Positions 1 to 64,000 of a stretch of 64,000 bases of DNA are shown here, in pieces (position 1 is the first letter of the stretch; the number at the start of each line of letters is the position of its first letter). The translations under genes and the position numbers were made by a program. The stretch covers positions 1,086,285 to 1,150,284 of the forward strand of contig NZ_JACHUZ010000013.1 of the NCBI RefSeq assembly GCF_019903425.1. The letters are read 5' to 3'. The notes beneath the pieces are model-generated. The model was not told the DNA's origin. It ran no database searches and worked only from the letters and a program-made list of their open reading frames with translations. Source of the stretch: Vreelandella halophila. GTDB lineage: Bacteria > Pseudomonadota > Gammaproteobacteria > Pseudomonadales > Oleiphilaceae.

Positions 1-650
1 CCGCCGTAGTGGCGGGCCCAGGCCATGAAGAGTTCCCCACACGCCAGGGCGTCCTCCAGCGCATTGTGTGCGGTCGTTTCCGGCAGCCCGTAGCGTTCAC
101 GGCACCGGTTCAGGCGCAGCACATTGCCCGGCATTGTCTGCTCGCGCTGGAAAAGGCGCTTTTTCTCCAGCACCAGTGTGTCCGCAGTGGGCTGGAACCA
201 GTCCATGCCGAACTGTTCCCGGTAAGCGGCGCGGAGAAATCCGGTATCCAAGGGTGCATGGTGCATGACCGGCAGGCGGTTGGTCATCGCCCTTGCCAGC
301 ATGCGAAGGGCTGAGGGCAGATCCACGCCCTCGCTGCGGTCGGTATCCCGGATGTGGTGGATGGTGGCGCTGTCGCCCACCAGGTTGCGGCTGTCGATCA
401 GCAGGTGGCGGGCGGTGTCCAGCCGGATCCGACCGTGGTCCACGGCCACCCAGCCGAAGCTGATGATGTAGCCGGTCTTCGGGTCAAGGCCCGTGGTTTC
501 CAGGTCGATGGCCAGCCAGTCCGCTTCATCCCAGAGGGCATTGGTGTCCGGCCAGGGGCTCTCCAGAAGGCGTTGCAACGCGGGGTCCGGGAAGGGGTGA
601 CGGGCATAGCGGCGCCGTGCCCGCTCCTTGCGGGCGCGGGTCAGCCACAT
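1..650 (-). CDS. DnaQ-like 3'-5' exonuclease (DEDDh), C-terminus cut by window edge
   Basis: The minus-strand frame opens at an ATG at 650 and stays open to the window edge, giving about 216 residues without a stop. The three exonuclease motifs are visible: AIDLETTG with D49 and E51 (ExoI), HHAPLDTGFL with D135 (ExoII), and HNALEDA with H195 and D200 (ExoIII, DEDDh type). This is the fold of the DNA polymerase III epsilon subunit, but the basic N-terminus and the neighbourhood point to the stand-alone exonuclease that often follows the CBS/DUF294 gene near acs in gammaproteobacteria, not to dnaQ itself. Its ATG overlaps the upstream stop codon by one base (TGATG), so translational coupling is likely. 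The in vivo substrate is unknown. Confidence 0.85.
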   Translation of the reverse strand, partial: MWLTRARKERARRRYARHPFPDPALQRLLESPWPDTNALWDEADWLAIDLETTGLDPKTGYIISFGWVAVDHGRIRLDTARHLLIDSRNLVGDSATIHHIRDTDRSEGVDLPSALRMLARAMTNRLPVMHHAPLDTGFLRAAYREQFGMDWFQPTADTLVLEKKRLFQREQTMPGNVLRLNRCRERYGLPETTAHNALEDALACGELFMAWARHYG

Positions 651-2509
651 CAGCGCATCCCCTGGCGGTAGGCCAGGCGGACCGATTTCTGGGCGCCGTC
701 CACCAGCTGGAAGGCGTCACGCAGTTGCTCCCGGGCCAGCTTGGGCAGGTTACGCGGGTTGCAGTAGTTGCTCAGTTCCTCGCCCTCGCGGATCTGGTCC
801 GCCTGCACCTGAAGGCGCACCTGCATTAGGAAGCGCAGTGCGTCTTGAAGGTTGCGTGCGTCGTAACGGGTCATGTGTTTGCTGCGGGCCAGTTCGTCCA
901 GTCGCTCCAGGGTGTTGATGCGGTCAATCCCGGCCGCCAGGGCATGCAGTCGCACAATCTCGATGATCGGCAGCAAACCGCGTTTCTTCAGGTTCAGGGT
1001 GTCTTTGTGATCGCCGTTGCGCTCCACAACGAAGCGCCGGAAGATGCCGATGGGCGGACTGCCCTCCAGCACGTTCTCCGCAAGCGCGGCCTGGAATATG
1101 GAGTTGGCCCGGACCCGTTCCAGCATGTGGGACTGTACCTGGCTGGTAAGCAGGGTGTCCCCGTGAACAGTGCGGAGATCGAAGGCGATGCTGATCTCCA
1201 TGACATGATGGGGGCTGAAACTGGTAACCCAGTTGTCCACTGCCTCGAACCAGCCGGACAGCCGCCGTCGCCAGAACGGATTGGTGGCCATGACGTTGCC
1301 ATTGCAGTAGACATAGCCGCACTCATTGAGCCAGTCACTGACCCTGGTGGCCAGCTTCTCGAACCAGGCCATATCCTCCTCCGTGGCCTCGTCCGCGATC
1401 ACCAGGCCGTTGTCCTGGTCAGCATTGAGCAGCTGCTCGGCCCGCGCCTGGGAACCGAAACACAGCCAGGCGAAGGGGACCGGTGCCGGGCCCAGCTCGT
1501 CCAGGGCCATCTCGATCAGGCGGTTGGTTACGGTATCGCTGATGGCCGTGAGGATGTGGCTGACCTGGTCCGCCGGCACTCCGGCATCCGTCCAGCGCAG
1601 CAGGAACTGCGGAATGTCGCGCAGTACCGTCTGCATGGTGGCGACCGACTCCTGGCGCGACAGGCGCTGGACGATGTAGACCGGGTCGTCCTGACGGGCC
1701 GTGATCAGGTCCGAGGTGGTGAGGATGCCCACAGGCCTGCCGTCCTCGAGAACCGGCAGATGATGCATGCGGTGGCGGGTCATCAGCAGGGTGGCGTCAA
1801 AAAGGGTTGCCTTGCGCTCCAGACTCACCGGGTTCGCCGTCATGATCTCCGAAACCGGCGTGTCCGGCGAACGGCGTGCCGCCAGCACGCGGCTGCGCAG
1901 GTCCCTGTCGGTGACGATGCCGCTCAGCTTGCCGTCGTTGAGCACCAGCGCCGAGGACACCCGACGGCTGGACATCAGCTCCGCCAGCTCGCAGACCGGT
2001 GTTTCCTCGGTGGTGGTGACCAGATCCTTGGCCATGAGGCTGGTCACCGGTGTAAGCATGCCGTCCGGCGAGACCATGCTGCGGGTGGCCCGGAACAGGC
2101 GCCGGCTGCGCTGACCATGGAAGAAACGGTCGAAGTCGCGGAAGCGTCCGCGCAGGTCCTGGTAAGCCTTCTGCGGCAGGAAATAGATCAGGCTGTCCTC
2201 GATCAGCACCGCCCGCACGCCGGGCTCCTGCTGCAGAAGCCCGCTCAGTGCAAAGCTCTCGCCCTCGGCCAGGCGGTCAAGCAGTTCGCCGTCCTGGCTT
2301 CGGATCTCCACGGCGCCACTTCGCAGAATGCGCAGCCCCTGGTCCCTGGTGTTCTCGTCGAACACATGCCCGTTGCGGAAATAGCCGATCTCCATCTCGT
2401 GGACAATGCGTTCAACCTCGCCCTTGGGCAGGGCGTTGAAGGGCAGTGTCTGGCGGATGAACTCCGCGATGGAGGCCAGCTCGGGCGGCAGGGACTGGGT
2501 TTCTGTCAT
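650..2509 (-). CDS. cNMP-binding / CBS-pair / DUF294 putative nucleotidyltransferase
   Basis: This 619-residue protein has an N-terminal cyclic-nucleotide-binding-like domain (about 25-140), two CBS motifs (about 165-285; ELAELMSSRRVSSALVLND and VLEDGRPVGILTTSDL), a DUF294 nucleotidyltransferase core with GSQARAEQLLNADQDNGLV near 350, and a DUF294 C-terminal helical domain. The GS...R.E....DQD pattern is typical of GlnD-like nucleotidyltransferases. It sits between an exonuclease and a small membrane protein in one tight operon next to the acetate symporter, an arrangement common near acs in gammaproteobacteria. A role as an adenylate- or cNMP-sensing regulator of acetate use is inference. 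The ATG overlaps the upstream gene by 4 bases. Confidence 0.88.
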   Translation of the reverse strand: MTETQSLPPELASIAEFIRQTLPFNALPKGEVERIVHEMEIGYFRNGHVFDENTRDQGLRILRSGAVEIRSQDGELLDRLAEGESFALSGLLQQEPGVRAVLIEDSLIYFLPQKAYQDLRGRFRDFDRFFHGQRSRRLFRATRSMVSPDGMLTPVTSLMAKDLVTTTEETPVCELAELMSSRRVSSALVLNDGKLSGIVTDRDLRSRVLAARRSPDTPVSEIMTANPVSLERKATLFDATLLMTRHRMHHLPVLEDGRPVGILTTSDLITARQDDPVYIVQRLSRQESVATMQTVLRDIPQFLLRWTDAGVPADQVSHILTAISDTVTNRLIEMALDELGPAPVPFAWLCFGSQARAEQLLNADQDNGLVIADEATEEDMAWFEKLATRVSDWLNECGYVYCNGNVMATNPFWRRRLSGWFEAVDNWVTSFSPHHVMEISIAFDLRTVHGDTLLTSQVQSHMLERVRANSIFQAALAENVLEGSPPIGIFRRFVVERNGDHKDTLNLKKRGLLPIIEIVRLHALAAGIDRINTLERLDELARSKHMTRYDARNLQDALRFLMQVRLQVQADQIREGEELSNYCNPRNLPKLAREQLRDAFQLVDGAQKSVRLAYRQGMR

Positions 2510-3000
2510 TTCCGGAAGTCCTCCCCGAAACTGGTTTCGTAATCGATGAACACGGTCTTGGCTTCGCCGTAATAGCTGGTGCCGTCCGCCCGTGCCAGTA
2601 CCCGCATGCGGGCCTTGGTGCTCGCCTCACCGGGGATGACACCTTCCCAGAGGGTAGCCTTATCGTTTGCGGGCTCCAAGGGCGTCTGCTCCGTGTCATC
2701 CGCACCGGGATTGACCCAGCCCATGGTCATCGCGTCCAGCGGGTGGGCGGATTCCAGCCGGACTGCCAGGTCCCCCTCGCCGGCGCGGTCCACCTTGATG
2801 TCCAGCTCGAAGTTGCCGTTGCTCATGGTGCAGGTGCCGCTTTCGTACCGGCAGTTGGAGTCGCCGATCAGCTCGTAACCGAGCCCCTCCTTGGCCTGTT
2901 CCTTGCGGTCGCCCAGGGCGGTGTCCGCAGCATACCAGGCCAGGACGGCCAGTGCCGGGGCAACCAGAAGCGCGACAATGAAATGGAAATTGCGGAACAT
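2506..3000 (-). CDS. hypothetical protein with N-terminal membrane anchor
   Basis: The likely start is the ATG at 3000 (MFRNFHFIVALLVAPALAVLAWYAAD), giving 164 residues. One N-terminal hydrophobic segment is followed by an acidic soluble domain that includes CRYESGTCTMSNGNFELDI and a C-terminal SYYGEAKTVFIDY. The topology suggests an inner-membrane-anchored periplasmic protein. A longer upstream reading to 3117 exists but would begin in leader sequence and lacks a membrane-compatible start. It is the first gene of the operon with the DUF294 and exonuclease genes (4-base ATGA overlap at its end). I do not recognise the family. Confidence 0.7.
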   Translation of the reverse strand: MFRNFHFIVALLVAPALAVLAWYAADTALGDRKEQAKEGLGYELIGDSNCRYESGTCTMSNGNFELDIKVDRAGEGDLAVRLESAHPLDAMTMGWVNPGADDTEQTPLEPANDKATLWEGVIPGEASTKARMRVLARADGTSYYGEAKTVFIDYETSFGEDFRK

Positions 3001-3091
3001 GCAGGGCCTCTGATTCGGGAAAGGGAATTGCCGGGAGAATACTCTGTAACAGCAGGGCACTCTCGCGGCTACTCCGTCTAGGGTAGCTGAA

Positions 3092-3121
3092 AACAGACAG
3101 TGCTGCCGAAGCAGCACTGTC
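3092..3121 (-). terminator. Rho-independent terminator of the symporter operon
   Basis: A perfect 11-bp stem (3096-3106 with 3111-3121) closes a tetraloop that reads UUCG on the minus strand, followed on that strand by TGTTTT. It lies 22 bases after the symporter stop codon at 3143, in the orientation of the symporter transcript. Confidence 0.85.
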
Positions 3122-3142
3122 CGAGGGTGGAACCGTCAGGGC

Positions 3143-4876
3143 TCAGTGACCGCCAGAGGCGAGTGAGGAGCCCACCGGTACCCGCACGTCGTCCACGATG
3201 TGCTGGATGTTCTCCGGAGGTTCCGGGGTCATCTTGCACACGGCCATGGCGACGATGAAGTTGACGATGGCACCAACCGCGCCGAAGGCGTTCGGCGAGA
3301 TGCCGAAGAACCAGTTCGGATCCAGGTCGCCCAGGAAGGACGTGCTGGCCACGAACATGATGCCCTTGTGCTGGAACACGTAGAGCAGGTTCACGGTCAG
3401 GCCCGCCAGCATGCCGGCAATGGCGCCTTCCTTGTTCATCTTCTTGTAGAAGATACCGAACATCAGAGCCGGGAACAGACTGGCGGCTGCGAGCCCGAAG
3501 GCCAGTGCCACTGTCCCCGCCGCGAAGCCGGGTGGATTGAAGCCCAGATACCCCGCTACGGCAATCGAGCCAGCCATCGAAAGCCTGCCCGCAAGCAGCT
3601 CGTTCTTCTCCGAGATGTCCGGCTTGAACACGCCTTTCAGCAGGTCGTGGGAGACCGCCGAGGAGATGGCCAGCAACAGACCGGCTGCTGTGGACAGGGC
3701 GGCGGCGAGACCACCAGCGGCCACGATCGCGATGACCCAGTCGGGCAGCATGGCGATCTCGGGGTTGGCCAGAACGATGATGTCACGGTTGAGCTCGGTG
3801 ACCTCGTTCTCCTCCTCGTTGGAGCTGTAGGTGATGGTGCCGTCGTTGTCCTTGTCGGTGAACTCGATGAGACCGGTCTGCTCCCAGTTCTTGACCCACT
3901 GGGGCCGCTCTTCGTAAACCATCTCGGTGGCCTCGGTGGTGCCGAAGGTCTCCATCAGGTTCAGACGGGCCATGGCGCCAACGGTCGGAGCAGTGGTGTA
4001 GAGAATGGCGATGAACACCAGAGCCCAGCCTGCGGAGGAGCGCGCCGCCTTGACGGTCGGAACCGTGAAGAAGCGGATGATCACGTGCGGCAGGCCCGCG
4101 GTACCGATCATCAGGGAGAGGGTGTAGAAGAACATGTTGATGCGGTTGTGCTCATTCACCGCCACGTACTCGGCAAAGCCAAGCTCGTTCAGGACCTGGT
4201 CGAGACGGTCCAGCACGTAGGTACCGTGCTCGGTCAGTTGTGCACCCAGGCCGATCTGCGGCAGTGCCCAGCCTGTCATTTCCAGCGAGATGAAGATGGC
4301 CGGAATGGTGTAGGCCGTGATCATCACGCAGTACTGGGCGATCTGGGTGTAGGTGATCCCCTTCATGCCGCCCATGACCGCGTAGAAGAACACGATCAGC
4401 ATGCCGATCGACAGTCCCATCTCATAGCTCACTTCCAGGAAGCGGGAGAAGGCAACACCAGTGCCGGTCATCTGGCCGATGACGTAGGTCAGCGAGGCCA
4501 GGATCAGGCAGATCACGCCGATAACGCGCGCGGTGTTGGAGTAGTAGCGATCCCCCAGGAACTCGGGCACCGTGAACTTGCCGAACTTGCGCAGGTAAGG
4601 TGCAAGGAGCATGGCAAGCAGCACGAAGCCGCCGGTCCAGCCCATGAGGAAGACCGAGCCGCCATAGCCCAGAAAGGCAATGAGGCCGGCCATGGAGATG
4701 AAGCTCGCCGCAGACATCCAGTCGGCTGCCGTGGCCATGCCGTTGGCAACCGGATGAACGCCCTTGGAGGCGACGTAGAATTCGCGGGTGGAGCCCGCCT
4801 TACAGTAAATGGCAATGCCGAGATAGAGCGCGAAGGTGGCGCCCACGACAATGTAGATCAGTGTCTGCTGGTCCAT
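3143..4876 (-). CDS. sodium:solute symporter large subunit, VC_2705-type (probable acetate/monocarboxylate permease)
   Basis: This 577-residue protein belongs to the sodium:solute symporter family, with about 13 hydrophobic segments and family landmarks such as AADWMSAASFISMAG near 50-65 and GGLAAALSTAAGLLLAISSAVSHDLL near 390-415. It matches the large-subunit subfamily that works with a small DUF4212 partner, which is encoded just upstream (12-base gap). Neighbouring acs and a CrbS/CrbR pair support acetate or another short monocarboxylate as substrate. Relative to classic ActP there is an extra hydrophilic loop (about residues 305-370) containing an EF-hand-like DKDNDGTITY stretch. A strong terminator follows at 3092-3121. 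Confidence 0.88.
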   Translation of the reverse strand: MDQQTLIYIVVGATFALYLGIAIYCKAGSTREFYVASKGVHPVANGMATAADWMSAASFISMAGLIAFLGYGGSVFLMGWTGGFVLLAMLLAPYLRKFGKFTVPEFLGDRYYSNTARVIGVICLILASLTYVIGQMTGTGVAFSRFLEVSYEMGLSIGMLIVFFYAVMGGMKGITYTQIAQYCVMITAYTIPAIFISLEMTGWALPQIGLGAQLTEHGTYVLDRLDQVLNELGFAEYVAVNEHNRINMFFYTLSLMIGTAGLPHVIIRFFTVPTVKAARSSAGWALVFIAILYTTAPTVGAMARLNLMETFGTTEATEMVYEERPQWVKNWEQTGLIEFTDKDNDGTITYSSNEEENEVTELNRDIIVLANPEIAMLPDWVIAIVAAGGLAAALSTAAGLLLAISSAVSHDLLKGVFKPDISEKNELLAGRLSMAGSIAVAGYLGFNPPGFAAGTVALAFGLAAASLFPALMFGIFYKKMNKEGAIAGMLAGLTVNLLYVFQHKGIMFVASTSFLGDLDPNWFFGISPNAFGAVGAIVNFIVAMAVCKMTPEPPENIQHIVDDVRVPVGSSLASGGH

Positions 4877-4888
4877 GGTAAGCCCCTT

Positions 4889-5167
4889 TTACTTCGCGTC
4901 TTCGGTTTCCTGGACGCCGTATTTCCGGTCCAGCCGGTCCATGAGCTTCGCGTACACGAAGATCAGCGCCACGAAGGTGACGATCGAGCCCTGCTGTGCG
5001 AACCAGAAACCGAGCGGGTAACCGCCGATGTGGATGGCGTTCAGTGCTTCCGCAAAGATGATGCCGCAGCCAAAGGACACAAAGGCCCAGACCGCGAGCA
5101 ACCCACCGATGATGCGCAGGTTGTCGCGCCAGTACTGTTTTTTGAGTGTTTCATTCTGGAATGCCAT
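4889..5167 (-). CDS. DUF4212 small subunit of the sodium:solute symporter
   Basis: This 92-residue protein has two hydrophobic helices (about 19-42 and 53-75) and the family pattern YWRDNLRIIGGLLAVWAFVSFG...YPLGFWFAQQGSI. Such small subunits pair with VC_2705-type symporters, whose gene follows after 12 bases. I chose the ATG at 5167 over the one at 5173 because a GGGGG Shine-Dalgarno stretch sits 8 bases before the former but only 2 before the latter. It is the first gene of the symporter operon and diverges from acsA across a promoter region that holds a 16-bp palindrome. Confidence 0.88.
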   Translation of the reverse strand: MAFQNETLKKQYWRDNLRIIGGLLAVWAFVSFGCGIIFAEALNAIHIGGYPLGFWFAQQGSIVTFVALIFVYAKLMDRLDRKYGVQETEDAK

Positions 5168-5263
5168 CAGCATTTCCCCCCATTATTGTTGTCAACGCGT
5201 TCACGGTGGGATCACCGCTACGGCACAGCTTTGACCCGCTGGCCGCCAGTCTCCATACGACTT

Positions 5264-5336
5264 TGGTCTAAGCTTTCTGAACGGTTTGTTAACTCCTTGT
5301 CACGCAAGGGTTCACGGCGGTTAGACCATGGTCTAA
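5264..5336. promoter_or_regulatory. candidate operator: 16-bp palindrome TTAGACCATGGTCTAA plus upstream half-site
   Basis: In the divergent region between the symporter operon and acsA, 5321-5336 is a perfect palindrome and 5264-5271 repeats its half-site TGGTCTAA. A dimeric regulator site is likely. The obvious candidate is the LuxR-type response regulator encoded at 7861-8517, because CrbR/ErdR proteins control acs and actP elsewhere. The match to the published CrbR motif was not checked. Confidence 0.55.
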
Positions 5337-5432
5337 TACCCAGCCATGCCGCCCTTGTCGACACTGGGAGGTACGAAGCCTTCTCCATGAAGGCCCCGAA
5401 CTGACAAACAGAACAGGATTGAGGAGGCAGTG

Positions 5433-7397
5433 ATGAGTGACGAAGCGGTCTACCCGGTCACGGACCACTTCCGGAACAAGGCGCTGATCGACAAAGAGAC
5501 CTACGAGTCCATGTACCAGCGTTCCATTCAGGATCCGGAGTCCTTCTGGGCGGAACAGGCCAAGCGCCTCGACTGGATGAAGCCCTTCTCGCGCGTCAAG
5601 GATGTCTCCTTCGCCAGCAATGATGTGCACATCCGCTGGTTCGACGACGGCACCCTCAACGCGGCGGCCAACTGCATCGACCGCCACCTGGAAGAGCGCA
5701 GCGGCCAGCCGGCGATCATCTGGGAGCCGGACGAGGAGAGCGAGGACAACCGCGTCATCACGTACGCGGAGCTGCACGAGGAAGTGTCACGGCTCGCCAA
5801 CGGCCTGAAGTCGCTGGGCGTGAAGAAGGGCGACATCGTGACGCTCTACATGCCCATGGTGCCGGAAGCGGCCTATGCCATGCTCGCCTGCGCCCGCATT
5901 GGCGCCATCCACAGCGTGGTCTTCGGCGGCTTCTCTCCGGAAGCGCTCGCCGGGCGTATTGATGACGGCGGCTCCCGTGTCGTGATCACCGCGGACGAAG
6001 CACGTCGTGGTGGCAAGCGGATTCCGCTGAAGGCGAACGTCGACGAGGCGGTGTCGCTGTGCAAGGAATCCAATGTCGACAATGTTGTGGTACTCAAGGC
6101 GACTGGCGGCAATATCGACTTCAACGGCAACCGCGACGTCTGGTACCGCGACCTGGTGGAAAAGCAGTCCGACCAGTGCGAACCGGAAGAGATGGGCGCC
6201 GAGGACACCCTCTTTGTGCTCTACACCTCCGGTTCCACCGGCAAGCCCAAGGGCGTGGTGCACACCACTGGCGGCTATCTGCTGCACACCTCCATCACCC
6301 ATGAGTACGTGTTCGACTATCGCCCGGGTGAGGTCTACTGGTGCAGCGCGGACGTGGGCTGGATCACCGGTCACTCCTACGTGGTCTATGGCCCGCTCGC
6401 CAACGGCGGCACTACCATGATGTTCGAGGGCGTGCCCACCTATCCGGACGTGGGCCGCCTTGGCCGGATCATCGACAAGTACAAGATTGCCACCTTCTAC
6501 ACCGCGCCGACGGCCATCCGGTCACTGATGGCGGAGGGCGATGCTCCCGTGGCCAATGCCGACCTCAGCTCACTGAAGCTGCTCGGTACCGTGGGCGAAC
6601 CCATCAACCCCGAGGCCTGGCGCTGGTTCCACCAGAAGTTCGGCAAAGGGCAGTGCCCGATCGTGGACACCTGGTGGCAGACTGAGACCGGCGGCATCCT
6701 GATCTCGCCGCTGCCCGGCGCGATTGACCTCAAGCCCGGTTCGGCCACCAAGCCGTTCTTCGGCGTCCAGCCGGCGCTGATGGACCCCGAGGGCAACGAG
6801 ATGGAAGGCGCCAACTCCGGCGGCCTCGTCCTCAAGGACAGCTGGCCTGGCCAGATGCGCACCATCCTGGGCAACCACCAGCGTTTCGTGGAGACCTACT
6901 TCTCCACCTATGAGGGCTGCTACTTCACCGGTGACGGCGCCAAGCGCGACGAAGACGGCTACTATTGGATCACCGGCCGTGTGGACGACGTGCTCAACGT
7001 CTCCGGCCACCGCATGGGCACCGCCGAGGTGGAAAGCGCGCTGGTCTCACACGACAGCGTGGCCGAAGCCGCCGTTGTGGGCTGCCCGCACGAGATCAAA
7101 GGCCAGGGCATCTACGTCTACGTGACCCTGACGCACGGCGCCTCGCCCAGTGACGAGCTGGCGAAGGAACTCAAGCAGCACGTGCGCAAGGAAATCGGCC
7201 CGATCGCCACGCCGGACGTCATCCAGTGGGCCGACGGGCTGCCCAAGACCCGCTCTGGCAAGATCATGCGCCGCATCCTGCGCAAGATCGCCGCGGACGA
7301 GTTCGACTCCCTGGGCGACACCTCCACGTTGGCGGACCCGAACGTGGTTGATGACCTCATCGAAGGTCACCGCGTCGCAGCGGGCTCCAACCAGTAA
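5433..7397 (+). CDS. acsA: acetyl-CoA synthetase
   Basis: This 654-residue AMP-forming acetate:CoA ligase makes acetyl-CoA from acetate, ATP and CoA. The ANL-superfamily P-loop [12 protein letters not shown] is near residue 265, WWQTETGG near 415, and the C-terminal catalytic and acetylation-site lysine lies in [11 protein letters not shown] near 610. Length and motifs are those of full-size Acs. I chose the ATG at 5433: GAGGAGG ends 5 bases before it, while the GTG at 5430 is only 2 bases away. It is transcribed divergently from the acetate symporter genes, with a palindromic operator candidate between them. Acs is usually under CrbS/CrbR control when this kinase pair is nearby. Confidence 0.97.
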
Positions 7398-7403
7398 ACC
7401 ACG

Positions 7404-7460
7404 CTGTAAAAGCGGGCCTGCTCGCGATTGATGCGGAGCGCGAGCAAGCTCGCTCCTACG
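7404..7460. repeat. REP-like palindrome after acsA
   Basis: The right half carries the GCTCGCTCCTAC signature (reverse complement of GTAGGAGCGAGC) and the left half is a degenerate mirror. It begins just after the acsA stop codon and may act in mRNA stabilisation or termination. Confidence 0.7.
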
Positions 7461-7596
7461 GTCGGGAATCAAAAGGTTCCGCGGGAGCTTGGGCATTCAA
7501 TAGGAATTGCACAGCTTCCGTACAAGGACTATGTTCAGTGGGGCATCGGCGCGGGTCGGTGCCCCACTGCTGTTCTTAAACCAGGGAGCTAGGCTT

Positions 7597-7857
7597 ATGA
7601 AAGAATTCTTCTTGTTCAATGAGATGATCACACCCCGGATCATCACCTTCATCTACTGGCTGCTTCTGCTTGCGGCCCTTGTTGGCGGTCTGTCCGTCAT
7701 GGCCGGAGGCTTTGGTGGATTCACCTTTGGCAGCTTCCTTCAGGGACTGGCGACAATGGCCTTTGGTGCCCTCGGCGCACGGGTCTGGTCCGAGCTGTTG
7801 ATCGTGCTCTTCAAGATCAACGACAACCTGCGCGCGATGGCGGAGCGTGATACCTGA
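7597..7857 (+). CDS. DUF4282 small membrane protein
   Basis: This 86-residue protein has two hydrophobic segments (about 11-32 and 38-72) and begins MKEFFLFNEMITPRIITFIYWLLLL, typical of the DUF4282 family. A GGGAG ribosome binding site lies 8 bases before the ATG at 7597. The reading frame extends upstream, but without a plausible site. It ends 3 bases before the response regulator gene, so the two are probably co-transcribed. Function is unknown. Confidence 0.8.
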   Translation: MKEFFLFNEMITPRIITFIYWLLLLAALVGGLSVMAGGFGGFTFGSFLQGLATMAFGALGARVWSELLIVLFKINDNLRAMAERDT

Positions 7858-7860
7858 ATC

Positions 7861-8517
7861 ATGACAACCCTGATCGTCGCTGATGACCACCCGTTGTTCC
7901 GTTCGGCCCTGAAGGATGTGATCCGCCAGGAAGAGCCCGAAGCCACCCTCGAGGAAGCCTCGGATTTCGGCGACCTGCAGACCGTCATGACCCGGATCGG
8001 GGAGCCCGCCGTAGTGCTCCTCGACCTCCACATGCCCGGCGCGCATGGCTTCAGCGCCCTGCTGTTCCTCACCGCCCACTACCCGGACATCCCGGTGCTG
8101 ATGATCTCCGCCAATGAGCGCGACGACATCATCCGCCGCGCCGCCGACCATGGCGCCGCCGGCTTTATCTCCAAGAGCGCCAGCATGGAAGCCATCGGCC
8201 AGGCCATCCGTGGCGTCGCCCGTGGTGACTTCTGTTTCCCGGACGGCGTCGATCTCGCCGTGCCCGGCGTAAGCGAAGAGGAATCCGGCGTTGCCGACGC
8301 CCTCTCGGAACTCACTCCCCAGCAGTTCCGCGTTGCCACCATGATCAGCCAGGGCCTGCTCAACAAGCAGATCGCCTACGAACTCAACGTCACCGAAGCC
8401 ACGGTCAAGGCCCACGTGACCGAGATCTTCCGCAAACTCGGCGTCCACTCCCGAACCCAGGCCGCCCTCAAGCTGGGCCAGCTGGACCTCGCTGACGTCT
8501 CCCAGGAAGACTCCTGA
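7861..8517 (+). CDS. crbR: LuxR-type response regulator, CrbR/ErdR-like
   Basis: This 218-residue protein has an N-terminal receiver domain with phosphoacceptor D55 in VVLLDLHMPG, acidic residues D9/D10 (VADDHPLF) and a C-terminal LuxR/NarL helix-turn-helix (about 150-212; LTPQQFRVATMISQGLLNKQIAYELNVTEATVKAHV). Its position by acsA and the symporter genes, with a symporter-fused hybrid kinase nearby (9961-13458), identifies it as the CrbR/ErdR partner of CrbS/MxtR, which activates acetate use. The role is established for homologues and inferred here. The palindrome at 5321-5336 is its likely site. Confidence 0.82.
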   Translation: MTTLIVADDHPLFRSALKDVIRQEEPEATLEEASDFGDLQTVMTRIGEPAVVLLDLHMPGAHGFSALLFLTAHYPDIPVLMISANERDDIIRRAADHGAAGFISKSASMEAIGQAIRGVARGDFCFPDGVDLAVPGVSEEESGVADALSELTPQQFRVATMISQGLLNKQIAYELNVTEATVKAHVTEIFRKLGVHSRTQAALKLGQLDLADVSQEDS

Positions 8518-8597
8518 CCGATCTGACTGACGGGCAGGTCAATGTGTCTTTTTTAATCTTTGGTATGCTTTTCTGAGTCCAGCAATGAGCCTGTTTT

Positions 8598-8704
8598 CAG
8601 GGGGCGGGTGATGCTCGTAGGGAAACTCGGTCGCCATGGATGGTGACCGGTAGCCTACACGGATGTACTTGTGGCGGTTCCCGGAGAGCATCACCCGCCC
8701 CCTG
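8598..8704. repeat. branched hairpin element, type A copy 1
   Basis: A perfect 19-bp stem (8598-8616 with 8686-8704) encloses a 69-nt core. The core is clearly homologous to that of the element at 37134-37243 (shared CTCGGT, CCA.GGATGG, AGCCTACA, GTACTTGTGGCG.TTCCCGGA), but the outer stems of the two copies differ in sequence while each remains perfectly self-complementary. The core has its own hairpin around CCATGGATGG. It lies between the response regulator and the hydrolase gene. Confidence 0.85.
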
Positions 8705-8744
8705 GGCAGCGAACTCTCAGTCTTATCGCTACCCGGAGCCGGGA

Positions 8745-9881
8745 ATGTCAGCATCCATGAATCAACCCCTGACCAGCTTTACCAGAATCACCCGCAACGC
8801 CCGCCAGCGCTTTCTAAACCCGGAAACCCTGGTCCAGGCCGAGCAGACCCCCTACGATGTCATCTTCAATGACGACCTGGTCAGCGTGCGCTACTACCCA
8901 CCGCTGCGCGAAAACCACATCCCCGTGGGCGACGACGATACCCCCATGGCCGTCCAGCGCGCCACCCACAAAGTACCGCTGGTGCTGGTCGCCCCGCTGG
9001 CCGTGAACATGTCCATCTACGACCTGTTCCCCAACCGCAGCCTCGTCAGATACCTGCGCGCCAGCGGCTTCGAGCTTTACCTGATCGACTGGGGTACCCC
9101 AGGCTGGGACCACAACCACTTCGACATCGCCACCTACTTCGCCGACTACCTGCCGGAACTGCTCGACGAAATCCTGAAACACAGCGGCGCCAGCGAGGTC
9201 TCCCTCTACGGCTGGAGCTTCGGCGCCCTGTTCAGCTACTGCGCCGCCGCGCTGGACGAAGACAAACGCATCCGCAACCTCGTCCTGATCGGCAGTCCCT
9301 GCGACTACCACGCCAATGGCAGCATCGGTAAGCAGTACCAGCTGATCTCGAAATCCCTGAGCCTCCTCGAGAACACCCTTGGCTTCCGGGTCCACCAGAC
9401 CAAGCGCCGCTTCTGGCGCTCCCCGGGTTGGGCCAACGCCACCGCCTTCAAGCTGACCTCGCCGATCAGCAGCCTGCGCAACTACCTGGACCTGGTGCGC
9501 AACCTGCATTCCGAGGAATACATCACCCGCAACGCCACCCAGGGCGCCTTCCTCAACGACATGGTGGCCTACCCCGGTGGCGTTATCCAGGACACCGTTC
9601 AGTACCTGTGGGTGGACAACTGCACCGCGCACGGGGATCTCCCCATGCATGACGCCGACCATACGCTGAAGGACGTGACCTCGGACATTATGCTCGTCTA
9701 CGGGGATAATGACCCGCTGGTGACGCCCGAATGCAGCCGGGCGCTGGTGGACCAGGTCTCAAGCCGGGAAGTGGAGCAGGCACTGGTGCCCGGCGGCCAC
9801 ATGGGGATCCTCGCGGGCAGCGCCGCGCCCACAGACATCTGGCCGAAGGTTGTGCAGTGGCTTCAGAAACGCTCCGACTGA
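8745..9881 (+). CDS. PhaC-like alpha/beta hydrolase (class III PHA synthase relative with serine nucleophile)
   Basis: This 378-residue alpha/beta hydrolase resembles class III PHA synthases in length and layout. The nucleophile elbow reads YGWSFGALF, so the catalytic cysteine of true PhaC (G-x-C-x-G) is replaced by serine. The acid is probably in VYGDNDPLVTPE and the histidine in VPGGHMGIL followed by WPKVVQWL, which is the PhaC C-terminal pattern. There is no signal peptide, so it should be cytoplasmic. I chose the ATG at 8745 (GGAG 6 bases upstream); the ATG at 8757 is also possible. There is no PhaE, PhaB or phasin gene next to it. It could be a PHA-related hydrolase, depolymerase or acyltransferase. 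Polymerase activity is doubtful. Confidence 0.75.
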   Translation: MSASMNQPLTSFTRITRNARQRFLNPETLVQAEQTPYDVIFNDDLVSVRYYPPLRENHIPVGDDDTPMAVQRATHKVPLVLVAPLAVNMSIYDLFPNRSLVRYLRASGFELYLIDWGTPGWDHNHFDIATYFADYLPELLDEILKHSGASEVSLYGWSFGALFSYCAAALDEDKRIRNLVLIGSPCDYHANGSIGKQYQLISKSLSLLENTLGFRVHQTKRRFWRSPGWANATAFKLTSPISSLRNYLDLVRNLHSEEYITRNATQGAFLNDMVAYPGGVIQDTVQYLWVDNCTAHGDLPMHDADHTLKDVTSDIMLVYGDNDPLVTPECSRALVDQVSSREVEQALVPGGHMGILAGSAAPTDIWPKVVQWLQKRSD

Positions 9882-9899
9882 CCCGGGGTCGCATCAACC

Positions 9900-9957
9900 G
9901 TAGGAGCGAGCCCCGCTCGCGCTAGCCCCGCAATCGCCTGCAAGGCCGGCTCTTACA
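9900..9957. repeat. REP-like palindrome pair
   Basis: It begins GTAGGAGCGAGCC and ends CGGCTCTTAC, with GCTCGCG in the left half. It sits between the convergent ends of the hydrolase and hybrid-kinase genes, where it could act as a bidirectional terminator. Confidence 0.75.
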
Positions 9958-9960
9958 GGG

Positions 9961-12900
9961 TCATCGCCCCGGGCGGCGGCGCAACAGGCGCCGCAGGGTC
10001 AGGCGCAACGAGGCCGCATCCACTGGCTTGGCCAGGAAGCGGTAGCCCGCCTCCCGCACGGCGTTGCGGATGGGGTCGCTGTCGTCAGCACTGATGATCA
10101 GAACCGGCACCTTCGCCTCCCAGTTCAGCGTCAGCGCCTGTGCCACCGCCACGCCGGTCTCCTGGTCCAGGTGATAGTCGGCGATCACCAGATCCGGCGC
10201 CTCGGCCGGCCGTTTCTGCATGGCCTCACCAAGGGATTTGGCCGTGGTAACCCGGCAGCCGAACTGGGTCAGAAGGGCCTGCAGGCCCGCGAGCAGATGG
10301 GGCTCGTTGTCAATGCAGATCACCTGAAGGCCGCTCAGCTGTGGGTCCTCGGTCTGGGACTGATCTTTGCGGGTCTGCTCCGGGGTGCCCCGTGGTGTGG
10401 TCAGCGCGAACATGGAGCCCTGGCCCTGGATGGAGCGGCAGTCGATGGGGTGCTCCAGCAGGCGGGCGATGCGCATGGCGATCGGCAGGCCCAGACCCAG
10501 CCCCTGGACTTCACGGGTGGCGTCGGTATGGAGCCGCTCAAACTCATCAAATATGCGCTGCTGATCCGACTCGGCAATGCCCGGCCCGGTATCCCAGACC
10601 TGGATGCTCACCGACTGGGTGCTCTGGCGGCACCCGAGGAGCACGCGCCCGTCGCGGGTGTAGTTGATGGCATTGCTCAGGAAGTTCTGGATTACCCGCC
10701 GGAGCAGATGGGGGTCGGTACGGATCCAGAGCGAACAGGGCACATAGTCGAGCTCTATCCCCTTGCGCTCGGCGGTCATGCGGAATTCGTTGACCAGTTC
10801 CTCCAGGATGGCGCCCAGCTCCACATTGCGCACTTCCGGTTCCAGCCGCCCGGAATCCAGCCTGGAGATCTCGCGCAGGTGGCTGATCAGGGTCTCGGCG
10901 GAGGCCAGCGCCGAATCAATGTGGCGCAGCTCCGGGGCCGCCTCATTGCCATGCTGGCGCAGCAGGGTGGAGGACAGCAGGCGTGCCGCGTTGATCGGCT
11001 GCAGCAGGTCGTGGCTGGCCCCGGCCAGGAAACGGCTCTTGCTGGCGTGCACCTGGTGCAGTTCCCGCTCGATGCGCGCCCTGAGCTCATTCTCGTTCTG
11101 GAGGGATTCGTTGGCGGCGGACAGTTCCCGGGTCCTTTCGGCCACCCGTTCCTCCAGCGTATCCCGGGCCTCCTCCAGTTCCGTCATCACACGGTGGTAC
11201 TCGGACACATCGTTGTAGGCCGTTACATAGCCTCCAGAGGGAATGGGCTTGCCGCGGATCTCGATCACGCTGCCATCCGGCATATGACGTTCCAGCCGGT
11301 AGGGGTGGCCCGAACGCAGCATTTCCAGGCGCCGTTCCACGGCAGCATTGATGTTGTTGTCGCGTACGTCCGAGAGCAGGCCCCGGGCCGCGTTGTACTC
11401 ATAGATCCGCGCGATGGGGCAGCCCACATAGAGCAGCCGGGGCGGGTAGTTAAACAGGTTCTCGTACTGGCTGTTCCAGGCCACCAGTTCCAGGTTGCGG
11501 TCGACCACGCTGATCCCCTGGGGGACGTTCTCCAGCGTCGTCTGCAACAGGTGCCGCGAGAATTGGAGCTGCTCGGACGTGCCCCCCATCAGGTCCACAA
11601 TATCCTCCATCTGCAGGGGCGTCTGGCGCTCCAGCAGCCGGATGGCGCGGTGGGCGGAGGCGGCCCCGATGACCGAGCCCAGCTTGGATTCCGTGACCCG
11701 CACGGTGTAACGCGTGGCCTTGTCGAAGGGCAGCAGCCGCTGCTCCTGGCTCTGCTCCAGCTCCGCCCAGAGGCGGTCGGATTCCTCCTGGCCAAGGACA
11801 GGGCGGATCAGGCCGTGCAGCTGGTGCAGGGTGATCTCGGTGGCGGCCAGATCCTCATCACTGAGACCGTGACTGGGCATGGGGTCGATGAAGGCCAGGG
11901 CCTGGCGCTCGTCCAGGGCCGTGGCCCTGGAACCCCGGGAGACGAGGGTCATGACCAGCATATTGAGCCCCAGGCTCCAGACCACGCCGTGAGTCAGCGG
12001 ATCGAGGAAGTCGCCAAGGCCGAGCAGGTTCTCGGGCTGTAGCCAGCCCAGCCCGAACGGCCCCTGGGTGAGCCAGCCGTTGTCCGACTGCATGAGGACC
12101 GGCAGCAGCAGGGTGTAGAGCCAGGTCAGCGTGCCCGTGAGCAGACCGAGCAGGACACCATTGCGGTGAGCCCCGCGCCAGTAGAGCCCGGCCACCAGTG
12201 CCGGCATCAGCTGGGCACAGGAGGTGAAGGCCAGCAGGCCCATGTAGGACAGCCCCTCGGTAAAGCGCGCCGCCTGCTCCAGTATCCACCCCAGCAGCAG
12301 GATGCCCAGGATTGAGGCCTGGCGTACCTGGCGCAGCACCGCGCCCAGGTCACTGCGTGGCCGGTTAAGGCGTTCCCGGATGCGCAGGTACACCGGCATG
12401 AAGAGCTCATTGGAGATCATCAGTGACAGGGCGATGGTGGCCACCAGCACCATGGCGGTGGCGGCGGACATGGCACCCACAAAGGCAACGGCGGTCAGCC
12501 AGGGGTGACCGGTGATCGCCGGCAGGGCGAGGACATAGCTGTCGCCGGGGATGGCCATGCCGGCCAGGTGATGGCGCGCGGCCTCCACCAGCGGCAGTAC
12601 CATGAGCGCGAACAGCGCCAGATAAAGCGGGAACATCCAGCGCGCACAGCGGGCCGAGGCCTCGTCATGGTATTCCACCACCAGCACATGGAACTGGCGC
12701 GGCAGGCAGACAATGGCGAGAGCACTGACCAGAAGCTGGGCGTAGAAACCGGCGTCACCGAAGGTGGAAAAGGAGAACGGCGAGGTCTCGCCGAGAGGCT
12801 GCATATCGGTCTCGCCGGCCAGCAGCCAGATCGCGAAGCCGCCCAGCAGGAGGAAGGCCAGCAGCTTGACCGCCGACTCCGCAGCCACCACGGCCAGAAG

Positions 12901-13458
12901 GCCCCGGTGGCGGTTGGCACCATCAATGATGCGGGTGCCAAAGGTGATCGCGAACCAGGCCAGGAAGAGGGCGGCAAAGAAGCTGACATTGTTGCCCAGG
13001 GTAAAGGGCATCTGCCAGTCGGAGATGTTTGCCGAGCTCCAGGCCAGGGCAATGCCGCGCAGCTGCAACGCGATGTAGGGCAGGGTGCCGATCAGGGCAA
13101 CGATGGTCACCAGCGCGGCCAGCTTCTGGTCCTTGCCGAAGCGCGAGCCGATGAAATCGGCGATGGAAGTGACCCGGTTACGGCTGCCGGCCAGCAGCAG
13201 GCGCCGGATGAAGGGCCAGGCGAAGACGAACATGAGGATGGGGCCGAGATAGATCGGCAGGAAGGTCCAGCCGCTGTCCGCCGCATTGCCCACGGCCCCC
13301 AGAAAGGTCCAGGAACTGCAGTAGACGCCCAGCGACATCCCGTAGAGCAGGCCCCGCATGCGCTTCGGCCAGCCACCGGTGCGCTCGGCCAGCCACGCCA
13401 GGCCCACGAGGATCAGTGCGTAAAGGCCCCCGAAAAGGATCAGCTCGTTACTCGCCAT
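9961..13458 (-). CDS. crbS: hybrid sensor kinase with N-terminal sodium:solute symporter domain, CrbS/MxtR-like
   Basis: This 1165-residue protein has an N-terminal SSF symporter domain of about 12-13 helices (to about residue 490), a linker, a PAS domain (about 640-750), a coiled coil, a HisKA domain with H816 in GASHDLLQPINAARL, an HATPase domain, and a C-terminal receiver with D1094 in LVIADYHLD. This architecture defines the CrbS/MxtR/CbrA-related kinases that sense acetate or carbon status. With the CrbR-like regulator at 7861 it forms the acetate switch. The fused receiver and the SHDLLQP variant of the H-box are typical of the family. GGGAG lies 4 bases before the ATG. The C-terminus faces a REP element. 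Confidence 0.88.
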   Translation of the reverse strand: MASNELILFGGLYALILVGLAWLAERTGGWPKRMRGLLYGMSLGVYCSSWTFLGAVGNAADSGWTFLPIYLGPILMFVFAWPFIRRLLLAGSRNRVTSIADFIGSRFGKDQKLAALVTIVALIGTLPYIALQLRGIALAWSSANISDWQMPFTLGNNVSFFAALFLAWFAITFGTRIIDGANRHRGLLAVVAAESAVKLLAFLLLGGFAIWLLAGETDMQPLGETSPFSFSTFGDAGFYAQLLVSALAIVCLPRQFHVLVVEYHDEASARCARWMFPLYLALFALMVLPLVEAARHHLAGMAIPGDSYVLALPAITGHPWLTAVAFVGAMSAATAMVLVATIALSLMISNELFMPVYLRIRERLNRPRSDLGAVLRQVRQASILGILLLGWILEQAARFTEGLSYMGLLAFTSCAQLMPALVAGLYWRGAHRNGVLLGLLTGTLTWLYTLLLPVLMQSDNGWLTQGPFGLGWLQPENLLGLGDFLDPLTHGVVWSLGLNMLVMTLVSRGSRATALDERQALAFIDPMPSHGLSDEDLAATEITLHQLHGLIRPVLGQEESDRLWAELEQSQEQRLLPFDKATRYTVRVTESKLGSVIGAASAHRAIRLLERQTPLQMEDIVDLMGGTSEQLQFSRHLLQTTLENVPQGISVVDRNLELVAWNSQYENLFNYPPRLLYVGCPIARIYEYNAARGLLSDVRDNNINAAVERRLEMLRSGHPYRLERHMPDGSVIEIRGKPIPSGGYVTAYNDVSEYHRVMTELEEARDTLEERVAERTRELSAANESLQNENELRARIERELHQVHASKSRFLAGASHDLLQPINAARLLSSTLLRQHGNEAAPELRHIDSALASAETLISHLREISRLDSGRLEPEVRNVELGAILEELVNEFRMTAERKGIELDYVPCSLWIRTDPHLLRRVIQNFLSNAINYTRDGRVLLGCRQSTQSVSIQVWDTGPGIAESDQQRIFDEFERLHTDATREVQGLGLGLPIAMRIARLLEHPIDCRSIQGQGSMFALTTPRGTPEQTRKDQSQTEDPQLSGLQVICIDNEPHLLAGLQALLTQFGCRVTTAKSLGEAMQKRPAEAPDLVIADYHLDQETGVAVAQALTLNWEAKVPVLIISADDSDPIRNAVREAGYRFLAKPVDAASLRLTLRRLLRRRPGR

Positions 13459-13490
13459 GGTCTCCCTGGGTCAGAACGGACAGACCGACA

Positions 13491-14348
13491 CTATGGCACA
13501 GGATGGTCAACCATGCTGGCATAGCCCTCACGGAAGGTGGGGAACAGGAAGCTGTATCCGGCTTCCCGCAACCGGCTGCTGTCCACCCGCTTGGAGCCCA
13601 CACGGCTGTCCTGCCGCGCATCGGGGCGGACAGGGTCACAGCTCATGGTCTCCCGCACCCAGGCAACCACGTCACCCAGCCGGGCCGGTTCGCTGTCACT
13701 GGCCAAGTAGCAGTCAGCGAGATCACCGCCATCCAGCGCCTGATTCACCAGGTGGCACAGCGCCCCTACCGCGTCGTCCTCATGGATGCGATTGGTGTAA
13801 CCGCTGTCCGGGTTGGGGGCGATGCTGCCATCGCGCATGCGCGAGAGCATGCCATCACGGTCGTTGCCGTAGATGCCGGAGAAACGCACTACTGTGCCGG
13901 GAACCGGGCTTTCCGCGAGGCGCCGCTCCGCGCCAAGCAGGGCAGTGCCATTGTAGCGTGGTGGCTCCGTGGGGCTGGCTTCATCCACCCATTCCCCCTG
14001 ATGCTGGCCGTAGACCGCAGTGGAGGAGATGAAGAACACGCGTCGCGGTGGTTTCTCCGCGGCTTCCAAAACCCTCATCAGGTTGTGGGTGCCCTGCACG
14101 AAGGTCCGGTGGTAGCCGGTCTCATCGTACTGGTCCGGCGTCAGGCAGATGATGGCGATGTCCACCTGGGGGACCCGTTCACCCAGACTGCCCGGGTCCA
14201 GAAGATCCCCTTGGATGGGCGTCAGGGGCAGGGGGACGCGGCTGGCCTGGCGCCTCAGGCCGAACACCTGGTGGTGCTCGGCAAGGGCTGCGCCGATGCG
14301 CTGGCCGAGCCGGCCGCAGCCGGCCATGAGGATTCGTGCATCGCGCAT
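13491..14348 (-). CDS. NAD(P)-dependent SDR family protein, YeeZ-like
   Basis: This 285-residue protein has an N-terminal Rossmann motif GCGRLGQRIGAAL and residues consistent with an extended or atypical short-chain dehydrogenase (FISSTAVYGQHQGEWVDE near 120-140). Such YeeZ-like proteins are cytoplasmic with unknown substrate. I chose the ATG at 14348 because GGAGA precedes it by 7 bases; the ATG at 14366 would add six residues. It diverges from oxyR with 68 bases between the start codons. Confidence 0.8.
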   Translation of the reverse strand: MRDARILMAGCGRLGQRIGAALAEHHQVFGLRRQASRVPLPLTPIQGDLLDPGSLGERVPQVDIAIICLTPDQYDETGYHRTFVQGTHNLMRVLEAAEKPPRRVFFISSTAVYGQHQGEWVDEASPTEPPRYNGTALLGAERRLAESPVPGTVVRFSGIYGNDRDGMLSRMRDGSIAPNPDSGYTNRIHEDDAVGALCHLVNQALDGGDLADCYLASDSEPARLGDVVAWVRETMSCDPVRPDARQDSRVGSKRVDSSRLREAGYSFLFPTFREGYASMVDHPVP

Positions 14349-14416
14349 TGCGCTGTCTCCGCTCATTTCATATGCTGCAATAGAAAAATTTAATCATGAC
14401 CGGCCCGGGAGTGGCC

Positions 14417-15382
14417 ATGACCCTTACCGAACTCCGATACATTGTCACCCTCGCGCGGGAGAAGCACTTCGGCCACGCGGCGGAGCGCTGCCACGTCAGC
14501 CAGCCTACACTCAGTGTGGCCGTGAGAAAACTCGAGGATGAGCTGGGTATTGCGCTGTTCGAGCGCAGCAAGAACAGCATCCAGGTCACCGAGATCGGCC
14601 AGCGCATTGTGGAGCAGGCACAGCGCGTCCTGGACCAGGCCGGCGTCATCCACGACCTGGCCGAGGACGGTAAGAACCAGCTCAGCTCGCCGCTCAAGGT
14701 CGGCGCCATCTACACCATCGGCCCTTACCTCTTTCCCCAGTTGATGCCCAGTCTGCGCGAGACAGCGCCGGACATGTCCCTGTTTATTGAAGAAGGCTAT
14801 ACCGGGGACCTGCGCCGCAAGCTCCGCCACTCGGAACTGGATGCCATCATCGTGGCGCTGCCGTTCGAGGAACCGGAAGTGGTCACCCTGCCGCTCTACG
14901 ATGAACCATTCGTTGTGCTGATGCCCGCGGATCACTCGCTGGCGGAATGCGAGCACATCGACAGCAGCCAGCTTGCCGACCAGCCTCTGCTTCTGCTCGG
15001 GCCCGGGCACTGCTTCCGGGATCAGGTGCTGGAGTCCGTTCCGGAGCTGATCGACACCATCAACAAGCGCCGCGAGACCGCCGGCGGGGTGGTGACCGAG
15101 GGCAGCTCCCTGGAGACCATCCGACACATGGTGGCCTCCGGTCTGGGCATGACCGTGCTGCCGCTGTCGGCCGCTACTGCCATGAACTATCAGCCGGAGC
15201 TGCTGACCGTGCGGCCCTTTGTGCACCCGGTGCCCTCCCGTACCGTGGCGCTTGCCTGGCGGGTGACCTTCCCGCGGCCCAAGGCAATCGATGCACTGGC
15301 CCATGCCGTGGCCCAGTGCCGTGACAGCAGTGCCACCCAGGCCGCCTGCGGGTTGAGCCTGCGCGCACCCACCCGGGGTTGA
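14417..15382 (+). CDS. oxyR: OxyR-type LysR regulator without the second redox cysteine
   Basis: This 321-residue LysR-family protein has an N-terminal winged helix (about 1-60; LAREKHFGHAAERCHVSQPTLSVAVRKLE) and an OxyR-type effector domain. Cys199 is present in GPGHCFRDQV, exactly at the E. coli OxyR number, but position 208 is Val (VLESVPEL) instead of the resolving Cys. C178 (E. coli C180 region) is present. Therefore a C199-C208 disulfide cannot form as in the E. coli protein, and sensing must use another cysteine or another oxidation state. GGGAG is 5 bases before the ATG at 14417. recG follows after 3 bases, an arrangement common in gammaproteobacteria, so they probably form an operon. 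Confidence 0.9.
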   Translation: MTLTELRYIVTLAREKHFGHAAERCHVSQPTLSVAVRKLEDELGIALFERSKNSIQVTEIGQRIVEQAQRVLDQAGVIHDLAEDGKNQLSSPLKVGAIYTIGPYLFPQLMPSLRETAPDMSLFIEEGYTGDLRRKLRHSELDAIIVALPFEEPEVVTLPLYDEPFVVLMPADHSLAECEHIDSSQLADQPLLLLGPGHCFRDQVLESVPELIDTINKRRETAGGVVTEGSSLETIRHMVASGLGMTVLPLSAATAMNYQPELLTVRPFVHPVPSRTVALAWRVTFPRPKAIDALAHAVAQCRDSSATQAACGLSLRAPTRG

Positions 15383-15385
15383 TTC

Positions 15386-17464
15386 ATGGCGGATCCGGCC
15401 ACAGTGGATGTGACCGTGCTCAAGGGGGTTGGCGATAAACTGGCCGCCACCCTTGAACGTCTCGGGATCACAAGCCTACAGGACCTGCTCTTCCACCTGC
15501 CGCTGCGCTACGAGGATCGCACCCGCATCCTGCCTATGGGCCACCTGCGGGTGGGGGATTCCGGGGTGGTGGAAGGCGAGGTGGTGAGTGCGGACGTGGT
15601 CCAGGGCCGGCGTCGCAGTCTCCAGGTCACCATCCGCGACCGCAGCGGCTTTGTGGCCCTGCGTTTCTTTCATTTCAGTGTCGCCCAGCAGCGCCAGTTC
15701 GCGCCGGGCACCCGGGTGCGCTGCTACGGCGAGGTCCGGCCTGGGCGTGCCGGTCTTGAGATCTACCACCCGGAATACCAGACCAACCCGGGCCCGTTGC
15801 CCACCGGTGACGAGGCCACACTGACCCCGGTCTACCCGCTCACCGAGGGCATCCAGCAGCCCCGGCTGAGGCGCCTGTGCGAGCAGGCGGTCGCCATGCT
15901 CGAGCGCCACCCGGTGCGCGAGTGGCTGCCGGAGTCGGTGCTCGGCGAATACCAGCTGCCGGAGATCAACCAGGCCCTGCGGATGCTGCACCAGCCACCG
16001 GCGAGCGCGGATCTCAGTGCCCTGATGGAGCAGCGCCACCCGGCGCGGGACCGGCTGGCGATGGAGGAACTGCTGGCGCATCACCTGAGCTTGCTCAAAC
16101 TCCGCGCCCAGGTGCAGTCCTGGAAGGCACTGCCACTCAATACGGGTGACGGGCGGTTGGTGACGGGGTTTCTGGAGGGCCTGCCCTTTGCCCTTACCGG
16201 TGCCCAGCGACGGGTCAGCGAGGAGGTCAGCCAGGACCTGGCCCAGCCCGTGCCCATGCTGCGCCTGGTCCAGGGCGACGTGGGCTCGGGCAAGACGGTG
16301 GTGGCCGCCGTGGCGGCGCTGCAGGCCATCGAGGCCGGAGCCCAGGTGGCGCTGATGGCCCCCACCGAGATCCTCGCCGAGCAGCATTACCTGAGCTTCC
16401 GTGAGTGGCTGGCACCGCTGGGCATTGAGCCGGGCTGGCTCTCGGGCAAGAGCCGCTCGAAACAGAAGCAGGCAGTCCTGGCGCAGCTGGCCAGTGGCGA
16501 ATGCCCGCTGGTGATCGGCACCCATGCGCTCTTCCAGGAGGAGGTGGTCTTCAGCCGGCTGGCGCTGGCGATCATCGACGAACAGCACCGCTTCGGGGTG
16601 CACCAGCGGCTGGCGCTGAGAGAGAAGGGTGCCAACGCGGAGACCGTGCCCCACCAGCTGATCATGACCGCGACGCCCATTCCGCGCACCCTGGCCATGA
16701 GCGCCTACGCGGACCTGGACACCTCCGTAATCGACGAACTGCCGCCGGGCCGCCAGCCCATCGAGACCATTGCCCTGCCGGACTCGCGCCGGGGCGATGT
16801 GGTGGAGCGGGTACGCACCGCCTGCGCCGAGGGCCGCCAGGCGTACTGGGTCTGCACCCTGATCGAGGAATCCGAGGCCCTGCAGTGCCAGGCCGCGGAG
16901 GACACCGCTGAACAGCTGCAGGCAGAGCTCTCCGAACTGACCGTGGGGCTGGTGCACGGGCGCATGAAGGCGGCGGAGAAGGCCAAGGTGATGGAGGCCT
17001 TCAAGGAAGGGCGGATTGACCTGCTGGTGGCCACCACCGTGATCGAGGTGGGGGTGGATGTCCCCGAGGCCACGCTCATCATCATCGAGAACCCGGAACG
17101 CCTGGGGCTGGCCCAGCTCCACCAGCTGCGCGGCCGCGTGGGGCGTGGCGAGCGGGCCAGCTACTGCGTGCTGCTCTATCACCCGCCGCTGTCGGATACC
17201 GCCAAATCCCGCCTGCAGGCGCTGCGCGAGACCCAGGACGGCTTCGCCATTGCCCAGCGTGACCTGGAGATCCGGGGCCCCGGCGAGGTGCTGGGCACCC
17301 GCCAGACCGGGCTCATGGCCTTCCGTCTGGCGGACTGGGAGAAGGATACCGGCTGGCTGGAAGAGGTGCGCCGGATCGGGCCACGTCTGCTCCCGGAACC
17401 GGAACGTGTCGACGCACTGATCAACCGATGGCTGGGGGAACGTATCCGGTACGGGGATGTCTGA
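15386..17464 (+). CDS. recG: ATP-dependent DNA helicase RecG
   Basis: This 692-residue protein has the usual RecG length and layout: an N-terminal wedge/OB domain (about 1-180), then SF2 helicase motifs including Walker A GDVGSGKTVVA near 300, IIDEQHRFGV (DExH-like box) near 395, TATPIPRTLAM near 430, and the C-terminal helicase half with TTVIEVGVDVPEATLIIIENPERLGLAQLHQLRGRVGRG near 550-590. RecG remodels stalled forks and Holliday junctions in the cytoplasm. It lies 3 bases after oxyR and is probably co-transcribed. Confidence 0.97.
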   Translation: MADPATVDVTVLKGVGDKLAATLERLGITSLQDLLFHLPLRYEDRTRILPMGHLRVGDSGVVEGEVVSADVVQGRRRSLQVTIRDRSGFVALRFFHFSVAQQRQFAPGTRVRCYGEVRPGRAGLEIYHPEYQTNPGPLPTGDEATLTPVYPLTEGIQQPRLRRLCEQAVAMLERHPVREWLPESVLGEYQLPEINQALRMLHQPPASADLSALMEQRHPARDRLAMEELLAHHLSLLKLRAQVQSWKALPLNTGDGRLVTGFLEGLPFALTGAQRRVSEEVSQDLAQPVPMLRLVQGDVGSGKTVVAAVAALQAIEAGAQVALMAPTEILAEQHYLSFREWLAPLGIEPGWLSGKSRSKQKQAVLAQLASGECPLVIGTHALFQEEVVFSRLALAIIDEQHRFGVHQRLALREKGANAETVPHQLIMTATPIPRTLAMSAYADLDTSVIDELPPGRQPIETIALPDSRRGDVVERVRTACAEGRQAYWVCTLIEESEALQCQAAEDTAEQLQAELSELTVGLVHGRMKAAEKAKVMEAFKEGRIDLLVATTVIEVGVDVPEATLIIIENPERLGLAQLHQLRGRVGRGERASYCVLLYHPPLSDTAKSRLQALRETQDGFAIAQRDLEIRGPGEVLGTRQTGLMAFRLADWEKDTGWLEEVRRIGPRLLPEPERVDALINRWLGERIRYGDV

Positions 17465-17542
17465 GGTATCCTCCCGGGAAGGTTCTTCAGAGCAGTAAGC
17501 CTAGCTACCCCTGACAATGCCTGATCCGGACTGGATACCTCT

Positions 17543-18910
17543 ATGACCACACCGCGACACTTGGAGACCTTTTTCCGCACTGAAGAGGGCGGGCTTGCGC
17601 CGGAAAGTCTCAGCAGCAGGGATTCCGCGGGGGAACCGCGCATCCGCACGGCGGTGCTGGCCGATGCCCTGGGCCGTGTTCAGGCCTTCTTCCGCGAGGA
17701 CAGTCTGCTCGACATCGACCGCCTGAACCAGGCGCTTGCGCGGGAACTGCGAGGGCTGCCCCTGCGCGATATGGGCCGCCTGCGCCAGAAATACCAGGTG
17801 CGCCAGATCCCGCCCCTGCCGGCAATGACCCATTTCGAGACGGCCGTGGACAACCGGGTCGCCGAACTCCAGCAGGCACGTTTCTACAGCGGTCAGGGGG
17901 AAGAGGATCTGTCGCTGGGGATGGACGACTACAGGCGCCTGCTTGAGAGCGTGCGCTGGCTGGCCATCTCGCGCCCGCTCACGGATATCGCGGTCAACTA
18001 CCTGTCACCGGAACAGGACGAGACCCAGCTTCGCCAGGCGCTGCACAGTTTCACCGGCTTGCGCATCAAGCAGCGGCTGGACGACACCCTTGAGATCCCG
18101 CCGCTGCCGGAAACCGCCCAGAAGATCCTGCACCTGCGCATGAAGCCCAACGCCGAGATCGGTGATCTGGCGGACATTGTGGAGAACGATCCGAGTCTGG
18201 CCGCCCAGGTGGTGAGCTGGGCCTCCTCCTCGTTCTACGCCTCGCATACGCCGGTGAACTCCATCTACGATGCCATCCAGCGGGTGCTCGGCTTTGATCT
18301 GGTGATGAATCTGGCCATGGGCCTGTCACTGGGGCGTACGCTCAAACAGCCCACGGACCAGCCCGAGGGCTTCATCGGCTACTGGACCCAGGCCATCTGG
18401 ATGGCCCAGGCGGTGAGCGTGATCATCAGCTGCATGCCCAGGCGCGAACGGCCCACTTTCGGCCTGACCTACCTGGCGGGGCTGCTGCACAACTTCGGCT
18501 ACCTGGTCCTGGCCCATGTCTTCCCGCCGCATTTCTCGCTGATCTGCCGTTATACCGAAGTGAACACCCATGTGCCCCATGAGTTGGTGGAGCACCACCT
18601 GATCGGCATTACGCGCGAGCAGATCGGCGGTGTGCTCATGGATCTGTGGAACATGCCGGAAGAGGTGGTTGCCGCGATCCGACATCAGAAGAACCCGAAG
18701 TACGCGGGCGAGCATTCAGCCTACGCCAACGCGCTCTATCTGGCGCGGGCGCTTCTGGTGGAGCGGGGCGTGCGCCTGGGGCCGGAGCTTGCGGTGCCGG
18801 ACGCCCTGTATGAGCGTCTCAACCTGGCCCCCGGGCGTGTGGCCGAGGAGATGGACATCCTGGTGGAGAACAGTGATTCAGTGGCCAGTATGGCCGGTAT
18901 GCTGAGCTGA
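17543..18910 (+). CDS. HDOD domain protein
   Basis: This 455-residue protein has an HDOD (HD-related output) domain at about 185-400, with LPPETAQKILHLRMKPNAEIGDLADIVENDPSLAAQVVSWASSS-type sequence (here IPPLPETAQKI...) and LAGLLHNFGYLVLAHVFPPHF. The N-terminal 150 residues look like the YbaK/aminoacyl-tRNA deacylase-like region often joined to HDOD in pseudomonads, but the match is weak by eye. HDOD proteins are non-enzymatic signalling scaffolds. It is convergent with the GGDEF gene and overlaps its 3' end by 33 bases. It starts a block of second-messenger genes reaching to 27.5 kb. Confidence 0.8.
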   Translation: MTTPRHLETFFRTEEGGLAPESLSSRDSAGEPRIRTAVLADALGRVQAFFREDSLLDIDRLNQALARELRGLPLRDMGRLRQKYQVRQIPPLPAMTHFETAVDNRVAELQQARFYSGQGEEDLSLGMDDYRRLLESVRWLAISRPLTDIAVNYLSPEQDETQLRQALHSFTGLRIKQRLDDTLEIPPLPETAQKILHLRMKPNAEIGDLADIVENDPSLAAQVVSWASSSFYASHTPVNSIYDAIQRVLGFDLVMNLAMGLSLGRTLKQPTDQPEGFIGYWTQAIWMAQAVSVIISCMPRRERPTFGLTYLAGLLHNFGYLVLAHVFPPHFSLICRYTEVNTHVPHELVEHHLIGITREQIGGVLMDLWNMPEEVVAAIRHQKNPKYAGEHSAYANALYLARALLVERGVRLGPELAVPDALYERLNLAPGRVAEEMDILVENSDSVASMAGMLS

Positions 18911-20434
18911 ATGCCGCGCCTGTTTGTCCACATACATGGCTTCGTCCGCACGCGTCAGCGCCACGTCCGCATCCGCGACATCTCCGGCCTGCCAGGTCAC
19001 GACACCGACGCTGGGCCCGCCGTATTCCAGGGTGGTGTTCTCCAGCTCGTAGCGGCCTCGGGTGCCCTCACGCAGCCGCTCACTGATGACGCTGCGCTCG
19101 TACGTGGGGTTTCCGCCGGCGCCCGGCTTGCCCACGAACACGAACTCGTCGCCCCCGTAACGGGCTACCATGTCACCCATCCGCGACAGATTGCGCAGCC
19201 TGGCAGCGAACTGACGCAGGAAGTCATCACCGGCATCGTGACCATGGGTGTCATTGATCCGCTTGAAGCCGTCCAGATCGATGAAGGCCACATGGACGGC
19301 ACCATCCACGCGCTGGGCCTGGGCCAGCAGCCGTTCCAGCTCCTCGATCAGGTAGCGCCGGTTGGGCAGGCCGGTAAGGGTGTCATGCAGGGCGTTATGC
19401 TTGAGTTCGAGGTTGGCCGCCTCCAGGCGGGCGTGGTCCAGGAGCCGGTTCGCCAGCAGTGACAGCGCATTGGCAACACTGTTCAGCAGCTGGCGCTCGT
19501 CGGGGGAGCGGTTCAGGTCATGGGCGGAGAGGATCAGGATGGCCGCCTCGGCCCTATCCTCGGATGTGATCACCAGAAGGGTGGCATCGCCGTCCTCGGG
19601 AAGCGCTTCGCGGCGGCGCTGCTCGCGGACCCACTGCATGTCGTCCGGTGGAAAGATCAGGTGCTCGTGGTCACTGTGCAGCATCCCCTCGAGGTGCTCG
19701 GGGTTGGCCTCCATCAGGGCATCCGCCATCCGGGTGGCCTCCGGGTCCTTCTCGCCCAGGGTCCGGGCGTGGCCGTCATCCCTCAGGTAGAGGGGAATCA
19801 CTCTTTCCCACAGGCGCGAGTGTTCGAGTTTTTCGGCTACTGCGGCCATTGCATCATGGAGCCGGGTGGCGGACAGGCACAGACGGCTCACCTCCGAGAT
19901 CAGCCCCATGCGCTGCATCTGCTGTTCCGCTTCAAGCGCCTGGCGGCGGACGCTGCGCGCGTGTTCCTCGCGGGTGATTTGGTGGGCGATCAGGTCCGCG
20001 CAGAGCCTTAGCGTGGCGAGACTGGTCTCCGTTACGTCCATGCGCTGGGCACTGGCGCCACAGAGGGTGCCCAGAAGCCCGTCATCCAGCCGGCGCACTG
20101 GCACTGTGACGTAGGTCTGGATGCCCAGCCGCCGGGCCACCGGGGAATTGCCCCAGACATCCGGAACATCCTGGGTGAGCAGACGGTTCTCGCTCAGGGC
20201 GCGCTGGCAGAGGGTATCCTGCCAGGGTACGCGCAGCCCCTCCTTGAGCGTAAGCGAGCCCGTATTGCGGGCATAAATGATTTCCTGGCAAGCGTCCTCA
20301 GGCCGGAGCATGGTCAGGTAGACCGAGTCCAGGCCTGTTGCCTGCTGGATCAGGTCCAGCATGGGTCTCACGAGCCCTTCGAGCGAAACCGCTGAAGAGA
20401 CGGAGTGCGCCAGCTGGGAGAGGGTGGTTTCCAT
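18878..20434 (-). CDS. GAF-GGDEF diguanylate cyclase
   Basis: This 518-residue protein, starting METTLSQLAHSVSSAVSLEGLV at 20434, has an N-terminal GAF domain (about 15-165), a middle GAF-like region, a short coiled coil, and a C-terminal GGDEF domain (about 345-510) with HDTLTGLPNRRYLIEELERLL and an intact active loop RYGGDEFVF. It should make c-di-GMP in the cytoplasm. The open frame continues upstream to 20716, but that part overlaps the next gene and lacks domain similarity, so the METT start is preferred. Its 3' end overlaps the HDOD gene on the other strand. Confidence 0.88.
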   Translation of the reverse strand: METTLSQLAHSVSSAVSLEGLVRPMLDLIQQATGLDSVYLTMLRPEDACQEIIYARNTGSLTLKEGLRVPWQDTLCQRALSENRLLTQDVPDVWGNSPVARRLGIQTYVTVPVRRLDDGLLGTLCGASAQRMDVTETSLATLRLCADLIAHQITREEHARSVRRQALEAEQQMQRMGLISEVSRLCLSATRLHDAMAAVAEKLEHSRLWERVIPLYLRDDGHARTLGEKDPEATRMADALMEANPEHLEGMLHSDHEHLIFPPDDMQWVREQRRREALPEDGDATLLVITSEDRAEAAILILSAHDLNRSPDERQLLNSVANALSLLANRLLDHARLEAANLELKHNALHDTLTGLPNRRYLIEELERLLAQAQRVDGAVHVAFIDLDGFKRINDTHGHDAGDDFLRQFAARLRNLSRMGDMVARYGGDEFVFVGKPGAGGNPTYERSVISERLREGTRGRYELENTTLEYGGPSVGVVTWQAGDVADADVALTRADEAMYVDKQARHSAQHTGHTGH

Positions 20435-20492
20435 CAGTGTCTCATCCCTAGAAATGTGCTTTCTGCAAGCATAGGTCAGTGAGGGCGGGGTG

Positions 20493-21017
20493 TCATGGAT
20501 GCAGTGTTGAACGGCCCGGATCCACGGTGCGGGGCTCTCCGGAGGAAGCAGCCACGCTGCCGTCGAAGCGGTAATAACGGATGGCCAGTGCCGCTTCATG
20601 GATGGCATCCGCGTGTTCCGCTTCAAGCGCGAACCGTTCCTGGTCCAGGCGCTGTATGAGTTTCGGGTCGGCCTGCTTGCGGGCCTCATGGGTGGGCATG
20701 TGCTCCGTCTTCTCATAGATGGTCTGGAAGACGCTGTAGGGGCTGTGGTTCAGCAGTTCCGGCTCGACATGATCCAGAAGCCCCTTGATGCGGATGCAGC
20801 CCTCGGAGGGCTCCACCTGTTCCTGTTCGAGCGTCATGGCGAGGATGCGGATGCTCTCGATCATGCTGTCGCGGCGCTCCGCCTGCAGCGCTCGGGTGCG
20901 CTCAACCGCGCGCTGGTGCTGGCGCAGCCGTCGCCCCTTGCGGACTATGTACAGACTCAGGCCGGCTATGGCGATGACGCCGGCAACGATGAGCATCCAT
21001 TGCAGATTCTGGGGCAT
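20493..21017 (-). CDS. DUF2489 membrane-anchored protein
   Basis: This 174-residue protein has one N-terminal membrane helix (MLIVAGVIAIAGLSLYIV, about 8-25), a basic stop-transfer region and a helical cytoplasmic domain with RRDSMIESIRILAMTLEQEQVEPSEGCIRI, characteristic of DUF2489. Function is unknown. It is transcribed between the copper chaperone gene (15-base gap) and the diguanylate cyclase gene (58-base gap). Confidence 0.8.
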   Translation of the reverse strand: MPQNLQWMLIVAGVIAIAGLSLYIVRKGRRLRQHQRAVERTRALQAERRDSMIESIRILAMTLEQEQVEPSEGCIRIKGLLDHVEPELLNHSPYSVFQTIYEKTEHMPTHEARKQADPKLIQRLDQERFALEAEHADAIHEAALAIRYYRFDGSVAASSGEPRTVDPGRSTLHP

Positions 21018-21032
21018 GATGGCTCCTGGTAA

Positions 21033-21485
21033 TCAGTGGCTGTGCTGGCCGGCTGTGCCGTCCGGGGCCCGGATGTCCAGCTGGGTGTCGCGGGTTTCGC
21101 CGTTCCCGAATTCGAGTGTCAGCGCCCTTGTGTTGCCTTCGCTCAGTGGCCCGTTTAGGCCCATGATCATGAGGTGGAGGCCCATGGGCGCCAATTCAAC
21201 CGTCTCGCCGGCTTCCAGTGTCAGTCCTTCTGGCAGCGCCCGCATCCGCATCTGGCCGTCTACCTCGCGGGATTCGTGGATCTCGACGCTTTCCGCCCAG
21301 TCCGCGACGGCGCCGGTCAGGGTGCGGGTCTGTTCGCCTTGGTTATGCAGTGTCATGTAGCCGGCGCCCCGGTCGACGCCGGGCGGCGTGGCACGGGACC
21401 AGGCGTTCTCGATGCGGATCTCCGCCGAGGCGGTGCTGGCGCCTGTCGCCAGAACCAGAAAAGCAATGTGCAGCCATTGTCTCAT
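21033..21485 (-). CDS. periplasmic copper chaperone PCu(A)C family
   Basis: This 150-residue protein has a signal peptide (MRQWLHIAFLVLATGASTASA) and a DUF461/PCu(A)C domain. The copper-site pattern H-M-x-M...H-x-M is present: HESREVDGQMRMRALP and APMGLHLMIMGL. Members deliver Cu(I) to the CuA centre of cytochrome oxidase or act in copper homeostasis in the periplasm. The C-terminus is His-bearing (TAGQHSH). No SCO1 or cox genes lie beside it, only DUF2489 and signalling genes, so the partner is not evident. It starts 4 bases after the end of the EAL regulator gene. Confidence 0.88.
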   Translation of the reverse strand: MRQWLHIAFLVLATGASTASAEIRIENAWSRATPPGVDRGAGYMTLHNQGEQTRTLTGAVADWAESVEIHESREVDGQMRMRALPEGLTLEAGETVELAPMGLHLMIMGLNGPLSEGNTRALTLEFGNGETRDTQLDIRAPDGTAGQHSH

Positions 21486-21488
21486 GGG

Positions 21489-23267
21489 CTATTCTCCAAA
21501 GTTCCAGTCCGGCGGCTGCCGGCAGGTCTGTTCAAACTGTGCTGCCTCCATGGGGCGGGCGAACCAGAACCCCTGGGCCAGCTCGCATCCCAGCCCCAGC
21601 AGGGTCTGTGCCTGATCCGGCGCCTCAATGCCCTCCGCGACCACGGAACATCCGAAATTATGGGCCATGGCGATGACCGTGCGCACCAGGTTCTGGTCCT
21701 GCTGGTGATCGCCCATGGCATTGATGAAGGTGCGGTCGATCTTGAGCGTACTCACCGGCAGATCCTTGAGATAGGCCAGCGAGGAGTAGCCGGTGCCGAA
21801 ATCATCAATGGCCACGCTCACGCCGGCATCGGCCAGTTGCCTCAGTTGCCGGCGAGCCTGCTCCACATCCTCCATCAGGCCGGATTCGGTGACCTCCACT
21901 TCCAGGCAGTGACTGGGCAGGCCGTGCGCCGCCAGCAGCGCCAGGATTTCTTCCGCCAGATCGGGGCGCGTCAGCTGGCGGGCCGCCACGTTCACCGCCA
22001 TCCGGCAGTCTCCGCCGGTGAGGCCGGCCCGGTACCACTGGGCGGTCTGGCGGATGGTCTCCTCCAGCACCCAGCGTCCCAGGGTCAGGATCTCCCCGCT
22101 GCCTTCAGCCAGGGGAATGAAGTCCCCGGGCGAGACCTGGCCCAGGCGCGGATTATACCAGCGCAGCAGAGTCTCGGCACCGGCCAGAGAGGCCGTGGCC
22201 AGGTTGATCTTGGGCTGGAACAGCAGTGACAGTTCGTTGTTGCTGACGGCGTTGCGCAGCTCGTGCTCGATCTCGCCGCGCCGGCGCAGGCTCTGCTCCA
22301 GGCTGGCATCGAACTGGCGTATGGCGGCGGCATTGCGCTGCGGCAGGGCCAGGGCGGCATAGCGCACCAGCTGCTCGGCATCACTGCTGTCGCGGTCACT
22401 GCGGCTCATGCCGATGCGCAGGCCGGTATTGAGACGCAGGTCACCGATCTGGAAGGTGCGGGTCAGTTCCTCGACTACCGACGTAAGGTTCTGTTCAAGC
22501 TGGTGGTCTGTTCGTTGCTCCCGGCGGAAGCAGACAAACTCGGCGTTGCCCCAGCATCCCACGTCCGCCTTTTTCAGCTTACGGTTGAGCAGGCGCCCGA
22601 CCAGTCGTAGCAGTTGTTCCATGGCAGGGTAGCCGTGCAGGTGGGCGATCTCCTCCAGGTCACTCAGAGCGATGAACGCTACCGTCAGTGTCTCACCCTG
22701 TTCCAGCTGTTCCGCCATACTGGCGAGGATCGCGCGCCGGTTAGGCATGCCGGTGACCGGTTCCTGAAGCGCCTGGCGTTCCAGTTCGCGGGTCCGTTCC
22801 GCAACCAACTGTTCGAGGGTGCGTGCCTCGGAGACCCGCTCCAGATACTGGGAGTGACTGCTCAGGCTGTTGTGGATGCGCTGCAGCGCCTCGCGGTGAT
22901 CAAAGGGCTTGGTCAGGAAATCCCGGGCGCCTGCACCCAGGGCCCGGTCACGGGTGTCCTCGTCGGTCTGGGCGGTCAGCACGATGATCGGCGGGCAGTG
23001 GTCCGCCCAGCGCTCCACCAAGCGGCGCAGCAGCGTATGGCCATCGGGTTCGGGCATACGGATGTCGAGCAGGATCAGCTGTGGCAGTGCCCGCTCACAC
23101 CGGGGCTCCACCTGCTTCGGGTCCGAGAGCCCGATGAGGTTGCTGTAACCGGCATCTTCCAGCATCTCGCAGAGCAGTTCCACGTTCGCCGGGTTGTCGT
23201 CCACGACCATAATGGTGGCGTCGGCGTGTGGGTTAGGGGGCTGTCCGCTGGCGTCATTCCGGCTCAT
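21489..23267 (-). CDS. response regulator with degenerate GGDEF and EAL domains (c-di-GMP phosphodiesterase)
   Basis: This 592-residue protein has a receiver domain at about 20-140 (IMVVDDNPANVELL, phosphoacceptor in LILLDIRMPEPDG), a GGDEF domain whose active loop reads CWGNAEFVCF and so should not make c-di-GMP, and an EAL domain (about 340-590). The EAL signature reads AETLLRW, keeping the catalytic Glu, and DDFGTGYSSLAYLKDLPVSTLKID is intact, so phosphodiesterase activity is likely. I chose the ATG at 23267; a TTG at 23294 and an ATG at 23282 are in frame. The start overlaps the upstream hybrid kinase gene by 14 bases, so kinase and regulator are probably partners. Confidence 0.87.
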   Translation of the reverse strand: MSRNDASGQPPNPHADATIMVVDDNPANVELLCEMLEDAGYSNLIGLSDPKQVEPRCERALPQLILLDIRMPEPDGHTLLRRLVERWADHCPPIIVLTAQTDEDTRDRALGAGARDFLTKPFDHREALQRIHNSLSSHSQYLERVSEARTLEQLVAERTRELERQALQEPVTGMPNRRAILASMAEQLEQGETLTVAFIALSDLEEIAHLHGYPAMEQLLRLVGRLLNRKLKKADVGCWGNAEFVCFRREQRTDHQLEQNLTSVVEELTRTFQIGDLRLNTGLRIGMSRSDRDSSDAEQLVRYAALALPQRNAAAIRQFDASLEQSLRRRGEIEHELRNAVSNNELSLLFQPKINLATASLAGAETLLRWYNPRLGQVSPGDFIPLAEGSGEILTLGRWVLEETIRQTAQWYRAGLTGGDCRMAVNVAARQLTRPDLAEEILALLAAHGLPSHCLEVEVTESGLMEDVEQARRQLRQLADAGVSVAIDDFGTGYSSLAYLKDLPVSTLKIDRTFINAMGDHQQDQNLVRTVIAMAHNFGCSVVAEGIEAPDQAQTLLGLGCELAQGFWFARPMEAAQFEQTCRQPPDWNFGE

Positions 23268-26232
23268 TGCTGATCCACTCATCCAGGTGTTCAAACAGGT
23301 AGTTCATATCCACCGGTTTGGTCAGGTAATCCACGAACCCGGACTCCATGCCGCGCCGGATGTCTTCCCGCATGGCGTTGGCGGAAACGGCCACCACGGG
23401 AATGGGGCGGGTGACGGGATCGTCCCGCAGCTCGCGCAGGGCGCTTTCTCCGTCCATGCCCGGGAGGTTGAGATCCATCAGGACCAGGTCCGGCAGCTGG
23501 GAACGGATCATGTCCAGGCCCAGCTCGGCGCTGTGTACACAGACCAGCTCCAGCTCGGTGAACTCCTCGAACGCCTCCTGCATCAGGCGCTGGTTGGCCG
23601 GGTTGTCCTCAACATAGAGGATGCGGCGGCGCCCGCTCTGGTTAGCGGGCCGGGCCACCGTTGCGGCCTCCTCAGGGTCCGTGGTGTCGGTGGCTGGTGT
23701 TTCCGCCAGCGCCAGGTGGACCCGGAAGTCGGAGCCCACGCCGGGTTCGCTGACGCAGTCGATCCAGCCACCCATGGCCTCAACCAGGCGTCGTGTGAGC
23801 GCCAGCCCGATGCCGGTACCCTCAATGCTCTGATCCGCGCCGAGCCGCTCAAAGGGTTCAAAAAGCTGCTCCAGCTGGCCGGAGTCGATGCCCATGCCGG
23901 TGTCTTCGCAGTGCAGTACGGCATAGTCTCCCTCACGGGTCCAGAACAGCCGCAGCTGCCCCTCAGGGCGGTTGTACTTGATGGCGTTGGAGACGAGGTT
24001 GAGCAGTACCTGCTTGAGACGGGTGAAGTCCGCGTGCACCAGTGGCCACTGGCTGGGCTCGCCTTGCAGGTGGGCCTCGATGCCGTGGGTTTCGGTCATA
24101 CCGGAGATGGTGTCCAGCGCCTCCCGGGCCGTTTCGCCGCTGCACAGCGCCTCCATGGACAGCTGGATACGCCCGGATTCCACGCGTGCCAGGTCCAGGA
24201 TCTCGTTGATCAGTTCCAGCAGGTGCTGACCACTACGCTGGATCTGACCCACTTGGCGCTTCTGGCGTTCATCCAGCTGTGAACGCTGGCTGTTTTCCAG
24301 CAACTGGGCGAAGCCGAGGATGGAGTTCAGCGGTGTGCGCAGCTCATGGCTCATGGCTGACAGGAATTGGCTCTTGGCTTTGCTGGCTTTCTCGGCTTCA
24401 TCCCGGGCCTGGGCCAGCTCCCGGGTAAAGCGGTCGCGCTCCTCGAAGTGGCGGCTCAGGTTGATCAGCAGGGCACAGGTGGCGGTGAATGGCTCGAGCC
24501 GTTCCAGTACGGACTCGTCGTAGTCGTCTTCCCCGTTGGCGATGGCGTACATGCCGATGAGTTCGCCGTTATGGCGGATGGGGACGCCCATGTAGCTGTA
24601 CAGCGGCGGGTGGCCCTCGGGCAGTCCCGCGCCACGATCATCCTTCATGGGTGCCTTGGAAATGATGGTTTCGCCGTGGGCGAAGACCCGGCCCAGGAGG
24701 CTGTCCGGGGTGCTGAGGGTCATGTCGCCGGCGCGCAGCCGTTCCATGAGTTCGCGGGATTCAGGGCTCCAGGACAGGTCCGTAATGGCGTGGATCTTGA
24801 GCGCGGAGGTGTTCTGACTGTCGGTGATCACCTCACCGATCAGGCCATAATCGCTGCCGGTCAGTTCCCGCAGGGCCTCCAGCAGAAAGGTCCAGAGCCG
24901 GTCGCCGGACATCAGGGCCTCGTAGTCGGTCAGGCCCCGGTGGAGTACCTGAAGAAGCTGGCTCTGCCGATCCCGTTCGCGCTCACGCTCACGCAGCGCC
25001 TCGTTCATCTGTAGATATTCGGTAACATCGTGCGCCACACTCACAATACCGTGGATGGCGTTGTTGGCGTCGAACAGCGGCGCCTTGCTGATGCGGAAGC
25101 GGCGGCCGTCGGTGTTGTTGAATGTCAGCGTCTCCGGGCATCCCGTGACGAGCAGCCGCTCATTGGCCGCCTCGGCTTCCTCAAGGAATTCCTGGGGGTA
25201 GAGGTCGCGGGCGGTCATGCCTTCAACCTGCTCCTGGCCCAGTTCCCTTGCCAGAGTCCGGCTGGTCTCGTTGGCCAGCAGGTAGACGCCTTCCCGGTTT
25301 TTTACATAGATCGGATCCTGGCTCGCATCGATGATGGAGCGCAGGAAAGCCCGCTCCCGGCGGGACTCGGCTTCGGCTTCACGGATCTCGGTGAGATCCG
25401 TGAGCACCACCATGAACTCGCTGCTGCTGTCGTCCGCCAGTGAGACCCGGCTGAGCGTGGCCTGGACCGGTACGCCGGTTCCCTCCCGGGTCAGGGCGCC
25501 GGTCTCCCGGGTGATCTTTGGCCGGTCCGCCTGGTCAAGGTGAAACTCCGGGAGGATCCGCTGCAGGGGAAGGTTCTTGAGGCTGGTCCTTGAATGGTCG
25601 AGCAGTGACAGCGCAAAGGGGTTGGCGTCCTGGATCAGGCCCTCGCTGTTGACGCGGATGATGCCCACGGAAGCGCCGGCGATCAGGGCCCCGTAGCGGG
25701 CATTGGAGACCAGCGCCTGGTAGTGCTCCTGTTCCTGTTCCCGGCGCGCCAGCTGGAAGCGCAGCAGTTCCTCCGCCTGCTGGGCCAGGCGCGTCAGTGT
25801 CCACTGGTCCGATGTGGAAAGGCTGCCCGGGGTATCGTCCAGGATGCACAGGCTGCCCACGACCGTATCGCCTTCAGGGCGCAGAGGAATGCCGGCGTAG
25901 AACCGGATGCCCGGCTCGCCGCGGACCAAAGGCTTGTCCCGGAAGCGGGGCTCCAGAGAGGCGTCCTCACAGATCAGGGGGGCGTTGTCGGCGATCAGCT
26001 CAGTGCAGAAGCTCTCCTCACGGGGACTGTCCGTGATGGGATCCGGCCCCGAGCAGGATTTGACCCACTGGCGCTCGGCTCCGACCAGGGTGATCAGGGC
26101 GAGGCGCGTACCGAAGAGGTGTCGGGCCAGTTCCGTCAGACGGTCATAGGCCGTTTCCGGCGCCGTGCCCATCAGGCCAAGCCGGTCAATGGCGGCCAGC
26201 CGACGGTTTTCATCCGGATTCGGCGCGGCCAT
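23254..26232 (-). CDS. GAF/PAS hybrid sensor histidine kinase
   Basis: This 992-residue cytoplasmic kinase has an N-terminal GAF domain (about 20-165; FCTELIADNAPLICEDASLEPRF...IRFYAGIPL), two PAS domains (about 180-290 and 300-415), a second GAF domain (about 435-600), HisKA with H629 in SAMSHELRTPLNSILGF, HATPase (about 735-850) and a C-terminal receiver (about 870-985; LVLMDLNLPGMDGESAL). No membrane segments are visible. The stop overlaps the start of the REC-GGDEF-EAL gene. A phosphorelay feeding c-di-GMP turnover is the natural reading. The signal is unknown. Confidence 0.9.
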   Translation of the reverse strand: MAAPNPDENRRLAAIDRLGLMGTAPETAYDRLTELARHLFGTRLALITLVGAERQWVKSCSGPDPITDSPREESFCTELIADNAPLICEDASLEPRFRDKPLVRGEPGIRFYAGIPLRPEGDTVVGSLCILDDTPGSLSTSDQWTLTRLAQQAEELLRFQLARREQEQEHYQALVSNARYGALIAGASVGIIRVNSEGLIQDANPFALSLLDHSRTSLKNLPLQRILPEFHLDQADRPKITRETGALTREGTGVPVQATLSRVSLADDSSSEFMVVLTDLTEIREAEAESRRERAFLRSIIDASQDPIYVKNREGVYLLANETSRTLARELGQEQVEGMTARDLYPQEFLEEAEAANERLLVTGCPETLTFNNTDGRRFRISKAPLFDANNAIHGIVSVAHDVTEYLQMNEALRERERERDRQSQLLQVLHRGLTDYEALMSGDRLWTFLLEALRELTGSDYGLIGEVITDSQNTSALKIHAITDLSWSPESRELMERLRAGDMTLSTPDSLLGRVFAHGETIISKAPMKDDRGAGLPEGHPPLYSYMGVPIRHNGELIGMYAIANGEDDYDESVLERLEPFTATCALLINLSRHFEERDRFTRELAQARDEAEKASKAKSQFLSAMSHELRTPLNSILGFAQLLENSQRSQLDERQKRQVGQIQRSGQHLLELINEILDLARVESGRIQLSMEALCSGETAREALDTISGMTETHGIEAHLQGEPSQWPLVHADFTRLKQVLLNLVSNAIKYNRPEGQLRLFWTREGDYAVLHCEDTGMGIDSGQLEQLFEPFERLGADQSIEGTGIGLALTRRLVEAMGGWIDCVSEPGVGSDFRVHLALAETPATDTTDPEEAATVARPANQSGRRRILYVEDNPANQRLMQEAFEEFTELELVCVHSAELGLDMIRSQLPDLVLMDLNLPGMDGESALRELRDDPVTRPIPVVAVSANAMREDIRRGMESGFVDYLTKPVDMNYLFEHLDEWISNEPE

Positions 26233-26412
26233 GGGATTCCACCTCTTAGTTGTTCAGACGTTTACATTAAGGGCCGTTTGGCCACCCGGTTCTCACGGCC
26301 GCCCGCTGCCGTCAGGCGCAGGGAGAGTATCGCAAGGGCTGTTGAAGGAGGCCAGCGTCAGTAGTTACGTCGGAACCGGACTGTATGGATCTCTCCGGGG
26401 GCACACCTAGTC

Positions 26413-27534
26413 TCAGCCGTAACCCCACATAAGGGCCAGGTTGAGTGAGGGCAGCACGTCCGGGACCAGGGTGTGCTGAACGCGGTAATCCTGCCCGCTC
26501 GTGTCGCGCCGCAGGGGGCCCAGGTAACGCTTGCCCTGGGCATTGAAAACGGCCTGGGCAATGGGGGATCTGGGACTGCGGCGCCTGTGCGTGACCAGCC
26601 CCGTCTCGCCATTCGCCAGCTGCACCAGCACACCCGGAGGGTAGGGCGTGAGCTGGCGGAACACCGCCTCATAGACGATCTGGTGTGGGTCTTCCGCCAT
26701 GGACGCCAGTATCTCGTCCATGGCGTGGTCCGCGCGGTAGCGGTTGCGGTAGGCGCGCTTGGTGATCATGGCGGTATAGCGCTCCGCCAGGGACAGCACC
26801 TTCGCTTCAACCAGAATGTCGTCACCGCTCAGGCCCTGGGGGTAGCCTGTCCCGTCAAAGCGTTCATGGTGCTGCTCCACAATTGCCAGTAGCACCTGCT
26901 GGTTGACGCCCGCCTTGCGCAGGGCACTGGCGCTCAGTTCCGGGTGCTTCTCGATGATCCGGCGCTGCTCGTCGGTCAGTTTGCGGTTGGCGTTGTTGAG
27001 CTTGTCCAGATACGGCAGCAGAGTGATGTTCGCCGTCAGAGCCGCCTGCAGCAGGATCAGGGTGCGGGTCTCGTCCAGCTCGAAATGGTAGGTCGCCAGC
27101 CAGCAGATGATGGCGTAGAACAGGGTCTGCTCATAGGCTGTGGGCTCCACCGCGTACACATGCACCAGCCCGATGCAGGCATCCGCATCCTGCTGGCACA
27201 GGTTCTGGATGCGCCGGGCGAGGTGTTCCAGGCGCTCGCTGGCACGGGCATCCGTGTTCACGATGCGCTCCAGGGTCTGCTCGAGTTCGTACAGCAGGAT
27301 CGAATACTCGGCAAAGGGACTGAAGCGCGGCGTTGCATCGTCCTGCCGGCGCTTCTCCGCCTGGCGCTGCGGCGGCTCGTACATACCCCGCTCATAGAGC
27401 CGCTCAAGCTGCCACTCGTTCTGGATCACATACCCCTGGGCCACCAGCAGGTTGCCGGTTTCATCATAGACCGGCCACGGCAATGGTTTGCCCACAGTCA
27501 GCAGCCCGGGGGCGAGCCGTACCAGATCGGACAT
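26413..27534 (-). CDS. HD-GYP-like domain protein with degenerate HD motif
   Basis: This 373-residue protein starts MSDLVRLAPGLLTVGKPLPWPVYDETGNLLVAQG at 27534 (GAGG upstream) and has a C-terminal HD-GYP-type domain (about 140-330). EKHPELSA and EQHHERFDGTGYPQGL match the second half of the family signature, but the metal-binding HD is replaced: the usual HDxGK region reads LTANITLLPYLDKL. It is therefore probably catalytically weak or inactive, perhaps a c-di-GMP receptor. About 180 bases separate it from the hybrid kinase gene. A longer reading to 27591 lacks a good start. Confidence 0.82.
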   Translation of the reverse strand: MSDLVRLAPGLLTVGKPLPWPVYDETGNLLVAQGYVIQNEWQLERLYERGMYEPPQRQAEKRRQDDATPRFSPFAEYSILLYELEQTLERIVNTDARASERLEHLARRIQNLCQQDADACIGLVHVYAVEPTAYEQTLFYAIICWLATYHFELDETRTLILLQAALTANITLLPYLDKLNNANRKLTDEQRRIIEKHPELSASALRKAGVNQQVLLAIVEQHHERFDGTGYPQGLSGDDILVEAKVLSLAERYTAMITKRAYRNRYRADHAMDEILASMAEDPHQIVYEAVFRQLTPYPPGVLVQLANGETGLVTHRRRSPRSPIAQAVFNAQGKRYLGPLRRDTSGQDYRVQHTLVPDVLPSLNLALMWGYG

Positions 27535-27606
27535 CGGAACCTCGTCTTGGTGCGTCAGAGGAGACAATAAACCACAGACGCAATAAAGCACAGAGTGGCG
27601 CCGGAA

Positions 27607-29079
27607 TCACGCCTCACAGGTGGGCCGGGTTTTCAGTCGCAGCCATGCCCGGATCCGGCGTGACAGGGCATCCACCCCGATGTTGAGCAGGGCCGTGATC
27701 AGGATCAGCACCATGGCGCGGTCAAAACGGATCTCCTGGATGGCGCCTTCCACGTAGAAGCCCAGGGTGGTGATGCCGAGAATGCCCAGGATGGCGGTCT
27801 CGCGCATGATGATCTCCCAGCGGTAGAACAGGAACGCCAGGAACGGGGGGTAGACCCTGGGTACCAGCTCCCAGGCGTAACGGTTGAAGCCGGTGGGCGC
27901 GCCTTGGCGCAGGGGCACCTCGTCGCTCATGCGCCCGACCAGATGGCCGATGATGCCGCCGTTGTGCAGTGCCAGTGCCACCACTGCCGGCAGCATGGAC
28001 GGGCCCCAGAGCTGGAGCAGGATGTAGGCCAGTATGTATTCCGGCGTGGAGCGGGCGATGACCAGCAGCACATGACCACTGGTACGCCGTACCGGACCCG
28101 CGAAATGCGTGGAGATGAGCGGGAAGGCCAGAAGCGCCAGGACGCCGGTGGCGACCAGTGCCATCTGGGTCAGCAGCAGTGTGTTCCAGATGCCTGGCAG
28201 TGCCTGGTTGGCGAGGATGTCCGTGAGCCAGGGCTGCAACCCTTCCCAGCCCTCGCCTTCGCGCAAGGGCTGGGGCACGATGTCCTGGGTGACGAAGCGG
28301 GTCACGTTGCCCCAGATGATGGGCATGCCTTCCCCCAGGAAGAAGGGGGCGGCAGCGAGGTAGACGGGCACCAGCCGTGGCCGCAGCCAGAGCCGCATGG
28401 TGGCGATCAGAAGGTAGAACACCAGCAGAAGCGCGCCCACCTGGGAGTAGTACCCCTGGGAGAACGCCGCCTCCAGGTGGAAGCCCAGGGTGGGAAGCCC
28501 GATGAACCCGAGAATGGCGGATGAACGCAGGCCACACTCCAGGCGGTAGGCGGTGTAGGTGCGCAGGTGCGGCCACGCCTCGGGCACCTGGGTGAAGAAG
28601 TAGCGCAGCAGCCGGCGCGTGTTCTTCGGGGCCGCCCGAGCGGGCAGGGGATCCGCCTCGTCGATGATCTCCGAGTAGACCTTGGCGAAGATGCCCGCAA
28701 AGGGGATGGCGATGGCCAGAACCCCGGAGAGCGGGTGGATGCCCAGACACTGCAGGAAGATCAGCGCCCAGAAGATCTCATGGATGGAGCGGATGAAGGC
28801 ACAGAACGCCCGCACCAGGCGGGAGCTGAAAACCGTGGTCAGCAGGAAACCGGCCACCGCGCCCAGCGCGACGCCAGTAAAGGCGTAGGCCAGGGTGCGT
28901 GTGAACGCGGTGAACAGCTCGTTGGTGGCCGTGAGATCCGGTGTGAGAAGCCCGTACAGCAGCCTTTCAAGTTCCTGCCAGGGGTTCAGCGTGGTGATGG
29001 CCAGATCCGAGAAAGGCAGGCAGGCCAGCGCCACACCGATGAATGCCAGGGTTGTAAGGCCGGTACGGGATCGAAGCAT
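27607..29079 (-). CDS. PhnE-like ABC permease, two fused domains (predicted selenium oxyanion importer)
   Basis: This 490-residue integral membrane protein contains two tandem binding-protein-dependent permease domains (about 1-245 and 265-490). Each has the EAA-type loop expected of PhnE/PtxC relatives (for example EIIDEADPLPARAAPKNTRRLLRYF and MSDEVPLRQGAPTGFNRYAWELVPRVYP). Phosphonate transporters usually have a single-domain PhnE dimer, so the fusion is noteworthy. It is encoded with an ATPase (1-base gap) and a binding protein and is divergent from the senB gene cluster. Selenium transport is inferred from that context and from the binding-protein clade. Confidence 0.82.
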   Translation of the reverse strand: MLRSRTGLTTLAFIGVALACLPFSDLAITTLNPWQELERLLYGLLTPDLTATNELFTAFTRTLAYAFTGVALGAVAGFLLTTVFSSRLVRAFCAFIRSIHEIFWALIFLQCLGIHPLSGVLAIAIPFAGIFAKVYSEIIDEADPLPARAAPKNTRRLLRYFFTQVPEAWPHLRTYTAYRLECGLRSSAILGFIGLPTLGFHLEAAFSQGYYSQVGALLLVFYLLIATMRLWLRPRLVPVYLAAAPFFLGEGMPIIWGNVTRFVTQDIVPQPLREGEGWEGLQPWLTDILANQALPGIWNTLLLTQMALVATGVLALLAFPLISTHFAGPVRRTSGHVLLVIARSTPEYILAYILLQLWGPSMLPAVVALALHNGGIIGHLVGRMSDEVPLRQGAPTGFNRYAWELVPRVYPPFLAFLFYRWEIIMRETAILGILGITTLGFYVEGAIQEIRFDRAMVLILITALLNIGVDALSRRIRAWLRLKTRPTCEA

Positions 29080-29080
29080 G

Positions 29081-29731
29081 TCAGTAGAGCGGCTGCAGGT
29101 CGGCGGTTGTCAGTCGGCCGCTGGGTTCATCCAGGGCAATGTGACCGTCCTGTATACCAATGATCCGGTCGGAATAGGCCAGTGCTAGATCCACATCGTG
29201 CAGTGCAATCACCGAGGTGGGATAGGCCTGTGACAGCGCGGCCATGACGCGCCGGGCCAGGGGGCCGTCCAGCGCGGAGACCGGCTCGTCCGCCAGCAAC
29301 AGGCTGCCCTGCTGGTAAAGCGCCCGTGCCACCGCCGTGCGCTGGCGCTGGCCACCGGAGAGTTCGCCAGCGGGTTCGCGCAGCTTATCCCCCAGCCCGA
29401 GCTCGTCCAGGATGCCCTGGATCTCGCGCCTGGGCTTTTTAAGGGGGAACAGCAGGTTGCAGAGGCTGTAGAGGACGGAGTGGCGGTCCAGCTGGCCCAT
29501 GTAGACGTTGTGGAACACCGAGAGGGTATCCACCAGCCCCAGATCCTGGGGCATGAAGGCTGTGCTGGCATCCGCCTCATCGTACAGCAGGCTGAGCAGT
29601 GTGGACTTGCCGGCACCGCTGCGGCCGACCAGCGCAACACGTTCCCCGGATGCCAGGCTGAGTGAGAGCGGGCCCAGAACCCGCTCTCCCCCGTAGCTGG
29701 CAGAAAGGTCGTTGACCGCCAGTATCGCCAT
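29081..29731 (-). CDS. PhnC-like ABC transporter ATP-binding protein
   Basis: This 216-residue ATPase has Walker A GRSGAGKSTLLSLL near 36, the Q-loop MPQDLG, the signature LSGGQRQRTAVARAL near 125-139, Walker B SLLLADEPVSALD and the H-loop VIALHDVD. It is a short single-domain subunit of the phosphonate/phosphite/selenium type. It overlaps the binding-protein gene by one base and is followed by the fused permease, forming a three-gene importer operon. Energises uptake at the inner membrane. Confidence 0.9.
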   Translation of the reverse strand: MAILAVNDLSASYGGERVLGPLSLSLASGERVALVGRSGAGKSTLLSLLYDEADASTAFMPQDLGLVDTLSVFHNVYMGQLDRHSVLYSLCNLLFPLKKPRREIQGILDELGLGDKLREPAGELSGGQRQRTAVARALYQQGSLLLADEPVSALDGPLARRVMAALSQAYPTSVIALHDVDLALAYSDRIIGIQDGHIALDEPSGRLTTADLQPLY

Positions 29732-30588
29732 CAGTCGAGCAGGCCCGTTTCCCTGCCAACCCGCTTGATGGTCTCGTAATCGTCGTTGCTGGCGGGGATG
29801 AACGAGGAACGCGGGAAGCTTTCCAGCAGCTCCGGGTCCTCCATGTCCAGCAGTGCCTGCTGGACCCGTTCCACGAAGCCGTCACCGAAGCGCTCATTCA
29901 CATCACCCCGGATGGTCCACTGGTAATCCGGGTAGGTGGGCGATTTCCAGATCACCTGGACATCGTCCGTATCCACCTCATCGTTCTCGACCATCTCCTC
30001 CCAGACGCTGTAGTTCAGGGCGCCGACCTGGTAGGAGCCGGATTCGACCAGCCGGGCGGTGCGGGTGTGGTTGCCACTGAAGCCGACGCGGCTGAAGACC
30101 TCACCCGGCGCCTGGTTGAAGCGCTCGCGGATATAATGCTCCGGCATCAGGCGCCCGGAGGTGGAGCCGCGTGACCCGAAGGTCAGGGTCTTGCCCTTCA
30201 CCGCTTCCGGCAGCTTATCCTCGGAGGGTTCAATGCCGGTGCTTTCATGGGCGATGAAATAGCTGCGGAACTCCTGGTCTTCCGCACCCTGGGCGATGGC
30301 CCTTGAGTCCGGTACTGCCTCGCGGGCGCGAACCCCGGAAAGGCCGCCGAACCACGCCAGCTGCACCTGGTTGTTGCGGAAGGTGGTTACTGAGGCCGCA
30401 TAGGATTTGACCGGGACAAACTGCACCGGCACGTCCAGCTCGGCTTCGAGGTAATCGGCCACTTTCGAGAAACGTTCTTCCAGACTGGTTTCGTCCTGGT
30501 CCGGGATGGCGGTGAAGTACAGTGTCGGCTCCGCCATGGCCGGCGTTGTCATCATAAGGGCCGCAATCAGGCCGGTGATCCATCGCAT
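29731..30588 (-). CDS. PhnD-like periplasmic binding protein, putative selenate/selenite ABC transporter type
   Basis: This 285-residue protein has a signal peptide (MRWITGLIAALMMTTPAMA) and a PhnD-type fold: LYFTAIPDQDETSLEERFSKVADYLEAELDVPVQFVPVKSYAASVTTFRNNQVQLAWFGGLSGV. The AIPDQD opening and the WFGGLSGVRAR stretch recall the clade described as putative selenate ABC transporter substrate-binding proteins, which co-occurs with selenium genes. GGAGA lies 7 bases before the ATG. It is first in the importer operon and divergent from senB (174 bases apart). The ligand (selenite, selenate or another oxyanion) is not shown by sequence; phosphonate or phosphite is the alternative, but no phosphonate-use genes are nearby. 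Confidence 0.82.
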   Translation of the reverse strand: MRWITGLIAALMMTTPAMAEPTLYFTAIPDQDETSLEERFSKVADYLEAELDVPVQFVPVKSYAASVTTFRNNQVQLAWFGGLSGVRAREAVPDSRAIAQGAEDQEFRSYFIAHESTGIEPSEDKLPEAVKGKTLTFGSRGSTSGRLMPEHYIRERFNQAPGEVFSRVGFSGNHTRTARLVESGSYQVGALNYSVWEEMVENDEVDTDDVQVIWKSPTYPDYQWTIRGDVNERFGDGFVERVQQALLDMEDPELLESFPRSSFIPASNDDYETIKRVGRETGLLD

Positions 30589-30674
30589 GGTAGTGTCTCC
30601 TCAGTCCTTGTTCGTTAGAAGGTAATGTAAACGTACGCCCCCGTAGCCGCGAGCGATCAGCAGCTGTTTACTGT

Positions 30675-30731
30675 GTAGGAGCGAGCCCCGCTCGCGATTG
30701 TCTCTGGATCACTTGCAAGGCAAGCTCCTAC
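30675..30731. repeat. REP-like palindrome pair in the phnD-like/senB divergent region
   Basis: A left unit GTAGGAGCGAGCCCCGCTCGCGAT and a right unit GCAAGGCAAGCTCCTAC face each other, 32 bases upstream of the senB start. It is the most complete form of the repeat seen in the window. Confidence 0.8.
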
Positions 30732-30762
30732 AGCAAGCGTCTACACCGGGAGGTCCGATCTT

Positions 30763-31743
30763 TTGCACATAACGCTCATTACCCCCGCCCCCCGCGGCTC
30801 CCGCGCTGGTAACCGTGCGACCGCGGAGCGCTGGGCGGCGCTGCTGCGGCGTGCTGGCCACCGGACGCGCATTATAACGGAATACGACGCCGAGCCCACG
30901 GACCTGCTGGTGGCGCTGCACGCCTGGCGCAGCAGTGAGTCAGTACGCCAGTACCGGGCGCATGCCCCCTTGGGGCCCTTGATTGTGGCGCTCACGGGCA
31001 CGGATATCTACCGTTTCCAGCAGACGCACCCGGAGGCTACCCGTTACAGCATGGCCGAGGCGGATGCCCTGATCGGGCTGCATGAGCGGGTGGCGGATGA
31101 CATTCCGAAAGAATTCCACAATCGCCTGCATACGATCTTTCAATCGGCGGAACCACTGCCCGGGCGCCGGCCTCCGGTACAGTCCCGGTTCGATGTGGTG
31201 GTCGTCGGTCACCTGCGTTACGAGAAGGACTCCCTGCGCACCGCCCGGGCTGCCCGCCAGGTGCCGCCGGAGTCCCGACTCAACGTGATCCAGCTGGGGA
31301 AGGCGCACAATGACCAGTGGCAGGCCCTAGCGGAGCAGGAGGCGCGGGAGAATCTGCGCTTCGACTGGAAGGGCGAGCTGCCCCGGTGGCAGGTGCGCCG
31401 GCACATGGCAAAGGCGCGACTGATGGTCATCAGCTCGGTGATGGAGGGGGGTGCCAACGTGGTGTCCGAGGCCTGCGTGGCCGGCCTGCCGGTGATCGCC
31501 TCGGCCATTCCCGGCAACGTGGGGCTGCTCGGCGGGGACTATCCCGGTTACTATCCAGTAGAGGACACCACCGCGCTGCGCGAGCAGCTTCTGCGCGCCG
31601 AAAACGAGCCGGAATTCCTGGCGGCCCTGCGGAGCCGCGTTGAAGCCCGGGCGCCCCTGTTCCGGCCGGAAACCGAGCAGGCGGCACTGGAACGGGTGGT
31701 CAATGCCGTCATGGACCAATACGGTAGCCCCCGGAAAACGTAA
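30763..31743 (+). CDS. senB: SenB-type selenosugar synthase (GT-B glycosyltransferase family)
   Basis: This 326-residue GT-B protein begins HITLITPAPRGSRAGNRATAERWAALLRRAGHR, matching the glycosyltransferase family that includes SenB. SenB joins selenophosphate-derived selenium to a UDP-sugar to make the selenosugar donor used in selenoneine formation. The C-terminal domain has SSVMEGGANVVSEACVAGLPVIAS, a nucleotide-sugar-binding E...SEA motif. The start is TTG at 30763, with GGGAGG 9 bases upstream and no better ATG. The SenA-like gene follows after 36 bases, which supports the assignment strongly. It is cytoplasmic. Confidence 0.88.
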   Translation: MHITLITPAPRGSRAGNRATAERWAALLRRAGHRTRIITEYDAEPTDLLVALHAWRSSESVRQYRAHAPLGPLIVALTGTDIYRFQQTHPEATRYSMAEADALIGLHERVADDIPKEFHNRLHTIFQSAEPLPGRRPPVQSRFDVVVVGHLRYEKDSLRTARAARQVPPESRLNVIQLGKAHNDQWQALAEQEARENLRFDWKGELPRWQVRRHMAKARLMVISSVMEGGANVVSEACVAGLPVIASAIPGNVGLLGGDYPGYYPVEDTTALREQLLRAENEPEFLAALRSRVEARAPLFRPETEQAALERVVNAVMDQYGSPRKT

Positions 31744-31779
31744 ACCCTGTCGAACTGTCTGCTATGGAGAACGCACGGG

Positions 31780-33138
31780 ATGAACGACCGCGAAAGCCTG
31801 ATCCAGGCCCTACACCATACACGGGACCGCGTTAAGGACCTGGTCTGCAGCCTGCGCGAGGACCAGCTCAGCGTTCCGTACCACCCGGGCGTGAACCCGC
31901 CGGTCTGGGAGATGGGCCACTCGACCTTCTTCTACGAGGTGTTCGTCCTCAACTGGCTGGACGGTACCCCGAGCTACGATCCCTCCATGGATGACCTCTG
32001 GGACTCCTTCCACATGGACCACGAGGACCGCTGGTCGAAGACGCTGTTTCCGTCGCGGGAGGATACCCTCGCCTACATGGACACCATCATCCAGCGCATG
32101 GAGGACCGCATCCGCAACCAGCCGCTGACGGATGAGGCGCTGTACCTGTACCGCTACGCCATCTACCACCAGAACATGCACGTGGAGTCCATGACGTGGT
32201 GCCGCCAGACCGTAGGTTACCCGGCCCCGCCGTTCGCGGAGCCCAAAGGGCTGACCGGGGAGGGCGTTGACCAGGACGCGCGCGGTGACGCAACCATCCC
32301 CGCCGGGCGCTACCTCATCGGCCTGCCGGCGAACCGGGATTCGGACGCCTACGCCACCGAGGATTTCGGCTTCGACAACGAGAAGCCCGCCTTCGAGGTG
32401 GACATGCCCGAGTTCAGCATCTCCCGGACCCTGGTGACCAACGGCGAGTTCCAGAAGTTCGTGGAGGAGGGCGGCTACGAGCGCCCGGAGTTCTGGAGCC
32501 AGGGTGGGCGCAAGTGGCTGGAGCGCGAGATCAACCTGAACTTCGGTTCCGGCGAGCCGCCGCTGATGGGCCGGCAGACGCATCCCTTCCACTGGCGCAA
32601 GCGCGATGGCCGCTGGTACGAGCGGGTCTTTGACCAGTGGCTGCCGCTGGAGCCGGGGCATCCGGTGAAGCAGATCAGTTACTGGGAGGCGGAGGCGTTC
32701 TGCGCCTGGGCCGGGCGGCGACTGCCGAGCGAGTACGAGTGGGAAGTGGCGGCCCTGGCCAACAAGCCGGGCGAGGAACGCCGGCGTTACCCCTGGGGCA
32801 ATGAGATGGATCCGGCGAAGCTGGATATGGATCAGCGCTACATGGGCCGTGTGCCGGTAACGGCGTTCCCGGCGGGTGAGAGCCCCTTCGGGTGCCGGCA
32901 AATGCTGGGCACGGTCTGGGAGTGGACGGGCAACCAGTTCATGCCCTATGACGGTTTCTCGGTGGATATGTATCCGTTCATGTCGACGCTGCAGTTCGCG
33001 ACGCACAAGACCACAAAGGGGGGCGGCTGTGCGGCCTCGTCCATGCTGATCCGCGGGACTTACCGGCAGGCGTATCATCCGGATCGGTGTGATGTTTATA
33101 CCGGGTTCCGGACGTGTGCTTTGTCGTCTCAGGACTGA
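31780..33138 (+). CDS. SenA/OvoA-N/EgtB-type iron enzyme forming a C-Se (or C-S) bond on histidine scaffold
   Basis: This 452-residue protein has an N-terminal DinB-like domain (about 1-160) and a C-terminal formylglycine-enzyme-like domain (about 170-450; GTVWEWTGNQF, IRGTYRQAYHPDRCDVYTGFRTCAL). The three-histidine iron site of EgtB/OvoA/SenA is visible: H47 in EMGHSTFF, and H130, H134 with E136 in HQNMHVE. EgtB and OvoA make C-S bonds; SenA makes the C-Se bond of selenoneine using the SenB selenosugar. Between senB and an OvoA C-terminal-type methyltransferase, it is best read as the C-Se bond enzyme of a selenoneine- or ovoselenol-type pathway. Whether it takes hercynine or free histidine is not decided by eye. 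A C-S enzyme (EgtB or OvoA) is the alternative. Confidence 0.85.
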   Translation: MNDRESLIQALHHTRDRVKDLVCSLREDQLSVPYHPGVNPPVWEMGHSTFFYEVFVLNWLDGTPSYDPSMDDLWDSFHMDHEDRWSKTLFPSREDTLAYMDTIIQRMEDRIRNQPLTDEALYLYRYAIYHQNMHVESMTWCRQTVGYPAPPFAEPKGLTGEGVDQDARGDATIPAGRYLIGLPANRDSDAYATEDFGFDNEKPAFEVDMPEFSISRTLVTNGEFQKFVEEGGYERPEFWSQGGRKWLEREINLNFGSGEPPLMGRQTHPFHWRKRDGRWYERVFDQWLPLEPGHPVKQISYWEAEAFCAWAGRRLPSEYEWEVAALANKPGEERRRYPWGNEMDPAKLDMDQRYMGRVPVTAFPAGESPFGCRQMLGTVWEWTGNQFMPYDGFSVDMYPFMSTLQFATHKTTKGGGCAASSMLIRGTYRQAYHPDRCDVYTGFRTCALSSQD

Positions 33139-33176
33139 GGGCGCGTAGCCTCTTATGCAATGACTTGGAATGCCTG

Positions 33177-33920
33177 ATGACCGACTTCTACGAAAGCGAT
33201 GAGCAACTCGGCCAGTACATGGACTTCCATTACGGCCCCGAGCACTTCGGCGTACCGAACTTCCCGAAAACCTGTGCCGAGCGCTGCCTGCAAGCCAGGC
33301 CCCGGGGTAACCGGGCCCTGGATCTGGGGTGTGCCACCGGGCGCAGCACCCTGGAGCTGGCGAGAGGGTTTGGGCATGTGCTGGGCATGGACCTCTCGCA
33401 TCGGTTCATCGATGCGGCGGAACGGCTGCGCCGGGATGGCGAGCTGACCTACAGCCTGGTTGATGAAGGCGAGATCGGTCACCAGGAGACCGCGTCCCTG
33501 GCCGAGCTCGGGCTCGCCGGGGAGGCAGCCCGGGTGTCGTTCGAGGAGTGTGATGCGGGCAATCTGGGGCCGGAGTACAGCGGCTATGACCTGATCTTCG
33601 CCGGCAACCTGATCGACCGCATGCCGAACCCCGGCCCCTTCCTGAGTGGACTTCGGGAGCGCCTGAATCCGGGTGGGGTGCTGGTGGTGACCTCGCCCTA
33701 CACGCTGTTGCCCGAGTTCACGCCGCGCGAAAGCTGGATCGGCGGTTATTACGATGCGGATGGTAAGCCGGTGACGGTGCTGGATGGTATGCGGGCGCAC
33801 CTGGAACCGGGGATGCAGCTTGCCGCCGAGCCGGAGGATGTGCCCTTCGTGATCCGTGAGACGCGGCGCAAGCACCAGCATACGCGGGCGCAGCTGACCG
33901 TCTGGGAGCGGAAGGACTGA
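33177..33920 (+). CDS. OvoA C-terminal-type 4-mercapto/selenohistidine N1-methyltransferase (stand-alone)
   Basis: This 247-residue SAM-dependent methyltransferase has motif I ALDLGCATGRSTLELA near 47-62 and matches the C-terminal domain of OvoA along its length: ESDEQLGQYMDFHYGPEHFGVPNFPKTCAERC at the start, DLIFAGNLIDRMPNP in the middle, and RETRRKHQHTRAQLTVWERK at the end. In OvoA this domain N-methylates the imidazole of 4-mercaptohistidine. Here it is a separate gene 38 bases after the SenA-like gene and in its operon, so the acceptor is probably a selenohistidine. The ATG at 33177 follows GGAA by 6 bases; the longer frame from 33114 overlaps the previous gene. There is no EgtD-type methyltransferase in the window. 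Confidence 0.85.
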   Translation: MTDFYESDEQLGQYMDFHYGPEHFGVPNFPKTCAERCLQARPRGNRALDLGCATGRSTLELARGFGHVLGMDLSHRFIDAAERLRRDGELTYSLVDEGEIGHQETASLAELGLAGEAARVSFEECDAGNLGPEYSGYDLIFAGNLIDRMPNPGPFLSGLRERLNPGGVLVVTSPYTLLPEFTPRESWIGGYYDADGKPVTVLDGMRAHLEPGMQLAAEPEDVPFVIRETRRKHQHTRAQLTVWERKD

Positions 33921-33926
33921 GCCGGC

Positions 33927-34508
33927 TCAGAAGGGCCAGTTGGTGACCAGCAGGTAGATGGCCCCCGAAGCCGCCAGGCCGGCGGCGATGATGACGATCC
34001 CGTCCCGGGTGCTGATGCCGATGGCGGCCAGGGAGATCGCCAGTGCGGGGGCAGCGGCCGCGAAGGGGATCAGTTCCAGCGGTATCATCGTCAGCCCGGA
34101 CACCGCGCAGGCCAGTAAGATGAGGCTGTTGGCCCAGGGGTGGGTGAGCAGTGACAGGCGGTGCGAAAACAGCCGGTCGATACGGCGTGTCACGGGCTGG
34201 GCCCGGTCAATGGCCCGGATCAGGTTTTGTCTGTGGATGCTGAGTTCGCGCAGGCGCCGGGGCACCCAGGGGGAACGCCGGCCGAGGCTGCCCTGGATGG
34301 CGATCAGGAAGATCAGGATGCCGCAAACGCTGGGTACGCCGGGTATGGCGCCGGTGGGCAGGAGCGCGAGCAGCGCCGGGGCGAGCAGAAGCGGCCCGAA
34401 GCCCCGGGATTCCAGGGCGGTGATGAGCGTATCCACCGGCACCTGTTCCATGTCCGTCTGCTCACGGACCCTCAGGAGGACATCCGTAATCCCCATTGAT
34501 TGGCTCAT
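33927..34508 (-). CDS. ExoD-family membrane protein
   Basis: This 193-residue protein has about four hydrophobic segments (LLLAPALLALLPTGAIPGVPSVCGILIFLIAIQ near 37-70; two or three after 120) and the ExoD pattern VPVDTLITALESRGFGPLLLAPALLALLP. ExoD proteins are linked to exopolysaccharide in rhizobia, but the biochemical role is unknown. It lies between the selenium methyltransferase gene (convergent, 6-base gap) and the selD fusion gene (same strand, 86 bases after that start region). It may be a bystander or a membrane partner of the selenium locus. Confidence 0.82.
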   Translation of the reverse strand: MSQSMGITDVLLRVREQTDMEQVPVDTLITALESRGFGPLLLAPALLALLPTGAIPGVPSVCGILIFLIAIQGSLGRRSPWVPRRLRELSIHRQNLIRAIDRAQPVTRRIDRLFSHRLSLLTHPWANSLILLACAVSGLTMIPLELIPFAAAAPALAISLAAIGISTRDGIVIIAAGLAASGAIYLLVTNWPF

Positions 34509-34594
34509 GCCGGCAACCGTGCTCCACCCCAGTGACTATGCGGGAATCCTACACGTTTTGGATCGCCGGAGCATGAGCGGCCCATTAAAAGCCC

Positions 34595-36868
34595 TCAGGG
34601 ATTGAGCAGGATCGGCTCCAGTGCCTCGCCTTGCTCCTTCACCCTGCCAATGATCGCCGTTTCCGGGTACCCCAGGGCCTTCAGTTCGGCTACACAGGCG
34701 TCCGCCTGGTCCGCCGGCACGCTCGCCAGCAGGCCGCCGGCGGTCTGGGGGTCGAAGGCCAGCGGGTAGCGCGGATGATTGACCACTTCCTCCTGGTTGC
34801 GGATGGCGCGGCGCAGGCGCACGTTGGCCGGCTGCAGTGAGCTGAGGATGCCGGAGGCGGCGGTTTCCTCGGCGCCGGGCAGCACCGGTATGGCGCTCAG
34901 GTCCAGTTCCGCGTCTACGCCCGAGGGGCGGGTCATCTCCACCAGGTGGCCGAGCAGGCCGAAGCCGGTCACGTCCGTGCAGGCCTTTGCACCGTGTTCA
35001 TGGATGCAGCGGGCCGCCTTCTGGTTGGAGACCAGCATGGAGGCCAGGGCCGAATCGATCCAGCGCCCCTTGGCCTCCAGGCGTGGATGGGCGGCGAACA
35101 GGGTACCGGTGCCGACGGGCTTGGTCAGGATCAGCACGTCCCCGGGCCTCATGCCGCCCTTGCTCATGACGGTGTCCGGGTCAATGTAACCGTTGGCGGC
35201 GAAGCCCAGGGCCAGCTCCTTGCCCTCGCCGGTGTGGCCACCGACAAGGGCGCAGCCAGCCTCATTCAGGGTCTCCACGGCGCCGGCCATCATCTGGTAG
35301 ACCACATCCTCCACCTTGGATTCCAGGCCGTAGGGCACGGTTGCCACGGCGGTGGCGCTCTGGGCCTCGGCGCCCATGGCGAAGAGATCCCCGAGGCTGT
35401 GGTTGGCGGCGACCTGGCCGAAGATGTAGGGGTCGTCGATAAAGGCGCGGAAGAAGTCCACGGTGTGGACCATGGCCATACCGTCCGGTACGCGCACCAC
35501 GGCGGCGTCGTCCGGCGCATGGAGCCCCACCAGCACATCGTCGCGCTCAATGGGCTGGAGGTTGTTCAGGGCCCGCGAGAGCACGGTGCTGCCCACCTTG
35601 GCGCCGCAGCCGCCGCAGCGCATGGCCACGGCGGAGATGGCCTGCTGGGCCTCTTCACTGCTCAGTGCGATGCCCGAGGTGGGGTCGTCCTTGCTGTCCT
35701 CGCTCATGGCCGGCAGGTTGTTGAACTTCGCCATGAAGCGCCGGTCGATCCAGTCCTTCCAGCGCCAGACCCACTCGCCCGCGAAGCCGATGGGCCCGCG
35801 CGAGGCCACGGCGTACTGGTCGCCGGTGCTGATCAGGGCCAGCCACTGTTTCTGCGGGTGGTAGTCCTTCAGTGTCTTGCCGTGCACGGCACGGCGCAGG
35901 TTCTCCGCCAGCGGCTTGCCCTGGCGCACGGCAAAGACGCCGGCCTTCTCGCGTGGGTGGTTGATCATGGTGGCGATGTCGCCGGCGGCGAAGATGTTGG
36001 GGTCCGTCACGGTCTGCAGGGTGTCGCGCACCCGGATGAAACCGCCCTCGTCGAGTTCCAGCCCGGTGCCGGTCAGCCATTCCGCGCCGCCGGCCTGGGT
36101 GACCCAGAGCACTTCGTCCGCCTCGAAGGTCGCGCCGCTGGAGGCCACCAGCTGGCTGTCGTTGACCTTCTCAATCCGCGTTCGTTCGTGAACGTTTACG
36201 CCCCTTTCCCGCAGAACGGACTCGAAGCGGCGGCGAACACCGTCGTTATGCGTGGGCAGGAGCTGCTCGGAGGCATTGAACAGGTGGAAGCGGGCGGCTT
36301 CCGGGTCCTTGCCCATGGCGCCCAGCTCATTGCGCAGGCGGTACTGCATGGCCAGCGTCAGCTCCACGCCCCCGGCACCACCGCCGACCACGGCCACATT
36401 GAGCTCGCCCTCATGGTTTTCCATGCGTTCCAGCAGGGTCTGCCAGCGGTTGTTGAAGCGGTTGATGGGCTTGACGGGCACGCTGTGGTCCTCGGCCCCG
36501 GCGACCTGGTCGACCCGTGGTGTGGAGCCGATGTTGATGGACAGCAGGTCGTAGGGAATGGCCGGGCGGTCGCGGCAGATGACGCGCTGGTTGGTGCGGT
36601 CGATGTCGATGGCTTCGCTGCGGTAGAAGCGCGCGCCGGCGAACTCGGCCAGGCGGCTGAGGTCGATGTGGACGTCGTCGTAGCTGTAGTGACCGGCGAT
36701 GTAGCCGGGGAGCATGCCGGAGTAGGGGGTGTGCGTGTCGCGGCAGATGAGGTTGAGGCGCACGCCGGGGATGGGGTTCATGGCGAAGTTGCGCAGTACG
36801 CCGACGTGGCTGTGGCCGCCTCCGATGAGGACGATGTCGCGGAGTACTGGCTGGTCTGGTTGGTCCAT
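34595..36868 (-). CDS. selD: FAD/NAD(P) oxidoreductase fused to selenide, water dikinase (SelD)
   Basis: This 757-residue fusion has an NDH-2/FCSD-like pyridine nucleotide-disulfide oxidoreductase domain (about 1-375; LIGGGHSHVGVL near 11, VAVVGGGAGGVEL near 155, AAGDIATM near 290) and a SelD domain (about 405-757). C421 and K424 in GGCGAK correspond to the catalytic Cys17 and Lys20 of E. coli SelD, and GLHAPDDAAVVRVPDG, HSLGDLFAMGAE and ALVGGHTGEG are family motifs. SelD makes selenophosphate from selenide and ATP. The fused oxidoreductase may reduce the selenium source to selenide, which is inference. It is the selenium activation step for the senB cluster. No selA, selB or selU was seen here. 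Confidence 0.93.
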   Translation of the reverse strand: MDQPDQPVLRDIVLIGGGHSHVGVLRNFAMNPIPGVRLNLICRDTHTPYSGMLPGYIAGHYSYDDVHIDLSRLAEFAGARFYRSEAIDIDRTNQRVICRDRPAIPYDLLSINIGSTPRVDQVAGAEDHSVPVKPINRFNNRWQTLLERMENHEGELNVAVVGGGAGGVELTLAMQYRLRNELGAMGKDPEAARFHLFNASEQLLPTHNDGVRRRFESVLRERGVNVHERTRIEKVNDSQLVASSGATFEADEVLWVTQAGGAEWLTGTGLELDEGGFIRVRDTLQTVTDPNIFAAGDIATMINHPREKAGVFAVRQGKPLAENLRRAVHGKTLKDYHPQKQWLALISTGDQYAVASRGPIGFAGEWVWRWKDWIDRRFMAKFNNLPAMSEDSKDDPTSGIALSSEEAQQAISAVAMRCGGCGAKVGSTVLSRALNNLQPIERDDVLVGLHAPDDAAVVRVPDGMAMVHTVDFFRAFIDDPYIFGQVAANHSLGDLFAMGAEAQSATAVATVPYGLESKVEDVVYQMMAGAVETLNEAGCALVGGHTGEGKELALGFAANGYIDPDTVMSKGGMRPGDVLILTKPVGTGTLFAAHPRLEAKGRWIDSALASMLVSNQKAARCIHEHGAKACTDVTGFGLLGHLVEMTRPSGVDAELDLSAIPVLPGAEETAASGILSSLQPANVRLRRAIRNQEEVVNHPRYPLAFDPQTAGGLLASVPADQADACVAELKALGYPETAIIGRVKEQGEALEPILLNP

Positions 36869-36912
36869 TGGTACCTCTTGAACGATGGTTTTCCGCCATG
36901 GAAACGGGCGCC

Positions 36913-37089
36913 ACTGGGGACGGCTCTCAGGGAAACGCTGTAAATACTTTTCAGCTGCGCGATCCTGCTCCGCTGAAAAGTCCTGTGTTTACATCCGTGT
37001 AAACCCGTTTGCGCTTATTCGCGCAAACCCCTGTACGCTGCTCTTCCGCCATCCATGGCTCCAGAGCTTCCCTGAGAGCCGTCCCCAGT
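36913..37089. repeat. branched hairpin element, type B variant with three internal hairpins
   Basis: A perfect 22-bp stem (36913-36934 with 37068-37089) encloses 133 nt that hold at least three further hairpins: CTTTTCAGC with GCTGAAAAG, GTTTAC with GTAAAC (36987-37004) and GTTTGCGC with GCGCAAAC (37007-37028). The inner edge (CTCAGGGAAACGCTGTAAA) and CATCCATGG recall the type B elements at 41.1 and 42.4 kb. It lies in the divergent region upstream of the selD fusion and the outer membrane protein; this 511-base region holds no gene. Confidence 0.8.
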
Positions 37090-37133
37090 ACCGCCCTGCT
37101 CTTTACTGTGGGCGGTAACTATTACTTCTGATC

Positions 37134-37243
37134 GGCGCCGGCGGGGAGTGCTTGGAGGCAAGCTCGGTGGCCACGGATGGCCACCGCGCAGCCTACATGG
37201 ACGTACTTGTGGCGATTCCCGGAAAGCACTCCCCGCCGGCGCC
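37134..37243. repeat. branched hairpin element, type A copy 2
   Basis: A perfect 20-bp stem (37134-37153 with 37224-37243) encloses a 70-nt core homologous to that at 8617-8685, including a 7-bp internal hairpin GGTGGCC/GGCCACC where the first copy has GGTCGCC/GGTGACC. The outer stem sequence is unlike that of the first copy. Confidence 0.85.
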
Positions 37244-37379
37244 TGGCAATTGATTCTGGTGCTTGTATACGCAGCATGGAAGCAACCTGATTCCTGGCAC
37301 TGTTAAAAGCGCCACGGAATCACCGGGCGCGCTATGGTATCAATGCCCCTCGCGATACAGCGACAGGGAGAACGATCGC

Positions 37380-38114
37380 ATGAGGCAGGCCCATTCCGCG
37401 GTGGCTGTGCTGATCCTGCTGGTGCTGGCGACACCGGTGCAGGCGCAAAGTTACTACATCGGTGTGAACGGTGGCTATTCCGAGTTCCGGGATACGCGCT
37501 TCGCCTATGGTGATGGCGGGGATACCCGGGTGATTGGCGCCTATGAAGGGGGTGAGACGGCGTCGGTGAGTATTGGGCAGGCGTCCGAGGGCAATGAGAC
37601 CTTCAACGGCCGGACGGAACTTGAGCTCGGATTCCAGAGGGATCGTGTGGCCGGCATGGTGTTTGATGACACCACGAACGAGGAGCCGGCGGTTGATGAT
37701 GATCCGGTGGTGGATGAGGAAACCGGCGAGGTCGAGGAAGAGGGCAGCCGTGAGCGGGTGAATGATGTGTCGGGCCAGTCCGAGGCGGCGTTCGGGTTTG
37801 CGAATGCCATCGGGGATTTCAGCCTTACCAGCAGCACGGCGCTGGTTGGCGGTTTCGGGTTTGGCCTGGCGGAGGTGAATTTTGATCAGCACAGCGCGCG
37901 CGGTCGTGGGGTGGTGATGGATGAGAGTGACATCACCTACGGCTATCAGCTGATCGGTGGTCTGGCCTGGCAGCCGTTCAGTATGCTGGATCTGGAAGTC
38001 TCCTACCGGTACCGCTCCTGGGAGGACATCAGCCTGGAGGCGACCAATGGCGTCAAAAGCAATTTCTCGATGCGGTCCCATAATCTGATCGGGAGTCTGC
38101 GGTTGCGGTTTTAA
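37380..38114 (+). CDS. outer-membrane beta-barrel-like protein
   Basis: This 244-residue protein has a signal peptide (MRQAHSAVAVLILLVLATPVQA) followed by alternating short hydrophobic and acidic stretches, with a C-terminal SLRLRF that ends in phenylalanine, as in OMP beta-barrels (OmpW/OmpA-like porin fold). An acidic loop (DDTTNEEPAVDDDPVVDEETGEVEEEGSRE, about 98-127) is likely extracellular or calcium-binding. AGGGAG lies 9 bases before the ATG at 37380. The function is not recognised. Confidence 0.75.
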   Translation: MRQAHSAVAVLILLVLATPVQAQSYYIGVNGGYSEFRDTRFAYGDGGDTRVIGAYEGGETASVSIGQASEGNETFNGRTELELGFQRDRVAGMVFDDTTNEEPAVDDDPVVDEETGEVEEEGSRERVNDVSGQSEAAFGFANAIGDFSLTSSTALVGGFGFGLAEVNFDQHSARGRGVVMDESDITYGYQLIGGLAWQPFSMLDLEVSYRYRSWEDISLEATNGVKSNFSMRSHNLIGSLRLRF

Positions 38115-38169
38115 TCCGGGCGCGAGCTGCTAGTCTGGAAAGCAGTATCCGCAAACCGGAAGGATGGTC

Positions 38170-38595
38170 ATGGTCTGGCTGAAGTCGTTTGTTGCTGCAT
38201 TTCTCGCGACCCTGGTGTTCCATCAGGGTGTGTTCGGTCTGATGTATCTTGCTGAGATGGTTCCCGCCGCGCCCTATAACATGGAGCCGAGGGCGCCTCT
38301 TGGTGTGCCGGCGGTGGTCTCGCTGGCGTTCTGGGGTGGGCTCTGGGGGCTGCCTCTGTGGGCGGTGGTGCGGCGCATGGGCGCGCTGGGCTACTGGAGT
38401 GTCTCGCTGGTATTCGGGGCGGTTCTGCCCACTGCTGTTGCGATGCTGGTGGTCTTCCCGCTCAAGGGGCTGGATGTATCCGCGGCCACCTGGATCGGCG
38501 GGTTCATCCTCAACGGCGCCTGGGGCATCGGCACCGCGCTGTTCATGGTGCTGATGGGCGCCCGCCGTCCACCGGCGGATGCCCTGCAGATGTAG
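38170..38595 (+). CDS. small integral membrane protein, hypothetical
   Basis: This 141-residue protein has about four hydrophobic segments (SFVAAFLATLVFHQGVFGLMYL, VVSLAFWGGLWGLPLWAVV, VSLVFGAVLPTAVAMLVVFPL, WIGGFILNGAWGIGTALFMVL). The start is set at the ATG 38170, 6 bases after GGAAGG; the ATG at 38164 abuts that site. Family not recognised. It is 55 bases after the outer membrane protein gene and may be co-transcribed. Confidence 0.7.
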   Translation: MVWLKSFVAAFLATLVFHQGVFGLMYLAEMVPAAPYNMEPRAPLGVPAVVSLAFWGGLWGLPLWAVVRRMGALGYWSVSLVFGAVLPTAVAMLVVFPLKGLDVSAATWIGGFILNGAWGIGTALFMVLMGARRPPADALQM

Positions 38596-38615
38596 CAGCG
38601 AGCCCCGCCCGCGAT
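38592..38615. repeat. REP-like half element
   Basis: Degenerate GTAGCAGCGAGCCCCGCCCGCGAT unit, overlapping the stop codon region of the membrane protein gene. Confidence 0.55.
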
Positions 38616-38622
38616 CCCTGGC

Positions 38623-38937
38623 CTATCGCGAACACCGGTAGGCCGTACCACTCACCTCCGGCGTAATGCTGCCCTCATCATGCTGCCAGACTACGTGGGT
38701 GGCATCCCGCCTGGCGGCACTTTCCAGTGCGTTGTTGCGGGCAGCCGCCATGGCCTCGCCCTGGGACCAGTGGAATCCCGAGGAACTGCCGTAGACCGAC
38801 CCGGCAGGCTCACAGCCCTCCACCTCGGAAGGGTGCGCCTCCACAATCCGTGCCGCGTCCTGACTCATACCGGCGGCACAACCTGCCAATACCGCAGTGG
38901 CTGCGACCAGCACCGTTACCTGTCGTGCTATACCCAT
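38623..38937 (-). CDS. small lipoprotein, DUF4156-like
   Basis: This 104-residue protein starts at 38937 with MGIARQVTVLVAATAVLAGCAAG, a signal peptide with lipobox LAGC, so it should be a lipoprotein. The mature part (CEPAGSVYGSSSGFHWSQGEAMAAARNNALESAARRDATHVVW) resembles the short DUF4156/YjfI-like lipoproteins found in proteobacteria. Two cysteines remain near the ends of the mature domain. Function is unknown. The frame extends to 39015, but the lipobox fixes the start. Confidence 0.75.
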   Translation of the reverse strand: MGIARQVTVLVAATAVLAGCAAGMSQDAARIVEAHPSEVEGCEPAGSVYGSSSGFHWSQGEAMAAARNNALESAARRDATHVVWQHDEGSITPEVSGTAYRCSR

Positions 38938-38971
38938 CGAAATCTCCTGAAGCCCCTGCAACCCTGACCCA

Positions 38972-39028
38972 GTAGGAGCGAGCCCCGCTCGCGATAGACA
39001 CCTGATCGCGCACAAGGCGCGCTCCTAC
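38972..39028. repeat. REP-like palindrome pair
   Basis: Left unit GTAGGAGCGAGCCCCGCTCGCGAT and right unit ending GCGCGCTCCTAC, in the divergent region between the lipoprotein and the patatin-like genes. Confidence 0.78.
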
Positions 39029-39112
39029 GTCAATGCTGCCTTGATAACACGTTTTCCCGCTGAGCCGCTATGCTGAGACAAGGTGATACAGCAACCAAGT
39101 CAGGAGTGCAGG

Positions 39113-40246
39113 ATGACCCATACCGGCGTGGTACTGACCGGCGGTGGTGCCCGGGCCGCCTATCAGGTGGGGGTATTGCGGGCGATCTCGGATATGTACC
39201 CGGGCAGCGGTTACCCGTTTGATGTGGTGGTCGGTACCTCGGCGGGGGCCATCAACGCGGCGGCGCTGGCCGGCGGTGGCAGTATCTTCCGGCACAACGT
39301 GAGCCAGCTGGAGAACATCTGGGCGAACCTGAGCGTGGATCAGGTCTATCACGCGGGCTCCTTTGCCATCATGCGCAACATGAGCCGGGTGGCTCGCAAG
39401 CTGATCTCCGGTGGCGAACAGCGCCACAGCCTGTCCCTGCTGAACAATGAGCCGCTGCGCCAGCTGCTGGGGAAGGAGCTGGACTTTAATGCCATCCACG
39501 AGACCATTGAACAGGGGCACCTGCGTGCGGTCGGGCTCAATGCCTGCGGCTACACCACCGGTCGTAACCTGTGTTTTTTCGAAGGGGGCACGGACATCAC
39601 CAGCTGGAGCAACGGGCAGCGCGCCGGCTCACGCACCCAGCTGACCCTGGACCACGTGATGGCCTCATCCGCGATTCCAACGCTGTTCGAGCCTGTCCAT
39701 ATCAACCGGGAATACTTCGGCGATGGCGTGACCCGGCAGATCGCCCACATCAGCCCTGCCATCCGTCTGGGCGCGGAGAAAGTGGTCATCATCGGCGTCA
39801 GCGGCAACAGCCAGACCGAGCCCAAACGCCCGAAGCATCCGGCGATCCCCACTTTCGGGCAGATCATGAGCCATGTGTTCAACGGGCTCTTCCTGGACAC
39901 CCTGGAGTACGACATCGAGCGGCTGGACCTGATCAACCAGCTGGTCTCACTGATTCCACAGGAATCGCTGGCCCAGGCCGGGCTGGATCTCAAGCCCATT
40001 GAGCTGCTGGATATTTCACCCAGCCAGCCGCTGGAGGACATTGCGGAGCAGTATATGGATGGGCTGCCCACCGTCCTGAGAACCCTGGCGGGGGTGCCCG
40101 AGGATGGCAACGTTGCCGGGGCCAGCCTGGGCAGCTACCTGCTGTTCGATCACCGTTTCTGCCGCGACCTCATTGAGCTGGGCTACAAGGATGCTCAGGC
40201 TAAGAGCGACGAGATTGCCGGGTTCTTCGGCACCGGCAATCTCTGA
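39113..40246 (+). CDS. patatin-like phospholipase
   Basis: This 377-residue protein has the patatin oxyanion loop TGGGARAAYQVG near 9-20, the nucleophile elbow VVGTSAGAINAAALAG (Ser near 46) and the catalytic Asp in FGDGVTRQ near 205, giving a Ser-Asp dyad. A C-terminal region with LIPQESLAQAGLDLKPIELLDISPS follows. No signal peptide is seen, so it is probably cytoplasmic or peripheral. The ATG at 39113 follows CAGGAG by 6 bases. It may release fatty acids from phospholipids. The substrate is not indicated by the neighbours. Confidence 0.9.
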   Translation: MTHTGVVLTGGGARAAYQVGVLRAISDMYPGSGYPFDVVVGTSAGAINAAALAGGGSIFRHNVSQLENIWANLSVDQVYHAGSFAIMRNMSRVARKLISGGEQRHSLSLLNNEPLRQLLGKELDFNAIHETIEQGHLRAVGLNACGYTTGRNLCFFEGGTDITSWSNGQRAGSRTQLTLDHVMASSAIPTLFEPVHINREYFGDGVTRQIAHISPAIRLGAEKVVIIGVSGNSQTEPKRPKHPAIPTFGQIMSHVFNGLFLDTLEYDIERLDLINQLVSLIPQESLAQAGLDLKPIELLDISPSQPLEDIAEQYMDGLPTVLRTLAGVPEDGNVAGASLGSYLLFDHRFCRDLIELGYKDAQAKSDEIAGFFGTGNL

Positions 40247-40252
40247 GGTGGA

Positions 40253-41026
40253 TTAACTGAAACGGGAAAAATCCGGGGCCCGCTTCTCGCTGAACGCGGT
40301 AAACGCCTCTGTGGCCTCCGGTGACTGCAGCCGCTGGGCGAACCGTTCGCCTTCCCGCTGCATGGTCCCGGACACCTCTTCCGCAGTGGCGGCGTTCATC
40401 AGTTCCTTGGTGGCCCGCAGGGCGGCCGGTGGCAGGGCGGCCAGCTCGAGGCAGGTGTTCCAGGCGGTGGTTTCGGTCTCGGAGGGATCGCAGACGCCGT
40501 TGATCAGGCCGTAACGTTCCGCTTTCTCCGCATCGAAGGGGCGGCCGAGCAGCAGCAGTTCGCCGGCGCGTACGCGGCCGAGCCAGCGCGGCAGCAGCAG
40601 GCTGGAGGCGCCTTCGGCGCACAGGCCGAGGTTGGTGAAGGGCATTCGGAAGGTGGTGTTGCTGCCGGCGAAGGCCAGGTCGCAGTGCAGCAGCAGGGTG
40701 GTGCCGATGCCCACGGCGGGGCCGTTGGCGGCGGCGACCACGGGCTTGGTGGCTTCGGCGAGGCCGAACAGGAAGCGCCCGACCGGGGTGTGCTGGAATT
40801 CATCCGGCATGCCGCTGGCGAACTCGGAGAGGTCGTTGCCGGCGGTGAAGCATTCGGTGTTGCCGGTGATCAGGATGGCGCGGACGTCCGGGTCGTTGTG
40901 TGCCTCGGCCAGGCCGTCCGCGAGGGCGGTGTACATGGCGTGGGTGAGGGCGTTTTTCTGGTCCGGGCGGTGGATGCGCAGGATCAGGATTTGGTGGCTT
41001 TTTTCCTGGATGATGTTGTCGGTCAT
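40253..41026 (-). CDS. enoyl-CoA hydratase/isomerase family protein
   Basis: This 257-residue crotonase-fold protein has LRIHRPDQKNALTHAMYTALADGL at the N-terminus and AANGPAVGIGTTLLLHCDLAFAG near 100-120, with the oxyanion-hole glycine region intact. It is cytoplasmic and probably acts on a fatty or organic acyl-CoA. The nearby hydrolases do not settle a pathway. The stop faces the patatin gene 6 bases away (convergent). Confidence 0.9.
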   Translation of the reverse strand: MTDNIIQEKSHQILILRIHRPDQKNALTHAMYTALADGLAEAHNDPDVRAILITGNTECFTAGNDLSEFASGMPDEFQHTPVGRFLFGLAEATKPVVAAANGPAVGIGTTLLLHCDLAFAGSNTTFRMPFTNLGLCAEGASSLLLPRWLGRVRAGELLLLGRPFDAEKAERYGLINGVCDPSETETTAWNTCLELAALPPAALRATKELMNAATAEEVSGTMQREGERFAQRLQSPEATEAFTAFSEKRAPDFSRFS

Positions 41027-41086
41027 TGGTTTTTCCTGGGGTCCGGTTTTGGCATGAGTCGTTTGTCCTGGAAATCGGGCGCTTAC

Positions 41087-41198
41087 GAAAGGCTACGGGG
41101 GTGGGCTTTCAGGGACCGCTGTGAACCCATCCATGGGCGCTGGCGCGATGGCATCCCTGCCATCGAGCCTCCCTGAAAGCCCACCCCCGCATCCTTTC
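41087..41198. repeat. branched hairpin element, type B copy 1
   Basis: A perfect 20-bp stem (41096-41115 with 41170-41189), with a further 6-bp outer stem (41087-41092 with 41193-41198), encloses a 54-nt core (41116-41169). The core folds further: GCGATGGCA-like arms around TCCC, GCGC-TG-GCGC and CCCATCCATGGG. The exact reverse complement of this core lies at 42376-42429. The rest of the 318-base intergenic region up to the radical SAM gene shows no gene. Confidence 0.9.
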
Positions 41199-41344
41199 TT
41201 CCATGTGTTTGAGATAGTTGCCGTTATCAAACTGAGATGTGCTCAGAGTATAACGGCCCGCATCGATTCTGTAACATCATGGTCCACACGCTGTCTGGTG
41301 CGTATGAGAAACAATAGAAGTCGGTAACAGAGCAGGAAACGATA

Positions 41345-42301
41345 ATGGAAGAAACCGTCGCCCAACCGCTGAAGCTGCTGGATCCGCGCAAGTTCCGGGA
41401 TCCGTGGACGACCGCGGACGGGGAGCCGCGGGCGAGTGTGCGTCTGAACAAGCTGGAGACCCTCTGGTTCTGCACCGGGACGCTGTGCAACCTCACCTGC
41501 GAGCACTGCTATATCGAGTCCTCGCCCAGCAATGACAGCCTGGTCTACATCAGTGTGGATGAGGTGGCGGCGTATCTGGACGAGATTGAGCGGGAAGGGT
41601 TCGGCACCCGGACCATCGCCTTCACCGGCGGCGAGCCGTTCATGAATCCGGACATGGTGCCGATCCTGGACGAGGTGCTGCGGCGGGGTTATGAGGCTCT
41701 GGTGCTGACCAACGCCATGAAGCCGATGATGAAGGTCAGCGAGGCGCTTCTGGAGGTGCATCAGCAGTACGGCGACCGCCTGACCATGCGCATCTCCATC
41801 GACCATTACAGCAAGGACGTGCACGAGCAGGAGCGCGGTAAACGCTCCTGGGAACCGGCGATCCAGGGCATGCAGTGGCTCAGTGAGCATGGCTTCAATC
41901 TGGATATCGCCGGGCGGCTGTTCTCGGGGGAGACTGAGGACCAGATGCGCGCCGGCTTTGCGCGGCTGTTTGAACGTGAGGGCATTGGGATGGACGCCCG
42001 GGATTCGCACCAGGTGGTGCTGTTCCCGGAGATGGATGAGCGGGTGGACGTGCCGGAGATCACCACCGCCTGCTGGAGCAAGCTCAACGTCTCCCCGGAC
42101 GACCAGATGTGCGCCAGCTCCCGGATGGTCATCAAGCGCAAGGGCGCCGACCACCCCGTGGTCGTTCCCTGCACCCTGCTGCCGTACCAGCCCGAGTTCG
42201 AGCTGGGCCAGACCCTGAGCGAGAGCTTCCAGGAAGTGCCCCTCAACCACCCCCACTGCGCCAAGTTCTGCGTCCTCGGTGGCGCCAGCTGCTCTGGCTA
42301 G
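41345..42301 (+). CDS. radical SAM protein, family not recognised
   Basis: This 318-residue protein has the radical SAM cluster motif CNLTCEHC (CX3CX2C) near 44-51, the GGE motif AFTGGEPFMNPDM near 98 and LVLTNAMKPM. The C-terminal half has several cysteines (TACWSKL, MCASSRM, VVPCTLLP, CAKFCVLGGASC) that could hold an auxiliary cluster, as in SPASM-type enzymes. No precursor peptide or obvious partner lies beside it. Two type B hairpin elements with identical inverted cores bracket the gene at 41.1 and 42.4 kb. The substrate is unknown. Confidence 0.85.
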   Translation: MEETVAQPLKLLDPRKFRDPWTTADGEPRASVRLNKLETLWFCTGTLCNLTCEHCYIESSPSNDSLVYISVDEVAAYLDEIEREGFGTRTIAFTGGEPFMNPDMVPILDEVLRRGYEALVLTNAMKPMMKVSEALLEVHQQYGDRLTMRISIDHYSKDVHEQERGKRSWEPAIQGMQWLSEHGFNLDIAGRLFSGETEDQMRAGFARLFEREGIGMDARDSHQVVLFPEMDERVDVPEITTACWSKLNVSPDDQMCASSRMVIKRKGADHPVVVPCTLLPYQPEFELGQTLSESFQEVPLNHPHCAKFCVLGGASCSG

Positions 42302-42351
42302 AAGCTAGGTTCCTGAAAAGGTTGGCGTTAACCCAAGCGTTGAATCAAGGA

Positions 42352-42453
42352 TGGGAGGGGGAACCCTTTCCGGGAGGCTCGATGGCAGGGATGCCATCGC
42401 GCCAGCGCCCATGGATGGGTTCACAGCGGTCCCGGAAAGGGTTCCCCCTCCCA
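42352..42453. repeat. branched hairpin element, type B copy 2 (inverted)
   Basis: A perfect 24-bp stem (42352-42375 with 42430-42453) encloses a 54-nt core (42376-42429) identical to the reverse complement of 41116-41169. The stem sequence is different from that of the first copy. It lies between the convergent radical SAM and PfkB genes. Confidence 0.92.
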
Positions 42454-42465
42454 GCCGCAGGCAAC

Positions 42466-42498
42466 CAAAACAAAAATGCCCAGCACAAGGCCGGGCAT
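42466..42498 (-). terminator. Rho-independent terminator of the PfkB gene
   Basis: On the minus strand the hairpin ATGCCCGGC/GCTGGGCAT (one G-T pair, loop CTTGT region) is followed by TTTTGTTTT. It lies about 32 bases after the PfkB-family stop. Confidence 0.85.
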
Positions 42499-42529
42499 TT
42501 CCAGAAGCTTAAAAGGCAGAACTGGCGAT

Positions 42530-43462
42530 TCAGTCCAGCGCCACCCCAAAAGCATCCTTGAACTGCTTCGCAAACTCATCACGCGTCAGCGAATGGTTCT
42601 GCGGCCCGGTGCTGGCCACCTTGATGGAGCCCATCAGGGATGCCATGCGACCTGCCGTCTTCCAGTCCTTGCCTTCGCTCAGGCCTGTGATCAGGGCAGC
42701 GCGGTAGGCATCGCCGCAACCGGTCGGGTCCTTGATGGCCGCCGGCTTCACCGGTTCCACGTGAACCTCCTCGTCGGCGTAGATCACGGACCCTTCGCCA
42801 CCCAGGGTCACGATCAGCGCCTCAACCTTCTCGCCGATCTGCTGGCGGCTCAGGCCGGTCTTCTCTTCCAGCATGCCCGCCTCGTAGTCGTTCACGGCAA
42901 CCCAGGTCGCCTTGTCGATGAACCACTCCAGATCATTGCCGTCGAACATCGGCAGGCCCTGGCCCGGGTCGAACATGAAGGGAATACCCGCGTCCGCGAA
43001 CTGGCGCGCGTGCTCGATCATGCCGTCACGGCCGTCCGGCGCGACAATGCCCATCTTGATGCCCTCATCGGTGGGCACGGTCTGGGTGTGAGCGTGGTTC
43101 ATCGCGCCCGGGTGGAAGGCCGTGATCTGGTTGTCTTCCATGTCCGTGGTGATGTACGCCTGGGCGCAGTACTCGGAATCGATGGTCTTAACGTACTTGT
43201 CGTTGATGCCGTGCTTGTTGAGCCACTCGCGGTAGCCGCCGAAGTCCGCGCCAACAGTACCCATGGCCAGGCCATCGCCGCCGAGCAGGTTCATGTTGTA
43301 GATGATGTTGCCGGCGGTACCGCCGAAGTTGCGCTGCAGCTCCGGTACCAGAAAGGCCACGTTCAGCATGTGAACGCGGTCCGGCATGATATGATCCTTG
43401 AACTTGCCATCAAAGGTCATGATGGTGTCGTAAGCGAACGATCCACAGATCAGTGCTGTCAT
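42530..43462 (-). CDS. PfkB-family carbohydrate/nucleoside kinase
   Basis: This 310-residue protein is a ribokinase-family kinase. It has NFGGTAGNIIYNMNLLGGDGLAMGTVGADFG near 45-75 and the C-terminal anion-hole and catalytic motif DPTGCGDAYRAALITGL near 250-266, where D256 would be the base. The GCGDAYR form is found in adenosine-kinase-like members of marine gammaproteobacteria. The substrate could be a sugar or adenosine. It is cytoplasmic, monocistronic and followed by a terminator. Confidence 0.9.
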   Translation of the reverse strand: MTALICGSFAYDTIMTFDGKFKDHIMPDRVHMLNVAFLVPELQRNFGGTAGNIIYNMNLLGGDGLAMGTVGADFGGYREWLNKHGINDKYVKTIDSEYCAQAYITTDMEDNQITAFHPGAMNHAHTQTVPTDEGIKMGIVAPDGRDGMIEHARQFADAGIPFMFDPGQGLPMFDGNDLEWFIDKATWVAVNDYEAGMLEEKTGLSRQQIGEKVEALIVTLGGEGSVIYADEEVHVEPVKPAAIKDPTGCGDAYRAALITGLSEGKDWKTAGRMASLMGSIKVASTGPQNHSLTRDEFAKQFKDAFGVALD

Positions 43463-43669
43463 CGGTAGTCTCCTGTGTTCCGTCAGCGGAGCACGGGCAA
43501 GCAGTGGGCTTACCGCCGTGCGACACTGGTTATGAAGTTATGATTCGGGGCGTCCCGGCCCCACGGTCGCCTTGCAGGCTACCTTTGTATCGCCTCTGTT
43601 TCAAATCGGAAACGGGTGGCTGCAACAGGAAAATCAGGTAACCCACTGTTGAGACGGGAGTAACCGGAA

Positions 43670-44938
43670 ATGGAACGCCAGTTCTGGGTATCGATCACCG
43701 CGCTGATGTTCTCGATCGGCGTTCTGCTGCTGGGTGTGGGGCTCATGGGGACCCTGCTCAGCGTGCGCCTGAGCTTCGAGGATATGAGCGGGCAGGCGAA
43801 GGGGCTGGTGCTCTCCGCCTACTACATCGGCCTGGTCATCGGCTCCCAGAAAGGCGGCTGGGTGATCCGCCAGGCTGGCCATATCCGTGCCTTCGCCATC
43901 TTAGCGGCCCTCTCCACCGTGGCCATACTGCTGCAGGGGCTCTACGTGACCGGAGTGAGCTGGTTCCTGCTTCGGATCCTGATCGGCTTCTCCACCTCCG
44001 GCATCTACATGGTGGTGGAAAGCTGGCTGAACGAGCGTGCCGAGCCCTCCAACCGGGGCACCGTTTTCTCCGCCTACCAGATCATCACCTACGGCGGCAT
44101 TGGCATGGGGCAGTTCCTGATGCACCTGGGGGATCCGCAGGGAGCGGAACTGTTCATGATCGTGGGCGTGCTCTTCGCCCTGTGCCTGGTGCCGGTGGCC
44201 CTGAGCCGCGCCAGCAACCCGCCCGAGCCCCTGGAGCAGGCGCGCATGGCGCTGGGCCAGACCTGGCGGGACTCGCACCTGGCGGTGATCACCTGCCTGG
44301 GCGCCGGCCTGCTCAGCGGTGCGGCCTACACGCTCATTCCGCTGGCGGCGCTACGCATGAACCTGGCGGTCTCCGATGTGGCGCCGCTGATGGCGGGGCT
44401 GGTTCTGGGCGGTGTCGCGCTTCAGTGGCCAATCGGGCACTTCTCCGACCGTTTCGGGCGGCGCCCGCTGATTCTCCTGGTGGCCGCCGCCACAACCCTG
44501 ATCACGGTTGCCATGGTGGCAGCGGCGGGCCGTGTTCCGCTCTGGCCGCTGGTCGGGCTTTCCGCGCTGCTGGGCGGGTTTGTGTTCACGCTCTATCCGC
44601 TGTCCGTGGCGCTGGCGAACGACAGCCAGGACGAGGGCAATTTCGTTGGGGTATCCGCGGCGCTGATCTTCCTCTGGGGTATTGGCGCGGCCATCAGCCC
44701 AATCCTCGGCGGTTCCATACTGGCACGCACGCCGCCGGGTGGGCTGTTCATCTACATGGGGGTGATCAGCGCCCTGGTCGCGATTGCCGCCCTGGTGCAA
44801 CGCCACCACCTGGAGCGGATCCGCAGCCCCTTCCGGATGATGATGCGCAGTGCCCCGACGCTCGTGGATCTGGATCCGCGGGCGTATGAAGAGGAAGACT
44901 CAGCCCAGGAGACGGAGCCTCCGGAATGGTACCGCTGA
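43670..44938 (+). CDS. major facilitator superfamily transporter, YcaD-like
   Basis: This 422-residue protein has about 12 hydrophobic segments, the loop 2-3 motif IGSQKGGWVIRQAGHIRAF and the loop 8-9 motif GHFSDRFGRRPLILL. The layout is that of the YcaD/UMF family. The acidic C-terminal tail (DLDPRAYEEEDSAQETEPPEW) is cytoplasmic. It is an inner-membrane protein with unknown substrate. No clear partner gene is adjacent. It is convergent with the DUF2452 gene across a half REP element. Confidence 0.9.
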   Translation: MERQFWVSITALMFSIGVLLLGVGLMGTLLSVRLSFEDMSGQAKGLVLSAYYIGLVIGSQKGGWVIRQAGHIRAFAILAALSTVAILLQGLYVTGVSWFLLRILIGFSTSGIYMVVESWLNERAEPSNRGTVFSAYQIITYGGIGMGQFLMHLGDPQGAELFMIVGVLFALCLVPVALSRASNPPEPLEQARMALGQTWRDSHLAVITCLGAGLLSGAAYTLIPLAALRMNLAVSDVAPLMAGLVLGGVALQWPIGHFSDRFGRRPLILLVAAATTLITVAMVAAAGRVPLWPLVGLSALLGGFVFTLYPLSVALANDSQDEGNFVGVSAALIFLWGIGAAISPILGGSILARTPPGGLFIYMGVISALVAIAALVQRHHLERIRSPFRMMMRSAPTLVDLDPRAYEEEDSAQETEPPEWYR

Positions 44939-44948
44939 CCCCACCGCT

Positions 44949-44974
44949 GTAGGAGCGAGCCTCGCTCGCGATTG
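44949..44974. repeat. REP-like half element
   Basis: Single GTAGGAGCGAGCCTCGCTCGCGAT unit between the convergent MFS and DUF2452 genes. Confidence 0.7.
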
Positions 44975-44975
44975 C

Positions 44976-45554
44976 TTAGTGTGCATCCGCCCCGGAGTCG
45001 TCAGGCAGCTGCGCCTGCGCCTCGCGGTAGGAAAGCGCCTGGATCCCCGAGCCCTGCATGGAGGCGCGCAGGGAATGGGCCAGGGCGAAGGCATAGGCGC
45101 GCTGGTAGAACGGCATCTGGCCCTGGTAACGGGGCAGGGCGTCCTCCACCGTCTCGGATTCCTCCATGGCCTCCTCGAACGATTCCCAGCGCTGCTCCAG
45201 GCTGGCCATCAGCGCCTCGTCCGCAGCCGCCTCGTCGCACATCTCCAGCGACCAGGTCATGTCCTCGTGCAGTTCACACTCGCCAATGTAGCGGCCGTAG
45301 ACGTCCGCACTCCACTCATCCGGGCGGATGGGCGAGAGCCAGAAGCGGCCGTTCTTCTGGTAGAGCCAGTAGCGGTTCCCGCGCACAGGCTTGAACTTGA
45401 AGTCACTCTCCAGAACGAACAGTGAGGTGAACAGCTCCAGTGAAATCTGCTTGATCTGCTTGGGCTGGGCCATGAGCGCCGGCGCCCGGCTCTCCTCAAG
45501 GAAAGCCAGAACCGGCCGCAGGCCCTTGCCCTGGGGGTTTGGGGTATCCGGCAT
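44976..45554 (-). CDS. DUF2452 protein
   Basis: This 192-residue soluble protein begins MPDTPNPQGKGLRPVLAFLE and has FTSLFVLESDFKFKPVRGNRYWLYQKNGRFWLSPIRPDEWSADVYGRYIGECELHEDMTWSLE and LSYREAQAQL, the DUF2452 pattern. The function is unknown. The start at 45554 is chosen because the upstream frame to 45644 holds only low-complexity leader sequence and a half REP unit. Confidence 0.82.
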   Translation of the reverse strand: MPDTPNPQGKGLRPVLAFLEESRAPALMAQPKQIKQISLELFTSLFVLESDFKFKPVRGNRYWLYQKNGRFWLSPIRPDEWSADVYGRYIGECELHEDMTWSLEMCDEAAADEALMASLEQRWESFEEAMEESETVEDALPRYQGQMPFYQRAYAFALAHSLRASMQGSGIQALSYREAQAQLPDDSGADAH

Positions 45555-45607
45555 AGGGCGTACCTTACCACAAAGACACCACGCTTTAGGAAGTTGCCCC
45601 TGATGGG

Positions 45608-45619
45608 GCGCGCTCCTAC
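45608..45619. repeat. REP-like half element
   Basis: Single GCGCGCTCCTAC right-hand unit upstream of the DUF2452 gene. Confidence 0.5.
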
Positions 45620-45747
45620 ATTGATAGGAACCCCTTTTACCCATTTGGGGATACTCTGATCAGCCATCAGAGCAAGAGCCAGGGCTGGCGCAGATTGATA
45701 ATCTGTATATCGAATTGTAGCTGTATAGCTCGAGTTGATGCTGCCCA

Positions 45748-46479
45748 ATGAATGATTACGTTGAATCCGTAGCGCCTGAACTGGAAGAGCGGTGTCATAA
45801 CCCGGGCTCGGGTATGGCACTGCTCGGCCGGCATCCGCTGTTCAATGAGCTTTCCAGGGCGGATTTCGAGGAGCTGGCGGACAGTATCCGGCTGGTGCAG
45901 CTGCGCCGTGGCCAGGTGCTCTACAAGCAGGACTCGCCGGCCTACGAATTCTTCTATGTCGTCAGTGGGCGGGTGCGCCTGTACCGGCTGGACACCACCG
46001 GCCAGGAGCGCACCCTGGACAGCCATGGCCCCGGCGAGGTCTTCGCGGACGTGATGATCTACGCCGACCCGGCCCGCTACGTAGCCTATGCCGAGCCCCT
46101 GCGCCGGACGGAGCTGCTGGCCATCCCCACGGATCGTTTCAGGGAAATACTGGAACGTAACCCGGCTTATAGCCAGCTGCTGCTGCGCCAGTACGCCTCA
46201 CGCATGGTGCAGCGCTTTCGCGAACTGGAAGTGATGACGGTGCGCCGGGGCGTGCAGCGGGTGATGCGTTACCTGCTGGAATTCGTGCCGGACAATCACC
46301 GCTACAACATCGAAGTCGAACTGCCCCTGCCCCAGAACCAGATCGCCACGCGCCTGGCGATGCAGCCGGAGACCCTCTCCCGGCTGATGCGGGACATGGC
46401 CGAGGAGGGCGTGTTCGAGTTGCGCCGCGGCCGCCTGTTCATCCCGGACCGCCGGGCGCTGGAGGAACGCTGCCTGTAG
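45748..46479 (+). CDS. Crp/Fnr-family regulator
   Basis: This 243-residue protein has an N-terminal cyclic-nucleotide-binding-like domain (about 30-150), a dimerisation helix and a C-terminal Crp helix-turn-helix (about 190-235; LPQNQIATRLAMQPETLSRLMRDMAEEGVFELRRGRLFIPD). It lacks the four N-terminal cysteines of Fnr, so it resembles the Dnr/NnrR (NO-responsive) or cofactor-free branch. It is convergent with a rhodanese gene (2-base gap). No ligand or target can be assigned. Confidence 0.88.
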   Translation: MNDYVESVAPELEERCHNPGSGMALLGRHPLFNELSRADFEELADSIRLVQLRRGQVLYKQDSPAYEFFYVVSGRVRLYRLDTTGQERTLDSHGPGEVFADVMIYADPARYVAYAEPLRRTELLAIPTDRFREILERNPAYSQLLLRQYASRMVQRFRELEVMTVRRGVQRVMRYLLEFVPDNHRYNIEVELPLPQNQIATRLAMQPETLSRLMRDMAEEGVFELRRGRLFIPDRRALEERCL

Positions 46480-46481
46480 CC

Positions 46482-46841
46482 TCAGGCGGCCCCGAGGGCT
46501 TGCATTACCTCATCGCAGCTGCAGTCGATGATGCTCACCTTGCGGAACCCCATGCGCTCAAGCGCCTCGGCCGCCATGGCTGCGCGTCCGCCCGTGGCGC
46601 AATGCAGAAAGATCGGGGTATCGGGGTCAGTGGTGTACTCCGGAATCTTCATCTCCAGAATGCCCCGGGGCAGGTTGATGGTGCCGGCCGCCTGCTTCTC
46701 GCTGACCTCGCCCGGCTCGCGCACATCAATCACCAGCGCGTTCGGTTCATCCTCCAGCATGCCGCGGGCGGCTTCCGGAGTCAGGCAGTGCAGATTGGCC
46801 TTGGTTTCGGCAACGATTTCGGGGAGGGTGCGGATGCTCAT
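46482..46841 (-). CDS. rhodanese-like domain protein
   Basis: This 119-residue single rhodanese domain has DVREPGEVSEKQAAGTINLPRGILEMKI and the active-site loop HCATGGRAAMAAEAL with the persulfide-carrying Cys near residue 79. It may handle sulfane sulfur, and selenium is also possible given the locus nearby. It precedes or belongs with the DUF2333 gene (27-base gap). Confidence 0.9.
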   Translation of the reverse strand: MSIRTLPEIVAETKANLHCLTPEAARGMLEDEPNALVIDVREPGEVSEKQAAGTINLPRGILEMKIPEYTTDPDTPIFLHCATGGRAAMAAEALERMGFRKVSIIDCSCDEVMQALGAA

Positions 46842-46868
46842 GGTAGTGGCTCCTCATGGTAATGCGGG

Positions 46869-47915
46869 TCAGCCGTCCCGCAGCAGGCTGATGATATTGA
46901 TCAACCCGGCATTGGCACGGGTCAGATAGGATGACATCGTCAGCGAATAGTTCGGCACCATCCCGAACTGGGAGCCGTTGAGCACCATCGGGCTCGTCAT
47001 CGAGCGCTGGGTGTATTCCAGCTCCCGGATGATCTGCTCAAGACTGACCATGGCGTTCTTATCCTCAAGAACACTGCGGAAGTCGCGCTTGATGGCCTTG
47101 AGATAGACCAGCATCGCCCAGGTGGTGCCGCGGGCCTGGTAGAACACATTGTCCACCTGCATCCAGGGCGTCTGGCTTACCTGCTCCACAGGCTGGGCCT
47201 TGGCGGCCGCCGCGCTGGGGTCATTGGCCAGCATTGTGGCCCGGCGCTTCTCCGCCACGCTGGCCGCCAGGTTCTGGGACATGCTGCCCAGCCGCTTGTT
47301 CATCAGGTCGAGAATCGTGGCCAGGTTGTCCGCCCGGGCGTAGAAATCCCCACGGGTGGTTTCTGGATTCGCCAGATCGTCCCGGTATGCCCTGAGCTCC
47401 TCAATGGCGTCGTTGTACTTGCCCTCTGCTGACGGGAAGATCCAGCGCTCGCTGTCGTTGTTCAGCAGGATCTGGGCCTGCACCAGGTTCGGGTTCTCGT
47501 TCGACTGTGACTGGGAGCGTGAGACATCATTGCGCAGCGCCAGTGACAGATCCCGCGCCTGGCGGATCGCACCCGTCTCCCAGGCCGCGATGTTGTCCAT
47601 CAGCACAAAGGGCGGCAGCACGTCGTTGGAAAGCAGGCCGCCGCGCTTATTGACGATGATGTCTACTGAGCGGATCAGTGATTCGGTGGTGTAATAGCCC
47701 ACCGGGGGGTCGTCCTGATCGGACTTCGCTGTGTACGCCTGCTCAATGGCATCCTGCTTCGGCGCCTCGGGGTTACTGTTGGGCCAGAGCGAGACCACAA
47801 ACAGCCCCACGGCAAGGGCCAGCCCAACCACCAATGGCGTCATGATAAGGCCCCGGGCGCGCAGTCTAGGCATCCGGTCGGCTAAAGCCCGCATTGTTCG
47901 CCTGACAGTTCCCAT
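46869..47915 (-). CDS. DUF2333 membrane-anchored protein
   Basis: This 348-residue protein begins MGTVRRTMRALADRMPRLRARGLIMTPLVVGLALAVGLFVVSLWP, one N-terminal membrane helix, followed by a long helical domain (about 55-340) with DVSRSQSQSNENPNLVQAQILLNNDSERWIFPSAEGKYNDAIEELRAYRDDL, typical of DUF2333. It should be inner-membrane anchored with a periplasmic body. GGA upstream supports the ATG at 47915; the frame runs to 47960. It is transcribed toward the rhodanese gene. Function is unknown. Confidence 0.83.
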   Translation of the reverse strand: MGTVRRTMRALADRMPRLRARGLIMTPLVVGLALAVGLFVVSLWPNSNPEAPKQDAIEQAYTAKSDQDDPPVGYYTTESLIRSVDIIVNKRGGLLSNDVLPPFVLMDNIAAWETGAIRQARDLSLALRNDVSRSQSQSNENPNLVQAQILLNNDSERWIFPSAEGKYNDAIEELRAYRDDLANPETTRGDFYARADNLATILDLMNKRLGSMSQNLAASVAEKRRATMLANDPSAAAAKAQPVEQVSQTPWMQVDNVFYQARGTTWAMLVYLKAIKRDFRSVLEDKNAMVSLEQIIRELEYTQRSMTSPMVLNGSQFGMVPNYSLTMSSYLTRANAGLINIISLLRDG

Positions 47916-48477
47916 AGAATTTTCCTTCATCGTCGGCGTAATTGCTTTTGTGCCATCCAAGCATGGGCGGATGCGCCTCCACCCACACAGCCTCAGGGCA
48001 TTGAGCGGACCTTGTCACAACAGATCAGTCTAAGGTCTTTAAAAAACTCTTTCCAGAGTATGTGTCGGGATTCGAAAGACGCCTTGATCCCGGAATCAGT
48101 CCTGCTGGCGTGATCAATTGCGCTCGCCCTTAATTTGGCGAACCCTGTGTGCTTGACCTCATCCCTGATGACACAGGAGAGCACGTTTCCATTTCCGTCC
48201 TGGGGGACGAGACGCATATCGAGATCGGCAATCGCCGCTGAACCGGACGAATGGCAGCCTCCGGAGTCTGGCTGCCATTTGGATCGTCATCGGGACAGCA
48301 ATCGATGCGCAGTGAGTCAACTTCCGCAGGCGCTGTTGTAAACGATGGGTCCTGCCCGCTGCTTCCTGCGTCCAAGGGGAATGAAATACAATCAGAGCGG
48401 CCCTATTCTAGGGTTGCTATACTGCTTACCAATCGATGCGTGCACCGGCATGATGAAATGAGGGCCAACTAGGCGCC
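47916..48477. other. 562-base region without a recognised gene
   Basis: It contains a minus-strand open frame (47993-48217 or slightly longer, ending CCDKVRSMP) with no recognisable domain, which I do not call a gene. An extended -10-like TGCTATACT is found at 48415-48423, 60 bases before the capsule-type epimerase gene, with no convincing -35. Confidence 0.4.
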
Positions 48478-50460
48478 ATGATCCATAGACTCAAAGCGAT
48501 ATTCCGTGAGGTGTTCGCCCGGTTTGCAGCGCTGGAGCGGCCGCATAAGCGTCTGGTTTCCGTGGTCTCGGACGCGGTTTTCGTCCTGTTCTCACTCTGG
48601 GCTGCCTTCTCGCTGCGGTACGAAACCCTGTTCCACTTTGAAGGGGGCGGGTACTGGGCTCTTTTTGTCGTCACCGCCCTGGCAACGATCTTTCTCTTCG
48701 CACGCCTTGGCCTTTATCGTGCCGTCATCCGCTACCTCAGTGAACGGGCCCTGCTGACGGTGCTTGCAGGTGTTACTGGCTCGGCACTGCTGCTTATCGC
48801 CGCTGCTTTCCTTCTGCAGGTCGACATGCCCCGCTCAGTGCCTTTCCTCTACGGGGCCCTGACGTTCCTGTTCGTCACCGGGACCCGGTTCAGTGTGCGC
48901 GCGTTGCTCAACCGTCCGCGCCACCTGGGCAAGATGCCGGTACTGATCGTGGGGGCCGGGGAGACCGGCCTCCAGCTCGCCTCCGCCCTGGGCCAGGGCA
49001 TTGAATACCGGCCTGTTGCCTTCATCAGCCTGGAGTCGGATAACCATAAAACCACCATCAACGGCATGCCCGTCTATGATCTGGACCATGCCCGTAAGGC
49101 GGTGCACAAGCACCATGTGGAGCGGATCCTGTTGGCGATCGACGAGCGAGCGGAGGTGGATCGGCGCCAGCTGCTCCGGGATCTGGAGGGCTTGCCTGGA
49201 CCGGTGCAGACCGTTCCCTCAGTCACGGAACTGGTGACCGGCAAGGCGCGGATCAGTGATGTGCGGGATCTGGATATTGATGATCTGCTTGGCCGCGACC
49301 CGGTGCGCTACCGGAATGAAGAAGTAGCGGAATCGCTGAGCAGCCGCACTGTGATGGTTACCGGTGCCGGTGGCTCCATTGGTTCTGAGCTGTGCCGCCA
49401 GATCATCCGGCAGGAGCCCGGAGCCCTGGTGCTGTTTGAGCAGTCGGAATTCGCGCTCTACAGTATTGAGCGCGAGCTGCACACCATCTGTACGAACGAG
49501 GAACTTGAAATTCCCGTCTACCCCCTGCTTGGCAGCGTTACCCACCGGCGCCGGTGTGAGAGCGTGATGCGCTGTTTCGGGGTGAACATTGTCTACCACG
49601 CCGCCGCCTACAAGCATGTGCCACTGGTGGAGCAGAACGTGATCGAGGGGGTTCAGAACAACGTCTTCGGCACCTGGTACACCGCCGAATCAGCTATTGC
49701 CGCGGGCGTGGAAAAGTTCGTGCTGATCTCCACGGACAAGGCTGTGCGTCCCACCAACGTGATGGGCGCCAGCAAACGCCTGGCCGAGCTGGTCCTGCAG
49801 GGGCTGGCCCGGCGTCAGAAGGATACGGTCTTTTCCATGGTGCGCTTTGGTAACGTTCTGGGGTCCTCAGGCTCCGTAGTGCCGCTTTTCCGGGAACAGA
49901 TCCGCAATGGTGGCCCCGTCACCGTCACCCATCCAGACATCATTCGCTATTTCATGACCATTCCGGAAGCCAGCCAGCTAGTCCTTCAGGCTGGCACCAT
50001 GGGTCAAGGCGGAGAGGTGTTTGTGCTGGACATGGGCGAACCGGTGCGTATCGCGGAACTCGCCCGGCGCATGATTCACCTGATGGGCCTTACGGAGAAA
50101 AGGGAGGAAAACCGCTATGGCGACATTGAAGTGGTCTTCAGTGGTCTGCGCCCTGGCGAAAAACTCTACGAGGAGCTGTTGATTGGGGATGACCCCCAAG
50201 GGACCTTTCACCCACGGATCTTGAAGGCCCGGGAAAATGATATGGAGTGGGAGCTACTGGAGAATCTGCTGGAGCAATTGATGCTGGCCAGCCGCAGCTT
50301 CGACTGCGAACGTGTCGTCGAGCTTCTGCATCAAGCCTCTACCGGCTACAAGCCCAGTGGCGGCGTCTGCGACCTGGCCTGGCGCAGTGGCGGCGACGGT
50401 GCGCTGCAGGTGGCCGCAGGCGCCAATATCAATGAAACGATCCGCCATATTTTCGAGTAA
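48478..50460 (+). CDS. CapD/WbpM-type nucleoside-diphosphate-sugar epimerase/dehydratase
   Basis: This 660-residue protein has about four N-terminal membrane helices (about 20-140), a CoA-binding-like Rossmann domain (about 150-280) and a C-terminal SDR domain (about 295-600) with VTGAGGSIGSEL and TDKAVRPTNVMGASKRLAE. The tyrosine of the usual YxxxK is Met here, as in the WbpM/FlaA1/PglF subgroup of 4,6-dehydratases. It should act on UDP-GlcNAc at the inner membrane. It starts a surface-polysaccharide region with the GT4 gene (50.5 kb), two GT8 genes and an O-antigen ligase. Confidence 0.93.
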   Translation: MIHRLKAIFREVFARFAALERPHKRLVSVVSDAVFVLFSLWAAFSLRYETLFHFEGGGYWALFVVTALATIFLFARLGLYRAVIRYLSERALLTVLAGVTGSALLLIAAAFLLQVDMPRSVPFLYGALTFLFVTGTRFSVRALLNRPRHLGKMPVLIVGAGETGLQLASALGQGIEYRPVAFISLESDNHKTTINGMPVYDLDHARKAVHKHHVERILLAIDERAEVDRRQLLRDLEGLPGPVQTVPSVTELVTGKARISDVRDLDIDDLLGRDPVRYRNEEVAESLSSRTVMVTGAGGSIGSELCRQIIRQEPGALVLFEQSEFALYSIERELHTICTNEELEIPVYPLLGSVTHRRRCESVMRCFGVNIVYHAAAYKHVPLVEQNVIEGVQNNVFGTWYTAESAIAAGVEKFVLISTDKAVRPTNVMGASKRLAELVLQGLARRQKDTVFSMVRFGNVLGSSGSVVPLFREQIRNGGPVTVTHPDIIRYFMTIPEASQLVLQAGTMGQGGEVFVLDMGEPVRIAELARRMIHLMGLTEKREENRYGDIEVVFSGLRPGEKLYEELLIGDDPQGTFHPRILKARENDMEWELLENLLEQLMLASRSFDCERVVELLHQASTGYKPSGGVCDLAWRSGGDGALQVAAGANINETIRHIFE

Positions 50461-50499
50461 CCATCCGGGTCCCGTGCCGAGGTACTGGAATAATTTGCT

Positions 50500-51570
50500 T
50501 CAACGGCGATCCAATCGCGAGCAAGGCTCGCGCCTACGCTGAATGGGGCTGGTCGCGGATTCCGGCTCGCCGGCGTTGAAATGGAGCGCCAGAAGCACCA
50601 GCGGTGCCCAGGCAATGGCCAGGGCCGCCAGCGCGGGCAGGGCAGAGGCAGCAGTCAGAGCCGCTACCGGCGTGAGCCAGATCAGGTTGATGACCCCGAT
50701 GGCCAGCGAGACCAGCGTGTGGCTGCCATAGTGGCGTGAGGCGAACTGGTAGGCGTGGCTGCGGTGGGCCTCGTAGAAGGGGGCACCACGGAGGATGCGG
50801 CGCAGCAGCGTGAGGGTGGCGTCCATCAGGAAGGCGCCCAGCAGGATCACCCAGGCAATGAACAGCTCGGGCTGGAGCAGCCCCTGCCACACAGCGACCA
50901 GCCCCAGAATCAGCCCCAGGAAGCCGCTGCAGGCATCGCCCATGAAGATGCGGGCCTGGGGGAAGTTCCACATCAGAAACCCGAGCCCGCTGGCGATCAG
51001 CACTGCCAGTAACAGGTAGGCATGCTGAACACCGGCAACCGCGCCCACTATTATTCCACCGAGTGAGACAGTAACCAGCTCAATGCCGGCAATGCCATTG
51101 ATGCCGTCCATGAAGTTGTAGAGGTTCAGAAGCCACACAAGGAATACGGCCGCAAGCAGGTGGCCGGCCAGCCCCAGATCCATGGGCGTCTGCCACAGCA
51201 CGAAGGGCGGCAGCCCGCCCAGCCAGTAAAGACCCCATCCGGCGGCCAGGAAGTGCCCCAGAAGCCGCCAGCGCGCTGCCACGTGGGCGTGGTCATCCAG
51301 AAACCCCACAATGGCGACAATCAGCCCCGCCCCTCCCAGTGCCAGGCCCACGCCGGGCCGTAGGCTGCCTTGCCAGACCATCACGCCAAGCACACTCAGC
51401 ACCACAATCACCAGTGCCAGCCCGCCGCCCCTGGGCGTGGGGATCTGGTGGGAACTGCGCGCGTTGGGTATATCGATCAGGCGGCGTGACCGCGCATAAC
51501 GGCGGAATGCGCCCGTGAGTAGGACCGTGGCGATAAGTGCCGATGCCGTGAGCAGGCCGGCAGTCAGCAT
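50500..51570 (-). CDS. MraY/WecA-like glycosyltransferase family 4 (polyprenyl-phosphate sugar-1-phosphate transferase)
   Basis: This 356-residue integral membrane protein begins MLTAGLLTASALIATVLLTGAFRRYARSRRLIDIPNARSSHQIPTPRGGGLAL and has about 10-11 helices, with LNLYNFMDGINGIAG (catalytic Asp region) and GDACSGFLGLILGL near 235. It belongs to the WbpL/WecA group that starts O-antigen or EPS repeat units on undecaprenyl phosphate. GGAG lies 5 bases before the ATG at 51570; the frame continues upstream into an epimerase remnant (51571-51744). It is convergent with the CapD-type gene, with a half REP unit near its end. Confidence 0.9.
   Translation of the reverse strand: MLTAGLLTASALIATVLLTGAFRRYARSRRLIDIPNARSSHQIPTPRGGGLALVIVVLSVLGVMVWQGSLRPGVGLALGGAGLIVAIVGFLDDHAHVAARWRLLGHFLAAGWGLYWLGGLPPFVLWQTPMDLGLAGHLLAAVFLVWLLNLYNFMDGINGIAGIELVTVSLGGIIVGAVAGVQHAYLLLAVLIASGLGFLMWNFPQARIFMGDACSGFLGLILGLVAVWQGLLQPELFIAWVILLGAFLMDATLTLLRRILRGAPFYEAHRSHAYQFASRHYGSHTLVSLAIGVINLIWLTPVAALTAASALPALAALAIAWAPLVLLALHFNAGEPESATSPIQRRREPCSRLDRR
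50514..50537. repeat. REP-like half element overlapping the 3' end of the GT4 gene
   Basis: Single unit ATCGCGAGCAAGGCTCGCGCCTAC, overlapping the last codons of the GT4 frame, so the GT4 C-terminus contains repeat-derived sequence. Confidence 0.6.
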
Positions 51571-51744
51571 TGGGGCTCCTTCCGGGGGGGCTGGACGGTT
51601 CTGCGCAGGCCTTCGTCCAGAGAGAGCCCGTAGCATGCTGAATGCGGAAAGGCCGTGCTCCGCCTCCAGTTTGGACTGCGCGTAGGGCTCTTGCGGGTGT
51701 GGGGTGCTTTCAGGCGTAAAGTAAGCGTTATCATCCGTACTGGC
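51571..51744 (-). pseudogene. remnant of an NAD-dependent sugar epimerase
   Basis: Upstream of and in frame with the GT4 gene is a 58-codon open stretch reading TDDNAYFTPESTPHPQEPYAQSKLEAEHGL, typical of the middle of UDP-glucose 4-epimerase-like SDR proteins, including the catalytic YAQSK (YxxxK). Sequence on both sides of this piece is missing: a stop codon precedes it and GT4 leader sequence follows. It is a deletion fossil. Confidence 0.75.
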
Positions 51745-51766
51745 TCAGCCGCAGTGCGACGCTTGC

Positions 51767-51883
51767 TCATGGGAGTAACCCCGTGTTGATGAGTGTGAGG
51801 TTACCTTCAAGCTGGCGCTGGGAAAGGTTGGGGTTGCACTCCAGGGTGTGGAGGAATTGATAGCGGTCAGTGTCTGTGAGCAT
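51767..51883 (-). pseudogene. truncated EPS-associated MarR-type regulator
   Basis: A 38-codon frame starting MLTDTDRYQFLHTLECNPNLSQRQL matches the first helices of the EPS-associated MarR family (usually 100-115 residues), then diverges and stops at GNLTLINTGLLP. The winged-helix recognition part is missing. Such regulators often open EPS clusters, which fits the epimerase remnant 23 bases downstream. Confidence 0.7.
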
Positions 51884-52187
51884 GGAACGCATTAGTCGCG
51901 CGGCTTCTGAACACGCTACCGCCCCGAGGCGTATTCCCCCGTTACCGGCCTGTGCACTGCAAGCAGTAGTGCTTCCTCACGGTTGGCCCATAATGACCAG
52001 TCCATAGGCCTCAATCGAGTAGAGACATTGATGTCGTTCAGGATAGCCCATTTTCCGAGCACGCTGTAAGAGCGAGCCCGTGTGCAATCATTGATCCCCA
52101 TCGATTCTCGTACCGCAGCGGCCGTCGTGCCGTGCTCGGGTTTTGAGACCCATATGTCTGTCGGCTCCCTGATGCCAGATCAAAGGA
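51884..52187. other. gene-poor region between remnants and the giant surface protein gene
   Basis: It holds a 61-codon minus-strand frame (51916-52101) with no recognised family and a decayed REP-like unit near 52066-52080 (TAAGAGCGAGCCC). I do not call a gene here. Confidence 0.4.
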
Positions 52188-55100
52188 TTAGATCAAAAAC
52201 GCCCAGTCGCCTTCACTGAGATGATTGACACTGGCTTCGGCTGAAAGCGCGATAGAGGCCGCCACACCTTCCAGTGACATGCCGTTCTCAAGATCATTGA
52301 TCCAGTAGTTACGGCCCTCGGTCTCCGCCTCACGCTGGAGCAGAGTCTGGTAGAGAAGGTCTACCTGGGCGCCACTGTCCAGTTGATGAATGGGCTGCTC
52401 CATATCGCGGCTGAACTCGTCTGAGTTCAGGAAGCCATCAACGATATCCACGAAGTTGTCAGTGCGTTCCAGCTGGTCGGCCCAGTACTGGACGCCGTCC
52501 AGGTCGCCCTGACGGTCCAGCAGGCGGTCGTAGAGAGTGGTGATCCAGTCGAGCCCTTCGCTGTAGGTCAGCTCTACCGTCTCATCCTCAAAAGCCAGGG
52601 TCTCGGCATTGATGATGGTTTCAACATCGTCGCCATCTTTCCGTTGCAGGGTAATCACGCTGTGATCCTGGGTGACGATATAGTCGTCCCGGTTGCCCTC
52701 AACCGTAATCACATCCTGGTCACGGCCGCCATGGAGTAGGTCGTTGCCGGCACCGCCGAAAAGGGTGTCGTTGCCGTTGTTGCCAAACAGACGGTCATCA
52801 CCGCCCTTTGACCCCACCACATCGTCACCCGCGCCCCCGTGCAGCTCATCGTCGCCCTCCCCGAGGACCAGGGTCTGGCTGCCGGCACCGGCAAACACCG
52901 TGTTGTTACCGGCGCCCCCGGACACGTTAAGCCCGTTACCAACCACCACGGCAAATTCGATGTTGTTGAGTTCCAGCTGCCCATCGTCGAGACTACGACC
53001 GTCGATAACCATGGCTTCGCGGTAGTCACTGTTCTCAGCCGTGGGCTGACCCGTGATGCGAATAGGTGTGTCCGGACTACTGCCGGATTCCTGCTGCAGG
53101 GTGATCCGGTTGACCCAGAGGTTGCTGTTGCCGGGTTGTTCGAGGAAGCGGCCACCGCCGTCGAGCTGATCCTCCAGATCGTCCGATTCCGTTTCGGCAG
53201 TGCTGCGAATCAGTGACAGCAGCTCTGGTTCAGTGGTTCGGCTGCGGGCGGTATCGTTGGTCCGGGCACTGGCGCCGACGCCGGTGGGCAGACTCAAGAT
53301 GGTGACCGGCTGGTTGCCGGTGTCATCCTGGAAGTGCAGGGGGATGTCGGCTTCGTCCGAGGTGGGGTTCGTATCGTCACGGTTTTCGGGTACCGGCTGG
53401 ATGGTAATGGTGTCGATCGTATCACCATCCTCGGTCTGTTCCTGCCCCGGAGTGACGGTGACACCGTCTATCTGTTCACCCTCGGGCTCGGGCTCGGGCT
53501 CGGGTGTCGGTGTGGGAGGGGGATCCACAATAGCATCGACATTGATTGTCACCTGGCTCGCCGCACTCGTGCCGCCTTCGCCGTCAGCGAGGGTGATGTC
53601 AAAGGTGTGCGTGTCCGCATTTTGTGAGGTATAGCGCAAGTTCTGGAGGAGATCGCCGACCAAGGCGGCGGTGGCATTGCTGTTGAGGTCAATGGCGAGA
53701 TCGTTACTGCCTTGTCCGTCGTTGCCGGTGGCGACCGTGCCGATATCGGTACCGTTGACGGTCACGGTGTCGCTCGCGGCCAACGCCACGCCGTCCAGCT
53801 GCAGACTGCCTTCCGGGGTACTGCCCACCCGCGCCAGGGTCAGACGCCCGCCGTCGAAATGGCTATTGTCGACGTCTGTGACGCTGGCGTCTGTGCCCGC
53901 GTCCAGGGTTGCGGCTTCCCCTGCTTCAACGCTCGCGCTGTCCCCGTCGAGATTCGAGAGCGTCGGCACTGCATTCAGCGTGACCACGGCGTTGCCACCG
54001 GTACTGCTTACGCGGAATCCGCTATCGCTCACTCCACTCAGGTTGATCACGGTATCGTTGCTGTCGAAGGTACCGTCGTCGTTCGTATCCAGCGTCAGCG
54101 TGTTGGTAGCGTTATCGAACTGTGTAAAGGCCCCGTCGACGGCGCCGCCCTCGCCCGTGATGACGATCTCGTCGGCGCTGGTGAAGTCCAGGATCGTGTC
54201 GCCGTCCAGGCCGGCGGCACTGTCCAGGAAGGTGTCGTCGCCCTCACCGCCGCTGAGCGTGTCCTCGCCACCGCCGCCGGTCAGGGTATCGTTGCCCACA
54301 CCGCCGTTGATGGTGTCGCCCCCGTTTCCGCCGGTGATGCTATCGTCGCCGTTCAGGTTCGTGGCATCGACGTCGATGGCGTCGGCATTACCGTCGTCGT
54401 TGGTCAGCGCGCTGGCATCAAGCATGATGCCATTGGACAGCGCCGTATCGGCGTTCACGGCCAGAGCGTTAACAGCGTTGCCATCCGAGTCGCTGATTTC
54501 GGCCAGCCTAATGTCGTGGGCCTGATCGCTGGTGAACCGTAATGCCTCGACATCGGACACCGTACCGGCCGAGAAATCGGCGGTCACGGCGCTGCTTCCG
54601 CCGATCGCGATGCGGTCGCCGTTCCCCGCGCCACCGTCAATGGTTTCGCCCGGCTGGAAGTCACCATTCTCGATAATGAAGCGGTCCGTGCCGTTTCCAC
54701 CACTCAGGGTATCGGCACCGCCGCCGCCATCGAGGGTGTCGTCCCCGGCCGCACCGTCGAGGGTATCGCCCCCGGCACCGCCCTGGAGAATGTCCGCGCC
54801 CTGAAGGTTGTCGTCGTCAATCGTGACACGGTTCGAGCCGGTCAACCCCGAGGCGTCGACGGTCACGCCGTTGTCGAGCGCCGTCGAGGCCGTGACCGCA
54901 AGATCGTTGCCCGAAGCAGCGGCCATATTGTCATCCAGGGTGATGTCGTGCGCCGCATCCGAGGCCAGCTCGATCTCGTCGATACCCGCGACCGTGCGCG
55001 TCCCGGTGTCCAGGCTCACGGCCCCGCCGGTGATTTGCAGCACGTCGCCCGTGCCGCCGGTAACGTCGAAATCGGAGACAGTGGTCAGAACAGCGGGGTC

Positions 55101-58100
55101 GACCTTGATCGTGTTGTCGCCGCCGGACGTGGACTGGTATGTCTCGATGTCGCTCAGGCTCAGGCCGGTCAGATCAGCCGTACCGGCGGCACTGGCAAGC
55201 GTGTCGTCGCCGGCGCCACCACTGATGGCACTCAGCCCGGTTAATTGACCGCCGCTGAGGGTGAAGGTCGTGCCCGCGCCGTTGCTGGTCGCCAGCGTGT
55301 CAATATTCGTCAGCGTGATGCCTGAGATGTCGAGCGTCGTATCGGCGGTTGTGAGCGTATCGGTCCCGGCCAAATCGGCGGTCCTGAACTCAGTGACGTC
55401 GCCGAAGGAGGTGCTGCCGTCCAACTTGAACGTGGTGTCGCCGGTCGCGGTGTTCTCAATGACCTCGAAGCCGCTCAGGTCGCGGCCCGTCAGGTCGGCG
55501 GTTGCGCCCAGATTGCCGGTCAGGGTTTCTGTCCCACCGCCCGAGGCGGTGAAGTCGGTGGCGTTGTTCAGAACACCAGCGTTAATCGTGAGTGTGGCAT
55601 TCAGGTCTGTCGCCGTGATCATGTCCCAGTCGCTGAAACTCTCCTGGGTCAGGTCCACCGATCCGCCGCTGACCTCAAGTGTCTCTGTTTTGCCGCTCTG
55701 ACCGGTGTAGGTGATGAAATCGTCCAGCCCGCTGGTCGCATCCACGATCACGGTGAACGGCCCCGAACCGGCGGTTTCTAGGGAGTCGAAACCACCCTGG
55801 ACGTCGCTCGTGAGGGCGGCGAAATCGAAGGTCCCGCCGCCGTTGACGATGATCGTGTCGCTACCGCCGCCGCCGCTAATAACGGCGGTGCTATCGAGGT
55901 GGCTACTGTCGTCGATGATCAAGGTCTGATCGCCGCCATCGGTCGTATTGCCGCCCTGAATGCCGGTGCCATCCGTGGTGTCGAACCCGCTATTCAGCGT
56001 AATGAGTGCATTCGGGTCGATGGACGTGAACTGCAACGTCCCCGTCCCGTCGAACGCAGCAAGGCTGTTGCCCGAGGTGTCCTCGATAGCACCCGCGTCG
56101 ATGTCGATGGAGAAGTCCTCGGGACCGGGCAGGTCGCTCGACGGATTGATCGTCAGGGTCGAGCCGGTGATCGAGACCTGGCCGTCGCCGGTCCCTACGT
56201 CGGTGCCGACGTCGAATATTTCCCTGGCACTGCCGTCTGTCTCACTGAACAGCGTAATCGTGCCCGAAGTTCCAAACGCGATATTCTCGGAAAATTCGAC
56301 GGTGAGGTCGTTGGCCGCAGGCACGTTCGTATCGCCGTTGGTCGGGTTCGACGCATCCACATCGACCGTGGGAGCATCGGTGTCGTTGACGGTGATGTCG
56401 AAGGTCTGGCTATTGCTGTCGCTGCCGCCGTTCGCCGTACCGCCGTCGTCCGAAAAACTCACGGTGACGGTCGCCGTGCCATTGGCATTCGCGGCCGGGG
56501 TGAAGGTCAGGTCCCCGCTGGCATCGTCGATGACGGGCTGCACATCGAAGAGGCCGGTGTCGTCATTGTTCACGCTGTCGATAGTGACGGTCTGGTCGCT
56601 TTCGTTGGCCGCGCCCGGATCGCGCGCCGAGACGAAATCCGCCACGGTTTGCGCACCGGCCGCCGAGCCCACGGTCTGGCTGCCGTCCAGGGTCAGGCCC
56701 GGCGCGTCGTTGACGGCATCAACGGTAACGGTGACATCCGCCGCATCGGTGGAAAAGGCGCTCGTACCGCCGTTCGTTGTGGTGTCCACGCCGGTGTCCC
56801 CAGCCGATCCGGCGGTCTGGTCCCAGGCGCGCAAGGTCATGCCGCCGCCCGGGGTGCCGTTGAAATCGCTGTCTGGCACAAAACGCAGGTGGTCGGTCTC
56901 CGCCAGCAGTAAGGCACTGTTGTCCGCCGGCGACGCACTCGCGACTGAGTTCCAGGTTCCGCCACCGTCGGTCGAGTATTCCCACGTACCGTCTGTATCG
57001 GTCACTCCCGTCACGGCCACGCCCAGGGTGTTGCCCTCCGCATCGCCGGTGGTCCCGGCCGAACCGAGAATGGTTGCAACGGTCGTGCCGCCATTCCCGG
57101 TGGCGTCCTCGTCAATGGTGTCCAGATGGCGCGTATCCGGGGAAAGGGTGGGCGCATCGTTCACTGGCGTGACCGTGACGTCCTGCGTTGCCGTACCGGC
57201 CGAACCGCTGCCCGAGTCCGTGAGGCTGTAGGTCAGGGTACGCGTGTCCCCGGTCGGCACGTCGCTGGTCGAATCGAAGGTCAAAGTGCGCAGCACGGCT
57301 TCATATTCGGCTGTCGTCGCCGTGCCCGAAAGCGTCAGCACCCCGTTCGCGTAGGAGGAGGTGATCCCCGACTGATCCTGCACCGCCAGCACGTCACCGT
57401 CCACGCGATTGCCGGTGATCTCCACCGTGCCGCCGGTGATCGTATCCCCATCGTCATCGGTGACCGTGAAGGCGTCGTCAACCAGCACCGCGCCAGCCTC
57501 TTCGGTATAAGCGGCATCATCACCCGGCGAAGCCAGAGTGGGTGCCGAATTGGGCGGTACCGGCGCGCCCACGTTGATATCATCGAGACCTATATCAAGC
57601 CCGCCAAACTCCATCGGGCCATCAATCGAGAATGTCACTTCATCGAGGTAGTCCCAGCCATCGAAGGCAATATCGCCGTAATAATCACCGGTATAGCTAT
57701 AGCTGGCGCCCCCGTCCGACACTGAAGATTCCAGGTCAATATTGGCGGTGTAATGGGTCGTGCCATTGCGCTTACCCTCGATAATGACAGCGGTATCGCC
57801 AAGGCCACCATCGATTTCAAAGCCGTTGAGCGCAAACTCACTGCCGTCCGTCGCACGGAAGCCCAGCGATGTGATTCCCCCCGCCAGGTCATAATCGAAA
57901 TAAACCGCGTTGTCCCCAGCAGAGGTAATCTTGGCATCATCATTATCACCAATAATGCCAATGTTGGTGTTAGGGTTATTGTAGAACGTGAAATCGCCGT
58001 AACTGACCGAAACGCTGCCCGATGGCCCCACCGGCTCGTCGTCAAAGTCTTCACCCATGACGAGCAGGTGGGCATAGTCGCGCGGCTCACTCTCCCAGCA

Positions 58101-58580
58101 TGCGGGGCCATCGACTGTGCCGATCTGATGATCCAACTGCCAGTTGCCCCCCAGAGCACTCGCCCCCACCGGGGTGCTGGAAGCCGCCACGCTGGCGCCC
58201 GTGGCAGCGGCCCAGGCCGCCAGATACGCCTTGCCCTCATTCCCCTCGGCCACATTACAGGCGTACAGCAGGCAACTCCCTTCTTCACCAAGGGCAGCCC
58301 CCATGCGGCTCAATTGAGCGCTTTGATCTGCAAGCGCCTGAGCATCGACCACGGCATTGCCCAGGTAAAGCTGTCCCGGATGCCCGTGAGCCACAATATG
58401 GATGGCATCCAGCGTTTGGCGGCCTTCAAGCGTCCGGGCGATTTGTTCCAGGCCATCGCGCTGAGGATCGAGTAGCACTACGTCGACACTGGGTGCCGCC
58501 CAAGCCATCAGTTGCTGCCAATCAGGTACGCCCAGGTCGAGAAATAGTATCTGCCGAGTGAAGGATGTACAGGCGGCCAT
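52188..58580 (-). CDS. giant DUF4347 / Big_5-like / RTX / DUF4214 secreted surface protein
   Basis: This 2130-residue acidic protein begins with a DUF4347 domain (about 8-165; DAIHIVAHGHPGQLYLGN, LLYACNVAEGNEG), then cadherin-like and Big_5-like immunoglobulin repeats (about 330-850; TDAPTVDVDASNPTNGDTNVPAANDLTVEFSEN), long calcium-repeat regions with GGxGxD nonapeptides (GGGGADTLSGGNGTD, GGVGNDTLTGGGGED, GGAGDDVVGSKGGDDRLFGNNGND), a proline/glutamate linker (PTPEPEPEPEGE), and two C-terminal DUF4214 domains (about 2005-2110; WITTLYDRLLDRQGDLDGVQYW). No N-terminal signal peptide is visible, so export is probably by a type I system through the C-terminus; none is encoded in this window. It is probably an adhesin or matrix protein. 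GAGGG precedes the ATG by 7 bases. Confidence 0.88.
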   Translation of the reverse strand: MAACTSFTRQILFLDLGVPDWQQLMAWAAPSVDVVLLDPQRDGLEQIARTLEGRQTLDAIHIVAHGHPGQLYLGNAVVDAQALADQSAQLSRMGAALGEEGSCLLYACNVAEGNEGKAYLAAWAAATGASVAASSTPVGASALGGNWQLDHQIGTVDGPACWESEPRDYAHLLVMGEDFDDEPVGPSGSVSVSYGDFTFYNNPNTNIGIIGDNDDAKITSAGDNAVYFDYDLAGGITSLGFRATDGSEFALNGFEIDGGLGDTAVIIEGKRNGTTHYTANIDLESSVSDGGASYSYTGDYYGDIAFDGWDYLDEVTFSIDGPMEFGGLDIGLDDINVGAPVPPNSAPTLASPGDDAAYTEEAGAVLVDDAFTVTDDDGDTITGGTVEITGNRVDGDVLAVQDQSGITSSYANGVLTLSGTATTAEYEAVLRTLTFDSTSDVPTGDTRTLTYSLTDSGSGSAGTATQDVTVTPVNDAPTLSPDTRHLDTIDEDATGNGGTTVATILGSAGTTGDAEGNTLGVAVTGVTDTDGTWEYSTDGGGTWNSVASASPADNSALLLAETDHLRFVPDSDFNGTPGGGMTLRAWDQTAGSAGDTGVDTTTNGGTSAFSTDAADVTVTVDAVNDAPGLTLDGSQTVGSAAGAQTVADFVSARDPGAANESDQTVTIDSVNNDDTGLFDVQPVIDDASGDLTFTPAANANGTATVTVSFSDDGGTANGGSDSNSQTFDITVNDTDAPTVDVDASNPTNGDTNVPAANDLTVEFSENIAFGTSGTITLFSETDGSAREIFDVGTDVGTGDGQVSITGSTLTINPSSDLPGPEDFSIDIDAGAIEDTSGNSLAAFDGTGTLQFTSIDPNALITLNSGFDTTDGTGIQGGNTTDGGDQTLIIDDSSHLDSTAVISGGGGSDTIIVNGGGTFDFAALTSDVQGGFDSLETAGSGPFTVIVDATSGLDDFITYTGQSGKTETLEVSGGSVDLTQESFSDWDMITATDLNATLTINAGVLNNATDFTASGGGTETLTGNLGATADLTGRDLSGFEVIENTATGDTTFKLDGSTSFGDVTEFRTADLAGTDTLTTADTTLDISGITLTNIDTLATSNGAGTTFTLSGGQLTGLSAISGGAGDDTLASAAGTADLTGLSLSDIETYQSTSGGDNTIKVDPAVLTTVSDFDVTGGTGDVLQITGGAVSLDTGTRTVAGIDEIELASDAAHDITLDDNMAAASGNDLAVTASTALDNGVTVDASGLTGSNRVTIDDDNLQGADILQGGAGGDTLDGAAGDDTLDGGGGADTLSGGNGTDRFIIENGDFQPGETIDGGAGNGDRIAIGGSSAVTADFSAGTVSDVEALRFTSDQAHDIRLAEISDSDGNAVNALAVNADTALSNGIMLDASALTNDDGNADAIDVDATNLNGDDSITGGNGGDTINGGVGNDTLTGGGGEDTLSGGEGDDTFLDSAAGLDGDTILDFTSADEIVITGEGGAVDGAFTQFDNATNTLTLDTNDDGTFDSNDTVINLSGVSDSGFRVSSTGGNAVVTLNAVPTLSNLDGDSASVEAGEAATLDAGTDASVTDVDNSHFDGGRLTLARVGSTPEGSLQLDGVALAASDTVTVNGTDIGTVATGNDGQGSNDLAIDLNSNATAALVGDLLQNLRYTSQNADTHTFDITLADGEGGTSAASQVTINVDAIVDPPPTPTPEPEPEPEGEQIDGVTVTPGQEQTEDGDTIDTITIQPVPENRDDTNPTSDEADIPLHFQDDTGNQPVTILSLPTGVGASARTNDTARSRTTEPELLSLIRSTAETESDDLEDQLDGGGRFLEQPGNSNLWVNRITLQQESGSSPDTPIRITGQPTAENSDYREAMVIDGRSLDDGQLELNNIEFAVVVGNGLNVSGGAGNNTVFAGAGSQTLVLGEGDDELHGGAGDDVVGSKGGDDRLFGNNGNDTLFGGAGNDLLHGGRDQDVITVEGNRDDYIVTQDHSVITLQRKDGDDVETIINAETLAFEDETVELTYSEGLDWITTLYDRLLDRQGDLDGVQYWADQLERTDNFVDIVDGFLNSDEFSRDMEQPIHQLDSGAQVDLLYQTLLQREAETEGRNYWINDLENGMSLEGVAASIALSAEASVNHLSEGDWAFLI

Positions 58581-58599
58581 AAGATTACCCTCAGAAAAG

Positions 58600-58613
58600 A
58601 TGGTTTAAACCAT
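58600..58613. promoter_or_regulatory. 14-bp palindrome ATGGTTTAAACCAT upstream of the giant protein gene
   Basis: A perfect inverted repeat 20 bases before the ATG at 58580, in an AT-rich 131-base leader. It is a candidate operator. No binding protein is indicated. Confidence 0.4.
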
Positions 58614-58711
58614 TGCTTGGCGTTGCTGTAGATGGACTTAAGTTAAAAACCACGAAAAGACTTGGTAGAATAGGTCGCTAAGTGATTAATAGCCCGTTAA
58701 CACGGTTGCCC

Positions 58712-59353
58712 TCAAGGCTTGGGTGGATAGACACCGTTGACGGTAATGCAGTAGCGCAACGAGGTTTGTGGCGGCAGTGTCGACACCGGCTGATGATTGC
58801 CTGTCTCGCCGACAGATTCGATACTCAATGTCACCCGGCTGGATGAAGACGAACCGGGCACATAGCCGGTGGCCTTGATCTCCTGGCCGCGTAGTTCCCC
58901 TATCGGATTCGCCAGCAAGGCACCCGAGCGCGCCTTTATCGAGCCGTCTCCATCGACAGCCCTCAAGGCATGCGAGTGAGAAGGTAACTGGGGCGTGGTA
59001 AGGGTGACGCTTTCTGAACCACGTTTTGAGCCCCGGGGCACATTGGTCAAGCCCGGCCCTTGCCCTGCCCCTACGGGCGAGCGGCCACGCATGTCAGGCA
59101 AACTGAATACAGTGGTACCATTACCACCGTACTGTGTGCCGAGTAATGAATACAGTGCGCTATATTCCGAGATAGCCAGTTGCTGACCCGCTGCCTCCAT
59201 GGTGTCAACGGGGCAATAAGGAGCGGCCGTGCTACATACCGAGCCCAAATAACTGTCAGGCGAGCAACTGGCCTGTGCATAAGGCACCGCCAACAGCGCA
59301 ACGCTCATCAACGGGCCACCCAGCAACATGTATCGCAATGAAGATGTTTTCAT
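58712..59353 (-). CDS. secreted tail-collar (PF07484-type) protein
   Basis: This 213-residue protein has a signal peptide (MKTSSLRYMLLGGPLMSVALLAVPYAQA) and a phage tail-collar / microcystin-dependent-protein domain (GQQLAISEYSALYSLLGTQYGGNGTTVFSLPDMRGRSPVGAGQGPG, then LPPQTSLRYCITVNGVYPP). Usual collar proteins lack a signal peptide; this one is exported. Six Cys (CSPDSYLGSVCSTAAPYC and YC) may form disulfides. It lies directly upstream of the giant surface protein gene on the same strand. No other phage genes are present. GAAGGGA precedes the ATG. Confidence 0.85.
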   Translation of the reverse strand: MKTSSLRYMLLGGPLMSVALLAVPYAQASCSPDSYLGSVCSTAAPYCPVDTMEAAGQQLAISEYSALYSLLGTQYGGNGTTVFSLPDMRGRSPVGAGQGPGLTNVPRGSKRGSESVTLTTPQLPSHSHALRAVDGDGSIKARSGALLANPIGELRGQEIKATGYVPGSSSSSRVTLSIESVGETGNHQPVSTLPPQTSLRYCITVNGVYPPKP

Positions 59354-59592
59354 GATATCCCTTCTTTTGCTCTTTCCATTTTATTAGTGTTTATCGTATA
59401 AAAGCGCACCCTATACTGATTTAATATAAGACCTTTTGATCCGACATGCCAAACGCCGATAACGCAATATCGGCGACCCCGTAACAACCGGCCGGGTTCA
59501 TATAGGTTGCGAGGGTGCGGATCAGGCTGTCCTTACCGCTGGCGTCCAACCCACTTACCTGGTTACTGTCCTTCTCATTTCCTACAGGCTGC

Positions 59593-60564
59593 TCAGTCCG
59601 TGGGGTAGAGGGGGTAGCCCTGGTGGGCGTACCAGCGCCGCCAGCGAAAACGGCGAAGCAGCTTCTTGAGACCAGACACGGAGCGGCCGGCCTTCAGGTA
59701 ATCGGCGATGGAGGCGGGGTGGCGGCCAGGCAGGGCCATCTGGTCCGCGTAGCGGTCATACTCGCCGGCCAGCGGATGGAATCGCAGGCGGTTCCAGGGT
59801 TTATCGTCGGTCACGTAATGGATGATGCCGGGGTTGAGAATCGCCTCCTGCACCTCGGCCGGGTCAAAGTGGCTGAGCTTACGTCTGGCGTGGTAGAGGC
59901 CTTTCTGGTGGTTCCATTTCAGTGGTAGGGGCTTCCAGGATTGGTGCAGCACACCATTGAGCGCGCACTGGTCGTTGGAGCTCATGCGCTCCGGGTTCTC
60001 CACCTTGAAGCGGAAAATCGCGTCCGGGATGTTGTCGCGGCGCCACAGATCCAGATTGATCAGCAGCATCCCGGAGTTGAAGTACTCGTTCTGGGGAATC
60101 CCCAGTTTGCGGTGGGTGTGGCCGGAGAGGTTCTCGACGGCACCCAGGTGGTAACCGTCTATGTCCAGTGACAACAGATCCAGCACGTTGCCTTTGACCA
60201 CCATGTCGCAGTCGAGATAGAGCACCTTGCTCACGGTCTCATCGAACAGCTCTGGAATGGAGATGCGGTAATAGGCCGGGGCGGTGACGTGCTTGATGGT
60301 TGGAAGCTGGGCGTATTTGTCCGTATCAAACTCGATGAAATCGATAGGGCCGCCGCCGGCGCTGGCAATGTCGTCCTGCATGGCCTGCTTCGTGGTCGGT
60401 TCAATTCCCCCATCAATGCAGAACAGGCGTACCCGCTCCGGTTCCGGGCAGTTGCTCAGAAGGGAAAAGAACATCACGGCCAGCGGGGCGGCATAGCGCT
60501 CGTCCGAGCTTGCCACCACGCCAATGCAGTCGTCAGGTAGGGTTCGGAGAGCGTCATGGGCCAT
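59593..60564 (-). CDS. glycosyltransferase family 8 protein (copy 1)
   Basis: This 323-residue GT8 enzyme starts MAHDALRTLPDDCIGVVASSDERYAAPLAVMFFSLLSN at 60564 and has the metal-binding DCD motif in VLYLDCDMVVKGNVLDL near 115 and NSGMLLINLDLWR near 150. It transfers a hexose from a nucleotide sugar with retention. The start overlaps the stop of the second GT8 gene by 11 bases, so the two are coupled. The longer frame to 60660 overlaps that gene further and is not used. Confidence 0.9.
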   Translation of the reverse strand: MAHDALRTLPDDCIGVVASSDERYAAPLAVMFFSLLSNCPEPERVRLFCIDGGIEPTTKQAMQDDIASAGGGPIDFIEFDTDKYAQLPTIKHVTAPAYYRISIPELFDETVSKVLYLDCDMVVKGNVLDLLSLDIDGYHLGAVENLSGHTHRKLGIPQNEYFNSGMLLINLDLWRRDNIPDAIFRFKVENPERMSSNDQCALNGVLHQSWKPLPLKWNHQKGLYHARRKLSHFDPAEVQEAILNPGIIHYVTDDKPWNRLRFHPLAGEYDRYADQMALPGRHPASIADYLKAGRSVSGLKKLLRRFRWRRWYAHQGYPLYPTD

Positions 60565-61486
60565 GGCGGGCTGCCTTTTTGATCTGTGCTTTACGCCGAT
60601 ACGTGTTCCAGTGTCGCCCCAGGGCCGTGACGTAGCGGAATCGGGTGCCTGGTGAGTCATCGGGGGGCGTCATTCCAGCCCATGGGGTCTGGGCTAATAC
60701 CGCCCGGTAAGTGTCTTTGAGGGGGTGGAAGGAGTAGCGCTTCCAGGGTTTCTTGGCGCCGATGAAGTGCACGATTCCAGGGTTAACGAACGCTTCATGA
60801 AGCTCTTGCGGGGCGTAGCCGCAGCCGTCGTTATCCCGGGTCATGACTTTATAGATATCGGACTGCTGGTTCCACCGGGCAGGCAGTCGCCTCCATCTTT
60901 GACGCAGCACGGCGTTGAGGCTGCATTGATCCACGAACGTCAGCCCTGCGGCGTGTTCCCGGGCGTAGTCGTCGACGGCGCGATGCAGGGCTTCATCCCT
61001 CCAGACCGCAAGATCCATCAGAAGAACACCGGAGTTGAAGTATTCCGGGCGGGGCAGGCCGATGTCGCGGCAGGCTGTGGGGGAATAGTTTTCCACCGCT
61101 GCCACGGGGTAGCCCTCAAGGTTGGTTTCCCAGAGGTGGTTCAGGTTACCCAATACCAGCGTGTCGCAATCCAGGTACAGGACTCGCGTAACGGTCTCCG
61201 GTAGATAGGCGGGGAGGCTGATTCGCTGGTAAACGGCAGGCCCGTAGCGGTGGGTGGGCAGGTCCCGATAGAGGCTGTCATCCGGTTCAATAACGTTCAG
61301 GGTGCCGCCGGCGCCCTCGACCGTGTTCTTCAAGGCTTGCAGATTGTCGCGGGTGATACCGCAGTCTACAAGGTGGAAGTGGATGGCAGTATCCGGCGTT
61401 GCCTTCAATGCAGACAGCATCATGACCCCGGCATAGGGGGCATAGTTGTCATCGCAGCAGGCGGCTATGTGGAGGGTGTCGTCCAA
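60554..61486 (-). CDS. glycosyltransferase family 8 protein (copy 2)
   Basis: This 310-residue GT8 enzyme begins MDDTLHIAACCDDNYAPYAGVMMLSALKATPDTAIHFHLVDCG, with VLYLDCDTLVLGNLNHL and YFNSGVLLMDLAVWRDE. It is similar to the neighbouring copy along its length, suggesting tandem duplication and divergence. It probably adds sugars to LPS core or O-antigen at the inner face of the inner membrane. It is encoded between the other GT8 and the O-antigen ligase. Confidence 0.9.
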   Translation of the reverse strand: MDDTLHIAACCDDNYAPYAGVMMLSALKATPDTAIHFHLVDCGITRDNLQALKNTVEGAGGTLNVIEPDDSLYRDLPTHRYGPAVYQRISLPAYLPETVTRVLYLDCDTLVLGNLNHLWETNLEGYPVAAVENYSPTACRDIGLPRPEYFNSGVLLMDLAVWRDEALHRAVDDYAREHAAGLTFVDQCSLNAVLRQRWRRLPARWNQQSDIYKVMTRDNDGCGYAPQELHEAFVNPGIVHFIGAKKPWKRYSFHPLKDTYRAVLAQTPWAGMTPPDDSPGTRFRYVTALGRHWNTYRRKAQIKKAARHGP

Positions 61487-61534
61487 GTCTGCGGGCCTCG
61501 GGTGTGGCTGGCGGTCATTTTGCGCCTAAGGGTA

Positions 61535-62902
61535 TCACGTGGCCTGGGGCGGGCGGCCATTGGGATGGTAGCTGGTCTTGCCCGATGCAAAATGGAAGGA
61601 GTACAGAAAGCCGAACACGATGGTGACGATGTATTGGCCTGATGAGTACAGATAGTAGCTCTCAAACAGGTTGGCGATGGCCCAGTAGACCGCGAAGCCG
61701 AGGCCGAAAAGGGCAGCATCTCCGGGCATGGTACCGCGCCTGTACGCGAGCCCGACTGCGATGATGATCCAGGCGAACAGGCCGTAGAACAGGAGGCCGC
61801 CGATCAGGCCGTGGGCCAGGAATACTTCCAGGTGCATGTTGTGGAGGTGGCCGAAGCGTTCCTTAAAGCGATCATCAAACCAGGGGGCCTGGTCGATCAG
61901 GTCCTGGGCATTGTCGGTGCTCCAGCCCAGCAGGGGGCGCTTCTGGATCCATTCCGTTGCGGCAAGCCAGGTGGCGACCCGTACGCCAGAGTTGTCCATT
62001 TCAATCTGTTCAATCCGGGTATCGCCGGTGAGGTTTTCCCAGTGGCGGGGTATCTCGGCTTGAGCCAGCCGGTCACTGATCCGTTCATCCGTGTTCAGGG
62101 CGAACAGGGCGGTGACGGCAAGCGCCAACACGGCGACTCCCGCCATCATTGAGGCCTTCGAACGTCTAGCGTTTGTATGGGAGGCGTGTTGCGAAACCCT
62201 GAACGTGTGCAGGAGCATCGCGCCGAGGCAGACAACTGTTGCGCCCGCAAGCCCGAGCCAGACGCCGCGTGTCTTCGTGACGATAACGCCGAACAGGCCA
62301 AGGGCCACCAGTAAGGTAAAAACAAGGCCGACCAATGCCCTGACAGCGATGGATCTGTCTGAGGTGATCACCCGGGGCAGGTAGCAGGCCATGGCCAGCA
62401 GCAGGGTGCCAAACGCCAGGGCCATGTGTTGCGCATTGCGAATGTGGAAATCCACCCGCTTGCCGGCTAGGGCCCGTTCCCACTGGCCGGTTCCCACCTG
62501 CATGGCGAGGTAGATGAGTAGCCCGGCAACGGCGGCGGCGCCCAGCCAGAACAGGAAGCGTTTGCCGTACTGCAGCACCATGACGCCCGCGAGCAGGATG
62601 AGTATGGGCTTGATGTAGTGGCGCGTGACCTTGTTGCTGGGTTCGAACGCTTCTGTGTCCGGCAGGCTGAAGGCGTACCAGAACTGCACGAGAATGAGGA
62701 AGCCGGTGAAGACAAGCCAGAGGCGCACAAAGAGGTCGTCGCGGAACCAGGGGCGCCAGAAACGGATCATGATGGCGAGGAGAAGCACCGCCATGACGGA
62801 TTCCGCGGCGCGGTAGCCTTCATGCAGGGGCAACCAGAGCAGGGCGTAAAGGAGCAGGCTGCCGGCGGCGAGAGGGAACACCGCGTACTTCCAGTAGTCC
62901 AA
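61535..62902 (-). CDS. O-antigen ligase/polymerase family (Wzy/WaaL-like) membrane protein
   Basis: This 455-residue protein has about 12 hydrophobic helices, with a large periplasmic-type loop (about 280-370; EIPRHWENLTGDTRIEQIEMDNSGVRVATWLAATEWIQKRPLLGWSTDNAQ) containing the conserved GxG/R region and HLHNMHLEVFLAHGLIGGLLFY, as in O-antigen ligases. It joins polymers to lipid A-core, or polymerises them, at the periplasmic face. It is first in the operon with the two GT8 genes (48-base gap). Confidence 0.85.
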   Translation of the reverse strand: MDYWKYAVFPLAAGSLLLYALLWLPLHEGYRAAESVMAVLLLAIMIRFWRPWFRDDLFVRLWLVFTGFLILVQFWYAFSLPDTEAFEPSNKVTRHYIKPILILLAGVMVLQYGKRFLFWLGAAAVAGLLIYLAMQVGTGQWERALAGKRVDFHIRNAQHMALAFGTLLLAMACYLPRVITSDRSIAVRALVGLVFTLLVALGLFGVIVTKTRGVWLGLAGATVVCLGAMLLHTFRVSQHASHTNARRSKASMMAGVAVLALAVTALFALNTDERISDRLAQAEIPRHWENLTGDTRIEQIEMDNSGVRVATWLAATEWIQKRPLLGWSTDNAQDLIDQAPWFDDRFKERFGHLHNMHLEVFLAHGLIGGLLFYGLFAWIIIAVGLAYRRGTMPGDAALFGLGFAVYWAIANLFESYYLYSSGQYIVTIVFGFLYSFHFASGKTSYHPNGRPPQAT

Positions 62903-62970
62903 GTTGTCAGCCTCGAGCCGTGGATTGGGGGCGGGATTCTAGCGCAATTCAGCACTCCATGGGGAGCACT

Positions 62971-63026
62971 GTAGGAGCGAGCCCTGCTCGCGATTTTTGG
63001 GTATCGCTTGCAAGGCAAGCTCCTAC
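62971..63026. repeat. REP-like palindrome pair
   Basis: GTAGGAGCGAGCCCTGCTCGCGAT and GCAAGGCAAGCTCCTAC facing units, between the ligase gene start and the vapBC promoter. Confidence 0.8.
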
Positions 63027-63043
63027 AGAGAGTGGGGATGGCG

Positions 63044-63085
63044 TTGCTTCTACCAAAATCAGGACATATAATTCCACATATATGT
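63044..63085 (+). promoter_or_regulatory. promoter and probable operator of vapBC
   Basis: TTGCTT (63044-63049), a 17-base spacer and a consensus TATAAT (63067-63072) are followed at the expected start site by the palindrome ACATATATGT (63076-63085), which would suit autorepression by the VapB-VapC complex. Confidence 0.75.
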
Positions 63086-63099
63086 AAAGGGGGTTGGTT

Positions 63100-63330
63100 A
63101 TGGGCCAGGTGACGATCTATCTGGATGACGAGACTGAACAAAAGATGATTGAAAATGCCAGGGTCATGAAGCTTTCAAAAAGCAAATGGATTGCCGGTGT
63201 GATCCAGGAGAAGTTGGTGGATCAATGGCCCGATACGGTGCGGGAGCTTCCTGGAAGCTGGGGTGACTTCCCCTCACTGGAAGAGCTGCGTGCTGGAGAG
63301 AGTACCGATTCAGAGCGGGAAGCGCTTTAA
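63100..63330 (+). CDS. vapB: type II antitoxin, VapB/CopG-like
   Basis: This 76-residue protein begins MGQVTIYLDDETEQKMIENARVMKLSKSKWIAGVIQEKL, a ribbon-helix-helix DNA-binding fold, with an acidic C-terminal tail (SLEELRAGESTDSEREAL) that would bind the toxin. AAAGGGGG precedes the ATG at 63100; a TTG at 63094 is less likely. The stop is directly followed by the vapC ATG. Represses its own promoter at the palindrome just upstream. Confidence 0.85.
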   Translation: MGQVTIYLDDETEQKMIENARVMKLSKSKWIAGVIQEKLVDQWPDTVRELPGSWGDFPSLEELRAGESTDSEREAL

Positions 63331-63723
63331 ATGTGGGTGCTCGATACCAATACGCTGATCTACTTTTTTAAGGGTGAGGGCCGGGTTGCGGAGCGGATGC
63401 TGGCGCGGGCGCCCCAGGATATTGGTATTCCCGCTATTGTTCTCTATGAACTGCAGGTTGGTATCGCCAAATCGGCATCGCCGGAAAAGCGTTCGAAGCA
63501 GCTCGCAGAACTGACCTCAGCGGTGCAGGTCCTGCCTTTTCACCAACGCGAGGCAAAGGCAGCCGCGCAGATTCGCGCCACCCTGGAGAGTGAAGGCCAG
63601 CCTATCGGCCCCTGTGACACCCTGATAGCCGGTACGGCGCTGGCTCATGGCTCCATTCTGGTCAGCCGCAATATCCGTGAATTTGAACGGATCGACCAAT
63701 TGCGTTTGGAGGATTGGTTTTGA
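63331..63723 (+). CDS. vapC: type II toxin VapC (PIN domain ribonuclease)
   Basis: This 130-residue PIN-domain protein begins MWVLDTNTLIYFFKG with D5, has a Glu in VLYELQVGIAKS near 42, and CDTLIAGTALAHGSILVSRNIREFERIDQL with an acidic residue near 99. These form the metal-binding acidic set of VapC, which cleaves RNA (often initiator tRNA). The gene starts at the base after the vapB stop. It is FitB/VapC-like rather than a RelE-type toxin. Confidence 0.9.
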   Translation: MWVLDTNTLIYFFKGEGRVAERMLARAPQDIGIPAIVLYELQVGIAKSASPEKRSKQLAELTSAVQVLPFHQREAKAAAQIRATLESEGQPIGPCDTLIAGTALAHGSILVSRNIREFERIDQLRLEDWF

Positions 63724-63750
63724 GGCAGGATTGAATCTGCTATCGCCCAT

Positions 63751-63804
63751 GTAGGAGCGAGCCTGCTCGCGATGGTCTTGGGTATCGCTTGCGAAGCAAG
63801 CTCC
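63751..63804. repeat. REP-like palindrome pair
   Basis: Left unit GTAGGAGCGAGCCTGCTCGCGAT and a right unit GCGAAGCAAGCTCC (last TAC lost), between the VapC and Phd genes. Confidence 0.75.
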
Positions 63805-63834
63805 CGGGATGGATTGTATTGGTAACGGGAGGAA

Positions 63835-63856
63835 AGTTACACTTACAGGTGTAACT
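63835..63856. promoter_or_regulatory. operator-like palindrome before the Phd-type gene
   Basis: AGTTACAC and GTGTAACT arms separated by 6 bases lie 15 bases before the ATG at 63871, consistent with autoregulation by a Phd/YefM antitoxin. Confidence 0.65.
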
Positions 63857-63870
63857 AGCGAGGGCGAATC

Positions 63871-64000
63871 ATGGAAGCAACCACCAAATACCTGCGCCTT
63901 CATACCCGGGAATTGATGGCCGCCGTAGAACGGGGCGAGGAGGTCATCATCACCTGGCGTGGCCAGCGCCGGGCCCGACTGACGGGGTATGATCCGAGCC
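63871..64000 (+). CDS. Phd/YefM-type antitoxin, cut by window edge
   Basis: An ATG at 63871 opens a frame beginning MEATTKYLRLHTRELMAAVERGEEVIITWRGQRRARLTGYDPS, the N-terminal DNA-binding region of Phd/YefM antitoxins (about 43 residues seen; the rest lies beyond the window). A partner toxin would follow outside. It follows an inverted-repeat operator candidate. Confidence 0.8.
   Translation, partial: MEATTKYLRLHTRELMAAVERGEEVIITWRGQRRARLTGYDPS

Follow-up and report, generated by a model that had tools for sequence, protein, structure and literature searches.

An ovoselenol biosynthesis locus in Vreelandella halophila and a neighbouring candidate selenite importer

The selenium gene cluster of Vreelandella halophila described here is almost certainly a locus for ovoselenol biosynthesis, because its iron enzyme is identical at 452/452 residues to the characterised protein of PDB entries 8u41 and 8u42, "Selenoxide synthase OvsA". 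The biosynthetic core is already known from the recently published ovoselenol pathway and holds no new enzyme. The importer encoded beside it may be a selenite importer; structures of its relatives have been solved, and such a specific candidate can be examined in a binding assay. All positions are those of the window, the whole 64,000-nucleotide stretch of DNA that was analysed.

Gene content and proposed pathway

Every gene named in the original prediction proved to be an intact open frame within 27607-36868, with SenB and SelD above their curated cut-offs. The interval reads as follows:

27607-29079, minus strand: ABC permease of the importer, a single chain with a tandem of PhnE-type domains (TIGR01097 matched in two stretches at 209.6 bits, a little below the cut-off of 216.7)
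29081-29731, minus strand: PhnC-like ABC ATPase of the importer (PF00005, 2.1e-23; best TIGR02315 score 160.2 bits, below the cut-off of 266.1)
29731-30588, minus strand: PhnD-type substrate-binding protein of the importer (TIGR04553, 'putative selenate', 404.1 bits, cut-off 250)
30763-31743, plus strand: senB, selenosugar synthase (TIGR04348, 411.1 bits, cut-off 300; matches structures 8jjq, 8fbx and 8k5u)
31780-33138, plus strand: ovsA, iron-dependent selenoxide synthase on histidine (full identity to 8u41/8u42)
about 33177-33920, plus strand: ovsM, 5-selenohistidine N-methyltransferase (TIGR04345, 277.5 bits, cut-off 170; best solved match 9bxh); the ATG start at 33177 was set by hand count within the open frame
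33927-34508, minus strand: ExoD-family gene (PF06055, 1.7e-44)
34595-36868, minus strand: pyridine-nucleotide oxidoreductase fused to SelD (TIGR03169, 530.7, cut-off 310; TIGR00476, 301.4, cut-off 125)

The ExoD-family gene lies inside the interval and had gone unmentioned in the original prediction; it is found near ovsA in 2 of the 80 named loci (the best of 165 confirmed ones), was set aside as a pathway component and is probably a bystander. No Rfam family above its gathering score and no tRNA gene was found in the window, and scans of 27500-37300 returned 0 sigma-70 sites against 1.6 expected in shuffles and 3 terminators against 4.4 expected.

The iron enzyme carries the expected H47 and an HQNMHVE motif beginning at residue 130. 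M401, Q430 and A431 are present in 21/21 OvsA rows of our alignment (the window protein and 20/20 named relatives), and these are the three positions changed in PDB entry 8ux5, each to the residue found in SenA 8ryz. OvsA reportedly forms the C-Se bond on histidine, and the name under which 8u41 and 8u42 are deposited agrees with that activity. The assignment of the adjoining gene to the methyltransferases of OvoA C-terminal type stands, and among solved structures its closest match is 9bxh, "5-selenohistidine N-methyltransferase OvsM" (292.1 bits), followed by OvoA at 257.0 bits and OvoM at 225.0 bits. By manual count along the alignment, the window SenB keeps N17, T20, E228 and K155, which correspond to N20, T23, E231 and K158 named in PMC10891094. 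The SelD fusion is the sole SelD above cut-off in the genome and scores 473 on the 'fusion_not_SelD' model TIGR04369, below its cut-off of 700. The genome also encodes a selenouridine synthase (340, over the cut-off of 219.75); as to selenocysteine use, which we set aside, no SelB over the cut-off was found in it, the best score being 185.3 against 242.25 for two equal copies, which we take for elongation factor Tu.

The activities of OvsA, OvsM, SenB and SelD have been established by the work of others, and we propose that they would act here in the following order. The ABC system beside senB would most likely deliver a selenium oxyanion, in our view selenite, to SelD, whatever the use to which the cell then puts the selenium, and the oxidoreductase-SelD fusion would make selenophosphate. 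SenB would then combine selenophosphate with a UDP-sugar to give a selenosugar, which OvsA would join to the histidine imidazole carbon as a selenoxide. Presumed loss of the sugar would leave 5-selenohistidine, and methylation of its ring nitrogen by OvsM would yield ovoselenol. We infer that V. halophila produces ovoselenol, and the oxidoreductase domain fused to SelD presumably has a role in this scheme.

Selenoneine and sulfur alternatives

The NCBIfam model NF041186 names the iron enzyme SenA, at 428.1 bits narrowly over the cut-off of 420, which would make this a selenoneine locus with a SenA acting on hercynine. The model fails to separate OvsA from SenA because the OvsA proteins of loci L232, L234 and L123 also pass it at 434-438 bits, making 4/4 OvsA proteins tested that were accepted, against 511.7 bits for the true SenA of relative G061; automatic annotation can therefore over-count selenoneine producers. 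G061 carries the selenoneine version of the locus, in which SenA and an adjoining egtD (404.9 bits, cut-off 290.9) are surrounded by the importer, SenB and SelD fusion also seen in the window, whereas no egtD is present in the interval 27607-36868. The iron enzyme has the sequence of OvsA and a partner of OvsM type, and these facts, together with the contrast to the SenA-EgtD locus, rule the selenoneine interpretation out in our judgement and leave it very improbable.

An EgtB-like or OvoA-like sulfur enzyme for the synthesis of ergothioneine or ovothiol would share the fold family of the iron enzyme, and the model matched by the methyltransferase is named for OvoA. Against this, the iron enzyme scores well below the cut-offs of both sulfur families, reaching 259.8 against 360 on the EgtB model TIGR03440 and, far lower, 117.1 against 400 on the OvoA N-terminal model TIGR04344. 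A phylogeny with EgtB, OvoA and SenA had been proposed as a check, and in our tree (the window protein with 20 of the best 80 named loci, 15 further genome rows and 2 PDB rows) the 21 OvsA rows form one branch, separate from OvoA, a label resting on fusion to a TIGR04345 domain, and from EgtB, a label model-tested for one (L218) of the eight genome rows that bear it. The point at which OvsA joins the tree is not fixed, since support for the EgtB group is weak (78/50), the two SenA rows do not come together (2 changes) and the rows taken from PDB for SenA and EgtB sit on long branches.

The distribution of the genes among 97 genomes also speaks against a sulfur enzyme. SenB is present in 30/30 genomes with OvsA (a match of at least 60% identity, counting a contig-end fragment in G017 and a copy split in two pieces in G057) and in 1/67 others, the lone exception being the SenA genome G061; a stand-alone OvsM-type gene is found in 29/30 and 0/67, respectively. 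A point against the ovoselenol assignment is G047, which has OvsA but whose sole TIGR04345 domain over the cut-off sits in a 720-residue OvoA-type frame. These counts, like those from the 349-genome sample used below, come from genomes related by descent (61/97 being members of the same family), a kinship for which the Fisher tests make no correction. SenB lies near ovsA in just 7 of the 80 named loci kept as the best of 165 confirmed ones; several of the 80 are on short contigs where absent neighbours may reflect contig ends, and the few weak ATPase and binding-protein matches near ovsA in these loci (26-33% identity) are probably other transporters. Six stretches of viral contigs matched a pattern, and none encodes an OvsA relative. 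With the family models, the tree, the co-occurrence and the full identity to OvsA all opposed to it, we rule out a sulfur enzyme and give this alternative almost no weight.

The ovoselenol assignment is thus the one that we retain. The identity to OvsA, the match to OvsM, the co-occurrence across 97 genomes and the tree bear out the predicted order of selenophosphate, selenosugar, C-Se bond on histidine and N-methylation, with a methylated selenohistidine and not selenoneine as the product. Ovoselenol had already been named in the original prediction.

The importer and its cargo

The importer had been described as dedicated to the locus, a view that we reject. Among the 97 genomes, a TIGR04553 binding protein occurs exclusively with SelD (52/52 relatives) and lies within 10 kb of it in 44/52; SenB is missing in 22/52, so the importer is not dedicated to ovoselenol, and in 18 of these 22 SenB-less relatives the binding protein still lies within 10 kb of SelD. 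The family therefore tracks SelD, not SenB or OvsA, and the importer follows selenium use in general. In the phylum sample of 349 genomes, SelD is present in 24/26 genomes with the binding protein and in 83/323 without it.

The nearest solved structures to the window binding protein, 7s6g and 5lq5, are both picocyanobacterial PhnD1 proteins, and both pass TIGR04553. We consider it quite possible, if short of probable, that the PhnCDE-like system belongs to a widespread family of dedicated selenite importers, a type of transporter long missing from what is known of bacteria, which feeds SelD for every selenium use and includes picocyanobacterial PhnD1, whose real cargo would be selenite. The binding protein would read the three-oxygen face common to selenite and phosphite, and PhnD1 would feed selenite to the NADH-dehydrogenase-like SelD fusion carried by the same cyanobacteria. 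A dedicated bacterial selenite importer is, according to PMC11097638, still unproven "to our knowledge", and in the literature searched we found no demonstration of the substrate of this family. Other candidates for a selenium importer exist, such as YedEF, which was proposed for selenium because of its co-occurrence with SelD, as PMC11097638 relates.

That the importer carries phosphite, phosphate or phosphonate, its selenium-gene neighbourhood being secondary, is possible too and in our view somewhat doubtful. The proteins of 7s6g and 5lq5 were measured to bind phosphite, with phosphate or methylphosphonate bound more weakly and with phosphite affinities that are low micromolar in the Synechococcus values consulted and sub-micromolar for Prochlorococcus (PMC10284923), and the window protein retains all seven direct ligand residues of PhnD1 (Y44, S124, T125, S126, H156, D203 and Y204). 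The ligand screen of that paper names phosphate, phosphite, hypophosphite and methylphosphonate as individual ligands alongside commercial cocktails, and no word starting with 'selen' stands in its main text. SelD without a TIGR04553 binding protein is also common (20/72 SelD relatives; 83/107 in the phylum sample), the binding protein is missing from 5/11 SenB genomes of the phylum sample, and in 2/26 genomes of that sample it occurs without SelD. The exclusive occurrence with SelD among the relatives, its enrichment across the phylum and the proximity of the two genes weigh against a phosphorus cargo, as do the PhnD-type paralogues below the cut-off, which have no clear link to SelD (9/14 against 10/30, p 0.10, with the exclusion of G001, in which contig ends break the copy up). 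Furthermore, PMC10284923 reports that neither of two tested Synechococcus strains can use phosphite or methylphosphonate when no other phosphorus source is given, and the phosphite binding of PhnD1 has no confirmed use. If selenite is the cargo, this paradox of phosphite binding without phosphite use would be resolved.

Comparison with known systems

The window protein and picocyanobacterial PhnD1 share, in addition to the direct ligand residues, D11 and N174, within 114 identities over 263 aligned residues. They differ at two residues of PhnD1 that hold a buried water, T65 and S123, where the window protein has S and G, and in their surroundings, the PhnD1 genes adjoining tesA (PMC10284923), whereas the window gene stands beside selenium genes.

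Like the ovothiol enzyme OvoA, the window encodes a methyltransferase of OvoA C-terminal type; unlike OvoA it has separate chains and not one fusion, and its iron enzyme belongs to another branch of the tree. With the selenoneine pathway (SenA, SenB, SelD/SenC and EgtD) it has SenB and SelD in common, as well as a C-Se enzyme of like fold, but OvsM replaces EgtD, and places 401, 430 and 431 are M, Q and A in the window OvsA as opposed to Y, N and F in SenA 8ryz. Finally, in comparison with the ovoselenol pathway (OvsA, OvsM, SenB and SelD), the window OvsM is not identical to that of 9bxh, while the identical OvsA, the adjoining OvsM-type methyltransferase, SenB and SelD are all present.

The locus and its enzymes

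Eight intact genes occupy the interval described in the original prediction, whose gene-level account is confirmed: four curated models exceed their cut-offs (SenB; SelD; a methyltransferase of the OvoA C-terminal type; the binding-protein family TIGR04553, 'putative selenate'), those for the importer permease and ATPase falling below their own.

Features of the locus (window positions, strand)
27607-30588, -, PhnCDE-like importer (binding protein, ATPase, two-domain permease)
30763-31743, +, senB, diverging from the importer genes
31780-33138, +, ovsA, iron enzyme
about 33177-33920, +, ovsM, methyltransferase
33927-34508, -, ExoD-family gene
34595-36868, -, oxidoreductase-SelD fusion, 757 residues

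As gaps of just 36 and 38 bases separate senB, ovsA and ovsM, these genes look like a single transcription unit. The ExoD-family gene between ovsM and the SelD fusion is found in the closest relatives only (2/80 named loci, the best 80 of 165 confirmed).

All 452 residues of the iron enzyme match PDB 8u41 and 8u42, 'Selenoxide synthase OvsA', an enzyme that presumably makes the C-Se bond on histidine, consistent with the PDB names. In a third entry, PDB 8ux5, this chain carries M401Y, Q430N and A431F as read from the alignment, the introduced residues being those of the SenA structure 8ryz at these positions. Among solved structures the methyltransferase is closest to OvsM (9bxh, 292.1 bits), ahead of an OvoA (257.0) and an OvoM (225.0). 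One Pfam search of the genome returned no further FGE-sulfatase-type enzyme, and so gave no additional candidate of the EgtB or OvoA type. The SenB residues assigned in the abstract of PMC10891094 to donor choice (N20, T23, E231) and catalysis (K158) are all conserved in the window protein, by hand count on the alignment. Ovoselenol, described in part of PMC12631010 as the selenium derivative of ovothiol, has already been characterised in bacteria, as a passage of PMC13188914 states. The biosynthetic core of the locus is already published, and the remaining interest lies in the importer.

Distribution of OvsA, SenB and OvsM

OvsA, scored as a match of 60% identity or more, is present in 30 of 97 related genomes, and SenB exceeds its cut-off in 31, namely all 30 of these plus G061, a genome of the same order. 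A stand-alone OvsM-type gene accompanies OvsA in 29 of the 30 and occurs in none of the remaining 67. The exception, G047, has OvsA and SenB, but its OvsM-type domain is above cut-off solely in an OvoA-type fusion, which may replace OvsM for methylation. This co-occurrence, together with the OvsA identity and the OvsM best match, supports the ovoselenol-type interpretation of the original prediction, which had a methylated selenohistidine as product. It is also more than one inherited cluster, since SenB neighbours ovsA in just 7/80 named loci (the best 80 of 165, largely Marinobacter); in the same loci OvsM does so in 36/80, and a SelD fusion or SelD-like frame lies close in 8/80. In another relative, G052, a stretch lacking ovsA carries senB alongside the importer genes and the SelD fusion (L216). 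In a tree of 38 rows the 21 OvsA rows form one fully supported branch separate from OvoA and from EgtB; the two SenA rows do not group together there.

Four genomes (G016, G024, G045, G047) hold OvsA plus an OvoA-type fusion frame of 714-741 residues, and may make ovothiol and ovoselenol in parallel. In G057 the OvsA match (C1:3806913-3808240) falls in two overlapping pieces, as if from a broken gene or an assembly error, with SenB and OvsM-type genes present. OvsA homologues of 54-55% identity occur beyond the main Marinobacter/Halomonadaceae group in two Limnobacter loci (L122, L123; Burkholderiaceae). The curated model NF041186, 'selenoneine synthase SenA', passes 4/4 OvsA proteins tested (window 31780-33138, L232, L234, L123) at 428-438 bits; because it accepts OvsA just above its cut-off of 420, automatic annotation is likely to name OvsA proteins selenoneine synthase SenA.

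The importer and its cargo

The importer, originally predicted to be 'dedicated' to this pathway, is general and not specific to ovoselenol. Its TIGR04553 binding protein is above cut-off in 52/97 relatives, and SelD accompanies it in 52/52, with SenB absent from 22, an association that, like the comparisons that follow, is counted without regard to common descent. In 44 of the 52 no more than 10 kb separates it from a SelD gene, 18 of these genomes lacking SenB; in G054, a genome without SenB and without OvsA, the fusion gene is followed directly by binding protein, ATPase and permease genes (L217). Across the 349 genomes of the phylum sample the binding protein occurs in 26, with SelD in 24/26 vs 83/323 without it, and related binding proteins below cut-off show a weak SelD tendency (9/14 vs 10/30, p 0.10). 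A necessary role is disfavoured because many SelD and SenB genomes manage without the binding protein: it is missing from 20/72 relatives and 83/107 phylum-sample genomes with SelD, and from 5/11 phylum-sample SenB genomes. A further point against such a role is that two of the 26 binding-protein genomes lack SelD. In the window's own genome SelD is above cut-off once, as the oxidoreductase fusion, a selenouridine synthase is also above cut-off, and SelB gave no match above cut-off; as far as tested, selenium here goes to ovoselenol and tRNA selenouridine, not selenocysteine.

In the portions of the literature covered, PMC13077682 merely cites a selenate ABC transporter annotation and guesses at export, and PMC11097638 states that no specific selenium transporter is known, 0/5 putative transporters being required for selenium use in Methanococcus. 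Open-access full texts yielded none linking PhnD with selenium and SelD, subscription literature lying mostly outside and earlier proposals being possible, and only unrelated matches, judged by listing, for PhnD with selenite. One earlier selenium-transport proposal is the name that NCBIfam gives to TIGR04553.

Selenite is a pyramidal anion with three oxygens and closely resembles phosphite. The nearest solved structures to the window binding protein are picocyanobacterial PhnD1 (PDB 7s6g and 5lq5), studied as a phosphorus binding protein, yet both pass the 'putative selenate' model (337.6 and 300.8 bits, cut-off 250). All seven ligand-holding residues are identical in the window protein, whereas two buried-water residues are altered (T65 to S, S123 to G). 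According to passages of PMC10284923, Synechococcus PhnD1 has at least ten-fold higher affinity for phosphite than for phosphate and does not measurably bind hypophosphite, from which its authors conclude that a ligand must offer three oxygens arranged trigonally. The gene is present in 97/97 sequenced picocyanobacterial strains, phosphite supports no growth of two tested Synechococcus strains, and earlier studies found no PhnD1 induction on phosphorus starvation (PMC10284923); these authors prefer a constitutive phosphate transporter. Prochlorococcus and Synechococcus also have a putative homologue of SelD, extended at its N-terminus by a region resembling NADH dehydrogenases, as noted in part of PMC1273633. 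Taken together, these observations suggest that the true cargo of the TIGR04553/PhnD1 family may be selenite, a reading against which the measured binding of phosphorus compounds stands.

A selenoneine counterpart

In G061 the importer, SenB, C-Se enzyme and SelD fusion lie together (L215, 1786-10785). Its C-Se enzyme is SenA (511.7 bits, cut-off 420), adjoined by EgtD (404.9 bits, cut-off 290.9), and no OvsM-type gene is above cut-off in this genome. As G061 pairs importer, SenB and SelD fusion with SenA and EgtD, the two loci share a selenium supply unit but complete it differently: with EgtD and SenA for selenoneine in G061, and with OvsA and OvsM for ovoselenol in the window.
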